Source: Streptomyces sp. V3I7 (GTDB lineage: Bacteria > Actinomycetota > Actinomycetes > Streptomycetales > Streptomycetaceae). From it: a stretch of DNA of 64,000 bases. Below the pieces are notes generated by a model that was not told the DNA's origin, did no database searches, and was given only the letters and a program-made list of their open reading frames with translations. The translations under genes were made by a program, and so were the position numbers. This document shows positions 1-64,000 of the stretch, piece by piece. Every line of letters begins with the position of its first letter. The stretch's first letter is position 1. The stretch covers positions 2,831,001-2,895,000 of the forward strand of contig NZ_JAUSZK010000001.1 in NCBI RefSeq assembly GCF_030817495.1. Direction: 5' to 3'.

Positions 1-87
1 GGTCAGGACCCACACTCATGTCCCCCACAAAACCCCCCGGTATCCTGCGGATGTCACCCCTGCCGTCCAAAGCCGAAGGGCAACCTT

Positions 88-1536
88 GTGAGCGCCATTC
101 GCCCGGCCGCCGTCGTCGTTCTCGCAGCGGGTGAGGGCACCCGTATGAAGTCGGCCACACCCAAGGTTCTGCACGAGATCTGCGGTCGCAGTCTCGTGGG
201 TCATGTGCTGGCCGCTTCCCGGGAGTTGGAGCCCGAGAACCTCGTCGTCGTCGTGGGGCACGCCCGTGAGCAGGTGAGCGGTCACCTGCACGCGATCGAC
301 CCGCGGGTACGCACGGCCGTGCAGGACCGGCAGAACGGCACGGGGCACGCCGTGCGGATGGCCCTGGAGGAGCTGGGCGGTGCCGTCGACGGGACGGTCG
401 TCGTCGTGTGCGGTGACACCCCGCTGCTGAGCGCCGAAACGCTCAAGGACCTCGCCGCCACGCACCAGGCCGACGGCAACGCCGTCACCGTGCTCACCGC
501 CGAGGTCCCGGACGCGACCGGTTACGGCCGTATCGTCCGGGACGAGGCGACCGGCGCCGTGACGACGATCGTGGAGCACAAGGACGCCACCGAGACCCAG
601 CGCGCGATCCGCGAGATCAACTCCGGTGTCTTCGCCTTCGACGGGCAGCTGCTGGCCGACGCGATCGGCAAGCTGCGCACCGACAACAGCCAGGGCGAGG
701 AGTACCTGACCGACGTCCTCGGGATTCTCCGCGAGGCCGGGCACCGGGTGGGGGCCTCCGTCGCGGCCGACCACCGTGAGATCGCCGGGATCAACAACCG
801 CGTTCAGCTCGCGGAGGCGCGCCGGATCCTCAACGACCGCCTGCTGGAGCGGGCGATGCTCGCCGGCGTGACGATCGTGGATCCGGCGACCACGTGGGTG
901 GACGTGACGGTGACGTTCGAGCAGGACGCCGTCGTGCACCCGGGGACGCAGCTGACGGGTGCGACGCACATCGGCGAGGGTGCCGAGGTCGGCCCGAACA
1001 CCCGCCTGAACGACACCCGGGTCGGCGCTCAGGCCCGCGTGGACAACACGGTGTCGGACAACGCGCGGATCGGCGCGCAGGCGTCCGTGGGACCGTTCGC
1101 GTATCTGCGCCCCGGTACGCGTCTCGGCCCGAAGGCGAAGATCGGCACGTACGTCGAGACGAAGAACGCGGCGATCGGCGAGGGGACGAAGGTCCCGCAC
1201 CTGAGTTACGTGGGTGACGCGACGATCGGCGACCACACGAACATCGGTGCCGCGAGCGTGTTCGTGAACTACGACGGTGAGAGCAAGCACCACACCACCG
1301 TCGGGTCGCACTGCAAGACCGGTTCGGACAACATGTTTGTGGCGCCTGTCACCATCGGGGACGGCGCGTACACCGCCGCGGGGTCCGTGATCACGAAGGA
1401 TGTGCCGCCCGGTTCGCTGGCCGTGGCCCGCGGTCAGCAGCGGAATATCGAGGGTTGGGTGGCACGCAAGCGTCCGGGGAGCGCGGCCGCGAAGGCGGCG
1501 GAGGCGGTGTCCCGGCCGGGTTCGAGCGACGACTGA
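88..1536 (+). CDS. glmU: Bifunctional UDP-GlcNAc pyrophosphorylase / glucosamine-1-phosphate N-acetyltransferase
   Basis: This 482-aa enzyme makes UDP-N-acetylglucosamine, the cytoplasmic precursor of peptidoglycan. The C-terminal half acetylates glucosamine-1-phosphate and the N-terminal half couples the product to UTP. The nucleotidyltransferase signature LAAGEGTRMK lies at about residues 12-21. Left-handed beta-helix hexapeptide repeats run from about residue 250 to 450 (for example HIGEGAEVGPNTRL and IGDHTNIGAASVFVNYDG). Length matches actinobacterial GlmU. The GTG start at 88 puts the LAAGEGTR motif at the usual distance from the N-terminus. It is followed 137 bp later by prs, an arrangement common in actinobacteria. 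Confidence 0.97.
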   Translation: MSAIRPAAVVVLAAGEGTRMKSATPKVLHEICGRSLVGHVLAASRELEPENLVVVVGHAREQVSGHLHAIDPRVRTAVQDRQNGTGHAVRMALEELGGAVDGTVVVVCGDTPLLSAETLKDLAATHQADGNAVTVLTAEVPDATGYGRIVRDEATGAVTTIVEHKDATETQRAIREINSGVFAFDGQLLADAIGKLRTDNSQGEEYLTDVLGILREAGHRVGASVAADHREIAGINNRVQLAEARRILNDRLLERAMLAGVTIVDPATTWVDVTVTFEQDAVVHPGTQLTGATHIGEGAEVGPNTRLNDTRVGAQARVDNTVSDNARIGAQASVGPFAYLRPGTRLGPKAKIGTYVETKNAAIGEGTKVPHLSYVGDATIGDHTNIGAASVFVNYDGESKHHTTVGSHCKTGSDNMFVAPVTIGDGAYTAAGSVITKDVPPGSLAVARGQQRNIEGWVARKRPGSAAAKAAEAVSRPGSSDD

Positions 1537-1673
1537 CCGGAAACAGGTGCGTCAAACACGGCGTACCGTGATAAGTGCCCACCCGCACCCCCACCACCAG
1601 CTGAGACGGCCTCTCACACCCAGCCGAGAGGTCGCTCGACACTCGGCTGTGACACCTCTGAGGAGACTGTGCT

Positions 1674-2654
1674 GTGACCGGGATCAAGACGACCGGCGAG
1701 AAGAAGATGATGTTCTTCTCCGGCCGCGCCCACCCCGAGCTTGCCGAGGAGGTCGCCCAGCAGCTGGGTGTCGGGGTCGTCCCGACGAAGGCCTTCGACT
1801 TCGCCAACGGTGAGATCTACGTCCGCTACCAGGAGTCGGCTCGCGGCGCGGACTGCTTTCTGATCCAGAGCCACACGGCTCCGATCAACAAGTGGATCAT
1901 GGAGCAGCTCATCATGATCGACGCGCTGAAGCGCGCGTCGGCCCGCTCCATCACGGTGATCGTGCCGTTCTACGGTTACGCGCGGCAGGACAAGAAGCAC
2001 CGTGGGCGTGAACCGATCTCGGCGCGTCTGATCGCGGACCTGATGAAGACCGCGGGTGCGGACCGGATCCTGACCGTGGATCTGCACACCGACCAGATCC
2101 AGGGCTTCTTCGACGGTCCGGTGGACCACCTGTTCGCGCTGCCGCTGCTGGCGGACTACGTGGGTGCCAAGGTGGACCGCGCGAAGCTGACCGTCGTCTC
2201 TCCGGACGCCGGCCGGGTGCGGGTGGCGGACCGCTGGTGCGACCGGCTCGGTGCGCCGCTGGCGATCGTGCACAAGCGCCGCGACAAGGACGTCGCGAAC
2301 CAGGTGACGGTCCACGAGGTCGTGGGTGAGGTCGAGGGCCGCGTGTGCGTCCTGGTCGACGACATGATCGACACGGGTGGCACGATCTGCGCGGCGGCGG
2401 ACGCGCTGTTCGCGCACGGCGCCGAGGACGTCATCGTGACGGCGACGCACGGTGTGCTGTCGGGTCCGGCTGCCGACCGGCTGAAGAACTCGCGGGTGAG
2501 CGAGTTCGTGTTCACCAACACGCTGCCGACGCCGGGCGAGCTGGGCCGTGACCTGGACAAGCTGACCGTCCTGTCGATCGCGCCGACGATCGCGAGCGCG
2601 GTGCGCGAGGTGTTCGAGGACGGCTCGGTCACCAGCCTGTTCGACGAGCAGTAG
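1674..2654 (+). CDS. prs: Ribose-phosphate pyrophosphokinase (PRPP synthase)
   Basis: Converts ribose-5-phosphate and ATP into PRPP, the precursor for nucleotides, histidine and tryptophan. The 326-aa protein shows class I features: an N-terminal flexible loop with YARQDKKHRGREPISA at about residues 100-115, the catalytic SPDAGRV segment near 178-184, and the PRPP-binding motif CVLVDDMIDTGGTIC near 225-239. The GTG start at 1674 is preceded by GAGGAG eight to nine bases upstream. It sits downstream of glmU in the same direction and may share its transcript, although the 137-bp gap leaves room for a separate promoter. Confidence 0.97.
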   Translation: MTGIKTTGEKKMMFFSGRAHPELAEEVAQQLGVGVVPTKAFDFANGEIYVRYQESARGADCFLIQSHTAPINKWIMEQLIMIDALKRASARSITVIVPFYGYARQDKKHRGREPISARLIADLMKTAGADRILTVDLHTDQIQGFFDGPVDHLFALPLLADYVGAKVDRAKLTVVSPDAGRVRVADRWCDRLGAPLAIVHKRRDKDVANQVTVHEVVGEVEGRVCVLVDDMIDTGGTICAAADALFAHGAEDVIVTATHGVLSGPAADRLKNSRVSEFVFTNTLPTPGELGRDLDKLTVLSIAPTIASAVREVFEDGSVTSLFDEQ

Positions 2655-2681
2655 GCGTCGAGCGACCGCCTGAAGATCCTT

Positions 2682-2711
2682 TTGGGTACGGCCTCCCCCT
2701 CCGAGTAGACT
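2682..2711 (+). promoter_or_regulatory. Candidate promoter of rplY
   Basis: TTGGGT (2682-2687) and TAGACT (2706-2711) are separated by 18 bases in the 195-bp gap between prs and rplY. The predicted transcript start near 2718 would give a leader of about 130 nt. This is inferred from pattern only. Confidence 0.35.
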
Positions 2712-2849
2712 GCGTGAGTTGCTCGGCGAGGGAGGCCGTGCTCGTTCTCCGGAACGGGTGTGGTGGTCCGTTATCGACGCGCTCTTCGTAGCAGGCCGTT
2801 CGTGGCCGGGTGACCCCGTCCGTATCTACCTCTACGAGGAGTGATCATC

Positions 2850-3443
2850 ATGTCCGAGGTGAAGCTCGCCGCCGAGACGCGCACCGAGTTCGGCAAGGGT
2901 GCCGCCCGTCGCATCCGCCGTGACAGCAAGGTCCCCGGTGTTCTCTACGGCCACGGCTCCGATCCGCTGCACCTGACCCTTCCGGGCCACGAGCTGCTGC
3001 TGGCGCTGCGTACGCCGAACGTCCTGATCTCCCTGGACATCGACGGCAAGACCAACGAGCTGGCCATCCCGAAGGCCGTCCAGCGTGACCCGCTGAAGGG
3101 CTTCCTGGAGCACGTCGACCTGCAGCTGGTCAAGCGCGGCGAGAAGGTCACGGTCGAGATCCCGGTCCACGCCGAGGGCGAGCTGGCCCCGGGTGGCAAC
3201 CTGCTCGAGCACGTGCTGAACGCGCTGCCGGTCGAGGCCGAGGCCACGCACATCCCCGAGTCCGTGACGGTCTCCGTCGAGGGCCTGGAGGCCGGTGCCT
3301 CCATCCTCGCCAAGGACATCACCCTGCCGTCCGGCATCTCGCTGGCCGTCGAGGGCGACACGGTCGTCCTGCAGGTCCTGGCCGCGCAGGCCGAGGAGGC
3401 CCCCGAGGCCGAGGCCGAGGGCGAAGAGGCCGCCGAGGCCTGA
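2850..3443 (+). CDS. rplY: 50S ribosomal protein L25 / general stress protein Ctc
   Basis: Binds 5S rRNA on the large ribosomal subunit; the long TL5/CTC form seen here also serves in stress conditions in other bacteria. The 197-aa protein has the N-terminal 5S-binding domain (start [20 protein letters not shown]) and a C-terminal TL5 beta domain, ending in an acidic Ala/Glu tail ([15 protein letters not shown]) common in actinobacterial versions. ATG at 2850 is chosen because GAGGA lies nine bases upstream. An in-frame GTG at 2841 directly abuts that Shine-Dalgarno sequence and would add MII. Next comes pth, the usual actinobacterial order. Confidence 0.95.
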
Positions 3444-3588
3444 TCCTCGCGATCGTCGTCGCGTCAGCCGCTGTCCTTCGGGGCAGCGGCTGGCGTGTGT
3501 CAGGGACGCGTTCTCGCGGGTGCGGGGCGCGTGCCGAGGACCTGTTCGTGCGCGTCCCCGTGTCAGCGCGTATCAAGGAGACATGAAC

Positions 3589-4185
3589 GTGAGCACTCCC
3601 TCAGCCGCCCCGTGGCTGGTCGTCGGTCTGGGCAATCCCGGGCCCGACTACGCGATGAACCGGCACAACGTGGGGTTCATGGTGGCCGATCTGCTGGCCG
3701 AGCGGGTCGGGGGGAAGTTCAAGCGGGCCGGCAAGGCGCAGGCCCAGGTCGTGGAGGGGCGCATCGGGCCGCCGGGGCCGGGGAACCGGCGGGTGATCCT
3801 GGCCAAGCCGATGTCGTACATGAACCTGTCGGGCGGGCCGGTGAACGCGCTGCGGGACTTCTACAAGGTGCCGGTGGAGAACATCGTCGCGGTGCATGAC
3901 GAGCTGGACATCGACTTCGGGGCGCTGCGGCTGAAGCTGGGCGGCGGTGACAACGGGCACAACGGGCTCAAGTCGATGACGAAGGCGATGGGTTCGGACT
4001 ATCACCGGGTGCGGTTCGGGATCGGGCGGCCGCCGGGGCGGATGCAGGTGGCCGACTTCGTGCTGAAGGACTTCTCGTCGGCGGAGCGCAAGGAGCTGGA
4101 CTACCTGGTGGACCGGGCGGCGGACGCGGTGGAGTGTCTGGTGATCGAGGGGCTGGAGCGGGCGCAGGGGTCGTACAACTCCTGA
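3589..4185 (+). CDS. pth: Peptidyl-tRNA hydrolase
   Basis: Releases tRNA from peptidyl-tRNA that drops off stalled ribosomes. The 198-aa protein has the family signature [20 protein letters not shown] near residues 8-27, with the catalytic His in RHNVGF, the [10 protein letters not shown] block, the conserved Asp in HDELD, and the [12 protein letters not shown] segment. GTG at 3589 is preferred because AAGGAG ends eight bases upstream. The nearby ATG at 3583 would be only two bases from that site. It lies 145 bp downstream of rplY, and both act at the ribosome. Confidence 0.95.
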
Positions 4186-4232
4186 GGTCTCGGGCGCCGG
4201 GCGGGGGTTGACCGATCGCCGGGCCATGGCCA

Positions 4233-4736
4233 ATGATCCCGGCCATGCCTGCCTCCGCCAGTTCCTCCCGCCGGGCCTCGGTCACCGCGCTGCGGTGGGG
4301 CCGGCTGCTGGCGATGGGTGCGGTCGCCGTGCTGATCCTGATCGCGGGGGTGTGGGGGTCGTGGGGATCCGCGCAGCACGTGATGCTGACGAAGGGGCGG
4401 GAGAGCGGCACGATCCGGGTGACGCGCTGCGGGGCCCGGGAGTGCACGGGGCCGTTCACGCCGTTGTCGGCGGGGGCGCGGGAGCGCCGGCGTGTCGTCA
4501 TCGCGCGGACGGTGGCGGTGCGTAAGGGGCGGACGTACACCGTGGTCGTGAAGCCGGGCGGGGACGAGGTGGTGCGTTCCGGTCCGGCGGGTGTGCTGTA
4601 CGCGTGGGTGCCGTTGGGCGGGGCGTTGCTGCTGGCGTCGGTCGTGGTCGCGGGCGGGCTGCGGATGACGCGGGCGGGGTGGGTGCTGGCGGGGTTGGGG
4701 GCGGCGCTGCTGACGGCGGCGTTCGTGGCGCTTTGA
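4233..4736 (+). CDS. Hypothetical membrane protein, three predicted TM helices
   Basis: I do not recognise a family. The 167-aa product has one hydrophobic helix near residues 23-45, an Arg-rich extracytoplasmic or cytoplasmic middle with two cysteines (TRCGARECTG, about residues 68-77), and two close helices at the C-terminus (about 122-143 and 147-167). A single-domain membrane protein exposing the Cys-containing loop is one reading. The start is uncertain: ATG 4233 and ATG 4245 are both possible and neither has a strong Shine-Dalgarno sequence. It follows pth by 47 bp on the same strand. Confidence 0.65.
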   Translation: MIPAMPASASSSRRASVTALRWGRLLAMGAVAVLILIAGVWGSWGSAQHVMLTKGRESGTIRVTRCGARECTGPFTPLSAGARERRRVVIARTVAVRKGRTYTVVVKPGGDEVVRSGPAGVLYAWVPLGGALLLASVVVAGGLRMTRAGWVLAGLGAALLTAAFVAL

Positions 4737-4881
4737 ACGGGACTGCGATGTCTTGGACTTGGCCGTGTTCGTGGAAGAACTGTGTGTTCTCTGTTCGTAA
4801 TTGACCAACACCCGGTCGGGGCTGCAAGCTGAGCCGCCCCCCACATCTCTTTTCCTCATCTCGAAGATGGGCTGTATCCCC

Positions 4882-5568
4882 ATGCGTACCCTTCTGCGCG
4901 CCGGCGCGTTGTCCGCCGGTCTGTCGGCCGTGCTGCTGGTCGCCCCCTCCGCTCACGCGACCGCTCCCGGTGACAACGGCACCGTCAAGATCCACGATGC
5001 GAAGACCGGCGAGGACCTCCGCCGCAACGAACCCCATGTGTGCACGTTCTACCTGGACGCCTTCGGCTTCGACGGTGCCCAGCAGGTCGACTGGCACATC
5101 GAGGCCTGGGCGCCGACCGGCGCCGAGAAGGGCGCGACCGTGAAGTCCGGTTCGCTCGCCCTGGACGCCGGCGGGCATGCCCGTACGGCGGATCTGTCGC
5201 TGCCCGACGGGCACTACAAGCTGTTCTGGAACTTCGACGGCGAGCACGGCGCCGCGAAGCACAAGGTGTTCTGGACGGACTGCCAGGGCTCGAAGGCGGG
5301 CGACGTGTCCGTCTCGGTGTCGGCGAGCGCCTCGGTCGGCGCGGGCGGCGTGGCCGTGGGCGCCGGTGCCTCGGTCGGTGCCGACGCGTCCGCCTCGGCG
5401 GCTCCGTCCGCGTCCGCCTCGGCGGCTCCGTCCGCGCAGGGCGGCTCGGGCGACCTGGCCGAGACCGGCAACGGCGCCCCGGTGGCGCTGCTGTCGACGC
5501 TCGCCGCGGCGATGGTCGGTGCGGGCGGCTTCCTGCTGCTGCGCCGCCGCAAGGCCGCCGGTAACTGA
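4882..5568 (+). CDS. LAXTG-anchored cell-surface protein
   Basis: A 228-aa secreted protein with a class-I signal peptide (MRTLLRAGALSAGLSAVLLV, then a likely cut after APSAHA), a beta-rich exported domain containing two cysteines, and a low-complexity Ala/Ser/Val-rich linker (about residues 140-195). The C-terminus has the sortase signal LAETG, a hydrophobic helix and the basic tail RRRKAAGN. LAXTG is the motif used by class E sortases of streptomycetes, so the protein is inferred to be covalently linked to peptidoglycan. An in-frame ATG at 4867 would add five residues before the signal peptide. Neither start has a clear ribosome-binding site. Binding partner and role are unknown. Confidence 0.8.
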   Translation: MRTLLRAGALSAGLSAVLLVAPSAHATAPGDNGTVKIHDAKTGEDLRRNEPHVCTFYLDAFGFDGAQQVDWHIEAWAPTGAEKGATVKSGSLALDAGGHARTADLSLPDGHYKLFWNFDGEHGAAKHKVFWTDCQGSKAGDVSVSVSASASVGAGGVAVGAGASVGADASASAAPSASASAAPSAQGGSGDLAETGNGAPVALLSTLAAAMVGAGGFLLLRRRKAAGN

Positions 5569-5575
5569 CGTACGA

Positions 5576-5622
5576 CATGAGGGTGCCCCCTGCCTCGTGG
5601 TGAGGCAGGGGGCACCCTCATG
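5576..5622. terminator. Bidirectional terminator hairpin
   Basis: Perfect 21-bp inverted repeat (arms 5576-5596 and 5602-5622) with a 5-nt loop. It lies between the convergent surface-protein gene and ppc, eight bases after the first stop and 14 bases from the second, so it can terminate both transcripts. Confidence 0.85.
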
Positions 5623-5636
5623 CATGTCGCGGGCGG

Positions 5637-8378
<2,742 letters not shown>

Positions 8379-8580
8379 AGGTGCGGCTCCTTGCAGTGTT
8401 GAACTCGTCTGGGCGGGAACCCGGTCTGTCTGCGACGCGAACGAAGTGCATCGCATACCGAACCGGACATCCGGGAAGAAATCGCAGCGGACCGCGCTGT
8501 CCGACCGATTCCAAGGATAGGTGTCCGTGCGGACGCGCTGGCTCACGGGCTCTTGCCGCCGCTGGACGCACTGCCATACT

Positions 8581-8607
8581 TACGATGCCGTAGGTTACGG
8601 GACCGTA
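8581..8607. promoter_or_regulatory. Tandem palindromic operator at the desaturase promoter
   Basis: Two palindromes sharing TACG-N4-CGTA arms lie three bases apart: TACGATGCCGTA (8581-8592) and TACGGGACCGTA (8596-8607). They fall immediately downstream of a possible promoter, TTGCCG (8553-8558) and CATACT (8575-8580), where a bound repressor would block initiation. The obvious candidate ligand is the co-transcribed TetR protein; this is inference. Confidence 0.55.
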
Positions 8608-8688
8608 GGGAATTGTTGTTCCAGTTCCCGACGGGGTTCCGGCGGCCCGGCATCCGTCTCGACCCTCGAAACCCCACAGGGAACGCCC

Positions 8689-9696
8689 ATGAGCACGAGA
8701 TCCGATGTGATCGACGACGCCCCGGAGGCGACCGGCACCACGCCCGCGTCCGCGACGCTGGGCGGAGAGCAGAAGCGTTCGATCGAGCAGATCGCGCTGC
8801 TGGTCTTCATCATCGTGCCGTTCCTCGCGCTGCTGGCCGCGGTGCCGCTGGCGTGGGGCTGGGGGGTGAGCTGGCTGGACCTCGGTCTGCTGGTCTTCTT
8901 CTACTACCTGGGCTGCCACGGCATCACCATCGGTTTCCACCGCTACTTCACGCACGGTTCCTTCAAGGCCAAGCGGCCCCTGCGGATCGCGCTGGCGGTC
9001 ATGGGGTCGATGGCGGTGGAGGGACCGCTGGTGCGCTGGGTGGCGGACCACCGCCGGCATCACCGGTTCTCCGACGCGGAGGGCGACCCGCACTCGCCGT
9101 GGCGGTTCGGGGAGACGGTCCCGGCGCTGATGAAGGGCCTGTGGTGGGCGCACATCGCATGGATGTTCGACGAGGAGCAGACGCCGCAGGAGAAGTACGC
9201 GCCGGATCTGATCAAGGACGGGGCGATCCGGGCGGTCTCCCGCCAGTTCGCGCTGTGGACGGTCGTCTCGCTGCTGCTGCCCGCGCTGATCGGCGGTCTG
9301 GTGACCATGTCCTGGTGGGGCGCGTTCACCGGGTTCTTCTGGGGCTCGCTCGTGCGGGTGGCCCTGCTGCATCACGTGACGTGGTCGATCAACTCGATCT
9401 GCCACGCGGTCGGCAAGCGGCCGTTCAAGTCGCGTGACCGTTCGGGGAACGTGTGGTGGCTGGCGGTCCTGTCGTGCGGTGAGTCCTGGCACAACCTGCA
9501 CCACGCCGACCCGACCTCGGCACGGCACGGTGTGGAGCGGTGGCAGCTGGACTCCTCCGCGCGGATCATCCGCTGGTTCGAGCGGCTGGGGTGGGCGTAC
9601 GACGTGCGCTGGCCGTCACGCTCGCGTATCGATTCCCGCCGCAACACCGCGGAAGAAGGCTCCCGGCAGGGGGCGGACTCGGCGAAGGCGGCATGA
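8689..9696 (+). CDS. Membrane acyl-CoA / fatty-acid delta-9-type desaturase
   Basis: Integral-membrane di-iron desaturase (335 aa) that introduces a cis double bond into acyl chains, tuning membrane fluidity. The three histidine clusters are HRYFTH (84-89), HRRHH (121-125) and HNLHH (268-272). Hydrophobic segments at about 36-56, 62-80 and 188-222 match the family topology. ATG at 8689 is chosen because the reading frame upstream has no resemblance to the family; CAGGGAA lies about eight bases upstream. The stop overlaps the ATG of the TetR gene (ATGA), so the two are translationally coupled. Regiospecificity cannot be read from sequence; delta-9 is by family resemblance. Confidence 0.93.
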   Translation: MSTRSDVIDDAPEATGTTPASATLGGEQKRSIEQIALLVFIIVPFLALLAAVPLAWGWGVSWLDLGLLVFFYYLGCHGITIGFHRYFTHGSFKAKRPLRIALAVMGSMAVEGPLVRWVADHRRHHRFSDAEGDPHSPWRFGETVPALMKGLWWAHIAWMFDEEQTPQEKYAPDLIKDGAIRAVSRQFALWTVVSLLLPALIGGLVTMSWWGAFTGFFWGSLVRVALLHHVTWSINSICHAVGKRPFKSRDRSGNVWWLAVLSCGESWHNLHHADPTSARHGVERWQLDSSARIIRWFERLGWAYDVRWPSRSRIDSRRNTAEEGSRQGADSAKAA

Positions 9697-10367
9697 TTGA
9701 CGGCGTGGCGACCGACTCCAGCACCCCCAGCAACGACAAGCCGCGGCGTGCCCGCCGCACCCGGATGACCGGCGCCGAGCGCCGTCAGCAGTTGCTGGAG
9801 ATCGGTCGCACGCTCTTCGCGGCGAAGGGCTTCGAGGGGACGTCGGTGGAGGAGATCGCGGCGAAGGCCGGGGTGTCCAAGCCGGTGGTGTACGAGCACT
9901 TCGGCGGCAAGGAGGGGCTGTACGCGGTGGTGGTGGACCGCGAGATGCGGTGCCTGCTGGACATGGTGACCGGCAGCCTCACCGCGGGTCACCCCCGCGA
10001 ACTGTGCGAGCAGGCCGCCTTCGCGCTCCTCGACTACATCGAGGAGTACACGGACGGCTTCCGCATCCTGGTCCGCGACTCCCCCATCCCGCAGTCCACG
10101 GGCTCCTTCGCCTCGCTCATCTCGGACATCGCCACGCAGGTGGAGGACATCCTCGGCCGCGAGTTCAAGAGCCGCGGCTTCGACCCCAAGCTGGCCCCCC
10201 TGTACGCCCAGGCCCTGGTCGGCATGGTCGCCCTCACCGGCCAGTGGTGGCTGGACGTACGCCGCCCGAAGAAGGCGGAAGTGGCCGCCCACCTGGTGAA
10301 TCTGGCATGGCACGGCCTGGACGGGCTGGAGCAGAAGCCTCGGCTGATAGGGCACCGGAAGAGCTGA
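9693..10367 (+). CDS. TetR/AcrR family transcriptional regulator
   Basis: A 224-aa regulator with the TetR helix-turn-helix at about residues 35-80 (GTSVEEIAAKAGVSKPVVYEHFGGKEGLY) and a divergent ligand-binding C-terminal domain ending in a basic tail. The ATG at 9693 overlaps the desaturase stop by 4 bp, so it is part of the same operon. Physical coupling plus the tandem TACG-N4-CGTA palindromes in the operon promoter suggest autoregulated control of fatty-acid desaturation, probably sensing an acyl-CoA. Ligand and operator are inferred. Confidence 0.93.
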   Translation: MIDGVATDSSTPSNDKPRRARRTRMTGAERRQQLLEIGRTLFAAKGFEGTSVEEIAAKAGVSKPVVYEHFGGKEGLYAVVVDREMRCLLDMVTGSLTAGHPRELCEQAAFALLDYIEEYTDGFRILVRDSPIPQSTGSFASLISDIATQVEDILGREFKSRGFDPKLAPLYAQALVGMVALTGQWWLDVRRPKKAEVAAHLVNLAWHGLDGLEQKPRLIGHRKS

Positions 10368-10428
10368 TCGACCACTCGAAGGGGTGAACCAAGAGCCCAA
10401 AAGGTTAATCTTGTGGCATCATTCCGAC

Positions 10429-10680
10429 ATGACTGAGATTGCGATCAGCGCTGCCCGTTCCCAGCTCGGCGACCTGGTCCGCCGCGCAGCCCACAGCCGC
10501 GAGACCATCGCGCTCACCGACCACGGTCACGTGGCCGCGCTCTTGGTATCTCCTCAGGTGATAGAGGACCTCGAAGACGCCTTGGCGCTGGCCGACTACG
10601 AGCGGCGCAAGGCCGAGGGCACCCTTGGAGAGGGCATCCCCCACGAAGAGGTTGGACGCATGCTGGGGTTGCGCCCGTGA
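10429..10680 (+). CDS. Type II antitoxin, Phd/YefM family
   Basis: An 83-aa protein with the Phd/YefM N-terminal DNA-binding fold: ISAARSQLGDLVRRA followed by IALTDHGHVAALLVSP, then an acidic helical tail (EDLEDALALADYERRKAEGT) that would wrap the toxin. ATG at 10429 is preferred over an upstream GTG at 10384 because only the former begins at the family's usual N-terminus (MTEIAISAARS). GTGA overlaps the toxin start by 4 bp. The antitoxin is expected to neutralise the downstream protein and repress the operon. Confidence 0.88.
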   Translation: MTEIAISAARSQLGDLVRRAAHSRETIALTDHGHVAALLVSPQVIEDLEDALALADYERRKAEGTLGEGIPHEEVGRMLGLRP

Positions 10681-10925
10681 CCCACCGCATTGTCTGGGAG
10701 CCCGGCGCCACGGATGCGGCCCTCCGCTTCCTCAAGGACGACCCATCAGGCCTTGCGGCTGTCTACGAAGCCGTCGACACACTGGTCGAATCGCCGCGTC
10801 CCGCCAACTCCACAGCCTACGGGCCGGAGGCTCGGCGCCTTCGAGTCGGCAGATACCGCGTGCTGTACCGAATCGACGACGACGTGATCCGCATCTTGGT
10901 CACCCACCTGGGCCGCACCCCCTGA
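10677..10925 (+). CDS. Type II toxin, RelE/ParE family
   Basis: An 82-aa protein with the RelE-fold layout: N-terminal strand (MTHRIVWEPGATDAAL), a helix pair around YEAVDTLVESPRP, then strands RRLRVGRYRVLYRIDDDVI and ILVTHLGRT. The basic RLRVGRYRVLYR strand is where RelE toxins carry catalytic Arg/Tyr residues. GTG at 10677 overlaps the antitoxin stop. If it is a true RelE it would cut mRNA on the ribosome; ParE-like gyrase inhibition is also possible. It is followed five bases later by the convergent end of the methyltransferase gene. Confidence 0.86.
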   Translation: MTHRIVWEPGATDAALRFLKDDPSGLAAVYEAVDTLVESPRPANSTAYGPEARRLRVGRYRVLYRIDDDVIRILVTHLGRTP

Positions 10926-10929
10926 CTCG

Positions 10930-11739
10930 TCACACCCCCTTCACCGCCACCGCGAACAGGCGGCGGAACGGCAGGACCGTGCCGTACGACGCGCTCGGGT
11001 AGGCCTGGCGCAGCAGGTCCCGGTATTCCGCGATGAACGCGTCGCGGGCCTCGGGGTCGTCGGCCAGGGCGGTCAGGACAGGCCTCAGCCCCGTCCCCTT
11101 GACCCAGTCGAGGACGGGGTCCTCGCCCTGGAGGACGTGGAAGTACGTCGTCTGCCAGACGTCCGGCTCGCAGCCGAGGCGCGCGAGACGGTCGAGGTAG
11201 ACGGCGGGGCTGTGCACCGAGTGCGGGCGGCGCAGCAGGTGGCCGAGCCGGCCCTTCCAGCGGGGGCTGCCCGCGAGGTCGCGCATCAGGGCGTGCAGGG
11301 GCGCGTCGATGTTGTCGGGGACCTGGAAGGCGAAGGTGCCGCCGGGCGCGAGGCCGTCCAGCCAGGGCGCGAAGGCGTCGAGGTGGCCCTCGACCCACTG
11401 GAGCGCGGCGTTGGACACGATCAGGTCGTACGACTCGTCGGGCACCCAGTCGGCGGCGTCCGCATGGGCGAAGTCGAGGCGGCCTCCGCCGGAGGTGGGA
11501 CCGGCGTACTCCTGGGCCTTGTCCAGCATCGCGGTCGAGTTGTCGTACCCCGTGATGCGGGCCGTGGGCCAGCGGTCGGCGAGGACGGCGGTGACGTTGC
11601 CGGGGCCGCAGCCGAGGTCGGCGATGCGGGGCGGGTCGCCGGGCAGCGCGGGGACGCGAGCGAGAAGGTCCGTGAAGGGGCGGGCGCGGTGGCCGGCGTG
11701 ACGCAGGTACTGGGCCGGGTCCCAGGTGGGCTTGGTCAT
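10930..11739 (-). CDS. tam: Trans-aconitate 2-methyltransferase
   Basis: Methylates trans-aconitate, an inhibitor of aconitase that forms spontaneously from cis-aconitate. The 269-aa protein has the SAM-binding motif DLGCGPGNV (41-49), the acidic motif ITGYDNSTAML, and the NAALQWV motif shared by Tam proteins. ATG at 11739 is chosen; the frame upstream encodes the operator DNA and is not conserved. It is divergent from the MarR gene, the arrangement known for tam/tamR in S. coelicolor, where TamR links the gene to oxidative stress and citrate/aconitate signals. Confidence 0.93.
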   Translation of the reverse strand: MTKPTWDPAQYLRHAGHRARPFTDLLARVPALPGDPPRIADLGCGPGNVTAVLADRWPTARITGYDNSTAMLDKAQEYAGPTSGGGRLDFAHADAADWVPDESYDLIVSNAALQWVEGHLDAFAPWLDGLAPGGTFAFQVPDNIDAPLHALMRDLAGSPRWKGRLGHLLRRPHSVHSPAVYLDRLARLGCEPDVWQTTYFHVLQGEDPVLDWVKGTGLRPVLTALADDPEARDAFIAEYRDLLRQAYPSASYGTVLPFRRLFAVAVKGV

Positions 11740-11763
11740 GCCCCTAGCCTTCCCCCCACTTCT

Positions 11764-11790
11764 CTCGACGTCAAGACACTTGACGTCAAG
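11764..11790. promoter_or_regulatory. TamR-type operator in the tam/tamR intergenic region
   Basis: A perfect 12-bp palindrome CTTGACGTCAAG (11779-11790) is preceded by a near copy CTCGACGTCAAG (11764-11775); a weaker half-like element CTTCACATCGA follows. These sit between the divergent tam and marR starts. Paired palindromic sites in this intergenic region are known for TamR; the exact sites here are read from sequence. Confidence 0.75.
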
Positions 11791-11825
11791 AGACTTCACA
11801 TCGACACAACCACTACACTGATCGC

Positions 11826-12323
11826 ATGGAGGACGAGGTCGATCGGCTGGTGGCTGCATGGCGCCGGGAGCGCCCGGACCTCGACGTGGAACCGCTCGAG
11901 GTGCTCAGCCGGGTGAGCAGGCTGGCCCGGCACCTGGACCGGGCGCGTCGGCTGGCCTTCGCCGAGCACCAGCTGGAGCCCTGGGAGTTCGACGTCCTGA
12001 CCGCGCTCCGGCGCGCCGGAACCCCGTACCAGCTCTCCCCGGGACAGCTGCTCACGCAGACCCTGGTCACCTCGGGAACGATGACCAACCGTATCGACCG
12101 CCTGGCGAAGAAGGGCCTGGTGGAGCGGCTGCCCGACCCCAGCGACCGCCGCGGCGTACTGGTCCGGCTGACGGACGAGGGCCGCGACCGCGCCGACCAG
12201 GCTCTGGCCGGCCTGCTGGACCAGGAGCGCGCGATCCTCGTCGAACTCACCAGCGCCCAACGCTACGAACTCGCCAATCTCCTACGCCAGCTGACCGCCC
12301 CGTTCGACAACATCCCCGGATAG
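11826..12323 (+). CDS. tamR: MarR family regulator, TamR-like
   Basis: A 165-aa winged-helix regulator with a MarR recognition region around residues 62-100 (SPGQLLTQTLVTSGTMTNRIDRLAKKGLV) and wing RLPDPSDRRGVLVRLTDEGR. The N-terminal helix contains RRERPDLDVEPLEV, found in the urate-responsive HucR/TamR branch as I recall it. It is divergent from tam, with a palindromic operator between, so it most likely represses tam and itself and is relieved by trans-aconitate, cis-aconitate or citrate. Its last 42 bp overlap the 3' end of the convergent LuxR gene. Confidence 0.9.
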   Translation: MEDEVDRLVAAWRRERPDLDVEPLEVLSRVSRLARHLDRARRLAFAEHQLEPWEFDVLTALRRAGTPYQLSPGQLLTQTLVTSGTMTNRIDRLAKKGLVERLPDPSDRRGVLVRLTDEGRDRADQALAGLLDQERAILVELTSAQRYELANLLRQLTAPFDNIPG

Positions 12324-13052
12324 GTCGGCGGGTCCCACTCCGGCCCGGCGCGCGAGAGCGACCGCCGCGAGCGTGGAGTGGACGCCCAGTTTGCCGAGGA
12401 CGTTCTGCATGTGGGTGCGGACCGTGTGCGGGGAGAGGAACAGGCGCTCGGCGACCGCCTTGCGGCCGAGGCCGGCCACCATGCAGCGGAGCACCTCGCG
12501 CTCGCGCGGGGTCAGCGACTCCACGAGCCGTTCGCTCTCGGTGCGGTGCTTGCGGGCGGCGGTCAGCTCGCGCAGCACGCCGGTGAGCAGGGCGGGCGGG
12601 AGATGCGTCTCGTCGCGCAGCACGCCCCGTACGACCGTGAGCAGCCGGGACAGCGAGCAGTCCTTGGCGACCCACCCCGAGGCCCCGGCCTGGAGCGCGA
12701 GGGCGGCTCGCCGCGGCTCGTCCCGCTCGGCGAGTACGACGGTCCGTACGCCGGGCTGGGCCGACCGCACACCGCCGACCAGCGAGATCCCGTCGACGGG
12801 CCCCTCCGCGGCGGCCTCCGGCACCGGCGCCGCCGACCGCGCACCGGGCAGCCGGCCCCCGCCCAGATCGGCGTCGACGAGCAGGACGTCGAAGCGGCGG
12901 CCCTCGGTGGCCGCCCGCTCCAGACAGCGCAGCGCCGCCGGACCGCTGCCGGCGGCGGACACCTCGACATCGGGCTCGGCGGCCAGGGCGGCGGCGAGCG
13001 ACTCGGCGAAGATGCGGTGGTCGTCGACGACCAGGACTCGGATGCGAACCAT
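12282..13052 (-). CDS. LuxR/NarL-type response regulator, orphan
   Basis: A 256-aa regulator with an intact receiver domain: acidic pair D10/D11, phosphoacceptor D60 in LLVDADLGG and the conserved Lys in WVAKDCS. The C-terminal HTH contains LTPREREVLRCMVAGLGRKA and PHTVRTHMQNVLGKLG. A long Gly/Pro-rich insert after D60 is unusual. No histidine kinase is adjacent, so it is an orphan. The 5' leader carries 2.7 copies of a 9-bp repeat (CTGGTTCAA on the plus strand, 13068-13087). It overlaps tamR tail-to-tail by 42 bp. Confidence 0.9.
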   Translation of the reverse strand: MVRIRVLVVDDHRIFAESLAAALAAEPDVEVSAAGSGPAALRCLERAATEGRRFDVLLVDADLGGGRLPGARSAAPVPEAAAEGPVDGISLVGGVRSAQPGVRTVVLAERDEPRRAALALQAGASGWVAKDCSLSRLLTVVRGVLRDETHLPPALLTGVLRELTAARKHRTESERLVESLTPREREVLRCMVAGLGRKAVAERLFLSPHTVRTHMQNVLGKLGVHSTLAAVALARRAGVGPADLSGDVVERGGQLA

Positions 13053-13106
13053 GAAACCCCCACTGGTTCAACTGGTTCAACTGGCTCTGAGAAACGCCGA
13101 CCGGCG

Positions 13107-13189
13107 CGGGTACGGCACCCGCCGATGACGGAGACCGCACGGCCGCCGCCGTGCGAAGACTGTTACCCCCACCGCGGGTGCCGTACCCG
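13107..13189. repeat. 16-bp inverted repeat pair between divergent genes
   Basis: CGGGTACGGCACCCGC (13107-13122) and its exact reverse complement (13174-13189) are separated by 51 bp. Each copy is itself nearly palindromic (GCGGGT...ACCCG). They lie between the divergent LuxR and GNAT genes and could be paired operators or a large cruciform. Confidence 0.6.
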
Positions 13190-13311
13190 ACTTGTCTCGC
13201 CCCCTGATCAGCACCGGCCCCCACCGGCGCTGTTCCTCAGAGTACGGACGCGGGCGTGGAGCGGAAGGCGATTTGCAGAACTGTCCGTCCAGCGCGCCTA
13301 TGGTGTGCCGC

Positions 13312-13755
13312 ATGTTTCGTATCGAGGCGGAAGTCGACAAGGCGCGGCGCGATCTTCTCCACTCCCGGCTGCGGGAGACCAACACGGCCGCGTCCCCCGT
13401 CCTCGCGGCCCTGCGCGGCACCACCGCCGAACGCCAACTCCCGCTCCACATCTGGGCGATGACCGGCGCCGACGAGCTGGCCGGCGGCCTGGTGGGGCAC
13501 ACCTGGAGCACCTGGCTCCAGGTGACGTACCTCTGGGTCGACGCCGTCCACCGGGGTACGGGCCTGGGCTCCCGGCTGCTCGCGGAGGCCGAGCGCGCCG
13601 CCCGCGAGGACCGCGCCTGCCGCGCCGCCCGCGTGGAGACGTGGGACTTCCAGGCGCCGGACTTCTATCGCAAGCGGGGCTACGAGGTGGTGGGCGTGGT
13701 CCCCGACTTCCCGCCGGGCGTCACGGAGTTCACGCTCACGAAGAAGCTGGCGTGA
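13312..13755 (+). CDS. GNAT family N-acetyltransferase
   Basis: A 147-aa acetyltransferase with the acetyl-CoA binding motif A spanning VTYLWVDAVHRGTGLGSRLL (about residues 78-97; R/Q-x-x-G-x-G/A form RGTGLG) and motif B around DFYRKRGYEVVGVV. Substrate is unknown. ATG 13312 is used; ATG 13300 in the same frame would add MVCR. No clear ribosome-binding site is present, and TATGGT lies at 13299-13304, so a short-leader or leaderless transcript is possible. Confidence 0.85.
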   Translation: MFRIEAEVDKARRDLLHSRLRETNTAASPVLAALRGTTAERQLPLHIWAMTGADELAGGLVGHTWSTWLQVTYLWVDAVHRGTGLGSRLLAEAERAAREDRACRAARVETWDFQAPDFYRKRGYEVVGVVPDFPPGVTEFTLTKKLA

Positions 13756-13777
13756 GCCGCGCGCCGGGCGGTCGAGG

Positions 13778-14572
13778 TCACGGCAGGATCGCGTCGACGT
13801 AGCCGCCGTCCACGCGCAGGGCGCCGCCGGTGGTGGCCGAGGCCTGGTCCGAGGAGAGGTAGACGACCATGTTGGCGATCTCCTCCGGTTCGATCAGCCG
13901 TTGCAGCAGGGACTGCGGCCGGTACTCGCGCATGAAGGCGCGTTGCGCCTCGTCCCAGGGCAGCTCGCGGTCGACGAGTTCGTACACGAAGTCCTCGATG
14001 CCGGCGGTGTGGGTGGGCCCGGCGATGACGGAGTTCACCGTGACGCCGGTGCCCGCCGCCTTCTTGGCGAATCCGCGGCTGACCGCGAGCAGGGAGGTCT
14101 TCGACATGCCGTAGTGGATCATCTCCGCCGGGATGACGATCGCCGAGTCGCTGGCGATGTACAGCACCCGGCCCCAGCCGCGCTCGGTCATGCCCGGCAG
14201 GTACAGCCGGGTCAGCCGCACCGCGGCCAGGACGTTGACCTCGAAGTAGCGCCGCCACTCGTCGTCGGTGATCTCCAGTGGGTCGGCGCTGCCGAAGATG
14301 CCGAGATTGTTGACGAGGATGTCGGCCTGCGGCAGCTCCCGCAGCAGCCGGGCCGCGCCCTCCTCGGTCGACACGTCGGCGGCCACCCCGGCCAGGTGGG
14401 CTCCGGGCACCGCGGCGGCCAGCCGCGCGACGCTCTCGGCCACCCGCCCCTCGTCCCGGCCGTTGACCGCCACGCGGGCACCGGCGCGGGCGAGGCCCTC
14501 GGCGATCGCCGCGCCGATGCCCTGGGTCGAGCCGGTCACCAGGGCGGTGCGGCCCGTCAGATCGATACGCAT
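13778..14572 (-). CDS. Short-chain dehydrogenase/reductase
   Basis: A 264-aa NAD(P)-dependent oxidoreductase with the classical SDR features: TGSTQGIG cofactor motif (14-21), NNLG in place of NNAG (near 89), an active-site Ser (YIASDSAIV) and the catalytic YGMSK pair. The C-terminus GGALRVDGGYVDAILP is typical. The glycine-rich sequence resembles 3-oxoacyl-ACP reductases, but no fatty-acid genes are near; the substrate is unknown. The start is preceded by a GTGAC-N5-GTCAC palindrome and, further upstream, by a 23-bp minisatellite. Confidence 0.9.
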   Translation of the reverse strand: MRIDLTGRTALVTGSTQGIGAAIAEGLARAGARVAVNGRDEGRVAESVARLAAAVPGAHLAGVAADVSTEEGAARLLRELPQADILVNNLGIFGSADPLEITDDEWRRYFEVNVLAAVRLTRLYLPGMTERGWGRVLYIASDSAIVIPAEMIHYGMSKTSLLAVSRGFAKKAAGTGVTVNSVIAGPTHTAGIEDFVYELVDRELPWDEAQRAFMREYRPQSLLQRLIEPEEIANMVVYLSSDQASATTGGALRVDGGYVDAILP

Positions 14573-14599
14573 GGCAGAGCAGTCCCCTTTGTCCAGGAT

Positions 14600-14614
14600 G
14601 TGACATCACGTCAC
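14600..14614. promoter_or_regulatory. GTGAC-N5-GTCAC palindrome upstream of the SDR gene
   Basis: GTGACATCACGTCAC forms perfect 5-bp arms 28 bp upstream of the SDR start codon, the expected position for an operator. No regulator gene is adjacent on that side, so the binder is unknown. Confidence 0.45.
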
Positions 14615-14640
14615 TTACCACAGGAGCGGGGGCGGGCGAA

Positions 14641-14816
14641 GGACCGCGGGAGCCGCGCGGGAAAGACCGCGGGAGCCGCACGGGAAGGACGGCGGGGCCG
14701 CGCGTGAAGGGCCGCGGGAGCCGCGCGGGAAACACCGCGGGAGCCGCACGGGAAACACCGCAGGAGCCGCACGGGAAACACCGCAGGAGCCGCACGGAAA
14801 AGACCGCAGGAGCCGC
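14641..14816. repeat. 23-bp tandem repeat (about eight copies)
   Basis: The block GGGAGCCGC or AGGAGCCGC recurs at 14648, 14671, about 14694, 14716, 14739, 14762, 14785 and 14808, a period of 23 bp with one slightly short copy. The three right-hand copies are nearly identical (ACGGGAAACACCGCAGGAGC). It separates the galK stop from the SDR promoter. The period is not a multiple of three, so it is not a coding repeat. A minisatellite that grows by slippage is the simplest reading. Confidence 0.85.
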
Positions 14817-14824
14817 CCCGCTGC

Positions 14825-15988
14825 TCACTCCACGCGGCGCGCCCCCGCCGCGGGCACCGCCTCGAACACCCGCGGCGCCGCGAACCCGGCAGCCGCGAAG
14901 GCCTCCTCGACCGCCTTGGTGATCGCGTCGGTGTCGGTCGCCTCCGCGAGGACGATCGCCGAGCCGCCGAAGCCGCCGCCGGTCATCCGGGCGCCCAACG
15001 CGCCCGCCCCCAGCGCCGCCTGCACCACCAGGTCCAGCTCGGGGCAGGAGATGCGGAAGTCGTCGCGGAGCGAGACGTGGCCCTCGGTCAGGACCGGCCC
15101 GATGGCGCGTGGGTCGCCGGACTCCAGCAGGGCGACCGTCCGCTCCACCCGCTCGTCCTCGGTGACCACGTGGCGCACCAGCCGGCGCACCTCCTGGTCG
15201 TTGCCCAGCCGCTCCAGGGCCTCGTCGAGCCCGTCGTACGCGACGTCGCGCAGGGCGTCGAGGCCGAGCAGGGCCGCGCCCTTCTCGCAGCCGGCGCGCC
15301 GCTTGCCGTACTCGCCGTCGCTGTGGGCGTGCTGGACGCGGGTGTCGACGACCAGCAGGCGCAGGCCCTCGGCGGCGAGGTCGAAGGGGATCTGCCGCTG
15401 GGACAGGTCGCGGGTGTCGAGGAACAGCGCGTGGCCCTCCTCGCAGCAGGCCGACGCGGTCTGGTCCATGATGCCGGTCGGCGCGCCGACGTAGACGTTC
15501 TCGGCGCGCTGGCACAGGCGGGCCAACTGCCAGCGCTGCAGGCCCAGTTCGTACAGGTCGTTCAGCGCGAGGGCGACCACGACCTCCAGCGCCGCCGAAG
15601 ACGACAGGCCCGCGCCGGCCGGGACCGTCGAGGCCAGGTGGATGTCGGCGCCGGTGACCGGGTGGCCCGCCTCGCGCAGCGCCCAGACGACGCCCGCCGG
15701 GTACGCGGTCCAGGCGCGGTCGGTCCCGGGGGCGAGGTCGCTCAGGGCGAGCTCCGCGACCGGGCCCTCGACGTCCGCCGAGTGCAGGCGCAGGACGCCG
15801 TCGGCGCGGCGCGAGACGGCCGCCAGCGTCCGGTGCGGCAGCGCGAAGGGCATCACGAAGCCGTCGTTGTAGTCGGTGTGTTCACCGATCAGGTTGACCC
15901 GGCCCGGCGCCGACCAGACGCCCTCCGGTTCGCTCCCGTACAGCTCGGTGAAGCCCGCCCGTACGTCCCGCGCCCGCTGTTCCCCCAC
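14825..15988 (-). CDS. galK: Galactokinase
   Basis: Phosphorylates galactose at C1, the first step of the Leloir pathway. The 387-aa GHMP kinase has the galactokinase signature GRVNLIGEHTDYNDGFVMPF near residues 27-46, the ATP loop PAGAGLSSSAALE and the C-terminal GARMTGGGFGGSAI. GTG at 15988 is selected because GAGGAG lies five bases upstream and its first G is the last base of the galE stop codon (TAGTG), giving tight translational coupling. It is the last gene of galTEK. Confidence 0.95.
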   Translation of the reverse strand: MGEQRARDVRAGFTELYGSEPEGVWSAPGRVNLIGEHTDYNDGFVMPFALPHRTLAAVSRRADGVLRLHSADVEGPVAELALSDLAPGTDRAWTAYPAGVVWALREAGHPVTGADIHLASTVPAGAGLSSSAALEVVVALALNDLYELGLQRWQLARLCQRAENVYVGAPTGIMDQTASACCEEGHALFLDTRDLSQRQIPFDLAAEGLRLLVVDTRVQHAHSDGEYGKRRAGCEKGAALLGLDALRDVAYDGLDEALERLGNDQEVRRLVRHVVTEDERVERTVALLESGDPRAIGPVLTEGHVSLRDDFRISCPELDLVVQAALGAGALGARMTGGGFGGSAIVLAEATDTDAITKAVEEAFAAAGFAAPRVFEAVPAAGARRVE

Positions 15989-16950
15989 TACCGCTCCTCT
16001 GCGATCTCCTGCGCGAACTCCCACGCGTCGGCGACGATACCGGCCAGGTCGGGCCGGGAGGGCCGCCAGCCGAGGCGCTCACGGGCGGCGTCGGCCGAGG
16101 CGACCAGGACGGCCGGGTCGCCGCCCCGGCGCGGGGCCGTGACCTCGGGGATCGGGCGGCCGGTGACCTGACGGACGGTCTCGATGACCTCGCGCACGGA
16201 GAAGCCGTTGCCGTTGCCGAGGTTGCAGATCAGGTGCTCGCCGGGCCGTGCGGCCGTGAGGGCGAGCAGATGGGCCTCGGCGAGGTCGGCGACGTGGATG
16301 TAGTCGCGGACGCAGGTGCCGTCCGGGGTCGGGTAGTCGTCGCCGTAGACGGAGATCGCGTCGCGGCGGCCCTGGGCGACCTGGAGGACCAGCGGGATGA
16401 GGTGCGACTCGGGGTCGTGCCGCTCGCCGCAGGCGCCGTACGCCCCGGCCACGTTGAAGTAGCGCAGCGACACGGCGCCCAGGCCGTGGGCGGCCGCCTC
16501 GCCGGTGATCATGTGGTCGACGGCGAGCTTGGAGGCGCCGTAGGGGTTGGTGGGCCTGGTCGGGGCGGTCTCGGGGATCGGGACCTGCTCCGGCTCGCCG
16601 TACGTGGCCGCCGTGGAGGAGAAGACCAGCGTGCGGACGCCCGCGTCGCGCATGGCGCGCAGCAGCGCCATGGTGCCGCCGACGTTGTTCTCCCAGTACT
16701 TCTCCGGCTTCACGACGGACTCGCCGACCTGGGAGAATGCGGCGAAGTGCAGGACGCCGTCGTAACTGGGGTCGAGCCACTTGGCGGCGTCGCGGATGTC
16801 ACCCTCGACGAAGTCGGCACCGGCGGGGACGCCCGCGCGGAAGCCGGTGGAGAGGTTGTCGAGGACGGTGACCGCGTGTCCCGCCTCCAGCAGATGCTGG
16901 GCCACCACGCTGCCGACGTAACCGGCGCCACCGGTCACCAGGTACTTCAT
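15988..16950 (-). CDS. galE: UDP-glucose 4-epimerase
   Basis: Interconverts UDP-galactose and UDP-glucose using bound NAD. The 320-aa extended SDR begins [20 protein letters not shown] with the Rossmann TGGAGYVG motif, and has the catalytic Ser (FSSTAATYG) and YGASK. Its start overlaps the galT stop (ATGA), and its stop shares one base with the galK start, so all three proteins are translated from one message. Besides galactose use, UDP-Gal may feed surface polysaccharide. Confidence 0.96.
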
Positions 16951-18008
16951 GAACTCGCTACCTCTCGCAGTCGCTCGGCCGCGCGCTCCGGCGGCACATC
17001 GTTGATGAACACGTTCATGCCGGATTCGGAACCCGCGAGAAACTTCAGCTTGCCGGAAGTGCGGCGGATGGTGAAAAGCTCGAGGTGCAGCGCGAAGTCG
17101 TCGCGGCTGACCCCCTCGAACCCCTCCAGCGCGCCGAACGGGGCCTGGTGCCAGGCCGCGATGTACGGCGTCGGAGGCTCACCCTCGCCGAAGATCCGGT
17201 CGAAGCGCCTCAGGAGTTCCAGGTATACCCGGGGGAACTCCGTGCGCGCCGCCTCGTCGAGGGCGAGCAGATCGGGGACGCGGCGCCTGGGGTACAGGTG
17301 GACCTCGTACGGCCAGTGCGCGGCGTACGGGACGAAGGCCACCCAGTGTTCACCCTCAAGGACGACCCGCTCACCGGCGAGTTCGCGCTCCAGGACGGTG
17401 TCGAAGAGGTTCTCGCCGCCGGTCTGTTCCTTGTGGGCGGCCAGCGAGCGGAGCATCGCGGCGGTGCGCGGGGTGATGAACGGGTAGCCGTAGATCTGGC
17501 CGTGCGGATGGCCGAGCGTGACGCCGATCTCCTCACCGCGGTTCTCGAAGCAGAACACCTGCTTGACGGAGGGGAGTTGGAGCAGTTCGGCCGTCCGGTC
17601 GGTCCAGGCGTCCAGGACGAGGCCGGCCTGCTGCTCGGTGAGGCCGGCGAAGGAGGCGTCGTGGTCGGAGGTGAAGCAGACGACCTCGCAGCGGCCGGAG
17701 TCGCCGGCCAGCGAGGGGAAGCGGTTCTCGAACACCACGACGTCGTACGAGGAGTCGGGGATCTCGCTGAGGCGCTCGCCGTCGGAGGGGCACAGCGGGC
17801 ACTGGTCGGCGGGCGGCAGATAGGTGCGGCCCTGCCGGTGGGAGGCGACCGCGACCGAGTCGCCGAGCAGCGGGTCGTGCCGGATCTCCGAGCTGGTGAC
17901 GGTCGGCTCCAGCGGGCGCCGGTCCGCCGCGTCGCGCACGGTGTCGTCGCGCAGGTCGTAGTAGATGAGTTCACGCCCGTCGGCCAGCCGGGTCGAGGTC
18001 TTCTTCAC
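16947..18008 (-). CDS. galT: Galactose-1-phosphate uridylyltransferase
   Basis: Transfers UMP between UDP-glucose and galactose-1-phosphate. The 353-aa protein has the active-site [12 protein letters not shown] motif with the uridylylated His, and the zinc-type cysteines in [10 protein letters not shown] near residue 74. It is the first gene of galTEK and starts 190 bp from the divergently transcribed symporter. The start context is [14 protein letters not shown]. The AT-rich intergenic region probably carries the galactose-responsive promoter. Confidence 0.95.
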
Positions 18009-18198
18009 GTCTGACTCCCCAGACTCAGCGGTCGAGCCATCGAACCTTCAAACAGAACTCAACATACCAAAACACAACTCACCAGCGCCCGGTCGATCAC
18101 AATCAAACAAAGAACATCAACAGAAGTGTTCAACAACTCAACCGGCAGGCGTAGGTTCCGCTCCTGGATCAGTTCGCGCGACGAAGCGAGTACTCGAC
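18009..18198. promoter_or_regulatory. Divergent gal/symporter control region
   Basis: This 190-bp region is much more AT-rich than its surroundings. Read on the minus strand, it has clustered repeats of the form GTTGATG / GTTTGATTGTGATC (18094-18123), resembling direct-repeat operators of DeoR-type sugar regulators. A -10-like TATGTT (minus strand) is near 18062-18067. The divergent galP1 promoter of S. lividans is known to be galactose-induced and to contain hexamer repeats; the sites here are inferred. Confidence 0.5.
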
Positions 18199-19896
18199 AT
18201 GCAGACCCCCACACATGACGCCACATATCTGGCGGCGGGGCTACGGCTCCCCACCAACGGGCTGGACTACGCGATCATGGCGATCTACTTCGTCGTGGTC
18301 CTCGGCATCGGCTTCGCCGCCCGCCGTTCGGTGAAGACCAGCCTCGACTTCTTCCTCTCCGGGCGCTCCCTGCCCGCCTGGATCACCGGCCTGGCCTTCA
18401 TCTCCGCGAACCTGGCGGCCACCGAGATCCTGGGCATGGCCGCCAACAGCGCGCAGTACGGCGCCTACACGGTCCACTGGTACTGGATCGGCGCCATCCC
18501 CGCCATGGTCTTCCTCGGCCTGGTGATGATGCCGTTCTACTACGGCAGCAAGGTCCGCTCGGTCCCCGAGTTCCTGCTGCTGCGCTTCAACAAGGCGGCG
18601 CACCTGCTCAGTTCGGCCCTCTTCGCGTTCGCCGCGATCCTGATCTCCGGGGTGAACCTCTACGCCCTCGCGATCGTCGTGGAGGCGCTGCTGGGCTGGC
18701 CGCAGTGGGTGGCGATCGTGGTCGCCGGCTTCTTCGTGCTGGCGTACATCACGCTGGGCGGCCTGTCCTCGGCGATCTACAACGAGGTGCTCCAGTTCTT
18801 CGTGATCCTGGCGGCGCTCATCCCGCTCGTCGTGCTCGGCCTGAAGAAGGCGGGCGGCTGGGACGGTCTGACGGCCACCCTCACCAAGTCCCACGGGCCG
18901 GACTTCGTCACCGCCTGGGGCGGCACCGGCATCGGTGAGGCCAACCCGCTCGGCGCGAACTGGCTGACCATCGTCCTGGGCCTCGGCTTCGTCCTGTCCT
19001 TCGGCTACTGGACGACCAACTTCGCCGAGGTGCAGCGCGCGCTGTCCGCGAAGAACCTCTCCGCCGCGCAGCGCACGCCGCTGATCGCCGCGTACCCGAA
19101 GATCTTCATCGTCTTCCTGGTGATGATCCCGGGTCTGGTGGCCGCGGCCCTGGTCCCGAAGTTCGGCACGCCGGCGTCCGGCCTGCAGTACAACGACGCC
19201 ATCCCGTACCTCATGCAGGAGCTGCTGCCCAACGGCGTGCTGGGCATCGCGGTGACGGGTCTGCTCGCCGCCTTCATGGCCGGCATGGCGGCCAACGTGT
19301 CGTCCTTCAACACGGTGTTCACCAGCGACATCTGGGCCAAGTACGTGGTCAGGGGGCGCGAGGACGCGTACTACGTGCGCTTCGGCCGCCTCATCACCGC
19401 GATCGGCGTGATGGCCTCGATCGGGACGGCGTTCCTCGCGTCCTCGTTCTCGAACATCATGGCCTACCTCCAGACGCTGTTCTCCTTCTTCAACGTGCCG
19501 ATGTTCGTGGTCTTCATCGTCGGCATGTTCTGGAAGCGCGCCTCGGCGGCGTCCGGCTTCTGGGGCCTGCTGGCCGGCACCGTGACGGCGATGGTCAACT
19601 ACTTCGTCCTCTACAAGCGCGGCATCATCGCCATCCCCACCGACCAGGGCGCCAACTTCGTCTCGGCGATCGCGGGCTTCGTCGCGGGCGCGGTCGTCAT
19701 GGTCGCGGTGTCGCTCTTCACCAAGCCGAAGCCGGCCGAGGAACTGGCGGGCCTGGTCTACGGCACCCGCTCCCCCGGCATGGCCGAACCCCCCGCCGCC
19801 GGCGACGACGCCTGGTACCGCAAGCCGGCCCTGCTGGGCTGGGGCGCTGTGATCATCGCGGCCGCCTGCTACATCCCGTTCTCGTTCTCGCTCTGA
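18199..19896 (+). CDS. Sodium:solute symporter (SSS family), probable galactose/sugar importer
   Basis: A 565-aa membrane protein with about 13 hydrophobic segments and SSS family motifs: DFFLSGRSLPAW near residue 51, ISANLAATEILGMAANSAQYG for the sodium/sugar core, and GLLAAFMAGMAANVSSFNTVF. The similarity is to the SGLT branch. Its divergence from galTEK across a shared control region argues for galactose as substrate; this is inference. ATG at 18199 is chosen because the frame upstream is AT-rich intergenic DNA. The next gene encodes a small membrane protein 21 bp downstream. Confidence 0.9.
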   Translation: MQTPTHDATYLAAGLRLPTNGLDYAIMAIYFVVVLGIGFAARRSVKTSLDFFLSGRSLPAWITGLAFISANLAATEILGMAANSAQYGAYTVHWYWIGAIPAMVFLGLVMMPFYYGSKVRSVPEFLLLRFNKAAHLLSSALFAFAAILISGVNLYALAIVVEALLGWPQWVAIVVAGFFVLAYITLGGLSSAIYNEVLQFFVILAALIPLVVLGLKKAGGWDGLTATLTKSHGPDFVTAWGGTGIGEANPLGANWLTIVLGLGFVLSFGYWTTNFAEVQRALSAKNLSAAQRTPLIAAYPKIFIVFLVMIPGLVAAALVPKFGTPASGLQYNDAIPYLMQELLPNGVLGIAVTGLLAAFMAGMAANVSSFNTVFTSDIWAKYVVRGREDAYYVRFGRLITAIGVMASIGTAFLASSFSNIMAYLQTLFSFFNVPMFVVFIVGMFWKRASAASGFWGLLAGTVTAMVNYFVLYKRGIIAIPTDQGANFVSAIAGFVAGAVVMVAVSLFTKPKPAEELAGLVYGTRSPGMAEPPAAGDDAWYRKPALLGWGAVIIAAACYIPFSFSL

Positions 19897-19917
19897 CCGC
19901 GGGAGGATTGAGAGACC

Positions 19918-20235
19918 ATGTCTGACCACTTCTCCGAAGAGGACGTCCAGCGGGAAGTCACCGAGCTGGAACAGAAGTCCGCGACGGCCGCCCGCATCTT
20001 CGACCTGCGCCGCATCATCGGCGGCCTCTTCGTCCTGTACGGCGTCATCGTCACGATCACCGGCCTGACCGACGGCCAGGCTGCCATCGACAAGGCCGAG
20101 GGCATCAACATCAACCTGTGGACCGGGATCGGCATGCTGCTGCTGGGGGTGTTCTTCCTGGTGTGGCTGCGGCTGCGGCCGGTGGCTCCGCCGACCGAGG
20201 CGGGGATGGGCGATGAACGGCCTCCGTCGGACTGA
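19918..20235 (+). CDS. Small two-helix membrane protein, symporter companion
   Basis: A 105-aa protein with a charged N-terminal helix (EEDVQREVTELEQKSATAARIFDLRR), two transmembrane helices (about 36-53 and 66-87) and a Pro-rich tail. It starts 21 bp after the symporter stop, with GGGAGG upstream, so it is co-transcribed. Small membrane partners are often encoded next to SSS transporters of streptomycetes; the function here is unknown, and a subunit or stability factor is a guess. Confidence 0.8.
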   Translation: MSDHFSEEDVQREVTELEQKSATAARIFDLRRIIGGLFVLYGVIVTITGLTDGQAAIDKAEGININLWTGIGMLLLGVFFLVWLRLRPVAPPTEAGMGDERPPSD

Positions 20236-20249
20236 CGGCGCCGCGAGCG

Positions 20250-20280
20250 GGGCCGCGGTTCCCTCCGGGGACTGCGGCCC
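20250..20280 (+). terminator. GC-rich hairpin after the symporter operon
   Basis: GGGCCGCGGTTCCC (20250-20263) and GGGACTGCGGCCC (20268-20280) pair over most of their length with a short loop, 15 bp past the stop of the small membrane protein. It would also shield the convergent remnant genes. Confidence 0.5.
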
Positions 20281-20286
20281 GCCGAA

Positions 20287-20556
20287 TCACTCGTCGCTGA
20301 ACAGGTCCTCGGCGCGAACCACGAGGACGGCACACTCCGACCAAACCTTGAGCTGGTCCAGGTCGGCGCACGACTCGACTCGGAGCCGGACCCAGTCGGG
20401 AACTTGAAGCCCGCGGGACTCCAGGATCTCCAGCGTCATCTCGATGCGATCTTCGATGCGCCCCTCGATGCGCCCCACGGTGCGCCCCTCTGCGCGCCCC
20501 TCATCCCTCAGCTGATCCGCGACCGGGTTCCGGAAGAAGTAGTTCACCCGAGCCAT
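20287..20556 (-). pseudogene. C-terminal remnant of an Rpn/YhgA-like (PD-(D/E)XK) protein, copy 1
   Basis: An 89-aa open frame beginning MARVNYFFRNPVADQLRDEG and ending in the block LEILESRGLQVPDWVRLRVE, CADLDQLKVW and AEDLFSDE. From memory, this is the C-terminal module of long (about 290 aa) Streptomyces proteins of the transposase-nuclease-like YhgA/Rpn type. The catalytic N-terminal two thirds are missing. The frame upstream of the ATG still reads AWRGPMARV, echoing the family's WRDLMA motif. It carries an expanded Arg-Glu-Gly run (GRAEGRTVGRIEGRIEDRIE). It may still be translated. Confidence 0.55.
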
Positions 20557-20572
20557 CGGGCCCCTCCACGCG

Positions 20573-20806
20573 TCACTCTTCGCTGAACAGTTCCTCGGCG
20601 GACCCCACATGGACCGCGCGCTCCGACCAGGCCTTGAGCTGCTCCAGGTCGGAGCACCCCTCGACCCGGAGCCGGACGGAATCCGGCACCTCGACGCCGC
20701 GCAGCTCCAGGATCCTCAGGGTCACCTCGGCACGCTCTTCAAGGCGCCCCTCATCCCTCAGCTGATCCGCGACCGGGTTCTGGAAGAAGTACTTCACCGG
20801 AGCCAT
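20573..20806 (-). pseudogene. C-terminal remnant of an Rpn/YhgA-like protein, copy 2
   Basis: A 77-aa open frame (MAPVKYFFQNPVADQLRDEG ... AEELFSEE) that is a clear paralogue of the copy 17 bp downstream, about two thirds identical. In-frame codons before the ATG read REIWRDL, which continues the family homology, so the present ATG is internal to an older, longer gene. Copy 2 lacks the extra Arg-Glu-Gly repeats. Two tandem truncated copies suggest duplication followed by loss of the nuclease domain. Confidence 0.55.
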
Positions 20807-20828
20807 CAGGTCCCTCCAAATCTCCCTG

Positions 20829-21029
20829 ATGCATCGCCTCATGCGACGAGCTGACCATCGGGCCTCCTTCTCCGACGGCAGCGAGGGCAGCACCTGCGTT
20901 GAAGTCGCAGCCACCCCCACCACCCTCCACCTCCGCGAGAGCGACATCCCGGACACTCGCCTCACCACCACCCCCTCCGCCGTCGCCCAACTGCTCGCAG
21001 GCATACGCTCCGGCGCCCTCGGCAGCTGA
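20829..21029 (+). CDS. DUF397 family protein
   Basis: A 66-aa protein whose core FSDGSEGSTCVEVAATPTTL and HLRESD, then the C-terminal AVAQLLAGIRSG, match DUF397. These small streptomycete proteins usually sit beside a WhiJ-like XRE regulator and influence development. Here no XRE gene is adjacent, so it is an orphan, and the N-terminal W-x-KSSYS segment is partly degenerate (HRASFSDG). Starts at 20829 and 20841 are both possible and no Shine-Dalgarno sequence is visible. It may be a decaying copy. Confidence 0.6.
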   Translation: MHRLMRRADHRASFSDGSEGSTCVEVAATPTTLHLRESDIPDTRLTTTPSAVAQLLAGIRSGALGS

Positions 21030-21039
21030 ATCGCCAACG

Positions 21040-21714
21040 TCAGTCAGGGAGGGGCCCCGCCCGGTCCAGCAACCCCGTCCGCGCAGCCAAGGCCGCCGCC
21101 TCCAGACGCGACCCCACCCCCAGCTTCATCAGCACCCGCTGGACATGCGTGCGCGCCGTCGACGGGGCGATGCCCATGCCGGAGGCGATGACGCGGGTGT
21201 CCTCGCCGTCGGCTACGCGGACCAGGACCTCGACCTCCCTCGGGGTGAGGACCTGGAGCAGGCGCTGGGCCTCGTCGTCGGGCTGGGCCGCGGGGTTGAG
21301 GAGTTCGCTGAAGGCTCCTTGCAGCAGGGTCGGGGCCACCGCCGACTCGCCCGCCCGTGCCTTCGTGATCGCCCGCTCGACGCCCTCTATGCGCTCGTCA
21401 TGCCGTACGTACCCCGACGCGCCGGCGGCGAAGGCGGCCGCGATGCCGCGCGGGGACGGGACCGGGCCCAGGACCAGCACCGCGACCTGCGGACGCTCCC
21501 GCTTGATCTTCACCACCGGGTCGAAGGCACCCGGCTCGGCCGGTGCCGCCGTACCCAGCAGGCACACCTCCGGCGCGCGGGCGATCACCAGATCCGCCGC
21601 CCCCGCGGACGGCGCCGCCGCGGCGAGCACCCGGTGCCCGCGCAGCTTCAGTGCCGAGGCCAGCGCCTCGGCCAGCAGGCGGTGGTCGTCGACCACCATC
21701 AGCCGCACTCCCAT
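21040..21714 (-). CDS. LuxR-family regulator with degenerate receiver domain
   Basis: A 224-aa protein related to the LuxR regulator at 12282-13052. The N-terminus VVDDHRLLAEALASALKLRG is receiver-like, but the phosphoacceptor position is Gly (G54 in EVCLLGTAAP) and the conserved Lys is His (YVRHDE). The C-terminal HTH is intact (LTPREVEVLVRVADGEDTRV and STARTHVQRVLMKLG). It is therefore expected to act without phosphorylation, perhaps through a ligand or constitutive dimerisation. ATG 21714 is used; a longer N-terminus would be Gly-rich and unconserved. Confidence 0.88.
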   Translation of the reverse strand: MGVRLMVVDDHRLLAEALASALKLRGHRVLAAAAPSAGAADLVIARAPEVCLLGTAAPAEPGAFDPVVKIKRERPQVAVLVLGPVPSPRGIAAAFAAGASGYVRHDERIEGVERAITKARAGESAVAPTLLQGAFSELLNPAAQPDDEAQRLLQVLTPREVEVLVRVADGEDTRVIASGMGIAPSTARTHVQRVLMKLGVGSRLEAAALAARTGLLDRAGPLPD

Positions 21715-21911
21715 AGAGCAACCCCCCAGTCCCCCCAATGGATGCCCACACTATGGATCCCCACTGGTCGGCATGGACAGAGGACCCTCCCCCGGCCCCC
21801 TGTCCTTCTTGCCCCGGGAAGCTACACGCTTGTTCGACGTCGCGCCGCCCCTACTGATGAGAACTGCCCCGGATCGACGGAATTTCCGGCATTCGCCACC
21901 AAGGGGACCGC

Positions 21912-23711
<1,800 letters not shown>

Positions 23712-23868
23712 TTCACTCCTGTGCGCGGGGGTGGATCAGCCTTCAAGCGTAGGGCCTGCAGGGGTGGGGGCGGAGCGCGAGGTAACGGTCACTCTTTGTG
23801 ATGACGTCGTCGGGATGCGGCCGCTACCGTGGAGGGCAGGCAGCAGGATCCCGTCCATGGGAGGAACC

Positions 23869-24462
23869 ATGACCGCCGAGTCCGTAGAGCACGGCCACCA
23901 CTGGCCGGTGCCGCCGCTGGACGGCTATACCGTGGACGATCTGTTCACGCTGCCTGATCTCCCGCCGCACACCGAGCTGATCGACGGGAGCCTCGTTTTC
24001 GTGAGTCCGCAGCGCCGCTTCCACTACCTCGCGATCAACCTGTTGTTCGACGGATTGCGCGAGGCTCTCCCCCCCGAGTTCAGCGTCGAACGGGAGATGA
24101 CCGTCGTCCTCGACGACCGCAACGGCCCCGAACCCGATGCCTGCGTGGTCCGAGCCGATGCGGTCACCGGACTGGACCAGACCCGGTTTCAGGCTGAGGA
24201 CGTCCTACTCGCAGTAGAGGTCGTCTCCCCCGAGTCGGGGTCCCGCGACCGTACGACCAAACCGCAGAAGTACGCCGCCGCAGGGATCCCGAACTTCTGG
24301 CGTGTCGAGCAGGACGGAACCAGCGGCGGCCCACTGGTCCATATCTATGAGCTCGACCCGCTCACCAGGTCCTACGTGCACATGGGACTGCACCGGAACC
24401 ACCTCAAGGCCGACAAGCCCTACCCGATCGACTTCGACCTGACCGCCATCGGTCAGCGCTGA
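23869..24462 (+). CDS. Uma2 family (DUF820) putative PD-(D/E)XK endonuclease
   Basis: A 197-aa protein of the Uma2/DUF820 group abundant in streptomycetes. It has the fold markers HTELIDGSLVFVSPQRRFHY (about 36-55), PEPDACVVRAD and the catalytic-type segment LLAVEVVSPESGSRDRTTKPQKYAAAGIPNFW, split here for length by its Glu and Lys residues. Function in vivo is not established. ATG 23869 is preferred because GGGAGG precedes it; ATG 23857 is the alternative. It converges with ispE, the two stops being five bases apart. Confidence 0.85.
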   Translation: MTAESVEHGHHWPVPPLDGYTVDDLFTLPDLPPHTELIDGSLVFVSPQRRFHYLAINLLFDGLREALPPEFSVEREMTVVLDDRNGPEPDACVVRADAVTGLDQTRFQAEDVLLAVEVVSPESGSRDRTTKPQKYAAAGIPNFWRVEQDGTSGGPLVHIYELDPLTRSYVHMGLHRNHLKADKPYPIDFDLTAIGQR

Positions 24463-24467
24463 CCGCC

Positions 24468-25361
24468 TCAGACGACCGTCGCCCCCGGCACCGGCCCCGC
24501 CGCCGTCCGAACCGAGCGGCACGTACCCGACACCCGTAGCGCCTCCGCCACCTTCCCCGCCGACTCGGCATCGCGCGTGAGGAACGCCGTAGTCGGACCC
24601 GACCCGGAGACCAGCGCGGTCAGCGCGCCGGCCTCGCAGCCGGCGGCAAGCGTGGCGGCCAGCTCCGGGAACAGGGACAGCGCGGCCGGCTGGAGGTCGT
24701 TGGTGACGGTCGCGGCCAGCGCGTCCGGGTCGCCCTTCGCGAGGGCGGTCATGATGTCGGCGGAGGCCACCGGCTCCGGGATCTCCCGCCCCTCGGCCAG
24801 CCGGTCGAACTCGCGGAAGACCGCCGGGGTCGACAGCCCGCGCTCGGCCATCGCGAACACCCAGTGGAAGGTGCCGCCGACCTCCAGGGCCGTCAGCTTC
24901 TCGCCGCGGCCGGTGCCGAGGGCCGCCCCGCCGACCAGGCTGAACGGCACGTCGCTGCCCAACTCGGCGCAGATGTCGAGCAGTTCGTCGCGGGAGGCGT
25001 CCGTACCCCACAGCGCGTCGCACGCGAGCAGCGCGCCCGCGCCGTCCGCGCTGCCGCCCGCCATGCCGCCGGCGACCGGGATGTCCTTGGCGATGTGGAT
25101 GTGCACGTCCGGCTCGATGCCCCGGCGCTCCGCGAGGGCGATCGCGGCGCGGGCGGCGAGGTTGGTGCGGTCCAGGGGGACCTGGGCGGCGTCCGGGCCC
25201 TCGCAGGTGACGCGGAGTTCACCGGCGGGGGTGACGGTGACCTCGTCGTACAGGCCGACCGCGAGGAAGACGTTGGCCAGGTCGTGGAACCCGTCGGGGC
25301 GGGCGGCGCCCACGGCGAGCTGGACGTTGACCTTGGCCGGGACGCGTACCGTCACGCTCAC
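24468..25361 (-). CDS. ispE: 4-diphosphocytidyl-2-C-methyl-D-erythritol kinase
   Basis: Fourth enzyme of the MEP isoprenoid pathway, phosphorylating CDP-methylerythritol. The 297-aa GHMP kinase has [20 protein letters not shown] at the N-terminus, the ATP loop [19 protein letters not shown] near residues 94-112, and the C-terminal [15 protein letters not shown] 25361 overlaps the rsmA stop (GTGA); GTG 25355 is an alternative. The order rpfB-rsmA-ispE is the same as in mycobacteria. Confidence 0.95.
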
Positions 25362-26227
25362 TTGGCGGTCTCCTTGTGTTCCGCGATCCGGGCGAACTCC
25401 TCGACCGTCAGCGCCTCGCCGCGCGCCTGCGGCGAGATCCCGGCGGCGACCAGCGCGGCCTCGGCGGCCGCGGCGGAGCCCGCCCAGCCGGCGAGCGCCG
25501 CCCGCAGGGTCTTGCGGCGCTGCGCGAACGCCGCGTCGACCACCGCGAAGACCTCCTCCTTCGAGGCGGTCGTGTTGATCGGCTCGGTCCGGCGGACGAG
25601 GGAGACGAGCCCGCTGTCCACGTTCGGGGCGGGCCAGAAGACGTTGCGGCCGATGGCACCGGCCCGCTTCACCTCGGCGTACCAGTTGGCCTTCACCGAG
25701 GGCACGCCGTAGACCTTGTTGCCGGGACCGGCGGCGAGCCGGTCGGCGACCTCGGACTGCACCATCACCAGCGTCCGCTCGATACTCGGGAAGGTGTCGA
25801 GCATGTGCAGCAGGACGGGGACGGCCACGTTGTACGGCAGGTTCGCGACCAGGGCGGTGGGCGGCGGGCCGGGCAGCTCGCGCACGTGCATCGCGTCGGA
25901 GTGGACGAGCGCGAAGCGGTCGGCGCGCTCGGGCATCCGGGCGGCGATCGTCGCGGGGAGGGCGGCGGCGAGGACGTCGTCGATCTCGACGACGGTGACG
26001 CGGTCGGCGACCTCCAGCAGCGCCAGGGTGAGGGAGCCGAGCCCCGGGCCGACCTCGACGACCACGTCGTCGGGGCGGACGTCGGCGGTGCGGACGATCC
26101 GGCGGACGGTGTTCGCGTCGATGACGAAGTTCTGGCCGCGCTGCTTGGTGGGGCGCACGCCGAGGGCTGCCGCCAGCTCGCGGATGTCGGCGGGGCCCAG
26201 AAGGGCGTCGGGGGTGGGGCTGCTCAC
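25358..26227 (-). CDS. rsmA: 16S rRNA (adenine1518/1519-N6)-dimethyltransferase
   Basis: Dimethylates two adjacent adenines near the 3' end of 16S rRNA (KsgA). The 289-aa protein has the family blocks [18 protein letters not shown], the SAM motif [15 protein letters not shown] and the catalytic [16 protein letters not shown] at 26227 (SSPTPDALL) is preferred over an ATG at 26266, which would add a Pro-rich stretch. Neither has a strong ribosome-binding site. It is coupled to ispE by a 4-bp overlap. Confidence 0.94.
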
Positions 26228-26412
26228 GGCACAAGGGTACGGGGGTGTCGTCGGCGCGAGTGCCACGTGGGCGGTGCCGTAGTCGGGTGGTGGGGTTTCC
26301 GGGTGCCGGGAACAGCGTCCGAGCGGGGGGCGCGCAGCCCGGCACGGCTTGAGGAGGCACGCCGGCCGCGGTGCGCGCGGGGCGGCGCCCCTGGCGGTCC
26401 ACGCGCCCTGCG

Positions 26413-27738
26413 CTATGAGTGCAGGCGCGCGCCGCAGTGGGGCCAGGGGGTGGAACCCCGGCGGATGTAGAGCTTCTTGGCCCGGTAAGTCTGCTCGGCG
26501 GCGGGGGCGTCCTGGGGGCGGCCCTTGCCGCCGAGCGCCTGCCAGGTCTGCGTGTCGAACTGGTAGAGGCCGCCGTACGTGCCCGAGGGGTCGACCGCGT
26601 CGGGGCGGCCGCCGGACTCGCAGGCCGCGAGGCCCGTCCAGTTCAGGCCGTCGGCGCCGTCCACCGAGGCCGGCCGCGGCTTCGTGCCCACCTTCACCAC
26701 CTGCGGGCGCGGCTCGCGCACCACCTCGGCCCGCTCGCGGCGCGGCTTCTGGCGGACGCCGTTGACTGTGCGGACGAGGTAGGTGACCCGCCGCACCCCG
26801 GGCCGGCCGGCCTGCTCCACGACCTCCGTGCCCGTGAACAGCGAGGGGTCGGGGGAGCGCCGTACCGCGAACGGGATCTGCTCCTCCTGGACCTCGCGCC
26901 TGCCGGTGACCCGCAGGACGGTCACCGTCTGCCCATCGCGCGGGAAGCTGCCGGGCGGCACGGAGGTGGTGTCCTCGCCGCGCAGCGTGATCCCGGCCTC
27001 CTCCACCGCCTCACGGACGGTCGCTGCGTTGGTACGGATGACGCGGGCACGGCCGTCCGCCATGACCGTGACGGCCCGTTCCGTGCGCATGTCCAGGGCG
27101 AGGCCGGTGCGTCCGATGGGCCGGGAGCGCGAGACCGACATGTACGCGCCCTCCGCGCGCACGCCGAGCTGCTGGAGCGCCTCGTCCACCGTGTGCGCCG
27201 TCGTCCACACCTCGCGCCGCTCGCCGTCGATCGTGAGCCGCATGGGGCGTCCGTAGCGCACGGCGACCTCGTCGCCGCTGGTCAGCGAGGCGCCCGGCGC
27301 GGGCGCGACCATGTCGTGCGGGCCGACCCGTACGCCCTCCTCGGCCAGCAGCTCGGTCACGTCGTCGGCGAAGGTGTGCAGCGTGCGCGGCCTGCCGTCG
27401 ACGCTCAGCTCGATCGCCTTGTCCTTGGCGACGAAGGCCGTGGTGCCGCCCGCCAGGAAGGCGACGACGAGCGCCTGCGGCAGCAGACGGCGCATGGGGG
27501 ACTCCGGGCGGCCGGAGTAGCGCAGCCTGCGCCGGCGTACGGGTCGCCCCCGGGCGCCGGCCTGATCCGGCTGCGGCGCCTGCTCGTCCATGGCCTCCGC
27601 CTGCCGTGGCAGCACCCGCGTCACCTGCGCCTCGTAGGCGGGGCGGTAGGTGTCGCCGAACGGCAACGTCTCCGCGGAAGGCCCGTGAAGACCGTTCTCA
27701 AGACCGTTCTCGTACGCCTTGTACTGCGACTTGCTCAC
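26413..27738 (-). CDS. rpfB: Resuscitation-promoting factor, RpfB-type
   Basis: A 441-aa cell-wall muralytic enzyme that helps dormant cells or spores resume growth. The layout is: cytoplasmic N-terminus, transmembrane anchor (about 88-104), three DUF348 repeats (about 107-265), a G5 domain (about 270-350) and a C-terminal transglycosylase-like Rpf domain with catalytic Glu in GLAACESGG and a second Cys in PHCG for a disulfide. GTG 27738 is used with GGAG nine bases upstream. Its own promoter is visible 46-74 bp upstream. Context with tatD, rsmA and ispE matches other actinobacteria. Confidence 0.94.
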
Positions 27739-27783
27739 GCCGACACGCTCCAGAAAGGCACGGGGTCCGGATCGGGCCCCCAG

Positions 27784-27812
27784 AACCTAGCGGAGCGATC
27801 GTCACTCTCCAA
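27784..27812 (-). promoter_or_regulatory. Candidate rpfB promoter
   Basis: On the minus strand TTGGAG (27812-27807) and TAGGTT (27789-27784) are separated by exactly 17 bases. The predicted transcript start lies about 38 nt before the rpfB GTG. This would uncouple rpfB from tatD, which ends 44 bp upstream of the -35. Confidence 0.55.
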
Positions 27813-27855
27813 AGCGACGCGACTACGGAGGGTGTCGAACGCGAGTCGGGTCGGG

Positions 27856-28743
27856 TCAGTAGCCGAAGGCGCGGGCGGTGTTCGCCCCCAGGGCGGTCGC
27901 CAGGGTATCCTCGTCGGTCCCGCGGACGGCGGCCATCGCGCGCACGGTGACCGGGATCAGGTACGGCGCGTTGGGCCGCCCCCGGTACGGCGCCGGGGTC
28001 AGGAAGGGCGCGTCGGTCTCCACCAGGACCAGCTCCAGCGGGGCCACCACGAGGGCGTCGCGCAGGTTCTGGGCGTTCTTGAACGTGATGTTCCCGGCGA
28101 ATGACATGTAGTAGCCCTCGCGGGCGCACACCTCGGCCATCTCCGCGTCGCCGGAGTAGCAGTGGAAGACGGTGCGCTCGGGGGCGCCCTCCTCCTTCAG
28201 CACGCGCAGTACGTCGGCGTGGGCGTCGCGGTCGTGGATGACCAGGGCCTTGCCGTGCCGCTTCGCGATCTCGATGTGGGCGCGGAAGGACCGTTCCTGG
28301 GCCGTCTTGCCCTCGGGGCCAGTGCGGAAGTAGTCGAGGCCGGTCTCGCCGACGCCCTTCACCTGGGGCAGTGCGGCCAGCCGGTCGATCTCGGCGAGGG
28401 CCTCGTCCAGCGCGGCGTCTCCGCCGGCCTGGCGCGCGCCCTGCCGGGACCAGCCGTCGGGGTCGCCGTGGACGATGCGCGGGGCCTCGTTGGGGTGCAG
28501 GGCGACGGTCGCGTGGACGGCGTCGTACGCGGCCGCGGTATCGGCGGCCCACTGCGAGCCCTTGATGTCGCAGCCGACCTGGACGACCGTCGTGACGCCC
28601 ACGGACGCGGCCTTGGCGAGGCCTTCCCCGACCGTGCCGGACTGCATGTCGAGGTGGGTGTGGGAGTCGGCCACCGGCACCCGGAGGGGCTCCGGGAGCG
28701 GCGGCGCCGCGTTCTTGTCGGCCTTGTCGCTGTTGGAGGGCAT
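27856..28743 (-). CDS. tatD: TatD family metal-dependent hydrolase / DNase
   Basis: A 295-aa amidohydrolase-fold protein with the metal-binding DSHTHLD (26-32), a catalytic Glu in GVGETGLDYF, the His of VIHDRDAH and the terminal Asp in VETDAPFL. Homologues are 3'-5' DNases involved in DNA turnover or quality control of Tat substrates. It is the first of the tatD-rpfB-rsmA-ispE series on this strand. ATG at 28743 is preceded by a GG-rich segment. Confidence 0.93.
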   Translation of the reverse strand: MPSNSDKADKNAAPPLPEPLRVPVADSHTHLDMQSGTVGEGLAKAASVGVTTVVQVGCDIKGSQWAADTAAAYDAVHATVALHPNEAPRIVHGDPDGWSRQGARQAGGDAALDEALAEIDRLAALPQVKGVGETGLDYFRTGPEGKTAQERSFRAHIEIAKRHGKALVIHDRDAHADVLRVLKEEGAPERTVFHCYSGDAEMAEVCAREGYYMSFAGNITFKNAQNLRDALVVAPLELVLVETDAPFLTPAPYRGRPNAPYLIPVTVRAMAAVRGTDEDTLATALGANTARAFGY

Positions 28744-28789
28744 GCCCCGATCCTACGAAAGGGGCATGCCGTGCCGGTCGGCGCGCCGG

Positions 28790-29215
28790 TCAGCTCGCCT
28801 TGCGCTGGAAGGGATGCAGGAGATCGGACAGATGCCAGTGGTGGTGTTCCCCGGCCGCCGCGGGCGCCTCCGGCGCGGGCGACTCCGGTACGGGCGACTC
28901 CGGTACGGGCGACGGTGCCGCGGGCGGTCCGGTCCGCTGCGCCGCGACGCGCACCGACGAGACCTGCCCCGCCCGCATGATCCGCAGGACGTGCCCGTCG
29001 CAGTTGTGGCACACGGGCCGGCTCAGCGGCGACGGCACGACCCGGCCGTCGGCCACGTACAGGACGAACGCGTTGCCGTCGGTGTCGGTGTGGTGCTCTA
29101 TCTCGTACGACTGCTCCCAGCCGTGCCCGCAGCGCATGCAGGCGAAGGAATACGACTCGTGGACGACGGCTGCCGCGGTGGCGCGGAGGCCGGTCCGCCC
29201 TGCGATCTCACTCAT
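28790..29215 (-). CDS. Zinc-ribbon-type hypothetical protein
   Basis: A 141-aa protein with two CxxC pairs, CMRCGH (26-31) and CHNCDGH (about 68-74), that should form a treble-clef or ribbon zinc site. The linker YEIEHHTDTDGNAFVLYVAD is acidic. A Pro/Ala/Glu tail follows, containing 2.5 copies of SPVPESPAPE, matching a 15-bp DNA repeat at 28880-28916, and it ends HHHWHLSDLLHPFQRKAS. The function is unknown. It starts 47 bp before tatD on the same strand, so it may be co-transcribed. Confidence 0.8.
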   Translation of the reverse strand: MSEIAGRTGLRATAAAVVHESYSFACMRCGHGWEQSYEIEHHTDTDGNAFVLYVADGRVVPSPLSRPVCHNCDGHVLRIMRAGQVSSVRVAAQRTGPPAAPSPVPESPVPESPAPEAPAAAGEHHHWHLSDLLHPFQRKAS

Positions 29216-29586
29216 GCCGGGCTGCTCCTCCCCTAGAGGCGAGGGACGGATGAACGCCCCTGCCGACCAGTGGACGCCCTCACCGGGAGCGAACGCAGCA
29301 GCCCTGCCGAGTGTTGGAGCCGATTTGGGCTCCCATTGCCCTACCGCCCTCGCCGCCCGGCCCGCCCTTTGCCTTCAGCCACGTCCCTTTGCCCCCACAT
29401 GGGGCGCATGCAGGCGCGCCCAAAGGGGCGCGGGGAATAGAGCCCGCAGATGGGGCGCAGGCCCGCACGTGCACGGCGCGCGATGGGCCGCGCCCCAAAA
29501 AGGGGCGCGGGGAACTGCGCCACCAGCCACACACGACCCGCGGTCCGCCACACCGCCCCAGCCCCAACGGCGCTCGTGGGATCCGC
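29216..29586. repeat. Non-coding spacer with dispersed Streptomyces repeats
   Basis: This 371-bp gap has no credible gene. It contains two copies of a GGGGCGCGGGGAA element: CCAAAGGGGCGCGGGGAATAG (29420-29440, first 20 bases shown by position) and AAAAAGGGGCGCGGGGAACT (29497-29516) with flanking GCGCCACCAGCCAC. The same element recurs at 46024-46080. It is a familiar dispersed intergenic repeat in streptomycete genomes (from memory). Confidence 0.7.
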
Positions 29587-30435
29587 TCAACCCGCGGAGC
29601 GCTTCGCCGCGACGACGGCGTCGAAGACCTCCCGCTTGGGGATCCCCGCCTCGACTGCCACCGCCGCGATGGCCTCCTTGCGCCGCTCCCCGGCCTCCTC
29701 GCGCGCCCGGACCCGGCGCACGAGTTCCTCGGCGTCGAGCTCCTCGGGGCCGCGCTCGGGGGCGCCCTCGACAACGACGGTGATCTCGCCCCGTACGCCC
29801 TCAGCCGCCCACTCGGCCAGCTCGCCGAGCGGGCCGCGGCGTACCTCCTCGTACGTCTTGGTCAGCTCACGGCACACGGCGGCGCGCCGCTCGGCGCCGA
29901 AGACCTCGGACATGGCGGCGAGGGTGTCGTCCAGGCGGTGCGGGGCCTCGAAGTAGACGAGGGTGCGCCGCTCCTCGGCGACCTCACGCAGCCGCGACAG
30001 CCGCTCGCCGGCCTTGCGCGGCAGGAACCCCTCGAAGCAGAACCGGTCGACGGGCAGCCCCGACAGCGCGAGCGCGGTGAGCACGGCGGACGGGCCGGGG
30101 ACCGCGGTGACCTTCACGTCCTTCTCGACGGCCGCGGCGACCAGCCGGTACCCGGGGTCCGACACCGACGGCATGCCCGCGTCGGTGACGAGGAGCACGC
30201 GCGCGCCGCCGAGGAGCTCCTCGACCAGCTCGGGCGTCCGCGCGGACTCGTTGCCCTCGAAGTAGGACACCACCCGCCCCTTGGGCGTCACGCCCAGCGC
30301 CTGCGTCAGCCGGCGCAGCCGGCGCGTGTCCTCGGCGGCCACGACGTCGGCGGCCGCCAGCTCCTGGGCGAGCCGGGGCGGCGCGTCCGCGATGTCGCCG
30401 ATGGGGGTGCCCGCCAAAACAAGGGTTCCAGTCAC
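29587..30435 (-). CDS. rsmI: 16S rRNA (cytidine1402-2'-O)-methyltransferase
   Basis: Methylates the ribose of C1402 in the ribosomal decoding centre. The 282-aa tetrapyrrole-methylase-fold protein has TLVLAGTPIGDIADAPPRL at the N-terminus, AEDTRRLRRL, LVTDAGMPSVSDPG and the proline-rich AVPGPSAVLTALALSGLP. GTG 30435 is used; longer versions have no resemblance to the family. It is divergent from the mannosyltransferase with a 96-bp gap. Confidence 0.94.
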   Translation of the reverse strand: MTGTLVLAGTPIGDIADAPPRLAQELAAADVVAAEDTRRLRRLTQALGVTPKGRVVSYFEGNESARTPELVEELLGGARVLLVTDAGMPSVSDPGYRLVAAAVEKDVKVTAVPGPSAVLTALALSGLPVDRFCFEGFLPRKAGERLSRLREVAEERRTLVYFEAPHRLDDTLAAMSEVFGAERRAAVCRELTKTYEEVRRGPLGELAEWAAEGVRGEITVVVEGAPERGPEELDAEELVRRVRAREEAGERRKEAIAAVAVEAGIPKREVFDAVVAAKRSAG

Positions 30436-30531
30436 CCCTCCATCCTCGCAGCCATGACTGAGGGCGAACGCACATCGTCCGGTACCGGGCATGCACGGGA
30501 CTCACACGGACGGGTTCCCTACGATGGCGCG

Positions 30532-32304
30532 GTGACCAGTACCGCGTCCTCGATGGACACCCGGCAGGGCCAGGCCCCGGACGATCCGCGGCCGTCGTGG
30601 CAGCAGCGGCTGCGCCGTTACGGCTACGCGGCCACAGGCGCGGGCACGGCGATGCCCACAGGCGGCAGGAGCGGCACCGGCTCCGATGTCACCGACCGCC
30701 TGGTGCCGCCGTACACCGAGCCGAGTCCGCGGCTGTGGGTGGCGCTGGGCGTACCGCCGGCCCTGGCCGAGCGCGTCGTGCGCTTCTCGAGCTGGGTCGG
30801 GCCGCTGCTGGTGACGCTGATGGCGGGCCTGATGCGGTTCTGGAACCTGGGCAATCCGCGGGCGGTGATATTCGACGAGACGTACTACGCCAAGGACGCC
30901 TGGGCGCTCGTCCACCGCGGCTTCGAGGTCAACTGGGACAAGAACGCCAACGACCTGGTCCTGCAGTCGCACGGCCATCTGCGCATCCCCGCCGACGCGG
31001 CCTACGTGGTGCACCCGCCGGTCGGCAAGTACGTCATCGGGCTCGGTGAGCTGCTCTTCGGCTTCGACCCCTTCGGCTGGCGGTTCATGACCGCGCTGCT
31101 CGGCACGCTCAGCGTGCTGCTGCTGTGCCGGATCGGGCGCCGGATGTTCCGCTCCACGTTCCTCGGCTGCCTGGCCGGCGCGCTGATGGCGCTGGACGGG
31201 CTGCACTTCGTGATGAGCCGCACCGCGCTGCTCGACGGGGTGCTGATGTTCTTCGTCGTCGCGGCCTTCGGCTGTCTGATCGTCGACCGGGACCGGACGC
31301 GGGAGCGGCTCGCGGCCGCGCTGCCCGCCGACGCCGACGGCCGCGTCCGCCCGGACGCACACACCGCCGACAGCCTCTTCCTCGGCTGGCGCCCGTGGCG
31401 CTGGGCGGCCGCGGTCTTCCTCGGCCTCGCGATCGGCACCAAGTGGAACGGCCTGTACATCCTGGCCGCGTTCGGTCTGATGACCGTGCTCTGGGACGTC
31501 GGCGCCCGCAAGGTCGCCGGTGCCCGCCACCCGTACGTCTCGACCGTCCGGGACGCCGTCCTCGCCCTCGCCATGCTCCCGGTGGCGATCGGCGTGTACG
31601 TGCTGTCCTGGCTCGGCTGGATCCTCTCCCCGACCGACGGCTCCGGCGGCTACTTCCGCAACTGGGCGGCCGGCGACGGCAAGGGCGGCGGCTGGGCCTT
31701 CCTGCCCGCCTGGCTGCGCAGCCTGTGGCACTACGAGCACGAGGTGTACAACTTCCACGTCGGGCTGTCCTCGCCGCACACCTACCAGTCCAACCCGTGG
31801 AGCTGGATCGTCCTGGGCCGCCCGGTCTCGTACTTCTACGAGTCCCCCGGCCCCGGCGCGGACGGCTGCCCGATGAACGCGGGCGAGAAGTGCGCCCGCG
31901 AGGTGCTGGCCCTCGGCACCCCGCTGCTGTGGTGGGCGGGCTGCCTGGCGGTGCTGTACGTGCTGTGGCGCTGGGCCTTCCGCCGCGACTGGCGCGCCGG
32001 CGCCATCGCCTGCGGCATCGCGGCCGGCTACCTGCCCTGGTTCCTGTACCAGGAACGCACGATCTTCCTCTTCTACGCCGTGGTCTTCGTGCCGTTCCTC
32101 TGCCTGGCGGTGGCGATGCTGATCGGCGCGATCATCGGCCCGCCCGGCTCCGGCGACGGCCGCCGCGTGGTCGGCGCGACGGGCGCGGGCATCCTGGTGC
32201 TGCTGATCGCCTGGAACTTCATCTACTTCTGGCCCCTGTACACCGGCACGGCCATCCCGATCGACTCGTGGCGGTCGCGGATGTGGCTGGATACGTGGGT
32301 CTGA
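30532..32304 (+). CDS. pmt: Protein O-mannosyltransferase (Pmt)
   Basis: Polytopic GT39 enzyme (590 aa) that transfers mannose from polyprenyl phosphate mannose to Ser/Thr of secreted proteins. It has the catalytic acidic motif FDETYYAKDAW near residue 113, the HPPVGKYVI loop and about eleven hydrophobic helices, ending WRSRMWLDTWV. GTG 30532 has no Shine-Dalgarno sequence, and TACGAT (30520-30525) lies seven bases upstream, so the transcript is probably leaderless. It is divergent from rsmI. In S. coelicolor this enzyme is the phage phiC31 receptor-modifying factor and affects antibiotic susceptibility. Confidence 0.92.
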   Translation: MTSTASSMDTRQGQAPDDPRPSWQQRLRRYGYAATGAGTAMPTGGRSGTGSDVTDRLVPPYTEPSPRLWVALGVPPALAERVVRFSSWVGPLLVTLMAGLMRFWNLGNPRAVIFDETYYAKDAWALVHRGFEVNWDKNANDLVLQSHGHLRIPADAAYVVHPPVGKYVIGLGELLFGFDPFGWRFMTALLGTLSVLLLCRIGRRMFRSTFLGCLAGALMALDGLHFVMSRTALLDGVLMFFVVAAFGCLIVDRDRTRERLAAALPADADGRVRPDAHTADSLFLGWRPWRWAAAVFLGLAIGTKWNGLYILAAFGLMTVLWDVGARKVAGARHPYVSTVRDAVLALAMLPVAIGVYVLSWLGWILSPTDGSGGYFRNWAAGDGKGGGWAFLPAWLRSLWHYEHEVYNFHVGLSSPHTYQSNPWSWIVLGRPVSYFYESPGPGADGCPMNAGEKCAREVLALGTPLLWWAGCLAVLYVLWRWAFRRDWRAGAIACGIAAGYLPWFLYQERTIFLFYAVVFVPFLCLAVAMLIGAIIGPPGSGDGRRVVGATGAGILVLLIAWNFIYFWPLYTGTAIPIDSWRSRMWLDTWV

Positions 32305-32458
32305 GCCGCGCTCGGACAACAATCGGAAACTTTCTCCCCCGGTGGCCCCGCGAGCACTTAAGGTGCGACCACGGCCAGCTTTGAACGCGTTCATAAATGC
32401 GGGCAGGGATGCGGGCAGACGGACGCGGACAGGGCTTCACGGGGAGGGGAAGCGCGCC

Positions 32459-34093
32459 ATGCGCAAGGGGGTCAAGGCCGCCGTCATGGGCGGGGTGTTC
32501 ACCGTGGTGGTGGGAGGGGCCGGGTACGGCGCCTTCAACATCGTCTCGGCGTTGAGCGGCGGCGGAGGGACGGGGGCGTCCGGGGGCGGGTCGGAGGTCG
32601 TGCGGACCGGGCCGCCCACCGCCGCCGAAGCGAAGGAGACCACGCGGAAGTTCTTCGCCGCCTGGGAGAAGGGCGACGGGACGGCCGCGGCGTCGTACAC
32701 GAACAACGAAGAGACCGCGGCGCAGTTGCTGAACGCCTACGGCGAGGAGGCGCGCATCACCAAGGTGCACATCGCGCCCTCCTCGCCCGTCGGCGCGACC
32801 GTGCCGTTCACGGTGAAGGCGACGGTGTCGTACGACGGGAAGTCCGAACCGCTCGACTACTCCAGCGAGTTGAGGGTCGTGCGCGGCCAGGTGACGCACC
32901 GCGCGCTCGTCGACTGGGAGCCGTCCGTCGTCCATCCCCGGCTCCAGCGCGGCGACACCCTCGTCACCGAGGAGTCGGCGAGCCCACCGATCAAGGCGGT
33001 GGACCGCGACGGGACCGTACTCACGAAGGAGGACTACCCCTCCCTCGGTCCGATCCTGGACGCCCTGCGCGAGAAGTACGGCGAGGAGGCGGGCGGCAGG
33101 GCCAGTGTGGAACTGGTGATCCGGCACCCGGCGGACGGCACCCCCGACACCCCGCTCCTCACGCTCGTCAAGGGCCGGCCGGGCCGGCTGCGCACAACAC
33201 TGAGCGCGGGTGTGCAGGCGGCCGCCGAGAAGGCGGTGCGGAAGTACGCCGAGTCGTCGGTGGTGGCCCTGAAGCCGAGCACCGGCGAGGTGCTGGCGGT
33301 CGCCAACCACCGTCAGGACGGCTTCAACGCGGCGTTCCTGGGCAAGGTGGCGCCCGGCTCCACGATGAAGATCGTCACGGCGGCCATGCTCATCGACCAC
33401 GGCGTCACGTCCGCGTCCGGCCCGGCGCCCTGCACGCCCGACGCGATGTGGGAGGGGCAGACCTTCCACAACCTCAAGGACATGACGCCCGACGAGAAGG
33501 CGACCCTCTCCGAGAGCTTCGCGCGCTCCTGCAACACGGCCTTCGTCAAGTTCACCGACGACGTGAAGAGCGACTGGCTGGCCCGGGAGGCCGAGGACCG
33601 TTTCGGCCTCGGGCGCGACAACTGGCAGACCGGCATCCAGTCCTTCGACGGCCGGGTTCCGGCCACGGAGGGCCCGGACAAGGCGGCCGTCCTCATCGGC
33701 CAGGGCCAGATCGAGATGAACCCGCTGAACATGGCGTCGGTCACAGCGACAGCGATGACGGGCGTCTTCCACCAGCCCGTTGTCGTCCCGTTGAGCCTCG
33801 ACGACCGCGAACCGGCGCACGCGCGGGGGCTCGCGTCGGGTACGGTCCAGCAGTTGCGGGCGATGATGAACCGCACCGCCGTCGGTGGCACCGCCTCCGG
33901 CATCATGTCCCGGCTGAGCGGCAGCATCGGCGCGAAGACGGGCTCCGCCGAGGTCGACGGGCAGAGCAGGTCCGACAGCTGGTTCACCGGTTACCGCAAT
34001 GACATGGCGGCCGCCGCGATGACCCAGGACGGCGGCCACGGCATCGACGCCTCGGGCCCGATTGTCGCGGACGTGCTACAAGCAGGTGGCTGA
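32459..34093 (+). CDS. Penicillin-binding protein, MecA_N-type (copy 1)
   Basis: A 544-aa membrane-anchored transpeptidase: TM helix (about 8-31), a NTF2-like MecA_N domain (about 55-165), then a transpeptidase domain with the catalytic tetrad STMK (301-304), SCN (357-359) and KTG (493-495). These are SHV-type Ser active-site motifs, so it should cross-link peptidoglycan. ATG 32459 follows GGGGAGGGGA by eight bases. It is 101 bp upstream of a close paralogue and near ssgE; this trio is a conserved Streptomyces block tied to sporulation-associated wall growth. Confidence 0.93.
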   Translation: MRKGVKAAVMGGVFTVVVGGAGYGAFNIVSALSGGGGTGASGGGSEVVRTGPPTAAEAKETTRKFFAAWEKGDGTAAASYTNNEETAAQLLNAYGEEARITKVHIAPSSPVGATVPFTVKATVSYDGKSEPLDYSSELRVVRGQVTHRALVDWEPSVVHPRLQRGDTLVTEESASPPIKAVDRDGTVLTKEDYPSLGPILDALREKYGEEAGGRASVELVIRHPADGTPDTPLLTLVKGRPGRLRTTLSAGVQAAAEKAVRKYAESSVVALKPSTGEVLAVANHRQDGFNAAFLGKVAPGSTMKIVTAAMLIDHGVTSASGPAPCTPDAMWEGQTFHNLKDMTPDEKATLSESFARSCNTAFVKFTDDVKSDWLAREAEDRFGLGRDNWQTGIQSFDGRVPATEGPDKAAVLIGQGQIEMNPLNMASVTATAMTGVFHQPVVVPLSLDDREPAHARGLASGTVQQLRAMMNRTAVGGTASGIMSRLSGSIGAKTGSAEVDGQSRSDSWFTGYRNDMAAAAMTQDGGHGIDASGPIVADVLQAGG

Positions 34094-34194
34094 AGTCACC
34101 CGCCCAGCAGGGGACTCTAGGCTGGTGCCGTCGTTGAGGATGTCAACGTCCGCGACGGCAGCGGGGTCCTGGGGAACGTGGAGGAACTGAGGCA

Positions 34195-35898
34195 GTGGGC
34201 AAGAGAAGACTCGTCACCGAGCAACAGCGGAAGACCAGCCCGGCCGTACTCGGCGGGATGATCGCCGTCGTCATCGGTGGCGCGGGGTTCGGCGTCTACG
34301 CGCTGTACGGCGGCGGCGCCTCGGCCGAGGACGTCACGGACGCCGCCGACCGCAAGCCGGCGTACACCCGCCCGCTGTCCGCCGAGGACGTCCGCACCGC
34401 CACCGAGCGCTTCCTGACGGCGTGGCAGCAGGGCAGTGTCCCGCGCGCCGCGGCGGCCACGACCGACCCCGCCGCCGCCACCCCGCTGCTCGTCGGCTAC
34501 GCCAAGGACGCCCACCTCTCGGCGCTCACCCTCACCCCCGGCCGCCGCACCGGCACCAAGGTCCCCTTCTCGGTCAAGGCCACGGTGTCCGAAGAGGCCC
34601 CGGCGGCCACTCAGACCACGCCGTCGGGCGGCACCGCGAGCAAGCCGCTGGCGTACGACAGTTCACTGACCGTCGTCCGGCGCCACAGCGACGGCAAGCC
34701 GCTCGTCGAGTGGCACTCCTCCGTCCTCCACCCCGACCTCAGGGACGGCGACACGCTGGTCACCGGCGAGTCCGGCACGCCGCCGGTCAAGGCCCTGGAC
34801 CGCGACGGCGGGGAGCTGACCGCCGCCAAGTACCCGTCGCTGGGCGCGGTCCTGGACGGGCTGCGCGAGAAGTACGGCAAGGAGGCGGGCGGCAAGGCCG
34901 GCGTCGAGCTGCGGGTGGTCCGCGGCAAGGAGTCGAAGAAGCTGAAGCTGTCCGACAAGACCCTGCTCGAACTGAGCAAGGGCACGCCGGGCACGGTGAA
35001 GACGACGCTGAACCCGGACCTCCAGGCCGCCGCCGAACAGCGGGTCGCCAAGCGGGACAAGGCCTCGGTCGTCATGATCAAGCCCTCGACCGGCGAGGTC
35101 CTCGCCGTGGCCAACTCCGGCCACGGGTTCAACACCGCCTTCATGGGCTCGCTGGCGCCGGGCTCCACGATGAAGATCATCACGTCGTCGCTGCTGATCG
35201 AGAAGCACCTCGCCTCGGCGGACAAGCCGCACCCGTGCCCGAAGACGTTCACGTACGGCCACTGGAAGTTCCACAACGACGACGACTTCGAGATCAAGAA
35301 CGGCACGTTCAAGGCGAGCTTCGGGCGCTCCTGCAACACGGCCTTCATCAGCCAGGCGCCGAAGCTCAAGAACGACGACCTGACGAAGCAGGCGCAGCAG
35401 GTCTTCGGTCTGTCGATGAACAACTGGGCGATCGGCGTGCCCTCCTTCGACGGCCAGGTGCCCGTGCAGTCGGCGGCCCAGATGGCGGCCTCGCTGATCG
35501 GCCAGGGCGGGGTGCGTATGAACCCGCTGAACATGGCGTCGGTCGCGGCGACGGTGAAGTCGGGCAAGTTCCACCAGCCCTACCTGGTCTCGCCGGAAGT
35601 CGACCACCGCAAGCTGGCGACCGCCTCCCGCACGATGTCGTCCTCGACGCTGTCCCAGCTGCGCGAGCTGATGCAGTTCACGGCCCAGTACGGCACCGCC
35701 GCGGAGGCCATGGCCGGGCTCGGTCCGGACTACGGCGCCAAGACGGGCTCGGCGGAGGTCGACAGCCAGAAGAAGCCCAACGGCTGGTTCGCCGCATACA
35801 AGGGCGATCTCGCGGGCGCCGGTGTGGTGCAGGCGGGCGGTCACGGCGGTGACACGGCCGGCCCGATCGTGGCGGCCCTGCTGAAGATGGGGGACTGA
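34195..35898 (+). CDS. Penicillin-binding protein, MecA_N-type (copy 2)
   Basis: A 567-aa paralogue of the preceding gene with identical layout: TM helix (about 17-38), MecA_N domain, and transpeptidase motifs STMK (324-327), SCN (379-381) and KTG (516-518). Domains align throughout (for example PSLGxVLDGLREKYG vs PSLGPILDALREKYG). GTG 34195 follows GAGGAACTGAGGCA. Redundant tandem PBPs suggest different expression timing or septal versus lateral roles; that is inference. It is convergent with ssgE, whose stop lies 29 bp away. Confidence 0.93.
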   Translation: MGKRRLVTEQQRKTSPAVLGGMIAVVIGGAGFGVYALYGGGASAEDVTDAADRKPAYTRPLSAEDVRTATERFLTAWQQGSVPRAAAATTDPAAATPLLVGYAKDAHLSALTLTPGRRTGTKVPFSVKATVSEEAPAATQTTPSGGTASKPLAYDSSLTVVRRHSDGKPLVEWHSSVLHPDLRDGDTLVTGESGTPPVKALDRDGGELTAAKYPSLGAVLDGLREKYGKEAGGKAGVELRVVRGKESKKLKLSDKTLLELSKGTPGTVKTTLNPDLQAAAEQRVAKRDKASVVMIKPSTGEVLAVANSGHGFNTAFMGSLAPGSTMKIITSSLLIEKHLASADKPHPCPKTFTYGHWKFHNDDDFEIKNGTFKASFGRSCNTAFISQAPKLKNDDLTKQAQQVFGLSMNNWAIGVPSFDGQVPVQSAAQMAASLIGQGGVRMNPLNMASVAATVKSGKFHQPYLVSPEVDHRKLATASRTMSSSTLSQLRELMQFTAQYGTAAEAMAGLGPDYGAKTGSAEVDSQKKPNGWFAAYKGDLAGAGVVQAGGHGGDTAGPIVAALLKMGD

Positions 35899-35926
35899 CC
35901 TCGGGCTGACCCCCGGACCCAGGCCG

Positions 35927-36283
35927 TCAGCCGGCCACCGGCGCGGCGGCCGCGGCCATGTAGGTGCGGCCCAGGAACCGCAGCAGCGTCTTCGTGTCGA
36001 ACTGCACGACGGCCACACCATGCGGGGAGTGGAACTCCACCACGGTCTGGACGCGGCCGCACGGCCACACCCGCACGTCCCCGTCCCGCGCCGGGCCCCG
36101 CAGCCCCCGCTCCAGCAGTTCGCGCGGGAAGGCCCACTCGTGCGGTCCGGGCAGGCGGACCCGCACCGACCGCGGGTCCGTCGCGGCGTCGTAGCGCAGG
36201 ACCACGGGGACGGCGCCCGGTTCGTCGCCGGCGTCCTCGTCCGTGACGATGCGGGCCCGTGCGTACTGCTCCACTACGGACAT
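35927..36283 (-). CDS. ssgE: SsgA-like sporulation/cell division protein, SsgE-type
   Basis: SALP-family protein, 118 aa, restricted to morphologically complex actinomycetes. Family features are VPVVLRYDAATDPRSVRVRL, WAFPRELLERGL, the VVEFHSPHG block, and RFLGRTYMA at the C-terminus. Neighbouring twin PBPs match the ssgE locus of S. coelicolor (SCO3156-3158, from memory), where SsgE affects spore separation via autolytic wall cleavage. The start MSVVEQYARAR is supported by the expected N-terminus. The 205-bp region upstream is AT-rich and likely developmentally regulated. Confidence 0.88.
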   Translation of the reverse strand: MSVVEQYARARIVTDEDAGDEPGAVPVVLRYDAATDPRSVRVRLPGPHEWAFPRELLERGLRGPARDGDVRVWPCGRVQTVVEFHSPHGVAVVQFDTKTLLRFLGRTYMAAAAAPVAG

Positions 36284-36451
36284 CGGTGCCCCTCACGCTG
36301 CGTGACCTGTGTGAATGCTGGGTACTCGCTACTCGCCTTCATTCCAATGTCTCATATGCCCCACATTGTGCTCATTGGAGCGAAGGTCCCGCGCGAGGAC
36401 CGCACAGGTGACCGCACAGGTGACCACCCTCAAAATACGACTAGCTAGCTC

Positions 36452-36468
36452 TTGCAAAGGGTTTGCAA
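36452..36468. promoter_or_regulatory. Nur (nickel-uptake regulator) box
   Basis: TTGCAA-AGGGT-TTGCAA is an exact match to the known Nur consensus (TTGCAA-N5-TTGCAA) of S. coelicolor. It overlaps the likely -35 (TTGCAA, 36452-36457); TAGAAT (36477-36482) sits as -10, with the GTG of cbiM at 36489, so the message is probably leaderless. Repression by nickel-bound Nur would link the transporter to nickel. Confidence 0.85.
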
Positions 36469-36488
36469 CAAGCCTCTAGAATCAAACG

Positions 36489-37553
36489 GTGCACGTACCT
36501 GACGGATTCATCGACGCCCCTGTCTCCGCCGTCACCGGGGTGGTCGCCGCCGGCGCCATCGCCGTGAGCCTGCGCGGTGCCCGCCGCGAACTCGACGAGC
36601 GCACCGCGCCGCTGGCCGGGCTGGTCGCGGCGTTCATCTTCGCGGTGCAGATGCTCAACTTCCCGGTGGCGGCCGGCACCAGCGGCCATCTCCTGGGCGG
36701 AGCGCTGGCCGCGATCCTCGTCGGGCCGTACACCGGCGTGCTGTGCGTCTCCGTCGTGCTGCTCATGCAGGGCATCCTCTTCGCGGACGGCGGTCTGACC
36801 GCGCTCGGCGTGAACATCACCGACATGGCGATCGTGACGACCGTCGTCGCCTACGCCGTCTTCCGCGGGCTGGCCAAGGTGCTCCCGCGCGGGCGCCGCT
36901 CGGTGACCGTCGCCTCCTTCGTCGCCGCGCTGCTGTCGGTCCCGGCCGCCGCCGTCGTCTTCACTCTCATCTACGCGATCGGCGGCACCACGGACGTCGC
37001 CCTCCCCAAGGTCGCCACGGCCATGGTCGGCGTCCATGTCCTCATCGGCATCGGCGAGGCCGTGATCACCGCGCTCACCGTCGGTGCCGTGATCGCCGTA
37101 CGGCCGGACCTGGTGCATGGCGCCCGGGGCCTTGAGCAGAGACTCAAGCTGCGGGTGAACGGCGAGCTGGTCGACGCCCCCGCCGCCGAGCCCGCCCCGG
37201 CACCGGCCGGCCGCTCGCACCGCAAGCTCTGGATCACCGGCCTGATCACCTCGCTCGTGCTCGCCGGGTTCGTCAGCTTCTACGCCTCCGCCCACCCCGA
37301 CGGGCTGGAGAAGATCGCCCACGACCAGGGCATCGACAAGAAGGCCGAGCCGCACGCGTCCTCGGACTCCCCGCTGGCCGACTACGGCGTCAAGGACGTC
37401 TCCGACGCCCGCCTCTCCGGCGGTCTCGCGGGCGTGATCGGCGTCGGCGCCACGATCGTCGTGGGCAGCACGGTGTTCCGGGTGGTGCGCAGGCGTCGTA
37501 CGGACGAGATGTCCCGCGCGGACACGCACACCGCCACGGGAACGAGGGTCTGA
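36489..37553 (+). CDS. cbiM: ECF metal transporter substrate-binding component, CbiM-CbiN fusion
   Basis: A 354-aa membrane protein whose N-terminus MHVPDGFIDAP is the diagnostic CbiM/NikM start, where His2 coordinates the metal. This fixes the GTG at 36489 as the true start. CbiM helices run to about residue 205; a PDGF-domain segment with an extra C-terminal TM (about 248-354) replaces a separate CbiN/NikN subunit. Immediately followed by cbiQ and cbiO. The perfect Nur box indicates nickel rather than cobalt as substrate, so nikM may be the better name. Confidence 0.92.
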   Translation: MHVPDGFIDAPVSAVTGVVAAGAIAVSLRGARRELDERTAPLAGLVAAFIFAVQMLNFPVAAGTSGHLLGGALAAILVGPYTGVLCVSVVLLMQGILFADGGLTALGVNITDMAIVTTVVAYAVFRGLAKVLPRGRRSVTVASFVAALLSVPAAAVVFTLIYAIGGTTDVALPKVATAMVGVHVLIGIGEAVITALTVGAVIAVRPDLVHGARGLEQRLKLRVNGELVDAPAAEPAPAPAGRSHRKLWITGLITSLVLAGFVSFYASAHPDGLEKIAHDQGIDKKAEPHASSDSPLADYGVKDVSDARLSGGLAGVIGVGATIVVGSTVFRVVRRRRTDEMSRADTHTATGTRV

Positions 37554-37554
37554 C

Positions 37555-38316
37555 ATGGGTGCCGGCCACGCGCACCGGTTGTACCGGCACGGGCACTCGC
37601 CCGTGCACGCCCTGCCCCCGCACACCAAGCTCGCCGCCGTCTTCGCCTTCGTGGTGATCGTCGTCTCGACCCCGCGGGAGGCCATGTGGGCCTTCGGGCT
37701 CTACGCCGTCCTGCTCGCGTACGTCGCGTACCGCGCGCGCGTGCCCGCCGGGTTCCTGCTGAAGCGGCTGCTGATCGAGGTGCCCTTCGTCGCGTTCGCG
37801 GTGCTCATGCCGTTCGTGGCCCAGGGCGAGCGGGTCGAGGTCCTCGGAATGCAGCTGAGCGTGAGCGGGCTGTGGGGCGCCTGGAACGTCCTCGCCAAGG
37901 GCACCCTCGGCGTCGCCGCCTCGGTCCTGCTGGCCGCCACCACCGAGCTGCGCGAACTGCTCCTCGGCCTCCAGCGGCTCAGACTTCCGCCGCTGCTGGT
38001 CCAGATCGCGTCGTTCATGATCCGTTACGGCGACGTCATCACCGACGAGATGCGCCGGATGCGCATCGCCCGCGAGTCGCGCGGCTTCGAGGCGAGCGGC
38101 GTGCGCCACTGGGGCGTCCTCGCCAAGTCGGCCGGCGCGCTCTTCATCCGCTCCTACGAACGCGGCGAGCGCGTGCATCTGGCCATGGTGAGCCGGGGCT
38201 ATGCCGGCTCGATGCCGGTCATCGACGAGGTGACCGCCTCCCGGGCGCAGTGGCGTCACGCCCTCGCCCTCCCCTCGACGGCTCTGGTCGTCTGTCTGCT
38301 GGGATGGACCCTGTGA
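37555..38316 (+). CDS. cbiQ: ECF transporter energy-coupling transmembrane protein
   Basis: The T-component, a 253-aa membrane protein with about five to six hydrophobic helices and the coupling motifs MRIARESRGFEASG and MAMVSRGYAGS-like LAMVSRGYAGSMPV (Ala-Arg-Gly signatures that contact the ATPase). It starts one base after the cbiM stop. It links CbiM to the ATPase in one complex. Confidence 0.92.
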   Translation: MGAGHAHRLYRHGHSPVHALPPHTKLAAVFAFVVIVVSTPREAMWAFGLYAVLLAYVAYRARVPAGFLLKRLLIEVPFVAFAVLMPFVAQGERVEVLGMQLSVSGLWGAWNVLAKGTLGVAASVLLAATTELRELLLGLQRLRLPPLLVQIASFMIRYGDVITDEMRRMRIARESRGFEASGVRHWGVLAKSAGALFIRSYERGERVHLAMVSRGYAGSMPVIDEVTASRAQWRHALALPSTALVVCLLGWTL

Positions 38317-39077
38317 CTGCACCTGCCTCGCTGGAGGTCTCCGGCCTCGCCTTCGCCTACCCCGACGGCCACCAGGCCCTGTTCGGCGTCGACTTCAGCA
38401 TCGGGCGCGGCGAACGGGTCGCGCTGCTCGGGCCGAACGGCGCCGGGAAGACCACCCTCGTCCTCCACCTCAACGGCATCCTCGGCGGCGGCGCCGGGAC
38501 GGTGACCGTGGCCGGGATGCCGGTCGGCCGCCGGCACATGGCCGAGATCCGGCAGAAGGTCGGCATCGTCTTCCAGGACCCGGACGACCAGCTGTTCATG
38601 CCGACGGTCCGCGAGGACGTGGCGTTCGGCCCAGCGGCCGCGGGCCTCAAGGGCGCGGCGCTGGAGCGGCGGGTGCGCACGGCCCTGGAGCTGGTCGGCA
38701 TGCAGCACTTCGCCGACCGCCCGCCGCACCATCTGTCCTTCGGCCAGCGCCGCCGGGTGGCCGTCGCAACCGTGCTCGCGATGGAGCCGGAGATCCTCGT
38801 CCTGGACGAGCCGTCCTCCAACCTCGACCCGGCCTCCCGCCGCGAACTGGCCGACATCCTGCGCTCGTTGGACGTGACCGTCCTCATGGTCACGCACGAC
38901 CTGCCGTACGCGCTGGAGCTGTGTCCGCGTTCGCTGGTCCTGAGCGACGGCGTGATCGCGGCGGACGGCGCGACCGGCGAACTGCTCTGCGACGAGGAGC
39001 TGATGCGCGCGCACCGCCTGGAACTGCCCTTCGGCTTCGACCCGCGCTCGGTGGCGGCGACGGCAACATCGGCATAA
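38304..39077 (+). CDS. cbiO: ECF transporter ATP-binding protein
   Basis: A-component ATPase: Walker A GPNGAGKTT (about 42-50), signature LSFGQRRR, Walker B ILVLDEPSSNLDP and the switch His in VTHDLPYAL. The protein is 257 aa from ATG 38304. A GTG at 38313, which overlaps the cbiQ stop as GTGA and has GGGATGG just upstream, is the alternative start. It probably homodimerises, since a second A-component is not nearby. Confidence 0.92.
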   Translation: MDPVTAPASLEVSGLAFAYPDGHQALFGVDFSIGRGERVALLGPNGAGKTTLVLHLNGILGGGAGTVTVAGMPVGRRHMAEIRQKVGIVFQDPDDQLFMPTVREDVAFGPAAAGLKGAALERRVRTALELVGMQHFADRPPHHLSFGQRRRVAVATVLAMEPEILVLDEPSSNLDPASRRELADILRSLDVTVLMVTHDLPYALELCPRSLVLSDGVIAADGATGELLCDEELMRAHRLELPFGFDPRSVAATATSA

Positions 39078-39167
39078 CGATCGCCTCCGGCCTGGGACGC
39101 GAAGGAATCGCAGGCCGCCCCTGGCTGTTGCACCGCCTGTCGAAGGCAAGCCGAGGAAAGGGCGAAC

Positions 39168-40337
39168 GTGGACGTCACTGACGCGCACGGCACGGTGGCC
39201 GAGGGCTTCGAGCCGGTCAGGGAGGCGTTCGCAGCGAACTTCGCCCTGCTGGGCGAGCGGGGCGCCGCGGTCGCCGTCTACCGGGACGGCCACAAGGTCG
39301 TCGACCTGTGGGGCGGCACCAAGGACGTCGACGGTACGGCCCCCTGGGAGGCCGGCACCGCGCAGATCGTGCGCTCCGCGACGAAGGGCGTCGCCGCGAC
39401 CGCGCTGCTGCTCCTGCACCAGCGCGGGGAGCTGGACCTGGACGCCCCGGTGGGCGCGTACTGGCCGGAGTTCAAGGCGGCCGGCAAGGAGCACACGCTC
39501 GTACGGCATCTGCTCGCGCACCGCGCGGGCGTCCCGGTGCTGGACCGCCCGCTGACCCCCGAGCAGGCCGCCGACCCCGACCTCGGCGCCGAGGCCGTGG
39601 CCGCGCAGGCCCCGGCGTGGGAGCCGGGCACGGCGCACGGCTACCACGCGCAGACGTACAGCTGGCTCACCGGTGAGCTGATCCGGCGCATCACGGGCCG
39701 TCCGGTCGGCGCATGGATCACGGCCGAGATGACGCGGCCGGTGGGTGCGGACTTCTGGCTGGGGCTGCCCGAGGAGCAGTCGGCGCGCGTGGGCCGCCTC
39801 GGTCCGGTGCAGGCCCCGGAGACGGTGGGCGGGCTGAAGACGCGCCCGAAGCGCGCCGTCGCCGAGGCCTACGCCGACCCCGAGTCGCTCACCCGCCGTG
39901 CCTTCGCCGCGCTCACCCCGGCGCCCGACGAGAACGCCCCCGCCTATCGCGCCGCCGCGCTGCCCGCCTCCAACGGCATCGCCACCGCCGACGGCCTGGC
40001 CCGCCTGTACGCGTCGCTGATCGGCGAAGTGGACGGCGGCGCCCGCCTGTTCACCCCGCGGACCATGGAACTGGCCCGCGCCGAGCAGTCCGCCGGTCCC
40101 GACCGGGTGCTCGTGGTGAACACCCGCTTCGGCCTCGGCCACATGCTGCACGGCCCGGCCTCGCCGCTGCTGTCCCCCGGCTCCTTCGGCCACCCCGGCC
40201 GCGGCGGCGCGCTCGCGTTCGCCGACCCGGACTCGGGCATCGCCTTCGGCTATGTGACCAACGGCTTCCGCAAGTCCGTGACGGCGGATGCGCGCGCGCA
40301 GGCGCTGGTGAAGGCAGTGCGGACGGCCCTCGTGTAG
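39168..40337 (+). CDS. Serine hydrolase, beta-lactamase / EstB-type family
   Basis: A 389-aa cytoplasmic protein without signal peptide. It has SATK (70-73) as the active-site Ser-x-x-Lys and a Tyr in HGYHAQTY (about 159) for the class C triad, plus HPGRGGALAF near the C-terminus. Most close homologues are esterases rather than lactamases. GTG at 39168 follows AGGAAAGGG. It stands alone between the nickel transporter and DUF1876; the substrate is unknown. Confidence 0.88.
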   Translation: MDVTDAHGTVAEGFEPVREAFAANFALLGERGAAVAVYRDGHKVVDLWGGTKDVDGTAPWEAGTAQIVRSATKGVAATALLLLHQRGELDLDAPVGAYWPEFKAAGKEHTLVRHLLAHRAGVPVLDRPLTPEQAADPDLGAEAVAAQAPAWEPGTAHGYHAQTYSWLTGELIRRITGRPVGAWITAEMTRPVGADFWLGLPEEQSARVGRLGPVQAPETVGGLKTRPKRAVAEAYADPESLTRRAFAALTPAPDENAPAYRAAALPASNGIATADGLARLYASLIGEVDGGARLFTPRTMELARAEQSAGPDRVLVVNTRFGLGHMLHGPASPLLSPGSFGHPGRGGALAFADPDSGIAFGYVTNGFRKSVTADARAQALVKAVRTALV

Positions 40338-40397
40338 GGCCTGGGCGGCGGATCATGCCGCAGACGCTGGGCGCCCGCACCGCTGCTCCCGGGCCGC

Positions 40398-40673
40398 TCA
40401 CACGTGGATGGGGTGCGAGATCCGCCCGGAGCTCTCGTCGATCTCCTCGTGGGCCTTGGTCAGCAGCAGCATCGCCAGTTCGTTGAGGGCCCGCGCGCCG
40501 GCGATCTCCTCGCCGACCCGCGGCTGGTTGCTGTCGGTGTGATATCGGGTCGCATGGCCGTGCGCCCGTACCTCCGTGCCGTCGGGCAGCCTCAGCAACG
40601 CCACTGCCCTGGTCTGCTGGTCGTCCTCCAGGAACTCCATCTCGACATGCCAGCCCACTGCCGGGTGCATCAT
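40398..40673 (-). CDS. DUF1876 domain protein
   Basis: A 91-aa protein of the dsRBD-like DUF1876 family common in streptomycetes. Blocks are WHVEMEFLEDDQQTRAVALL, LPDGTEVRAHGHATRY and VGEEIAGARALNELAMLLL. ATG 40673 is preferred because TTGGAGGTGG is five to six bases upstream; upstream ATGs (40691, 40730) lack that. Function is unknown; related small proteins are often growth-phase regulated. Confidence 0.85.
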   Translation of the reverse strand: MMHPAVGWHVEMEFLEDDQQTRAVALLRLPDGTEVRAHGHATRYHTDSNQPRVGEEIAGARALNELAMLLLTKAHEEIDESSGRISHPIHV

Positions 40674-40752
40674 GACGACCACCTCCAACATCGCTGATTC
40701 CAGGGTGCTCCTCGCGGCCGGAGACGTCACCTCGGACCGGGGTCGCCCGGCG

Positions 40753-41658
40753 TCAGGAGGCGGCCTCGCCCGGCTTCCCGCTCTCGTCGAAGCTCGCGAA
40801 GTACGCGGCGGCCATGTCCTCGTCGGCGTGGCCCAGGGCGGCGGCGCGGGCGAAGCGTTCGGCGGCCGCGGCGGCCACGTCCAGGCGGACGCCGCTCTGT
40901 TCGCCGGCCGCCACGATCAGCCGCGCGTCCTTCTCGGCGGTGGCCACCGCGAACTGGGCCGGGGTCAGCGGCCCGTCGAGGACGAGACCGGCCTTGGCCC
41001 TCAGGTACCCCATGTCCAGCGGGCCCTCCTCGATCAGCTCGAAGAAGCCCTGCGGGTCGACGCCGAGCCCCTCCGCCAGCGCCAGCACCTCGCCGGTCGC
41101 CGCGGTGACCGCGAGGACCCAGCTGTTGGCGACCAGCTTCAGCCGGGAGGCGGTGCCCGCCGCCCCGTCCTCGCCGGTCCACACGGTGCGGGCGCCGACC
41201 GCGTCGAAGACGGGCGTCACCGTGGCCCGGCCCTCCTCGGGTCCGGCGGCCAGCACGGTGAGCTGGCCCAGCTCGGCGGGCTTGCGTGTGCCGAGCACCG
41301 GGGCGTCGTAGAAGACCAGGCCGTGCTCGCCTGCGAAGGCGGCGAGGTCGGCGATCGCGTCGATCCCGGCCGTGGTCGACTGCACCCACACCGTGCCCGG
41401 CCGCAGCGCGGGCGCCGCCTCGCGCATCACCTCCAGGGTGGCCGGGCCGTCGTACAGCATGGTCAGCACGACGTCGGCGCCCCGGGCGGCCTCGGCCGGG
41501 GTGTCCGCGACCTCGATGCCGTCGGCGGCCAGCGGCTCGGCCTTGGTGCGGGTGCGGTTCCAGGCGCGGACGGTGTGCCCGGCCCGGGCGATGCTGCGAG
41601 CCATCGCGGCACCCATGATGCCGGTGCCCAGAACGCTCACGGTGAGCTTGTCGGTCAT
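40753..41658 (-). CDS. NAD(P)-dependent beta-hydroxyacid dehydrogenase (HIBADH family)
   Basis: A 301-aa 6-phosphogluconate dehydrogenase-fold enzyme: VSVLGTGIMGAAMARSIARA Rossmann motif (7-26), the STTAGIDA substrate motif, the catalytic Lys in LKLVANSW and a C-terminal helical domain. Related enzymes oxidise 3-hydroxyisobutyrate or reduce glyoxylate-type semialdehydes. A paralogue with an extra domain lies at 53497-54654. Substrate unknown. Confidence 0.88.
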   Translation of the reverse strand: MTDKLTVSVLGTGIMGAAMARSIARAGHTVRAWNRTRTKAEPLAADGIEVADTPAEAARGADVVLTMLYDGPATLEVMREAAPALRPGTVWVQSTTAGIDAIADLAAFAGEHGLVFYDAPVLGTRKPAELGQLTVLAAGPEEGRATVTPVFDAVGARTVWTGEDGAAGTASRLKLVANSWVLAVTAATGEVLALAEGLGVDPQGFFELIEEGPLDMGYLRAKAGLVLDGPLTPAQFAVATAEKDARLIVAAGEQSGVRLDVAAAAAERFARAAALGHADEDMAAAYFASFDESGKPGEAAS

Positions 41659-41762
41659 GCTCGCTTCCTCTTCTCGTACGCCGTCGCGCACGACGGTGCG
41701 GATCTCGTGCGGGTCGCCCCAGCTTCTCGTACGCGTACCCGCGCCGCCGCCTGCCGCGCGTG

Positions 41763-42608
41763 CTAACCGGCGTGCAGCATCAGCCCGATGCCGACGACCA
41801 GGAGACCGGCCGCCGCGATCCTGGGCGCGCCGAACCGCTCCTTGAAGAACACCGCGCCGATCGCGGCGCCGACGATGATCGAGGACTCGCGCAGCGCGGC
41901 GATCGGGGCGAGGGCGGCGCGGGTCTGGGCCCACAGCACCAGGCCGTACGCGAGGACGGACAGCAGGGCGCCGAGCAGCCCCACCGCGGCGAAGGGGCGC
42001 AGCGCGGCGGCCGTCCCGCCCCGCCAGCGGTACACGGCGTACGCCGGGACCGCGACGCCCTGGAGCACCATCAGCCAGGCGGTGTAGCCGACCGGGGAGC
42101 CGGAGGCGCGCACGCCGAGCCCGTCGACCACGGTGTACGAGGCGATGGTCAGCCCGGTCGCGAGGGCCGCGCCGATGGCCGCCCACGGAGGCCGTTTGCC
42201 GCGCAGCCCCCACAGGGCGACCCCGGTGAGTCCGGCGCAGGACAGCGCGATACCGGCGGCACCCCACGCGTCCGGCACCTCGTGGATGAACACGGCCGCG
42301 AGCACGGCGGTGACGAGCGGGGCGCTGCCGCGCGCGATGGGGTAGGCCTGACCGAAGTCGCCGAGCCGGAACGAGGTCATCAGCAGGACGACGTACGCGA
42401 GATGGATGCCGGCCGAGACGATCAGATACGGCCAGGCCGCGGCCGCCGGGAAGGCGGCGAAGGGGGCCATGACGAGTCCGATGAGCACGCCCCCGGCCAG
42501 GATCAGCGTGAAGCCGACCAGCTTGTCGGTGATCTTGTGGGCGATGGCGTTCCAGCTGGCGTGCGTGACCGCGGCGAGCAGGACGGCCGCGGTGACCGCC
42601 GGGGTCAT
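41763..42608 (-). CDS. EamA/DMT family transporter
   Basis: A 281-aa membrane protein with about ten helices in two EamA repeats (about 1-137 and 145-281), each ending in helices such as LVTAVLAAVFIHEVP and IIVGAAIGAVFFKERFG (the last Glu-Arg-x-Gly is a family hallmark). It should export small metabolites or amino acids. ATG 42608 is the natural start. It is 104 bp upstream of the dehydrogenase on the same strand and divergent from the tricorn gene. Confidence 0.88.
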   Translation of the reverse strand: MTPAVTAAVLLAAVTHASWNAIAHKITDKLVGFTLILAGGVLIGLVMAPFAAFPAAAAWPYLIVSAGIHLAYVVLLMTSFRLGDFGQAYPIARGSAPLVTAVLAAVFIHEVPDAWGAAGIALSCAGLTGVALWGLRGKRPPWAAIGAALATGLTIASYTVVDGLGVRASGSPVGYTAWLMVLQGVAVPAYAVYRWRGGTAAALRPFAAVGLLGALLSVLAYGLVLWAQTRAALAPIAALRESSIIVGAAIGAVFFKERFGAPRIAAAGLLVVGIGLMLHAG

Positions 42609-42782
42609 GCGGTGACCTCGGCGCCGGTGGTGGCGCCGGCCGCCGCGGCCACGGTCGCATTCATGATCATACGAGCACGCTAGCGGTGCGTGTACGGGGC
42701 ACGCGACCGATTTGGGCCCCGCGTGACCCTGGCCCCTCTGCCACGAGTTGCCCCGCTCCATCCCCCGGCAAAGCATGGGGAG

Positions 42783-45700
42783 GTGAGCTATCTGCGCATG
42801 CCCCACATCCACGGCGACCAGCTGACCTTCGTGGCCGAGGACGACCTCTGGCTGGCGCCCCTCGACTCTCCGGGCCGTGCCTGGCGGCTCACGGCCGACC
42901 GCACCAAGATCGCTCATCCCCGCTTCTCGCCCGACGGCAGCCAGATCGCGTACACCAGCTGGCACAGCCTCGCGCCGGAGATCAGGCTGACCTCGGTGGA
43001 CGGGGGCACGGGGGAGCAGCTGACGTACTGGGGCGGCGACGACGCCCAGGTGTGCGGCTGGACCCCGGAGGGCGACATCCTCGCCGTCGCCTCGCACGGC
43101 GAGCCGTTCACGCACTTCTCCTTCGCCTACAAGATCCCCACCACGGGCGCGCCCGGCGGCAAGCTCCCCTGGGGCCCCACCTCGGGCATCCAGGTCGCCG
43201 ACATCGACGGCGAGCGCAGGACCCTGCTGCTCACCGGCACCCCACCGCACGACCCGGCCTCCTGGAAGCGCTACCGCGGCGGTGCGACGGGCCGGCTGTG
43301 GATGCACGGCGAGCGGCTGCTGCCCGACCTCGACGGCCATCTGGACTCCCCCATGTTCGTCGGCGGCCGGATCGCCTTCCTCTCCGACCACGAGGGCGTC
43401 GGGAACCTGTACTCGTGCGCGTACGACGGCTCCGACCTGCGCAGGCACACCGACCACGACGCCTTCTACGCCCGCAACGCCTCCACGGACGGCGACCGCG
43501 TCGTCTACCAGTGCGCGGGCGACCTGTGGATCGTCGACGACCTCTCCCCCGACTCGGTCCCGCGCCGCCTCGACGTGCGGCTGGGCGGGCCGAGCGTGGG
43601 ACGCCGCCCCTACCAGGTGCCGGCGGCGCAGAACGTGGACGGGGTCTCCGTGGACGAGACGGGCCGGGCGAGCGCCGTCGTGGTGCGCGGCAGCCTGTAC
43701 TGGCTCACCCACCGGGACGGCCCGGCCCGTACCCTCAGGGACACCCCGGGCGTCCGGGTCCGGCTGCCTGAGATGCTCGGCTCCAGCGGTCAGGTCGCCT
43801 ACGTCACGGACGCGGGCGGCGCCGACGCCATCGAGATCGACCCGCTGCCGCGCTCCACCGGCGACCCCGCCCCGCGCCGTCTCGCCTCCGGCGAGCTGGG
43901 CCATGTGACGGAGCTGGTGTCCGACCCCGAGGGGGAGCGCCTCGCCATCGCCTCGAACGACGGGCGGCTGCTGCTGCTCGACACCGCCGAGGACGCGAGC
44001 GGGGAGGTCAGGGAGCTGCTCCGGTCGGACAACGGGCCGGTGCGGGACATGGCCTTCTCCCCGGACGGCAAGTGGCTGACCTGGTCTCACCCCGGCATCG
44101 GCCGCTCGCTGCGGCAGATCAAGATGGCCCGGCTCTCGGACGGGACGGTCGTCGACGTGACCAACGGCCGCTTCGAGGACGAGAACCCGGTCTTCACCCG
44201 GGACGGCCGCTACCTCGCCTTCCTGTCCTGGCGCGGCTTCGACCCGGTGTACGACGTGCACACCGGGGACCTGTCCTTCCCGCTCGGCTGCCGCCCGTAC
44301 CTGGTGCCGCTGTCCTCAGCGACGCCCTCGCCGTTCGCCCTGAACCCGGACGGGCGCCCGGCCGCCGGAGGCCTGGACCCGGTCAGGAGCGAGGCCGAGG
44401 GCGAGAGCGGCGACGGCACGGTGATCGTCGAGACCGAGGGGCTGGAGAGCCGGGTGACGCCGTTCCCGGTCACCGCCTCCAAGTACTCCTCGCTGAAGCC
44501 GGTCGCGGGCGGCGGGCTGGTCTGGCAGCGCTGGCCGATCTCGGGCGCGCTCGGCGAGACCTTCGCCAACCCCAACGACATGACGGGCCGGCCGAGCCTG
44601 GAGCACTTCAACATCGCCAAGGCGAAGAAGACCGAACTCGTGGGCCATCTCGACGGGTTCGAGGTGAGCGGGGACGGGACCCGGCTGGTGGTCATGGACG
44701 AGGGCGACCTGCGCGCCGTCCCCGCCACCGAGCCCGGCGACAGCGACACCACGGTCTGGATCGACCTGCGCCGCATCCGGCACGTGGTGGACCCGCCCGC
44801 GGAGTGGCGCCAGGCCTACGAGGAGGCGGGCCGCATCACCCGCGCCTATTTCTGGGACCCGGACATGTCCGGGATCGACTGGGACGCGGTGCTGGAGCAG
44901 TACCGCCCGCTCGTCGAACGGGTCTCCTCCCCCGACGAGTTCGCCGACCTGCTGCGCGAGGTCCTCGGCGAACTGGGCACCTCGCACGCGTACGTGTCCG
45001 CCGCCCGCCGCAACGAGGGCCCGCCCCACTACCAGCGCCGCCAGGGCCTGCTGGGCGCCAACTTCGTGCGCCGCGGCGACCACTGGGTGGTCAAGCGGAT
45101 CCTGCCGGGCGAGTCCTCCGACTCCCGGGCCCGCTCCCCGCTCGCCGGCGCGGGCATCCGCGAGGGCTCCGCGCTCACCCATGTCGACGGCCGCCCGGTC
45201 GACCCCCTCACCGGCCCGTACCCGCTGCTCGCGGGCTCGGGCGGGACGACGGTGGAGCTGACGTTCGCCCCGCCGGAGGGCGAGGAGGGCCCGCCGCGGC
45301 GGGTGGCGGTGATCCCGCTGATCGACGAGCGGCCGCTGCGCTACCAGGACTGGGTGGCCAAACGCCGGGAAGTCGTCCGGGAGTTGAGCGACGGCAAGTG
45401 CGGCTATCTGCACATCCCCGACATGGGCGGCTCGGGCTGGGCCCAGTTCAACCGCGACCTGCGCATGGAGGTCTTCCGTCCGGCGCTCATCGTCGACGTA
45501 CGCGGCAACGCGGGCGGCCACATCAGCGAACTGGTCGTCGAGAAGCTGACCCGCACCATCCTCGGCTGGGACCTCACCCGCAACGCCCAGCCCGTCTCGT
45601 ACGCCTCCAACGCGCCCCGGGGCCCGGTGGTCGCCCTGGCCGACGAGGCGACGGCGTCGGACGGCGACATGATCACGGCGGCGTTCAAACTGCTGGACCT

Positions 45701-46025
45701 CGGGCCGGTGGTGGGCCAGCGCACCTGGGGCGGCGTCGTCGGCATGACCGGCCGGCACCGCCTCGGCGACGGCACGGTGATCACGGTCCCGATGAACGCG
45801 GCCTGGTTCGACGAGTACGGCTGGTCCGTGGAGAACCACGGCGTCAGCCCCGACGTGGAGGCCCTGCGCACCCCCCTCGACTGGGCCGAGGGCCGCTACG
45901 CCCAACTCGACGACGCGGTCCGCCTGGCCGTCGACCTCCTGGAAACCCAGCCCCCAGCCACCCCACCGGACTACAGCAACGTCCCCAACCGAGCCAGGCC
46001 GAAACTGCCGCCGCGCAATCTTTAG
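42783..46025 (+). CDS. Tricorn protease homologue (S41 peptidase)
   Basis: A 1080-aa giant cytosolic peptidase: N-terminal beta-propeller blades (about 1-640; repeats such as IAHPRFSPDGSQIAYTSW), a PDZ domain (about 770-850) and a C-terminal S41 catalytic core. Catalytic residues: Ser734/His735 in LGTSHAYV and the nucleophile Ser959 in EATASDGDM. Tricorn degrades peptides released by the proteasome. GTG 42783 is used; ATG 42798 is the alternative, and no Shine-Dalgarno is at normal spacing for either. Intact and full length. Confidence 0.9.
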   Translation: MSYLRMPHIHGDQLTFVAEDDLWLAPLDSPGRAWRLTADRTKIAHPRFSPDGSQIAYTSWHSLAPEIRLTSVDGGTGEQLTYWGGDDAQVCGWTPEGDILAVASHGEPFTHFSFAYKIPTTGAPGGKLPWGPTSGIQVADIDGERRTLLLTGTPPHDPASWKRYRGGATGRLWMHGERLLPDLDGHLDSPMFVGGRIAFLSDHEGVGNLYSCAYDGSDLRRHTDHDAFYARNASTDGDRVVYQCAGDLWIVDDLSPDSVPRRLDVRLGGPSVGRRPYQVPAAQNVDGVSVDETGRASAVVVRGSLYWLTHRDGPARTLRDTPGVRVRLPEMLGSSGQVAYVTDAGGADAIEIDPLPRSTGDPAPRRLASGELGHVTELVSDPEGERLAIASNDGRLLLLDTAEDASGEVRELLRSDNGPVRDMAFSPDGKWLTWSHPGIGRSLRQIKMARLSDGTVVDVTNGRFEDENPVFTRDGRYLAFLSWRGFDPVYDVHTGDLSFPLGCRPYLVPLSSATPSPFALNPDGRPAAGGLDPVRSEAEGESGDGTVIVETEGLESRVTPFPVTASKYSSLKPVAGGGLVWQRWPISGALGETFANPNDMTGRPSLEHFNIAKAKKTELVGHLDGFEVSGDGTRLVVMDEGDLRAVPATEPGDSDTTVWIDLRRIRHVVDPPAEWRQAYEEAGRITRAYFWDPDMSGIDWDAVLEQYRPLVERVSSPDEFADLLREVLGELGTSHAYVSAARRNEGPPHYQRRQGLLGANFVRRGDHWVVKRILPGESSDSRARSPLAGAGIREGSALTHVDGRPVDPLTGPYPLLAGSGGTTVELTFAPPEGEEGPPRRVAVIPLIDERPLRYQDWVAKRREVVRELSDGKCGYLHIPDMGGSGWAQFNRDLRMEVFRPALIVDVRGNAGGHISELVVEKLTRTILGWDLTRNAQPVSYASNAPRGPVVALADEATASDGDMITAAFKLLDLGPVVGQRTWGGVVGMTGRHRLGDGTVITVPMNAAWFDEYGWSVENHGVSPDVEALRTPLDWAEGRYAQLDDAVRLAVDLLETQPPATPPDYSNVPNRARPKLPPRNL

Positions 46026-46080
46026 GGGCGCGGGGAACTGCGCATCTTTCAGGGACGCGAGGAACTGCGCGCCCAGCCCC
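46022..46080. repeat. Dispersed GGGGCGCGGGGAACTGCGC repeat, two tandem copies
   Basis: TTTAGGGGCGCGGGGAACTG (46021-46040) and a degenerate second copy AGGGACGCGAGGAACTGCGC (46051-46070) lie just past the tricorn stop. The first matches the element at 29497-29516. The two copies are about 30 bp apart. Confidence 0.7.
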
Positions 46081-46122
46081 CAACCCCCCACCCGACAACG
46101 CACCGAATCAACGCCAACGCCA

Positions 46123-46156
46123 ACGTGGGGCACCCCATAAACAGGGCACCCCACGT
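46123..46156. terminator. Hairpin between convergent tricorn and 57-aa gene
   Basis: ACGTGGGG (46123-46130) and CCCCACGT (46149-46156) form an 8-bp stem that can extend inward through ACCC/GGGC. It lies between the convergent stops of the tricorn and small-protein genes. Confidence 0.6.
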
Positions 46157-46183
46157 CGAACCGGCTAAAGCCGAGCGCAGCGA

Positions 46184-46357
46184 CTAGGCGTCATAGTCCT
46201 GGTCGAAGCGGTCCTGGTCCTCGTGGTGCGAGCGCTCGCGCTCGTCCTCGCGCTGCGGACGGCCCTGCGGGGCGCGGCCCTTGGCCTTCTCGGCGGCCTG
46301 CTGCGCCTTCTGCTTGCCCTGCTGGGCCTTCTGCTGCATCTGGTCCTTCATACCCAT
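46184..46357 (-). CDS. Small 57-aa charged/glutamine-rich protein
   Basis: A short gene: MGMKDQMQQKAQQGKQKAQQ is Gln/Lys-rich and helical, followed by AAEKAKGRAPQG and a strongly charged tail of Arg/Glu/His/Asp (REDERERSHHEDQDRFDQDY). There are no hydrophobic segments. ATG at 46357 has GGGAGTG nine bases upstream; a second ATG at 46351 is possible. Codon third positions are G/C as in genes. The amphipathic charged pattern resembles stress-related or nucleic-acid-binding small proteins, but I do not recognise a family. Confidence 0.7.
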   Translation of the reverse strand: MGMKDQMQQKAQQGKQKAQQAAEKAKGRAPQGRPQREDERERSHHEDQDRFDQDYDA

Positions 46358-46469
46358 GTGGGTTCACTCCCGTAATGAGTGGGGGGGACGGCCCTTGACC
46401 GGGCCTCGACCAGATTCACACGAGCCGCCACGCTCCGCATGTCGATCAGTAACGGTGCGTAGCAGGCGG

Positions 46470-47354
46470 TCAGTTCGGCCGGTTCACCCGCTCCTGCTCG
46501 TCGGCCGCACCGCCCGCTCCGACCAGCCCCGTGCGCATCCCCTGCAGCCGCGGCCCGAACCGCCGCATCTCACGCTGCCCCACGGTGCCGATGATCCCCG
46601 GGAGGTAGCCGCGCACGCCCTGCATCCCGCGCAGCCACCACTGCCCGTACACATGGCTGGAGCGGCGCTCGATCCCGGCCACGATCCGGTCCACGGCCGG
46701 GCCGAGCGGGTAGGTCTTGTTGGACGGCCACGGCAGCCGCTGCCTCAACTCCCGCATGACGTCGTCCACATCGGCGCCGCGCACCATGTCGGTGTCGGTC
46801 CACGACAGGTACCCGACGCCCACCCGCACGCCCTGGTAGCCGACTTCGGCCCGCAGGCTGTGCGCGTACGCCTCCACGCCCGACTTGGACGCGCAGTACG
46901 CGGTCATCATCGGCGCCGGCGTGATCGCGGCGAGGGAGGCGATCTGCAGCAGGTAGCCCCGGCTCTCGATGAGCACCGGCAGGAAGGCCCGCGCCGTCAC
47001 CGCCGAGCCGATCAGGTTGACCTCGATCACCCGCCGCCAGGACACCGGGTCGGAGTCGACGAACGGACCGCCGGTCGCCACCCCGGCGTTGGCGACGACG
47101 ATGTCGACCTTGCCGAACCGCTCCTTCACCTCACGGGCGACGCGGGCCATCGCCTCGTGGTCGGTGACGTCGGCGTACCAGTAGTCGCTCTCGCTGTGCA
47201 GCCGCCCGGAGACCTCCTTGAGCACCTCCTCCTCCAGCCCGACCAGCGCCACCTTGGCGCCGCGTGCGGACAGCTTGCGCGCGAGCAGCTCGCCCACGCC
47301 GCGCGCGGCTCCGGTGACCACCGCGACCTGCCCCTCGAGGCCGACCCTGCTCAT
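46470..47354 (-). CDS. SDR family oxidoreductase (operon gene 3)
   Basis: A 294-aa NAD(P)-dependent SDR: TGAARGVG (14-21), NAG in VVANAGVATGG, Ser in QIASLAAITP, and YCASK. A C-terminal extension (about 230-294) ending RMRTGLVGAGGAADEQE is longer than usual. Last gene of a three-gene operon with the monooxygenase and hydrolase, joined by 4-bp ATGA overlaps; it could reduce or oxidise an alcohol/ketone made by them. Confidence 0.9.
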   Translation of the reverse strand: MSRVGLEGQVAVVTGAARGVGELLARKLSARGAKVALVGLEEEVLKEVSGRLHSESDYWYADVTDHEAMARVAREVKERFGKVDIVVANAGVATGGPFVDSDPVSWRRVIEVNLIGSAVTARAFLPVLIESRGYLLQIASLAAITPAPMMTAYCASKSGVEAYAHSLRAEVGYQGVRVGVGYLSWTDTDMVRGADVDDVMRELRQRLPWPSNKTYPLGPAVDRIVAGIERRSSHVYGQWWLRGMQGVRGYLPGIIGTVGQREMRRFGPRLQGMRTGLVGAGGAADEQERVNRPN

Positions 47355-48322
47355 GCGCTCTCCTTGGTGTGTGCGTCGGTGTGTGCGTCGCTGGGTGCGT
47401 CGCCGTGTGCGTCCGCCGGGTGCGGCAGATACGTGGTGACGAGTTCCCGGATCCGCGCGGTGACCAGCTCCGGTGCCTCCACCGGTGTCATGTGGCCGAG
47501 GCCGGGAAGCTCGGTCGTGCCGACGCACTGGGGCAGGGCGGCGGCCAGGGCCCGGGCGTGCACGGGCGGCGTGAGCCGGTCGCCGGTACCGGCGACCACC
47601 GCCGTCGGGACCGTCAGCTCCCGGACGCCGTGGTCGAGGTCGAGCTGGGCCAGCACCTGCGACCAGGCGTGGCGGACGCGGCGCGGACAGGCGTGCACGA
47701 TCCGCGCGCAGGCCTCCACCATGTGCGGGGCGGAACCGGCGCCCATCGTGGCGTACTTGAGGATCCGCTTGGCGAGGGGGGTGACCGGGCCGAGCGGGGC
47801 GCGTGAGCCCAGGACGTGCGTGGTGAGCCAGGTGCGCAGCCTCCCGGCGCGGATCGGGACCACGGTCGACTCGGCGACGAGCCGCGAGCTGCCCGTGCTG
47901 CACAGCAGGACGGCGGCCGCGTGCTCCCGGAAGCGGGGGCGCGCGGCGGCGGCCATCACCGTCATGCCGCCCATGGAGTGGCCCGCGATCACGGCCTTCT
48001 GGCCGGGTTCGAGCGTGTGGGCGAGCACCGCCTCCAGGTCGTCGGCCAGCGCCTCGGTGGTGCAGGCGGGGCTCGCGGGGCTGCGGCCGTGGCCGCGCTG
48101 GTCGTACGCGACGACGCGGTGGTCGGCGGCCAGGTCCCGGATCTGCGCCGCCCAGAAGGCGGTGGAGCAGGTCCAGCCGTGGGCGAGGACGACGGTCGGC
48201 GCGTTCTCGGGGCCGTGCACCTCTACGTGCAGCCGCGCGCCGTCGGCGGAGACGGCGGTGAGTTCACGGGCGGGAGCGGGCGGGGCGTAGGGCCCGGGGA
48301 CCACGTTCTTCGGGCGGCTCAT
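47351..48322 (-). CDS. Alpha/beta hydrolase (operon gene 2)
   Basis: A 323-aa hydrolase with oxyanion HGWTCS (about 49-54), nucleophile GHSMGG (about 114-119), an acid residue in GTGDRLTPP and the catalytic His in GLGHMTPVE. The tail DAHGDAPSDAHTDAHTKE is repeat-rich. The operon order suggests it may open the ester or lactone made by the Baeyer-Villiger enzyme; inferred. ATG overlaps the preceding stop. Confidence 0.9.
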   Translation of the reverse strand: MSRPKNVVPGPYAPPAPARELTAVSADGARLHVEVHGPENAPTVVLAHGWTCSTAFWAAQIRDLAADHRVVAYDQRGHGRSPASPACTTEALADDLEAVLAHTLEPGQKAVIAGHSMGGMTVMAAAARPRFREHAAAVLLCSTGSSRLVAESTVVPIRAGRLRTWLTTHVLGSRAPLGPVTPLAKRILKYATMGAGSAPHMVEACARIVHACPRRVRHAWSQVLAQLDLDHGVRELTVPTAVVAGTGDRLTPPVHARALAAALPQCVGTTELPGLGHMTPVEAPELVTARIRELVTTYLPHPADAHGDAPSDAHTDAHTKESA

Positions 48323-49848
48323 ACGGCGACCTCCGTCGCGTCGGTGGCGTCTGTGCGCCGGGCGGGGGTCTTCTCCCCGGCCGCCCGGATGACCTGGTAC
48401 TCCGCGAGGTCGACGCGGCGCGTGGCCCGCCGGAACTCGGTGGTGGTGCCGGGCCAGATGGTGGTGTTGCGCCCGCTCGCGTCCAGGTACCAGCTGGTGC
48501 AGCCGCCGGTGTTCCACACCGTGCGCTTCATGCGCTGCTGCACCTGGTGGTTCCAGGCCCGTACGGCGCTGGGGCGGGCGTCGAGGGCGGCGCGGCCCCC
48601 GAGGACGTCGAGCTGGCGGACGTAGTCGGCCAGGTAGTTCAGCTGCGACTCGATCATCAGGATCATCGAGGAGTTCCCGAGGCCGGTGTTGGGCCCGATG
48701 ATCGACATCCAGTTGGGGAAGCCGGCCGCGGTGGCGCCGCGCAGGGCCCGCATGCCGTCCTTCCAGCTCTCGGCGAGGGTCCTGCCCTCCGCCCCGACCA
48801 CGCGCTCGGCGATCGGCAGGTCGGTGACGTGGAAGCCGGTGCCGAAGACGATGGCGTCCACCTCGGCCTCGCTGCCGTCGGCGGCGACGACGGTCGACCC
48901 GCGGACCTCGCTCAGCCCGCTGGCGACGACGTCCACGTTGGGCCGCGCGAGGGCCGGATAGTACGTACTGGACAGCAGGATCCGCTTGCAGCCGATCCGG
49001 TAGTCGGGGGTGAGCTTGGCGCGCAGGGCCGGGTCCTTGACGGCACGGCCCATGTTGCGCAGCGCGAGCTTCTCGATGAACCCGAGTTCGCCCGGGTGCT
49101 TGGTGAACGCCTGGACCTGCAACTCCCGGATTCCCCACAGCAGTCCGCGGCGCAGCTGCGAGGTGAGGGGCAGCCGGCGGTGCATCCAGCGCTCGGCGTC
49201 ACTGATGTCCCGGTCGACGCGCGGCATCACCCAGGGCGGGGTGCGCTGGAAGAGGGTGAGCTTGGAGACGAGGGGCTGGACGGCCGGCACGATCTGGATG
49301 GCGGAGGCGCCGGTGCCGACCACGGCGACCCGCTTGCCGCGCAGGTCGTAGTCGTGGTCCCAGCGGGCGGAGTGGAACACCTTGCCGGGGAAGGAGTCGA
49401 GGCCGGGGATGTCCGGGACCTTCGGCTCGGACAGCGGCCCGGTGGCGGAGACGACGATGTCGGCGGAGAGCGAACCGCTGCTGGTCTCCACGTCCCAGCG
49501 CAGCTTCTCCGTGTCCCAGGTCATCCGCGTCACCTCGGTGCCGAAGCGCAGGTGGGGGCGCAGACCGAAGACGTCGGCGACGTGCTCCAGGTAGGCGCGG
49601 ATGTGCTCCTGCCCGGAGAAGGTGCGCGGCCAGTCGGGGTTGGGCGCGAAGGAGAACGAGTAGAGATGCGACGGGACGTCACACGCACACCCGGGATAAC
49701 TGTTGTCCCGCCAGGTGCCGCCGACGCTGTCGGCCCGCTCCAGGACGACGAAGTCGGTGATCCCCTCCCGGCGCAGCCGCACGGCGGCGCCCAGTCCCCC
49801 GAACCCGGACCCGATCACCGCCACCCGCACATGCTCGCGTTCGGCCAT
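48319..49848 (-). CDS. FAD-dependent monooxygenase, Baeyer-Villiger type (operon gene 1)
   Basis: A 509-aa flavoprotein with two Rossmann motifs, GSGFGGLG (13-20) and GTGASAIQ (about 185-192), and the BVMO fingerprint FPGKVFHSARWDHD (FxGxxxHxxxW). These enzymes insert oxygen into ketones giving esters or lactones. ATG 49848 follows GGAGGTTTCGCG. The gene starts a three-gene operon and is divergent from a MerR regulator with two palindromes between them. Substrate unknown. Confidence 0.92.
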   Translation of the reverse strand: MAEREHVRVAVIGSGFGGLGAAVRLRREGITDFVVLERADSVGGTWRDNSYPGCACDVPSHLYSFSFAPNPDWPRTFSGQEHIRAYLEHVADVFGLRPHLRFGTEVTRMTWDTEKLRWDVETSSGSLSADIVVSATGPLSEPKVPDIPGLDSFPGKVFHSARWDHDYDLRGKRVAVVGTGASAIQIVPAVQPLVSKLTLFQRTPPWVMPRVDRDISDAERWMHRRLPLTSQLRRGLLWGIRELQVQAFTKHPGELGFIEKLALRNMGRAVKDPALRAKLTPDYRIGCKRILLSSTYYPALARPNVDVVASGLSEVRGSTVVAADGSEAEVDAIVFGTGFHVTDLPIAERVVGAEGRTLAESWKDGMRALRGATAAGFPNWMSIIGPNTGLGNSSMILMIESQLNYLADYVRQLDVLGGRAALDARPSAVRAWNHQVQQRMKRTVWNTGGCTSWYLDASGRNTTIWPGTTTEFRRATRRVDLAEYQVIRAAGEKTPARRTDATDATEVAV

Positions 49849-49886
49849 CGCGAAACCTCCAGCCATCCCGTCGGACCCTTGGATCT

Positions 49887-49948
49887 CGCCAGTGAATACT
49901 GGCGCAATGGAAGGGAGAGTAGAGCAGCCCCCTACCGATGGGTAGGGG
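49887..49948. promoter_or_regulatory. Two perfect palindromes in the BVMO/MerR intergenic region
   Basis: CGCCAGT-GAAT-ACTGGCG (49887-49904) and CCCCTACC-GATG-GGTAGGGG (49929-49948), each with perfect arms and a 4-nt loop, lie between the monooxygenase start and the MerR GTG. A third TACCGGCGGTA (49965-49975) is near the MerR start. They are candidate operators for the MerR protein. Confidence 0.55.
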
Positions 49949-49992
49949 TCGGGGAAGGGAAAGTTACCGGCGGTACACCTTAGGCTGCGAGC

Positions 49993-50691
49993 GTGGCAGA
50001 CGACGGCGGACGAGGCGGCGGTACCGGGAAGCACGGCGCGGGCGAGCGCGGCGCCCCCCGCGAGTACCGCATGGAGGAGCTGGCCCGCCTCGCCGGCATC
50101 ACCGTGCGCACCCTGCGCTTCTACCGCGAACGCAAGCTGATCCCGCCGCCCCGCCGCGAGGGCCGTGTCGCCTGGTACGACGAGCACCATCTGGCCCGCC
50201 TGCGCACGATCACGGCCCTGCTGGAGCGCGGCCACACCCTCAGCGGCATCGCCGAGCTCGCGGAGGCCTTCGACCACGGCCGCGACGTCGCCGACCTGCT
50301 CGGCGTCGGCACGCCCACGGAGGAGGAGCCGGTCCGCCTCACCCCGGAGGACCTCGCCGACCACTTCGGCGCCGAGGCCACCCCGGACAATCTCGCGGCC
50401 GCCATGGACCTCGGCTACCTGGGTACCGACGGCGACGAACTGGTCCACATCAGCCGCAGCCTGCTGGACGTGTCCGCCACGCTGGTCCGCGAGGGCATCC
50501 CGCTGGCCGAGGTCCTCATGGCCGGCAAGCGCGTCCGCGAGCACACCGAGGCCCTCGCCGACCTCTTCGCCGACCTCGTCCTGCGCCACGCCCCCGAGGA
50601 GGACCTCCAGCGCCTGCGACCCCTGGCCCGCGATGCGGTCCAGGCGGAACTGTCACTGGCCCTGGACAGGCGGCTGCGCAAGCAGGCCTGA
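49993..50691 (+). CDS. MerR family transcriptional regulator
   Basis: A 232-aa regulator with the MerR HTH: YRMEELARLAGITVRTLRFY and ERKLIPPPRREGRVAWYDEHH (about 25-67), coiled dimer helix (about 68-90), and a C-terminal domain without metal-binding cysteines, thus likely a ligand sensor. GTG 49993 has no ribosome-binding site and TAGGCT (49981-49986) six bases before it, so a leaderless transcript is likely. Divergent from the monooxygenase operon, which it probably controls. Confidence 0.88.
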   Translation: MADDGGRGGGTGKHGAGERGAPREYRMEELARLAGITVRTLRFYRERKLIPPPRREGRVAWYDEHHLARLRTITALLERGHTLSGIAELAEAFDHGRDVADLLGVGTPTEEEPVRLTPEDLADHFGAEATPDNLAAAMDLGYLGTDGDELVHISRSLLDVSATLVREGIPLAEVLMAGKRVREHTEALADLFADLVLRHAPEEDLQRLRPLARDAVQAELSLALDRRLRKQA

Positions 50692-50702
50692 CCCAAGCCC
50701 GT

Positions 50703-51506
50703 CTAGAGGTCGTAGACGACGGTCACCGGAGCGTGGTCGGACCACCGCTCGGTGTGCGTGGCCGCCCGCTCCACGAAGCCCTTGACGGCCTTGGCCGCGA
50801 GCCCGGGCGTCGAGACGTGGTAGTCGATCCTCCACCCTGCGTCGCTGTCGAAGGCCCGCCCCCGGTACGACCACCAGGTGTACGGCCCCTCGACGTCCGG
50901 GTGCAGCGCCCGTACGACATCGACGTAGCCGCCGTCGGTCTCGTCGAGGACCCGGCTCAGCCACTCCCGCTCCTCCGGCAGGAAGCCGGAGTTCTTGCGG
51001 TTGCCGCGCCAGTTCTTGAGGTCGGCCTCCTGGTGGGCGATGTTCCAGTCGCCGCAGACGACGACCTCGCGTCCGTCGGCGGCGGCCCGCTCGCGCAGGC
51101 CCTTCAGGTAAGCGAGGAACTCGCCCATGAAGCGGACCTTCTCGTCCTGCCGCTCGGTGCCCACCTCGCCGGAGGGGAGGTAGAGGGAGGCGACCGTCAC
51201 ACCGGGCAGTTCGACCTCGACGTACCGCCCGCTCGCATCGAACTCGGCCGAGCCGAATCCGACCTGGACACGGTCGGGCTCGCGCCGCGTGTAAAGGGAG
51301 ACGCCCGCGCGGCCCTTGGCGGCGGCCGGGGCGTGGACGACGTGCCAGCCGTCGGGCTGCCGTACGCCCTCGGGCAGTTGCTGGGGCTCGGCGCGCACCT
51401 CCTGGAGGCAGAGCACGTCCGCGGAGGTCTCCGCGAGCCACTCGACGAAGCCCTTCTTCGCCGCGGCCCGCAGTCCGTTCACATTCACCGAGGTCACAGT
51501 CAGCAC
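50703..51506 (-). CDS. xthA: Exodeoxyribonuclease III
   Basis: Mg-dependent 3'-5' exonuclease/AP endonuclease of base-excision repair. The 267-aa protein begins TVTSVNVNGLRAA, with metal Glu in CLQEVRAEPQQL, the GDWNIAHQEADL motif, GWRIDYHVST and the terminal SDHAPVTVVYDL. GTG 51506 is taken; an upstream reading would add unrelated residues. Convergent with MerR, stops 11 bp apart. Confidence 0.94.
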   Translation of the reverse strand: MLTVTSVNVNGLRAAAKKGFVEWLAETSADVLCLQEVRAEPQQLPEGVRQPDGWHVVHAPAAAKGRAGVSLYTRREPDRVQVGFGSAEFDASGRYVEVELPGVTVASLYLPSGEVGTERQDEKVRFMGEFLAYLKGLRERAAADGREVVVCGDWNIAHQEADLKNWRGNRKNSGFLPEEREWLSRVLDETDGGYVDVVRALHPDVEGPYTWWSYRGRAFDSDAGWRIDYHVSTPGLAAKAVKGFVERAATHTERWSDHAPVTVVYDL

Positions 51507-51573
51507 CCGGGCACGATACCGGCACACTGGACCACGCCCGACCGACCGACCGCATGGATAGATGGTGCCCCGC

Positions 51574-52050
51574 ATGAACATACGCCGCGTCCGGTTCGAC
51601 CACCCCGACGCCGTGAAGCTCAGCGACGAGGTCCAGGCCGAGTACCACGTGCGCTACGGCGACGGCGGCGACGCCACCGAGCTGAACACGACCGACTTCG
51701 ATCCGCCACAGGGCGTGTTCCTGATCGCCTACGACGAGCACGACCGCCCCGTGGCCACCGGCGGCTGGCGCAGCCAGGACGAGAACGGCGAGGGCAACCA
51801 GAACGGCGACGCCGAGCTCAAGCGCATGTACGTGATCACGGAGATGCGCGGCCACGGCCTCGCCCGCCGCATACTGGCCGCCCTGGAAGCCGACGCCCGC
51901 ACGGCCGGCCGCACCCGCATGGTCCTGGAGACCGGCACCAAGCAGCCCGAAGCGGTCGCCCTCTACCGCTCGAGTGGCTACACCCCCTGCACGAAGTTCG
52001 GCTTCTACCGCTTCCACGCGGAGAGCCTGTGCTTCGCCAAGGCGCTCTGA
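51574..52050 (+). CDS. GNAT family N-acetyltransferase
   Basis: A 158-aa acetyltransferase: AELKRMYVITEMRGHGLARR contains the R/Q-x-x-G-x-G/A acetyl-CoA motif, and AVALYRSSGYTPCTKFGFYR is motif B. Substrate unknown. ATG 51574 follows a short leader; an in-frame start at 51562 is the alternative. It is the last core gene before the accessory segment. Confidence 0.86.
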   Translation: MNIRRVRFDHPDAVKLSDEVQAEYHVRYGDGGDATELNTTDFDPPQGVFLIAYDEHDRPVATGGWRSQDENGEGNQNGDAELKRMYVITEMRGHGLARRILAALEADARTAGRTRMVLETGTKQPEAVALYRSSGYTPCTKFGFYRFHAESLCFAKAL

Positions 52051-52123
52051 TCGCCTGCACAGGACCCACCGACGGGCCGGGCAGCGGCGGTAGTTCGCGC
52101 TCGGCCCGGGCTCGCCGCGCCTG

Positions 52124-52213
52124 CCCCGGAAACGCCGAGACCCCGCCTGATCCAGTGGATCGGACGGGGTCTTGCGAACTACTCCGAGAGAACTCGGGAG
52201 AGTTGATGCGTGG
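52124..52213. repeat. Left 90-bp direct repeat (hairpins) flanking the accessory segment
   Basis: Begins CCCCGGAAACG, has a hairpin with arms AGACCCC/GGGGTCT and inner GATCC/GGATC (52138-52172), a second CCGAG-AGAA-CTCGG hairpin (52184-52197), and ends GATGCGTGG. It is about two thirds identical to 56320-56411, with paired substitutions conserving both stems. The stem can also terminate the GNAT gene. Confidence 0.75.
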
Positions 52214-52419
52214 GGTGTTCACGAGTGCTGATGACGTGCGGCGATAAGAGGCCCTGAAGATCGTTCTGCGTGCTGACGAAGGTCGTTCCCCAGCCGCCAG
52301 GGAAACGGAACCGGTCGCCGCCGTTCGGCCGCTCGTGAGGTGTGCGTGACCGGCCCGCTGCTCTGTGCCCCTCTTCTGGGTGATGGCGCCGGGGCGAGTT
52401 TCGAAGTAGTTTCAAAGTT
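52214..52419. other. Non-coding leader of the accessory pair
   Basis: A 206-bp stretch without a credible gene. It ends in GTTTCAAAGTT before the ATG of the antitoxin-like gene. Its AT content is higher near 52400-52420, which may hold the promoter of the pair. Confidence 0.5.
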
Positions 52420-52899
52420 ATGAGCACCGAGAACGCCGCCGTGAACTTCTCCGAGCTGGTGAACAAGAACAAGCAGACCCTTGCCCGGCTCCAGGAATCG
52501 CCGAGACTGCTGCTGCACCGCAGAGACGGCGAGGATCTGGTCCTCACCACCGCGGCGCGGGCCGAGCAGGACCAGACGGTGGTGTCGGCAGCCACCCGGA
52601 TGCTGGCCGCGATGGCGCGCCGGGAGCCCGGCAGCATGGAACTGCTCCTCGACATAATGCCGGACGCATTCCCGTGGGTCCGTTTCCTGCCCGAGTCCGA
52701 TCTGCACGCTTTCGCTGTCGAGCTGGTCGACACCATGCGCGCCGCGGACTCAGTCGGCAACAGCGCCTCTGTCGCCCAGTTGCTCATCGCCTGGCAGCAC
52801 ACCGCCGAGGTCTACTCCGACCCCGAACTGCTGGCCGCGCTGACCAGGGATCACGGCGAGGACTACGGCCCGGCAGCAGACCCACGGGGCGTCGCATGA
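52420..52899 (+). CDS. Phd-like antitoxin/hypothetical protein
   Basis: A 159-aa protein. The N-terminus (MSTENAAVNFSELVNKNKQT, then LHRRDGEDLVLTTAARAEQD) resembles Phd/prevent-host-death folds: a NFSELV entry and an LxRRDGEDLVL strand. The C-terminal half (about 80-159) is a helical extension. ATG overlaps the next gene by 4 bp (ATGA), as in toxin-antitoxin operons. I infer it is the antitoxin of the pair. Confidence 0.65.
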   Translation: MSTENAAVNFSELVNKNKQTLARLQESPRLLLHRRDGEDLVLTTAARAEQDQTVVSAATRMLAAMARREPGSMELLLDIMPDAFPWVRFLPESDLHAFAVELVDTMRAADSVGNSASVAQLLIAWQHTAEVYSDPELLAALTRDHGEDYGPAADPRGVA

Positions 52900-53255
52900 C
52901 CGCGAGTCGCGGCGACCGCGCCGCACCCCCGGCACCGGACGGCCACTGGGAGGTCCGCTTCGCCGACGCCGCCTCGGCCAAGGGCTGGGAGAGCCTCGCC
53001 CAGCAGGCCCGCGAGAACACCTACCGCGCCTGGACGACTATGCGCACCGCCCCCAGACCGGCCACCGAGACACCCCGGCACCACCGGCTCAAGGGCGGTC
53101 TGGCGCACGGAACCCACCGCGGACAGACCTGCGAGCAATGGCAGATCGAGGTGACCGGCGGCGGCCGCATCTGGTACCTCCTGGACACCGCCCGCGACAC
53201 CTGCTGGATCACCTTCGCAGGCACCGGGCATCCGCGAGCCACAGACCGACGCTGA
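52896..53255 (+). CDS. RelE-like putative toxin
   Basis: A 119-aa protein with WEVRFADAASAKGWESLAQQ, a basic LKGGLAHGTHRGQTCEQWQI segment and GRIWYLLDTARDTCWITFAG ending, consistent with a RelE-like beta-sheet with exposed basic residues and a C-terminal TGHP-x-ATD motif. It is translationally coupled to the previous gene. The family assignment is by pattern and is moderate. The alternative is a small unrelated hypothetical. Confidence 0.6.
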   Translation: MTASRGDRAAPPAPDGHWEVRFADAASAKGWESLAQQARENTYRAWTTMRTAPRPATETPRHHRLKGGLAHGTHRGQTCEQWQIEVTGGGRIWYLLDTARDTCWITFAGTGHPRATDRR

Positions 53256-53496
53256 GCCGGCACAGCCGGGTGGGCGGGACGCACAACGAGGAGATGACCA
53301 GGCTCGACTCGCCGAAGTTCGTTCCACATGTGCGTAACGATCGTTTCCCGACTCTGGGCCGAGTTCAGCGATTGCAGGGCTGCAGGGCGCCTGGTCATGC
53401 GCCGATGGACCAGCCGGTGCAACACCGACTTCCTCGGCCCGGAACGACTGATCCGGGCATGACGCTGAATCCGGCGAATGGTTGCTTCCCGCGTTC
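53256..53496. other. Intergenic region, no gene seen
   Basis: 241 bp between convergent genes with no supported coding frame, RNA or strong hairpin. Confidence 0.5.
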
Positions 53497-54654
53497 TCAG
53501 GAGTGGCGGTGATACGCCTTGTTGGCGATACGCCAGCTGTCGTCGGTGCGGACCAGCAGGAAAATGTCGGTGAACGTGTCTGCGCCGTGCGAGAGCGTCA
53601 TGGTTGCAGTCGCGACGGTGCCGTGGACGTCGATGGCGTCGATGCGGCGGGAGCGGGTCGGTTCGTCCGGGGCCGGCCGGCCTTGGAAGAGAGCGCAGTA
53701 TTCGTCCAGGCGCCAGGAGACGAATGCGCCGTCGCGGAGCCCCTCGATGTGGGCAGTGGGCAGGAACGCGTCGCTGAAGTGGGTGGGGTCCCCGGTGGAG
53801 TGTCCGCGGATGTAGGCGCGGAGCGGTTCGAGTACGGCGTCTTCTGCGGCGGGGACCGTGGCGGCAACCGCGATGTCGGCCTCAGGGGCGGCAGGGGTGT
53901 CGGCCAGGCCGGCTGCGCTGCGCAAGGGGGTGTTGGACGCGGCGGCCAGCAGAGCCATGTCCTTGGCCAGCGCGCCGATGGTGAATTCGGCCATGACAGC
54001 GCCGGGCTGGTCGGCGAGGAAGGGCCGTTTGCGGGCCACGAGCCCGCCGAGTTGGCCGAGTTCGAGGACGTCAAGTACCTGGGCACGGGTCAGGTCGAGG
54101 GCATCGGCTTGCCGTAGTGAGTCGCGCAGCGCGAGGACGGCGCCGGCGAGGCTGTTGTTGGCGATCAGCTTCAGCGCGGCGGCAGTGGCGGCGTCATCGA
54201 CGTGCCGGATGGTGCCCAGCGCTTCCAGAACCGGTCGGACTCGATCAAGCGCGTCTTGGTAGGCGGCGGCAAGAATCTGCAGGGTTCCGGCGGCGGCGGC
54301 CGGAACAGAGCCGAGCACGGGCGCGTGGACGTAGGCCGGGCCGAGTTGCCGGGACAGCTTCGACGCTTCGGCGGGAGCGATGGTGCTGGTGTTCAGCACC
54401 ATCGTGTCCGTTCGCAGCGAGCCACGGACGTCGTCGAGAACCTGCTGGCAGGCCGGGCCGTCGAACAATGCCAGGAGCACGAAGTCGGCCTTCGCCACGG
54501 CGTCGTTCGGATCGCCGGTCGTCTTGACGGCACCTGATGTGCGCCCCGAGCGTGTCCAGCCGACGACGTCCCAGCCCTGGGTGGCCAGTCGTGTCGCGAT
54601 CGCCTCGCCCATGCGCCCCAGGCCGAGGACGGCGATCGTGTGCGGTGTGGTCAT
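53497..54654 (-). CDS. HIBADH-type dehydrogenase fused to an NTF2-like domain
   Basis: A 385-aa two-domain protein. Residues about 1-260: hydroxyacid dehydrogenase with AVLGLGRMGEAIATRLATQG, NTSTIAPAEA and LKLIANNS. Residues about 275-385: an NTF2-like (lumazine-binding/SnoaL) domain, with YIRGHSTGDPTHFSDAFLPT, IEGLRDGAFVSWRLDEYCAL and a C-terminal DIFLLVRTDDSWRIANKAYH. The junction at about 265-275 is Ala/Pro-rich. ATG 54654 is used. Divergent from a LysR regulator, its probable controller. Confidence 0.85.
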   Translation of the reverse strand: MTTPHTIAVLGLGRMGEAIATRLATQGWDVVGWTRSGRTSGAVKTTGDPNDAVAKADFVLLALFDGPACQQVLDDVRGSLRTDTMVLNTSTIAPAEASKLSRQLGPAYVHAPVLGSVPAAAAGTLQILAAAYQDALDRVRPVLEALGTIRHVDDAATAAALKLIANNSLAGAVLALRDSLRQADALDLTRAQVLDVLELGQLGGLVARKRPFLADQPGAVMAEFTIGALAKDMALLAAASNTPLRSAAGLADTPAAPEADIAVAATVPAAEDAVLEPLRAYIRGHSTGDPTHFSDAFLPTAHIEGLRDGAFVSWRLDEYCALFQGRPAPDEPTRSRRIDAIDVHGTVATATMTLSHGADTFTDIFLLVRTDDSWRIANKAYHRHS

Positions 54655-54681
54655 GCGCGCCAGAATGGTGCACCACGAAGG

Positions 54682-54696
54682 CTGCGACAAGCGCAG
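54682..54696. promoter_or_regulatory. LysR box (T-N11-A) between dehydrogenase and LysR gene
   Basis: CTGCG-ACAAG-CGCAG has perfect arms and contains the T-N11-A pattern (T54683 to A54695). It lies 28 bp from the dehydrogenase start and 54 bp from the LysR start, typical of divergent LysR control. Confidence 0.6.
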
Positions 54697-54749
54697 ATTG
54701 TGCAGGCCAGCCCTGCGGAGTTCGCATACCGGCTGGGCATACTGGCGCC

Positions 54750-55721
54750 ATGGAACTGACGGTGTGGCGGACCTTCGTGACCGTATGCCGGCTCGGGTCT
54801 CTGTCGGCGGCGGCCGCCGAGCTCCATCACACGCAGTCGGCCGTCTCCCGGCAGATCGCCGGGCTGGAGCGGCAGCTCGGCGTGCCGCTGATCGAGCGGC
54901 ACGCGCGCGGTGTGCGCCCGACGCCTGCCGGTGAGGTGTTCCGGCACCACGCTCTGGCCACGCTCAGCGAGGCCGACCGCGCCGTACGTGCCGCACGGGA
55001 GGCCGGCGACGGGGCGTTCAACCGGCCGCTGACGGTCGGCGCGACACCTTCTCTTGCCGCAGGGATCGTCCCCGAGGCCATCCGGGCCCTGCAGAAGGAG
55101 ACCGGATCCATCCGGTGGAGCCTGCTCCCCGGCTTGAGCGCACAACTGCACCACCGTGTGACCACCGGCGATCTCGACGTTGCCATCGTCACCGATGCAC
55201 CGCCAGGGCTGCCCCATGACCCGCGGGTCGAACGCCGGTTCCTCGGGCTGGACGACATGGTCGTCGCACTGCCCGTCGACCATCCACAGGCCGGGCGCGG
55301 CCCAGTGCGCATGCAGACACTGGCCGACCAGACCTGGGTCGAGGACAACGACGGCTCAGCGGCACTCCTGCACCAGCACGCCGCCCGCGCCGGAGTCAGC
55401 GCCTGTATCGACCTCACCGCGGCCGATCTGCCCGGCAAGCTGGCCCTGGTCGCAACCGGCCATGCGATCGCGCTGATACCCGGGGTGTTGACACGCGCGC
55501 TGCGGCCCGATGTCACCACGGTGAGCCTCGTCAATCCCCCGGCACGCGGCATCTACACGGTCACACCAGGTCGTGGCCCCCACCCCTGCGCAGCGCCCCT
55601 GCTCGACCAGCTCGCCACAGCCTTCGCCTCGGTCCGTCCTGCCCACGCCGCGCACCGGCCGACCGGTACGGATGCCCACCCCACTGGGCCGGCACTTTAC
55701 GACGGCATCACGGACTCGTAA
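54750..55721 (+). CDS. LysR family transcriptional regulator
   Basis: A 323-aa LTTR with the N-terminal HTH (VCRLGSLSAAAAELHHTQSAVSRQIAGLERQLG, residues 12-44; shorter parts in the start of that frame) and a C-terminal substrate-binding domain with DLDVAIVTDAPPGLP. It ends in an unusual His/Pro/Thr-rich tail. ATG 54750 is used. It is divergent from the fusion dehydrogenase with a T-N11-A box between. Confidence 0.9.
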   Translation: MELTVWRTFVTVCRLGSLSAAAAELHHTQSAVSRQIAGLERQLGVPLIERHARGVRPTPAGEVFRHHALATLSEADRAVRAAREAGDGAFNRPLTVGATPSLAAGIVPEAIRALQKETGSIRWSLLPGLSAQLHHRVTTGDLDVAIVTDAPPGLPHDPRVERRFLGLDDMVVALPVDHPQAGRGPVRMQTLADQTWVEDNDGSAALLHQHAARAGVSACIDLTAADLPGKLALVATGHAIALIPGVLTRALRPDVTTVSLVNPPARGIYTVTPGRGPHPCAAPLLDQLATAFASVRPAHAAHRPTGTDAHPTGPALYDGITDS

Positions 55722-56319
55722 GCCGGGGCTCTTCGGGATGGGGATACCGCTGGCTTTCCCAACTGTCAGACGTGGTTTGGCGTTTCTGGTGCATCGTACT
55801 GGCAGAGCTGGCCGAGGCCGCCGGGCGGGCTACCTGTTCCGGCCCGGCCGGAAGGTGGAGGCGGCGAAGAACCTGGTGTCCTCGTGGCCGGCCCGGCACG
55901 GGCCGCCCGCCGGGCTGCCGCCGCTGTCGGCCCGCCGTCTGCGCCCCAAACACGGCCCGGCACCAGGCCAGGTCGCCCAGACCCTCCTGGTCGCCCTCAT
56001 GGTCCCGCCGGCAACCTCGACATCCTCGAAACCTGGCTCTACCAGCGCACCGGCACCCAACTCACCGACACCAGCTTCGACTGCCGACACCATCCCCCAA
56101 CAACCGGAACAGCCGGAGAATGCCCCGCCCACAGGGATCGGACGGCCACCTCCGCCCACTGAATGAACCGCCACTCGAAGAACAATCCCCACACCTGATC
56201 GCGGCCAGCCCCGGCGCCCCGGGGCTGGCCGCCATGCCTTCAGCAGCCTGCGGCAGCACACCAACCCAGCCCCCACCACGGACCGCTGCCGTCCACCACC
56301 CCGGACAGGCTCGAACAAG
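55722..56319. other. Degenerate accessory DNA, no gene supported
   Basis: About 600 bp with several overlapping open frames but none with conserved content or a ribosome-binding site. The proline- and arginine-rich translations look like shadows of high-GC DNA. Possibly the remains of a mobile element or lost gene. Confidence 0.5.
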
Positions 56320-56411
56320 CCCCGGAAACGACGAAGATCCCGACCGATCATGAAGATCGGCGGGATCTCGTCAACCGACCTTGAGTTAACTCAAGAACGG
56401 CCGATGCGTGG
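56320..56411. repeat. Right 92-bp direct repeat abutting tRNA-Ala
   Basis: Matches the left copy: CCCCGGAAACG, hairpin AGATCCCG/CGGGATCT with inner CCGATC/GATCGG (56335-56368), a perfect palindrome CTTGAGTTAACTCAAG (56380-56395), and GATGCGTGG. It overlaps the last three bases of the tRNA 3' end (minus strand), so one copy acts as the tRNA terminator. Confidence 0.75.
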
Positions 56412-56482
56412 ACCTGAGGGGATTTGAACCCCTGGCCCCCTCGATGCGAACGAGGTGCGCTACCGGACTGCGCCACAGGCCC
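56409..56482 (-). tRNA. tRNA-Ala (CGC)
   Basis: A 74-nt cloverleaf on the minus strand. The acceptor GGGCCTG pairs with CAGGTCC and has the G3-U70 pair that is the alanine identity element. The D arm is GCGC/GCGC. The anticodon stem CCTCG/CGAGG carries loop TTCGCAT with anticodon CGC (codon GCG). The T arm has AGGGG-TTCAAAT-CCCCT. Discriminator is A73; CCA is not encoded. Confidence 0.96.
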
Positions 56483-56555
56483 TTGCAACGAGTGAAACTC
56501 TAGCATCCCGATCAGGGTGCTTGGAAATCCGCTCCGGGACTGGTCAGCGGGGGCG

Positions 56556-57800
56556 TCACTCGTTGGCCGCGCGCGGGCGGTCGCCGTCCGCGTACTGGTC
56601 GAACAGCGGGGTGCGGCCGCGCTCGCGCGAGCGGCGGGCCGAGGCGGCGCGGCGCGCGTCGCTGAGCCCGTCGGCCGCGGGACGGGCCCCACCGGCCGGA
56701 GCGGGGTCCTCCGCACCCCGCTCCACAGGCGCCGCCTCCTGCTCGGGCGCCACGGAGCTGGACCGCGCCGAGCTCCAGGCGTCGGGCGCGCCCAGGTCGA
56801 CGTCCGAGGTGGCCCGCGGCGCGACCGGGGCGGTCACGTACGTCGGCAGCGGCACGGGCACCGGGTCCCAGCTGTCGCCGTGCCCGGGGCGCTGGCCCTC
56901 GCGCTGCTGGTCCACCCACTCGGCGTGGTCGGTCTGCTCGACGAGGGCGCGGCGGTCCGCGGCGAGGGCGGCGGACAGTGCGGGGTCGGTGTCGGTGCTG
57001 CCCGGTCCGTCGTCCGGCTCGTCGGTGACCACGCCCGCGTCGACGGACGCGCGGCGGCGGGGCTGGCGGTCCCGCAGGCGCTGCGCGGCGACTTCGGCCC
57101 GGCGCCGGTCCATCTGGTAGGCGAAGCGGCGCCGTTCCTGGGTGCGCAGATAGCCGATGTACGCGCTCAGCAGCAGGGCGGGCGCGGCGGGCGCCCACAG
57201 GAACGCGAGGCCGCCGACGGCCGCGACGATCGCGCCGACGGTGAAGGCGAGGAAGAGCACCACGGTCGTACGCCGGCGGCGCGCGAGCACCTTCGAGCGC
57301 TGGGCTCGTGCGGCGGCCGCCTGATCCGGGGGCGTACGCCGGGCGCTGGGCACCCGCTTCGGCGACGCCGCTTCGGACGGCGACTTGGCCGCGGGTGCGG
57401 GTGCCGGTGCGGGTGCCGGTGCGGGTGCGGGGGCGGGCCGGGGTGCCTGGGCGATCGCCTGGTCGCGGGTCCGCTCCGGGCGGGCCGGCACCTCCGGCTC
57501 GGCCTGCGCGCGCACCTGACGACGGGTCGGAGGCATGGCGAAGGCCCGGACGTCCACCGAATCGGTGGCGGCGTCCGGATCACCGGCGTCGGACTCCCCC
57601 TCGTGGGTGGAGCGCGCCCGCAGGTCCTTGGCGTACCGGCGCTCCATCCCCGCCCTTCCGGACAGCAGCCGGATGGCGGTGCTGAAGCGTTCCGTCGGAC
57701 GGGCCTCGTTCAGCTCGTCCTGCCTACGGAGCCACATCGGCACCAAGTAGGCGGCCCAGGCCCCGACAATGACTGCGTAAATGAGGCCGCTGCTGCTCAC
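56556..57800 (-). CDS. sepX: Septation/divisome membrane protein SepX (GlpR-like)
   Basis: A 414-aa protein with an N-terminal TM helix (about 5-21, LIYAVIVGAWAAYLVPMWL), a variable Pro/Ala-rich linker with APAPAPAP repeats (about 120-140), two close TM helices (about 178-220) and a long acidic/basic C-terminal tail. The order sepX-rimJ-mog/moaC-moeA-galU-5-FTHF cyclo-ligase matches Mycobacterium Rv0992c-Rv0996, in which Rv0996 is the homologue. SepX supports FtsZ-ring assembly and hyphal cross-walls in S. venezuelae. GTG 57800. Confidence 0.82.
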   Translation of the reverse strand: MSSSGLIYAVIVGAWAAYLVPMWLRRQDELNEARPTERFSTAIRLLSGRAGMERRYAKDLRARSTHEGESDAGDPDAATDSVDVRAFAMPPTRRQVRAQAEPEVPARPERTRDQAIAQAPRPAPAPAPAPAPAPAPAAKSPSEAASPKRVPSARRTPPDQAAAARAQRSKVLARRRRTTVVLFLAFTVGAIVAAVGGLAFLWAPAAPALLLSAYIGYLRTQERRRFAYQMDRRRAEVAAQRLRDRQPRRRASVDAGVVTDEPDDGPGSTDTDPALSAALAADRRALVEQTDHAEWVDQQREGQRPGHGDSWDPVPVPLPTYVTAPVAPRATSDVDLGAPDAWSSARSSSVAPEQEAAPVERGAEDPAPAGGARPAADGLSDARRAASARRSRERGRTPLFDQYADGDRPRAANE

Positions 57801-58005
57801 GCCTCACACGGTAGAGGGGTTTGCATGAGGCCATCCGCCAATTGAGCCGGTGTGTCGCACGATCTGGCTGATATTTCGAGCTTTTTTTGTGACGGATCCG
57901 ATCAACAGGGCGCCGAGGGGGCGAATTCGGCGCCGCGATACGGTCACCGGCCGGTCAATTTCGAACATATATTCAATTTTCCCAGGGGTGTCGGATTCCC
58001 TCGGG

Positions 58006-58702
58006 CTACGCGGGATTCCGGGGAGTGTTCTCCGCGGTGTTCTGCGGCGTGCTCCGCGGGGCCCCACCAGGTGTGTTCTGCGGGTTCCGGGGTGCACGGG
58101 ACCGGCGCCAGCGGTCGAGGAGCCCTTCGGGGACCTCTTCCGCGGTGAGTGCGTAGACCAGATGATCGCGCCATGCGCCGTCGATGTGAAGATAGCGTGG
58201 ACGAAGTCCTTCGTCGCGGAATCCGAGTTTCTCCACGACCCGGCGGCTCGGCCGGTTCTCCGGGCGAATGCAGACCTCGATGCGGTGCAGACCGACGGTG
58301 CGGAAGCAGTGGTCCACCACGAGCGCCACGGCCGTCGGCATCACCCCGCGGCCGGCCACCGCCTCGTCCACCCAGTAGCCGATGTGGCCCGAGCACATCG
58401 AGCCCCACGTGATCCCGGCGACCGTCAGCTGCCCGACGAGCCGCCCCTGGTACTCGATGACGAACGGCAGCATCCGGCCCGCGTTCGCCTCGGACCGCAG
58501 GTACCGCACCATCTGGCGGGTACGTCGGCCGGTGCGTGATCGGTCCGCTGGGCGTGGGCGGCGGAATGGTCGCCTCCCAGGGGCGCAGCCAGTCCCGGTT
58601 GCGCCGGTTCACCTCGCGCCAGGGCCGCTGGTCGCGCAGCCTTATCGGCCGGAGGACGACGTCGCCGTCCGCCAGCACGACGGGCCAGGACGGACTGGTC
58701 AG
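58006..58702 (-). pseudogene. rimJ: RimJ-like N-acetyltransferase, +1 frameshift
   Basis: Reads in two frames. The N-terminal part (VVLADGDVVLRPIRLRDQRP and NRDWLRPWEATIPPPTPSGP) shifts at THRPTY into VRYLRSEANAGRMLPFVIEY and on to GYWVDEAVAGRGVMPTAVAL and VVEKLGFRDEGLRPRYLHID. Removing one C from the CCC run at 58518-58520 restores TYRQMVRYL. The start is unclear: GTG 58678, or CTG near 58702 overlapping mog. The C-terminal tail has NTP repeats. Either a real pseudogene or a sequence error. Confidence 0.8.
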
Positions 58703-59239
58703 CTCACACCCCCGGACGAACCGGAGTGCCGGGCCGCGTCCGGCCGCGGGTGGTCGCCGCCGCGGATCTGGTCGACGGCGTGCGTCAGCAGGGGCTCCAG
58801 GACGGCGAGGCCGTCCTTCACCCCGCCCGCGGATCCCGGCAGGTTGACGATCAGCGTCGCGCCCGCGACCCCGGCCAGGCCCCGGGAGAGTGCCGCGGTC
58901 GGCACCTTGTCCCGGCCGTACGCCCGGATCGCCTCCGCGATGCCCGGCACCTCGTAGTCGATCACCCTGCGGGTGGCCTCGGGCGTGCGGTCGCTGGGCG
59001 AGATGCCGGTGCCGCCGGTGGGTGACGACCACGTCGTAGCCGGCCTGGACGGCGGCGCGCAGGGCGGCCTCCACCGGATCCCCGTCGGGGACGACCTGCG
59101 GCCCCTCGACGGCGAACCCGAAGTCCGTCAGGCCGGCGGCGACCCGCGGGCCGCCCTTGTCCTCGTACACGCCCGCGGCGGCCCGGTTGGAGGCCGTCAC
59201 GACCAGGGCGCGGTACGACGCGGACGGTACGGCGTTCAC
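58699..59239 (-). pseudogene. mog: MogA/MoaB molybdopterin adenylyltransferase, +1 frameshift
   Basis: Should adenylate molybdopterin in Moco synthesis. The N-terminal part (YRALVVTASNRAAAGVYEDK, QVVPDGDPVEAALRAAVQAG and YDVVVT) shifts at HRRHRH into VIDYEVPGIAEAIRAYGRDK, PTAALSRGLAGVAGATLIVN and LPGSAGGVKDGL. Removing one C from the CCC run at 59020-59022 restores VVTTGGTGISPSDRTPEAT, the MogA motif. GTG 59239 overlaps the moaC stop (GTGA). Otherwise intact. Could be a base-calling error. Confidence 0.82.
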
Positions 59240-59715
59240 GCCCGGCTCCAGTGGCCCGACTTGCCGCCCGCCTTCTCCTCCACCCGTACGTCCGTGATGA
59301 CCGCGCCCTTGTCGACCGCCTTGATCATGTCGACCACGGTGAGCGCGGCGACCGACACCGCGGTGAGGGCCTCCATCTCGACGCCCGTACGGTCGGTGGT
59401 CCTGACCGTGGCCATGATCTCCACGGCGTCGTCCGCGACCGACAGGTCCAGCGTGACGCCGGAGACCGACAGCGGGTGGCAGAGCGGGATCAGGTCCGGG
59501 GTGCGCTTGGCGCCCATGATGCCCGCGATACGCGCGGTGGCCAGGGCGTCTCCCTTGGGCACGCCCTCGCCGCGCAGCAGCTCGATCACGCGGGGCGAGA
59601 CAAGGACCCGGCCGCTGGCACGGGCGGTGCGCGCGGTCACGTCCTTCTCGGATACGTCCACCATGCGGGCCGCGCCCGCCTCGTCGATGTGGGTCAGTCG
59701 GTCCTGCGTACTCAT
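59236..59715 (-). CDS. moaC: Cyclic pyranopterin monophosphate synthase accessory protein MoaC
   Basis: Second enzyme of Moco synthesis, 159 aa. It has [20 protein letters not shown], the catalytic [13 protein letters not shown] block (Asp/His near 77) and [20 protein letters not shown] with a conserved Lys (KAVDK). ATG 59715. Intact, and overlapping the start of mog by 4 bp, so Moco genes are in one operon with moeA 182 bp upstream. Confidence 0.95.
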
Positions 59716-59897
59716 GCTGTGTGGTGCTCCTGGTCCTGGCCCGTCGCAGTGCGGCGCACGGGCCTGCTGTGCGCGACACGGTACCGCCAAGTGGGAGCGC
59801 GCGCCGGATCACGACCTCCGCGGACCCCGGCGGACAGGCGCCGGGGAGTGCGGCCGGACACGGCGCGCGGAGCACCTCCGGCCGCCACGAAGGACGA

Positions 59898-61220
59898 TCA
59901 GCCGAGCAGGATCACCTCGACCTCGGAGCCGGGCAGGACCTCCTCCACGTCCTCGGGGAGGACGATCAGCGAGTCGGAGTGCGCGAGCGCGGCGATCAGA
60001 TGGGATCCGGCACCGCCCACGGGCGTCACCTCGCCGTCAGCGTACGCCGCTCGCAGGAACTGCCGTCGCGCCTTGGGCGAGCGCAGCGCCTCGTCCGTCT
60101 TCAGAACCGCCGTCGTCCGAGGACGGTGCACGTCCTCGAGACCCATCAGGGTGCGGATGGCGGGGCGGACGAACAGCTCGAAGGAGACGTACGACGACAC
60201 CGGGTTGCCGGGCAGCGCCAGCAGCGGGGTGTGATCGGGGCCGATGGCGCCGAAGCCCTGGGGCTTGCCGGGCTGCATGGCGAGCTTGCGGAAGTCGACG
60301 CCGCTGCCCGCCTCGTCCTCGTCGCCGACGTGCGACAGCGCCTCCTTGACGACGTCGTACGCCCCGACGCTCACGCCGCCGGTGGTGACCACCAGGTCGG
60401 CGCGGACGAGCTGGTCCTCGATGGTGGAGCGGAGGATGTCGGCGTCGTCGTCGACGCCGCCCACGCGGTAGGCGATGGCGCCGGCGTCCCGCGCGGCCGC
60501 GGTCAGCGCGAAGCTGTTGGAGTCGTAGATCTGGCCGTATCCCAGGGGCTGTTCGGGCTGGACCAGTTCACTGCCGGTGGAGATGACGACCACGCGCGGG
60601 CGCGGGCGTACCCGGACCGTGGCGTGGCCGATCGAGGCGAGCAGCGCGATCTGCGTCGGACCGAGGACCGTGCCGGCCTCCAGCGCGCGCTCGCCGGCCT
60701 TGACGTCGCTGCCCTTGGCGCGCACGTGCGCGCGGGCGTCGACCGGCCGGTACACGTTGACGTGCCCGGTCGCGCCCTCGGGGGCCTGGCTGCGCGCGCG
60801 CATGCCCGTCGCCTGGCCCTCACCGAGGCCTCCGTCGGTCCACTCGACGGGTACGACCGCCTCGGCGCCGGGCGGCAGCGGGGCGCCGGTCATGATGCGG
60901 GCCGCCTCGCCGGGGCCGACGTGGACCGGCTCCGCGGCGCCGGCCGCGACGTCCCCGACGACCTCCAGGACGGCGGGGAACTCCTCGCTCGCGCCCGCCA
61001 CGTCCGCGATCCGCACCGCGTAGCCGTCCATGGAGCTGTTGTCGAACGGCGGCAGGGACACCGGCACGATGATGTCGTCGACCAGGACGCAGCCCTGGGC
61101 GTCGAGCAGGTGCAGGTCGATGGGGTCGAGGGGACGGATCGCGGAGAGGACGTCCTCCATGTGCTCGTCCACCGACCACAGATGGCCCGTACCGGAGGTC
61201 GGGGTCGCGGCGCTACTCAA
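59898..61220 (-). CDS. moeA: Molybdopterin molybdenumtransferase MoeA
   Basis: Inserts molybdate into adenylated molybdopterin. The 440-aa protein has VDEHMEDVLSAIRPLDPIDL, PPFDNSSMDGYAVRIADVAG, the MPT-binding VISTGSELVQP and TTGGVSVGAYD segments, and the C-terminal PLLALPGNPVSSYVSFELF. The start is a TTG at 61220, two bases after the galU stop (TAA), with GAGGAG 11 bases upstream. Part of galU-moeA-moaC-mog. Confidence 0.94.
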   Translation of the reverse strand: MSSAATPTSGTGHLWSVDEHMEDVLSAIRPLDPIDLHLLDAQGCVLVDDIIVPVSLPPFDNSSMDGYAVRIADVAGASEEFPAVLEVVGDVAAGAAEPVHVGPGEAARIMTGAPLPPGAEAVVPVEWTDGGLGEGQATGMRARSQAPEGATGHVNVYRPVDARAHVRAKGSDVKAGERALEAGTVLGPTQIALLASIGHATVRVRPRPRVVVISTGSELVQPEQPLGYGQIYDSNSFALTAAARDAGAIAYRVGGVDDDADILRSTIEDQLVRADLVVTTGGVSVGAYDVVKEALSHVGDEDEAGSGVDFRKLAMQPGKPQGFGAIGPDHTPLLALPGNPVSSYVSFELFVRPAIRTLMGLEDVHRPRTTAVLKTDEALRSPKARRQFLRAAYADGEVTPVGGAGSHLIAALAHSDSLIVLPEDVEEVLPGSEVEVILLG

Positions 61221-61222
61221 CG

Positions 61223-62128
61223 TTATTGCATCTCCTCGGCTACGTAACTGCGAAGCCAGGTCCGGAAGTCCGGTCCCAGATCTTCACGTTCGCACGCAAG
61301 TCTGACAATGGCACGCAGGTAGTCGCCACGGTCCCCGGTGTCATAGCGGCGGCCCTTGAAGACGACGCCGTGCACCGGGCCGCCGACCTTCTCGTCCTGC
61401 GCGAGCTGCTGGAGGGCGTCGGTGAGCTGGATCTCGCCGCCGCGTCCGGGCTCGGTCGTGCGCAGTATGTCGAAGATGTGGGGGTCCAGGACATAGCGGC
61501 CGATGATCGCGTAGTTGGACGGGGCGTCCACCGCGTCCGGCTTCTCGACCAGGTCGCTCACCTTGACGACGTCGCCGTCCTCGGTGACCTCGACGGCCGC
61601 GCAGCCGTAGAGGTGGATCTGCTCGGGCGCGACCTCCATGAGCGCGATGACGCTGCCGCCGTGCCGCTCCTGGACCTCGATCATGCGCTGGAGCAGGGGG
61701 TCGCGCGGGTCGATCAGGTCGTCACCGAGCAGGACGGCGAAGGGCTCCTGGCCGACGTGCGGGGCCGCGCACAGCACCGCGTGGCCGAGGCCACGGGGGT
61801 CGCCCTGCCGGACGTAGTGCATGGTCGCGAGGTCGCTGGACTCCTGGACCTTGGCGAGCCGGCCGGCGTCGCCCTTCTTCTGCAGCGCCGACTCGAGCTC
61901 GTAGTTGCGGTCGAAGTGGTCCTCCAGCGGGCGCTTGTTGCGTCCGGTGATCATGAGGACGTCGTCGAGACCCGCGGAGACGGCCTCCTCGACCACGTAC
62001 TGGATCGCGGGCTTGTCCACGACCGGCAGCATTTCCTTGGGAGTGGCCTTGGTGGCCGGCAGGAACCGGGTACCGAGGCCTGCTGCGGGAATGACAGCCT
62101 TGGTGATCCTGGCGTGCGACTGAGTCAT
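61223..62128 (-). CDS. galU: UTP-glucose-1-phosphate uridylyltransferase
   Basis: Makes UDP-glucose for glycans and trehalose. The 301-aa protein has VIPAAGLGTRFLPATKATPK, the catalytic LLGDDLIDPRDPL, VEKPDAVDAPSNYAIIGRYV and the C-terminal FKGRRYDTGDRGDYL. ATG 62128 is taken; ATG 62140 would add MVAG. First gene of the Moco-containing operon, divergent from the cyclo-ligase. Complements galE/galT in UDP-sugar supply. Confidence 0.95.
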   Translation of the reverse strand: MTQSHARITKAVIPAAGLGTRFLPATKATPKEMLPVVDKPAIQYVVEEAVSAGLDDVLMITGRNKRPLEDHFDRNYELESALQKKGDAGRLAKVQESSDLATMHYVRQGDPRGLGHAVLCAAPHVGQEPFAVLLGDDLIDPRDPLLQRMIEVQERHGGSVIALMEVAPEQIHLYGCAAVEVTEDGDVVKVSDLVEKPDAVDAPSNYAIIGRYVLDPHIFDILRTTEPGRGGEIQLTDALQQLAQDEKVGGPVHGVVFKGRRYDTGDRGDYLRAIVRLACEREDLGPDFRTWLRSYVAEEMQ

Positions 62129-62239
62129 GCCCGCCACCATATCCGGTGCCTTGAGACGGAATCTGCGGCTCCGGTTAATTGATGCTCATATGAGCATTGA
62201 CCTCAGATGAGCAGAGCATGAAGGGTGCGGGAACGACCC

Positions 62240-62869
62240 GTGGAACACCTCGGACGCCCATCCGAAGGCGAGCCTGACAAACGAACGTTGCGGCGAGCGC
62301 TCCTCGCGGTGAGGAGCGGGTTGACGGCGGATGTCGTCGCGGAGGCCGCCGCCGCGCTGGCCCGGCGCGCGCTCGAACTGCCCGAACTGGCCGGGGCGCG
62401 CACGGTGGCGGCGTACGTCTCCGTGGGCGCCGAACCCGGCACGCTCGCCCTGCTGGACGCGCTCCGCGCGCGGGGCGTGCGCGTCCTGCTGCCCGCGCTG
62501 CTGCCGGACAACGACCTGGACTGGGGCGCCTATACGGGCGCGGACTCCCTCGCCCGGGTCCAACACGGCGGGAAGATGGCGCTGTTCGAGCCCGCGGGCG
62601 AGCGTCTCGGACCCGACGCCGTGACCTCCGCCGACGCCGTCCTGCTGCCCGGCCTCGCGGTGGACGCGCGCGGGATGCGACTGGGGCGCGGCGGCGGGTC
62701 GTACGACCGGGTGCTGGCCCGGCTGGAACGCGCGGGCGCCCGGCCCTCGCTGGTGGTGCTGCTGTACGACGCGGAGGTCGTCGAGCGGGTTCCCGCCCAG
62801 GCGCACGACCGGCCGGTGCACGCCGTGGTGACGCCGACGGGCGTGCGCCGCTTCGGAGGGCGCCCCTGA
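62240..62869 (+). CDS. 5-formyltetrahydrofolate cyclo-ligase
   Basis: Converts 5-formyl-THF to 5,10-methenyl-THF. The 209-aa protein has KRTLRRALLAVR, PALLPDNDLDWGAYT and the LGRGGGSYDRVLARL ATP loop. Starts: GTG 62240 preferred (GGGAA upstream), GTG 62225 possible. The last 15 codons and stop are repeated in tandem just downstream. Divergent from galU, as in mycobacteria. Confidence 0.93.
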   Translation: MEHLGRPSEGEPDKRTLRRALLAVRSGLTADVVAEAAAALARRALELPELAGARTVAAYVSVGAEPGTLALLDALRARGVRVLLPALLPDNDLDWGAYTGADSLARVQHGGKMALFEPAGERLGPDAVTSADAVLLPGLAVDARGMRLGRGGGSYDRVLARLERAGARPSLVVLLYDAEVVERVPAQAHDRPVHAVVTPTGVRRFGGRP

Positions 62870-62945
62870 CCGCGCCCGTACATGCCGTGGTGACGCCGAC
62901 GGGCGTGCGCCGCTTCGAAAGGCGCCCCTGACCGCGCCCGTACAT
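62822..62945 (+). repeat. 62-bp tandem duplication of the cyclo-ligase 3' end
   Basis: Copy 1 62822-62883 and copy 2 62884-62945 differ at only a few bases (CTTCGGAGGG vs CTTCGAAAGG). Copy 1 includes the last 15 codons and stop; copy 2 is a non-coding tail. No gain of coding length results. Confidence 0.85.
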
Positions 62946-62947
62946 GA

Positions 62948-62985
62948 CGAAAGGGCCCTCCACGCGCGCGTGGAGGGCCCTTTCG
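62948..62985. terminator. Strong bidirectional terminator hairpin
   Basis: Perfect 19-bp arms (62948-62966 and 62967-62985) forming a 38-bp palindrome between the convergent cyclo-ligase and penicillin acylase genes. Confidence 0.85.
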
Positions 62986-63012
62986 GCGGCTCACCGAACT
63001 GCCGTCAGCGGC

Positions 63013-64000
63013 TCAGGGCTTGAGCGCCAGTGTGTCGCTCGTGGTGCCGCCGACCGCCTTCTCCGAGAACGACCACGGCAGCAGCTCGCCCTTGGCCCAC
63101 TTGTCCGTCTGGTCGACGTAGTGCGCGCTGTAGGCGTGCCCGGAGGCGCCGGTGAGGTTGATCCACCGGGACTTGTCGAGGTCGCCGAGGTTGACCACCA
63201 TCCGCATCGACGGCACCCAGACGACGCCGTATCCGCCCGCGGCGTTCCAGCCGGACGCGTTGACCGTCGCCTCGCCGCCGCTGAGCTTCCAGGGGCCGCG
63301 GTTGAGGGCGTACTGGACGACGCCGGGGCCCTCGGTGCCCAGGATCTGGTTCTTCAGGAACAGACGGTGCAGCCGGCCCCAGCTCCAGGTGTCGATGTCC
63401 TTGCCGAGCTTGGCGGTCAGCTCCCAGCGGGCGTCGATCATCGCGCGGGCGAAGAGCTCGTCGCGGTTGTCGGCCTTGGGGCGGGTGCCCGACGCCGGCG
63501 TCTTCCACCAGTCGCTGTCGGGCTTGTCCAGCAGCGTGCGGACGACCTCGGACCAGCGGTCGCCGCCGTCCGGCTGCGCCTGCGTGGCGTCGCGCTCGCC
63601 GCACTCGCGCACCTTGGTGTCGTCGTCGACCGGACCGGTGCTGTCGGCCTTCTCGACCCACAGGCACTGGCCCTTGACCCGCAGCTCCTTGGGGAGCTTG
63701 TTGCCGAAGCCGAGCTTGAGGATGTTGCGCCACACCGCGTTGAAGTAGGCGGCCGCGGCGGAGTCGGCGTCCTGGGTGTAGTCCCAGCCCTCCAGCAGCT
63801 TCTGCGCGTCCCGGACGTCCTTGTCGTCCAGGTTGATCTTCAGCAGCCGGGGCACGAGCAGCTTGGCGATCTCGCTGCTGTTGTCCAGCTGCATCTGGCG
63901 CATGTCGTCGGTGGAGATCTTGCCGCCGCCGTTGATCTTCGACTCGATCAGGTCGGCGATGCGCTGGCTGCGGGTGCCGTAGCCCCAGTCCGTGGTGAGC
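63013..64000 (-). CDS. Penicillin acylase family protein (partial, 5' end outside window)
   Basis: The C-terminal 328 codons of a large Ntn-hydrolase beta subunit. The visible segments LTTDWGYGTRSQRIADLI, WSEVVRTLLDKPDSDWW, FARAMIDARWELTAKLG and VWVPSMRMVVNLGDLDKSRW, and near the end GASGHAYSAHYVDQTDKWAK, match the acylase family that hydrolyses acyl-homoserine lactones, penicillin side chains or lipopeptide acyl chains. The frame runs to the window edge; the nucleophile Ser and signal peptide are not seen. Substrate unknown. Confidence 0.9.
   Translation of the reverse strand, partial: LTTDWGYGTRSQRIADLIESKINGGGKISTDDMRQMQLDNSSEIAKLLVPRLLKINLDDKDVRDAQKLLEGWDYTQDADSAAAAYFNAVWRNILKLGFGNKLPKELRVKGQCLWVEKADSTGPVDDDTKVRECGERDATQAQPDGGDRWSEVVRTLLDKPDSDWWKTPASGTRPKADNRDELFARAMIDARWELTAKLGKDIDTWSWGRLHRLFLKNQILGTEGPGVVQYALNRGPWKLSGGEATVNASGWNAAGGYGVVWVPSMRMVVNLGDLDKSRWINLTGASGHAYSAHYVDQTDKWAKGELLPWSFSEKAVGGTTSDTLALKP

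Follow-up and report, generated by a model that had tools for sequence, protein, structure and literature searches.

Why are two related hairpin sequences of 90 and 92 bp found on either side of a group of genes next to the tRNA-Ala(CGC) gene of Streptomyces sp. V3I7? In the window (i.e., the whole 64,000-nucleotide stretch of DNA that was analyzed), the left copy lies at 52124–52213 and the right copy at 56320–56411, and the blocks CCACGCATC (minus strand) and CGTTTCCGGGGC are common to both, with substituted stems in between. All four strand folds (two copies, two strands) were better than those of shuffled sequences (z −4.0 to −6.7). RNAalifold retained only the terminator stem when applied to a mixed alignment. 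Both stems were examined in a more restricted group of 13 related sequences, in which 91.5% of the cells were paired and changes on both sides were found in 11 of 29 pairs, compared to 4.5 in shuffles. Sliding the stem partners lowered every covariation measure. Thus, the proposal of the initial annotation that arm substitutions are paired and that both stems are conserved is borne out. Because BLASTN with the left copy against its own genome returned only the self-match, a covariance model (R1) was needed; it was trained on 28 tRNA-Ala 3′ flanks (27 from other loci and the right copy), with the left copy excluded. R1 scored the right copy, a member of its training set, at 81.7 bits and the left copy (52123–52206, minus strand) at 67.9 bits with an E value of 1.4e-14. 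The two repeats are thus related, and their coordinates are as first given. A genome-wide search for the repeat had also been called for: among the 150 of 3454 first-look candidates scored in the same genome, just these two sites were high and the next new site reached 25.2 bits. A strict exact pattern found both copies and three other places in 101 genomes, while an Rfam scan reported tRNA only and no family for the repeats. Integron attC sites were also considered and dropped, solely on the basis of their consensus.

The tRNA-Ala(CGC) gene is intact (56408–56482, minus strand; ARAGORN and Rfam RF00005). The right copy does overlap its 3′ end, as first described, but the shared part is the terminal CCA only. 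This bears on whether the segment is an ordinary tRNA-integrated island, in which an active tyrosine integrase would have left the repeats as attL and attR. Such islands do exist at this tRNA gene: L011 (13196–13329) and L058 (about 12560–12640) have classical att duplications, with a tRNA 3′ fragment and terminator at the far junction of other islands. The window has no duplicated tRNA 3′ segment, and the attL/attR reading was dropped for this reason. Instead, we consider it quite probable that the 4,192 bp from 52213 to 56404 represent a DDE transposon copy that has decayed and whose targets are the 3′ ends of tRNA genes.

The proposed element begins beside the tRNA with a left end (LE; 56320–56404, minus strand) that consists of a GTTC..GAG palindrome, a terminator-like hairpin and CGTTTCCGGGG; it is the part of the right copy that R1 and covariation support. 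The DNA that follows was initially described as degenerate, and it is in fact found by tblastn to contain fragments of two genes on the plus strand: the C-terminal part of a putative DDE transposase (D; 56007–56141, 54 bits, 64% identity) and part of a protein with a tyrosine-recombinase fold (Y; 55831–55944, 70 bits, 89% identity). The predicted cargo includes a LysR-family regulator (54750–55721, plus strand), with Pfam HTH_1 and LysR_substrate over cutoff and DNA matches in L143, L011 and partly L019, and a dehydrogenase fused to a lumazine-binding-like domain (53497–54690, minus strand), with NAD_binding_2 and Lumazine_bd_2 over cutoff and colinear in L143 and L011; both genes had been named from the sequence alone. 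The toxin-antitoxin-like pair named with them is less certain. The antitoxin-like protein (52420–52899, plus strand) has a sub-cutoff DUF6247 match (E 0.0013), and the toxin-like small protein (52896–53255, plus strand), which overlaps the upstream gene by ATGA, has no Pfam match when scanned from 52899. The right end (RE; 52213–52293, minus strand) has two iterons near GGGRAACGATCTTC, 22 bp apart, followed by CACTCGTGAACACCC, and it aligns with 16 other ends (65.8 bits with the RE profile R2, whose training set includes it). The chromosomal flank is an acetyltransferase gene (51562–52050, plus strand), presumably of GNAT type.

Comparison with less decayed relatives, in which Y and then D lie between the tRNA and RE and are both transcribed towards the tRNA, reveals what the window has lost. 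Locus L143 is colinear with the window, with 78–87% DNA identity, and has the acetyltransferase, RE, antitoxin/toxin-like pair, dehydrogenase and LysR genes; relative to L143, the window is short of about 1.9 and 1.8 kb, with the Y and D remnants left over, and the D remnant is also colinear with it. Two deletions would have taken most of Y–D from the window copy, which therefore should no longer move by itself. The D protein of L143 is identical to P0080 (Streptomyces sp. 378 by its source), and an HTH_3 gene adjoins Y. The order HTH–Y–D is also found on both Streptomyces plasmids examined, out of eight records with a D match; no D match was found in phages.

At an E value of 0.001, there are at least 79 homologs of Y and at least 157 of D, and most of those named are hypothetical proteins, with a few called integrase or transposase. 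D and Y of L143 had no Pfam or NCBIfam match over cutoff. None of 49 D members matched a Pfam transposase model, DDE_Tnp_1 included (one member was also compared to NCBIfam), and Foldseek gave only a weak match (best E 0.002). D has an RNase H-like fold and retains the full DDE triad. The YREK motif is a signature of the IS4/Tn5 family transposases, and in 49 D sequences its Y was found in 46 and its R, E and K in all 49, but with the spacing Y-(3)-R. The Y protein has the tyrosine-recombinase fold, while only two of 49 members matched Phage_integrase, weakly (best E 0.012). In the 49 aligned Y sequences, the catalytic Tyr is kept in 44, Arg-II in 47 and the box-II His in 2, while Arg-I and the third-box His/Trp are found in none, so that the active R-H-R-H/W-Y set is incomplete. 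Judged from these residues, Y may still be active despite the losses, as Tyr and Arg-II are kept in most members.

The D profile matched 56 of 295 genomes of the genus and 9 of 396 genomes across the phylum. Of these matches, all 15 from the phylum-wide set and the best 30 from the genus were inspected; counting shared ones once and dropping five double entries left 37 distinct D loci. The 3′ end of an intact tRNA gene faced the end of the D match at a distance of 125–385 bp in 31 of the 37, and the tRNAs were Ala(CGC), Ala(GGC), Leu(GAG), Leu(CAG), Leu(UAA), Met(CAU) and Ser(GGA). No tRNA was facing D at L227, L236, L243, L247, L256 and L260, among which L247 comes second in an array of elements; a tRNA-Ser(GCU) call that overlaps D in L243 was taken as a false prediction. 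In contrast, a control DDE family (PF01609) had a tRNA at 0 of 30 loci (mean length 3.4 versus 4.0 kb). This preference for one kind of target is what would be expected of a site-specific DDE transposon. We noticed that the genome of Streptomyces sp. V3I7 itself contains a related, more distant Y–D pair (L264; G000:C1:5652602-5654449) at tRNA-Leu(GAG), with an open D frame and a left end of the same plan that terminates in TCGTCGTTTCTGGGG. Y–D pairs of the L264 type are also found in several other Streptomyces. Among pairs with 30–45% D identity, Y identity was 42.9 for the same target (n = 28) versus 33.2 for different targets (n = 76), while at 45–60% D identity it was 48–50 for both kinds of pairs, the pairs being non-independent throughout. 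This is suggestive of a weak tendency for Y identity to track the target.

The hexamer CACGCA is found in the window on both sides of the proposed element, at 52207–52212 and at 56405–56410 on the tRNA side (both minus strand). Both ends were seen for 19 tRNA elements. In 14 of them, the hexamer that follows the last T/C of the tRNA was equal to that after RE, each with its own kind (CACGCA, CACGCT, CACCGA, CACCGC, CACAGA or CACAAC); when the hexamer pairs were permuted, matches averaged 4.31 and never exceeded 11. The five mismatches were at L030, L192, L186, L189 (tRNA-Pro) and L277, the last with 5 of 6 letters equal. At L277 (about 8190–8240, reverse), which is at tRNA-Ala(GGC), part of the tRNA 3′ end is found duplicated after RE. 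For elements at non-tRNA sites, the hexamers matched in three of four (GCGGTC, TACAGC and GGCTTC; one on a plasmid), with one letter of freedom in the RE end position for TACAGC and GGCTTC; L195, which is at a non-tRNA site and has a weak LE, had no duplication. Short duplications of this kind are consistent with target-site duplications made by a site-specific DDE transposon. The attL/attR island is very unlikely, even though Y has a tyrosine-recombinase fold, since duplicated flanks are seen at unrelated non-tRNA sequences as well, none of the 49 Y members has Arg-I or the third-box His/Trp, and D keeps its triad. Alternatively, Y could be the catalytic recombinase and D accessory, with exchange at a shared core of 6–7 bp. 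The retention of Tyr and Arg-II in most Y members would fit this, as would the joined RE–LE junction, in which the inverted arms ACTCGTGAACA and TGTTCTTGAGT flank a short spacer. The core, however, varies by genome and follows the target, like DDE duplications, and with Arg-I absent from Y and the D triad complete we regard a catalytic role of Y at such a core as highly doubtful.

The RE is recognized in many other genomes. The sequence CACTCGTGAACACC stands directly inside the left copy. A 21-letter RE pattern with up to 3 mismatches listed 85 matches in 74 of 295 genomes of the genus, compared to 38 for the reversed control; four of the matches were exact and three had one mismatch. Fourteen regions were fetched from these matches. 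One of them, L148 (a match with two mismatches), lacks the iterons and was dropped, leaving 15 ends in 13 loci. Adding L030 and the window gives 17 ends, all of which carry a pair of 14-bp iterons placed 22 bp apart and a common terminal sequence, almost without gaps; since the loci were picked by the pattern, the invariance of the terminal letters is partly selection. The R2 profile matched 77 of 295 genomes at E ≤0.001, weak and partial matches counted. A tRNA-type flank, judged by eye, follows only about half of the RE-like ends (23 of 47 distinct ones), even though the first RE set was chosen with a pattern that includes such a flank. The other ends are elsewhere, and for many of them the fetched DNA contains neither D nor Y. 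RE was also looked for in the Leu, Met and Ser elements and was not identified. Given that the same RE junction is found in many other genomes, it is scarcely credible that slippage or gene conversion duplicated the tRNA terminator locally and that unrelated genes came to lie in between, although both copies do lie in one intergenic region. Further RE-like DNA is found inside the window. A weak match to RE (53291–53350, minus strand; R2 19.1 bits, E 0.0023, model positions 2–66), which separates the toxin-like gene from that of the dehydrogenase, suggests a composite of two elements. The window from 52209 to 53259 is 89% identical to a part of L151 that adjoins another RE. There, the antitoxin/toxin-like pair and RE (8961–10012) are at another locus, where no tRNA was found, and the pair may travel with RE.

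The LE is also found at non-tRNA sites and on plasmids and therefore belongs to the element. Both repeats are best read as the LE of a family of transposons, and no existing name was found for this family. The initial reading of an old insertion at a tRNA, or of a terminator used as insertion junction, is thereby supported, the repeat being both terminator-like tRNA flank and junction, while its identity as a transposon end had not been foreseen. In at least 10 of 37 LE matches inspected, at loci chosen for their RE content, RE is followed directly by LE. Such arrays indicate that one tRNA is often used repeatedly, and the left copy in the window is accordingly best seen as an older LE; it probably remains from an earlier insertion that has lost its body, or is otherwise a native tRNA flank. 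LE-like ends in a single genome (G159) include one at tRNA-Pro(GGG) (L189, 194–357) and one after RE (L212, 2864–2957).

A serious, although somewhat less probable, alternative is that the left copy is the native flank of tRNA-Ala and that only a single insertion occurred. It was examined in the best 80 of 544 matches to a neighboring conserved protein, each of which has tRNA-Ala(CGC). The acetyltransferase ortholog is found in 67 of the 80 loci, and in 30 of the 67 it is separated from the tRNA by just 52–252 bp. Sites free of inserted genes thus do exist, and insertions have entered this interval time and again. A strong LE-like tRNA flank was found in 29 of the 80 loci, of which 27 are in the R1 training set, and some of these flanks lie in tight tRNA-acetyltransferase intervals (e.g., L009, L036, and L088). 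Most of the 29 loci are without RE, D or Y: across the 80 loci, RE was found in L030 only, plus a weak one in L011. Given how rare such traces are, the LE-like flanks may be native or else scars of great age, and the other insertions in the 80-locus set are mostly of other kinds or too decayed to be classified. Against a native flank, traces of D or Y were found in 3 of the 29 loci (L030, L065, and L078) versus 0 of the 51 others, many genomes carry a different, single hairpin (AAGCCCC..GGGGCTT) at the tRNA-Ala flank, and LE occurs in the RE–LE arrays and away from tRNAs as described above. In L030 (Streptomyces sp. TRM68416), the cargo gene that adjoins RE (12867–13778) is one that we take to be folD-like.

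Taken as a transposon, the element combines an intact tRNA, an LE hairpin at the place expected of the tRNA terminator, spaced RE iterons and a 6-bp duplication directly at the tRNA end, with an HTH–Y–D gene module in less decayed relatives, and from sequence comparison the family would be mobile. We propose that D, as a Tn5-like DDE enzyme, cuts and joins the DNA. Insertion would be directed by Y, which has lost most of its catalytic residues and would bind either the palindromic end or the 3′ region of the tRNA. The hairpin of LE would replace the displaced terminator, so that the tRNA is spared and the site can be used again, and new copies would insert between the tRNA and the previous LE to produce LE...RE–LE arrays. 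By analogy with TnsF as a precedent, Y may be the selector of the tRNA target, given its fold, its lost catalysis and the fact that it is paired with D.

Several known systems resemble this family in part. The actinomycete integrative elements (AICEs) are likewise located at tRNA 3′ ends. They duplicate a longer tRNA 3′ segment via an active integrase, and such a duplication is not seen in the window. Compared to IS4/Tn5-type elements (IS50), the family has a tRNA target, a Y partner, no Pfam or NCBIfam transposase match and a 6-bp duplication, which departs from the usual IS4 duplication lengths. Like Tn7, which uses TnsD at glmS (PMC2918618), it inserts beside an essential gene without breaking it and has some copies on plasmids. 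The searches made, none of which was aimed at Tn7, gave no sequence match to Tn7 proteins. A close precedent in design is TnsF of the Tn7-like Tn6022, a catalytically inactivated target selector with a tyrosine-recombinase fold, the chemistry being done by a DDE system; together with Tsy, it resembles the family here in being a site-specific element with a selector of that fold (PMC10293859). Tn6022 has comM as target, TnsA/B/C, TniQ and zinc fingers in TnsF (PMC10293859), whereas the family here has tRNA 3′ ends, one Tn5-like DDE protein and a short Y of 307 aa. No AAA+/TnsC or TniQ protein was found among the scanned proteins of L143 and L312, which cover part of their genes. Full-text literature searches at the level of titles and abstract openings, with most subscription papers outside their scope, returned no such element.

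More broadly, there is about an even chance that these elements represent a phylum-wide class of tRNA-homing transposons in the Actinomycetota, in which a degenerate Y reads a particular tRNA and hands it to a Tn5-like D, each lineage having its own tRNA. With the LE as a replacement terminator, the tRNA would stay functional and the site could be used again, and a second, non-tRNA route would lead to plasmids. If this is true, the tyrosine-recombinase fold reads DNA addresses on behalf of a DDE transposase in a case beyond Tn7, and few genes suffice for exact safe-harbor insertion at tRNA 3′ ends. Swapping Y between lineages would make target selection directly testable, and the system could potentially be turned into a tool for inserting DNA at specific sites in Streptomyces. 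It would also account for some of the tRNA-gene islands without a recognizable integrase and would show how a mobile element spares an essential gene by carrying its own terminator.
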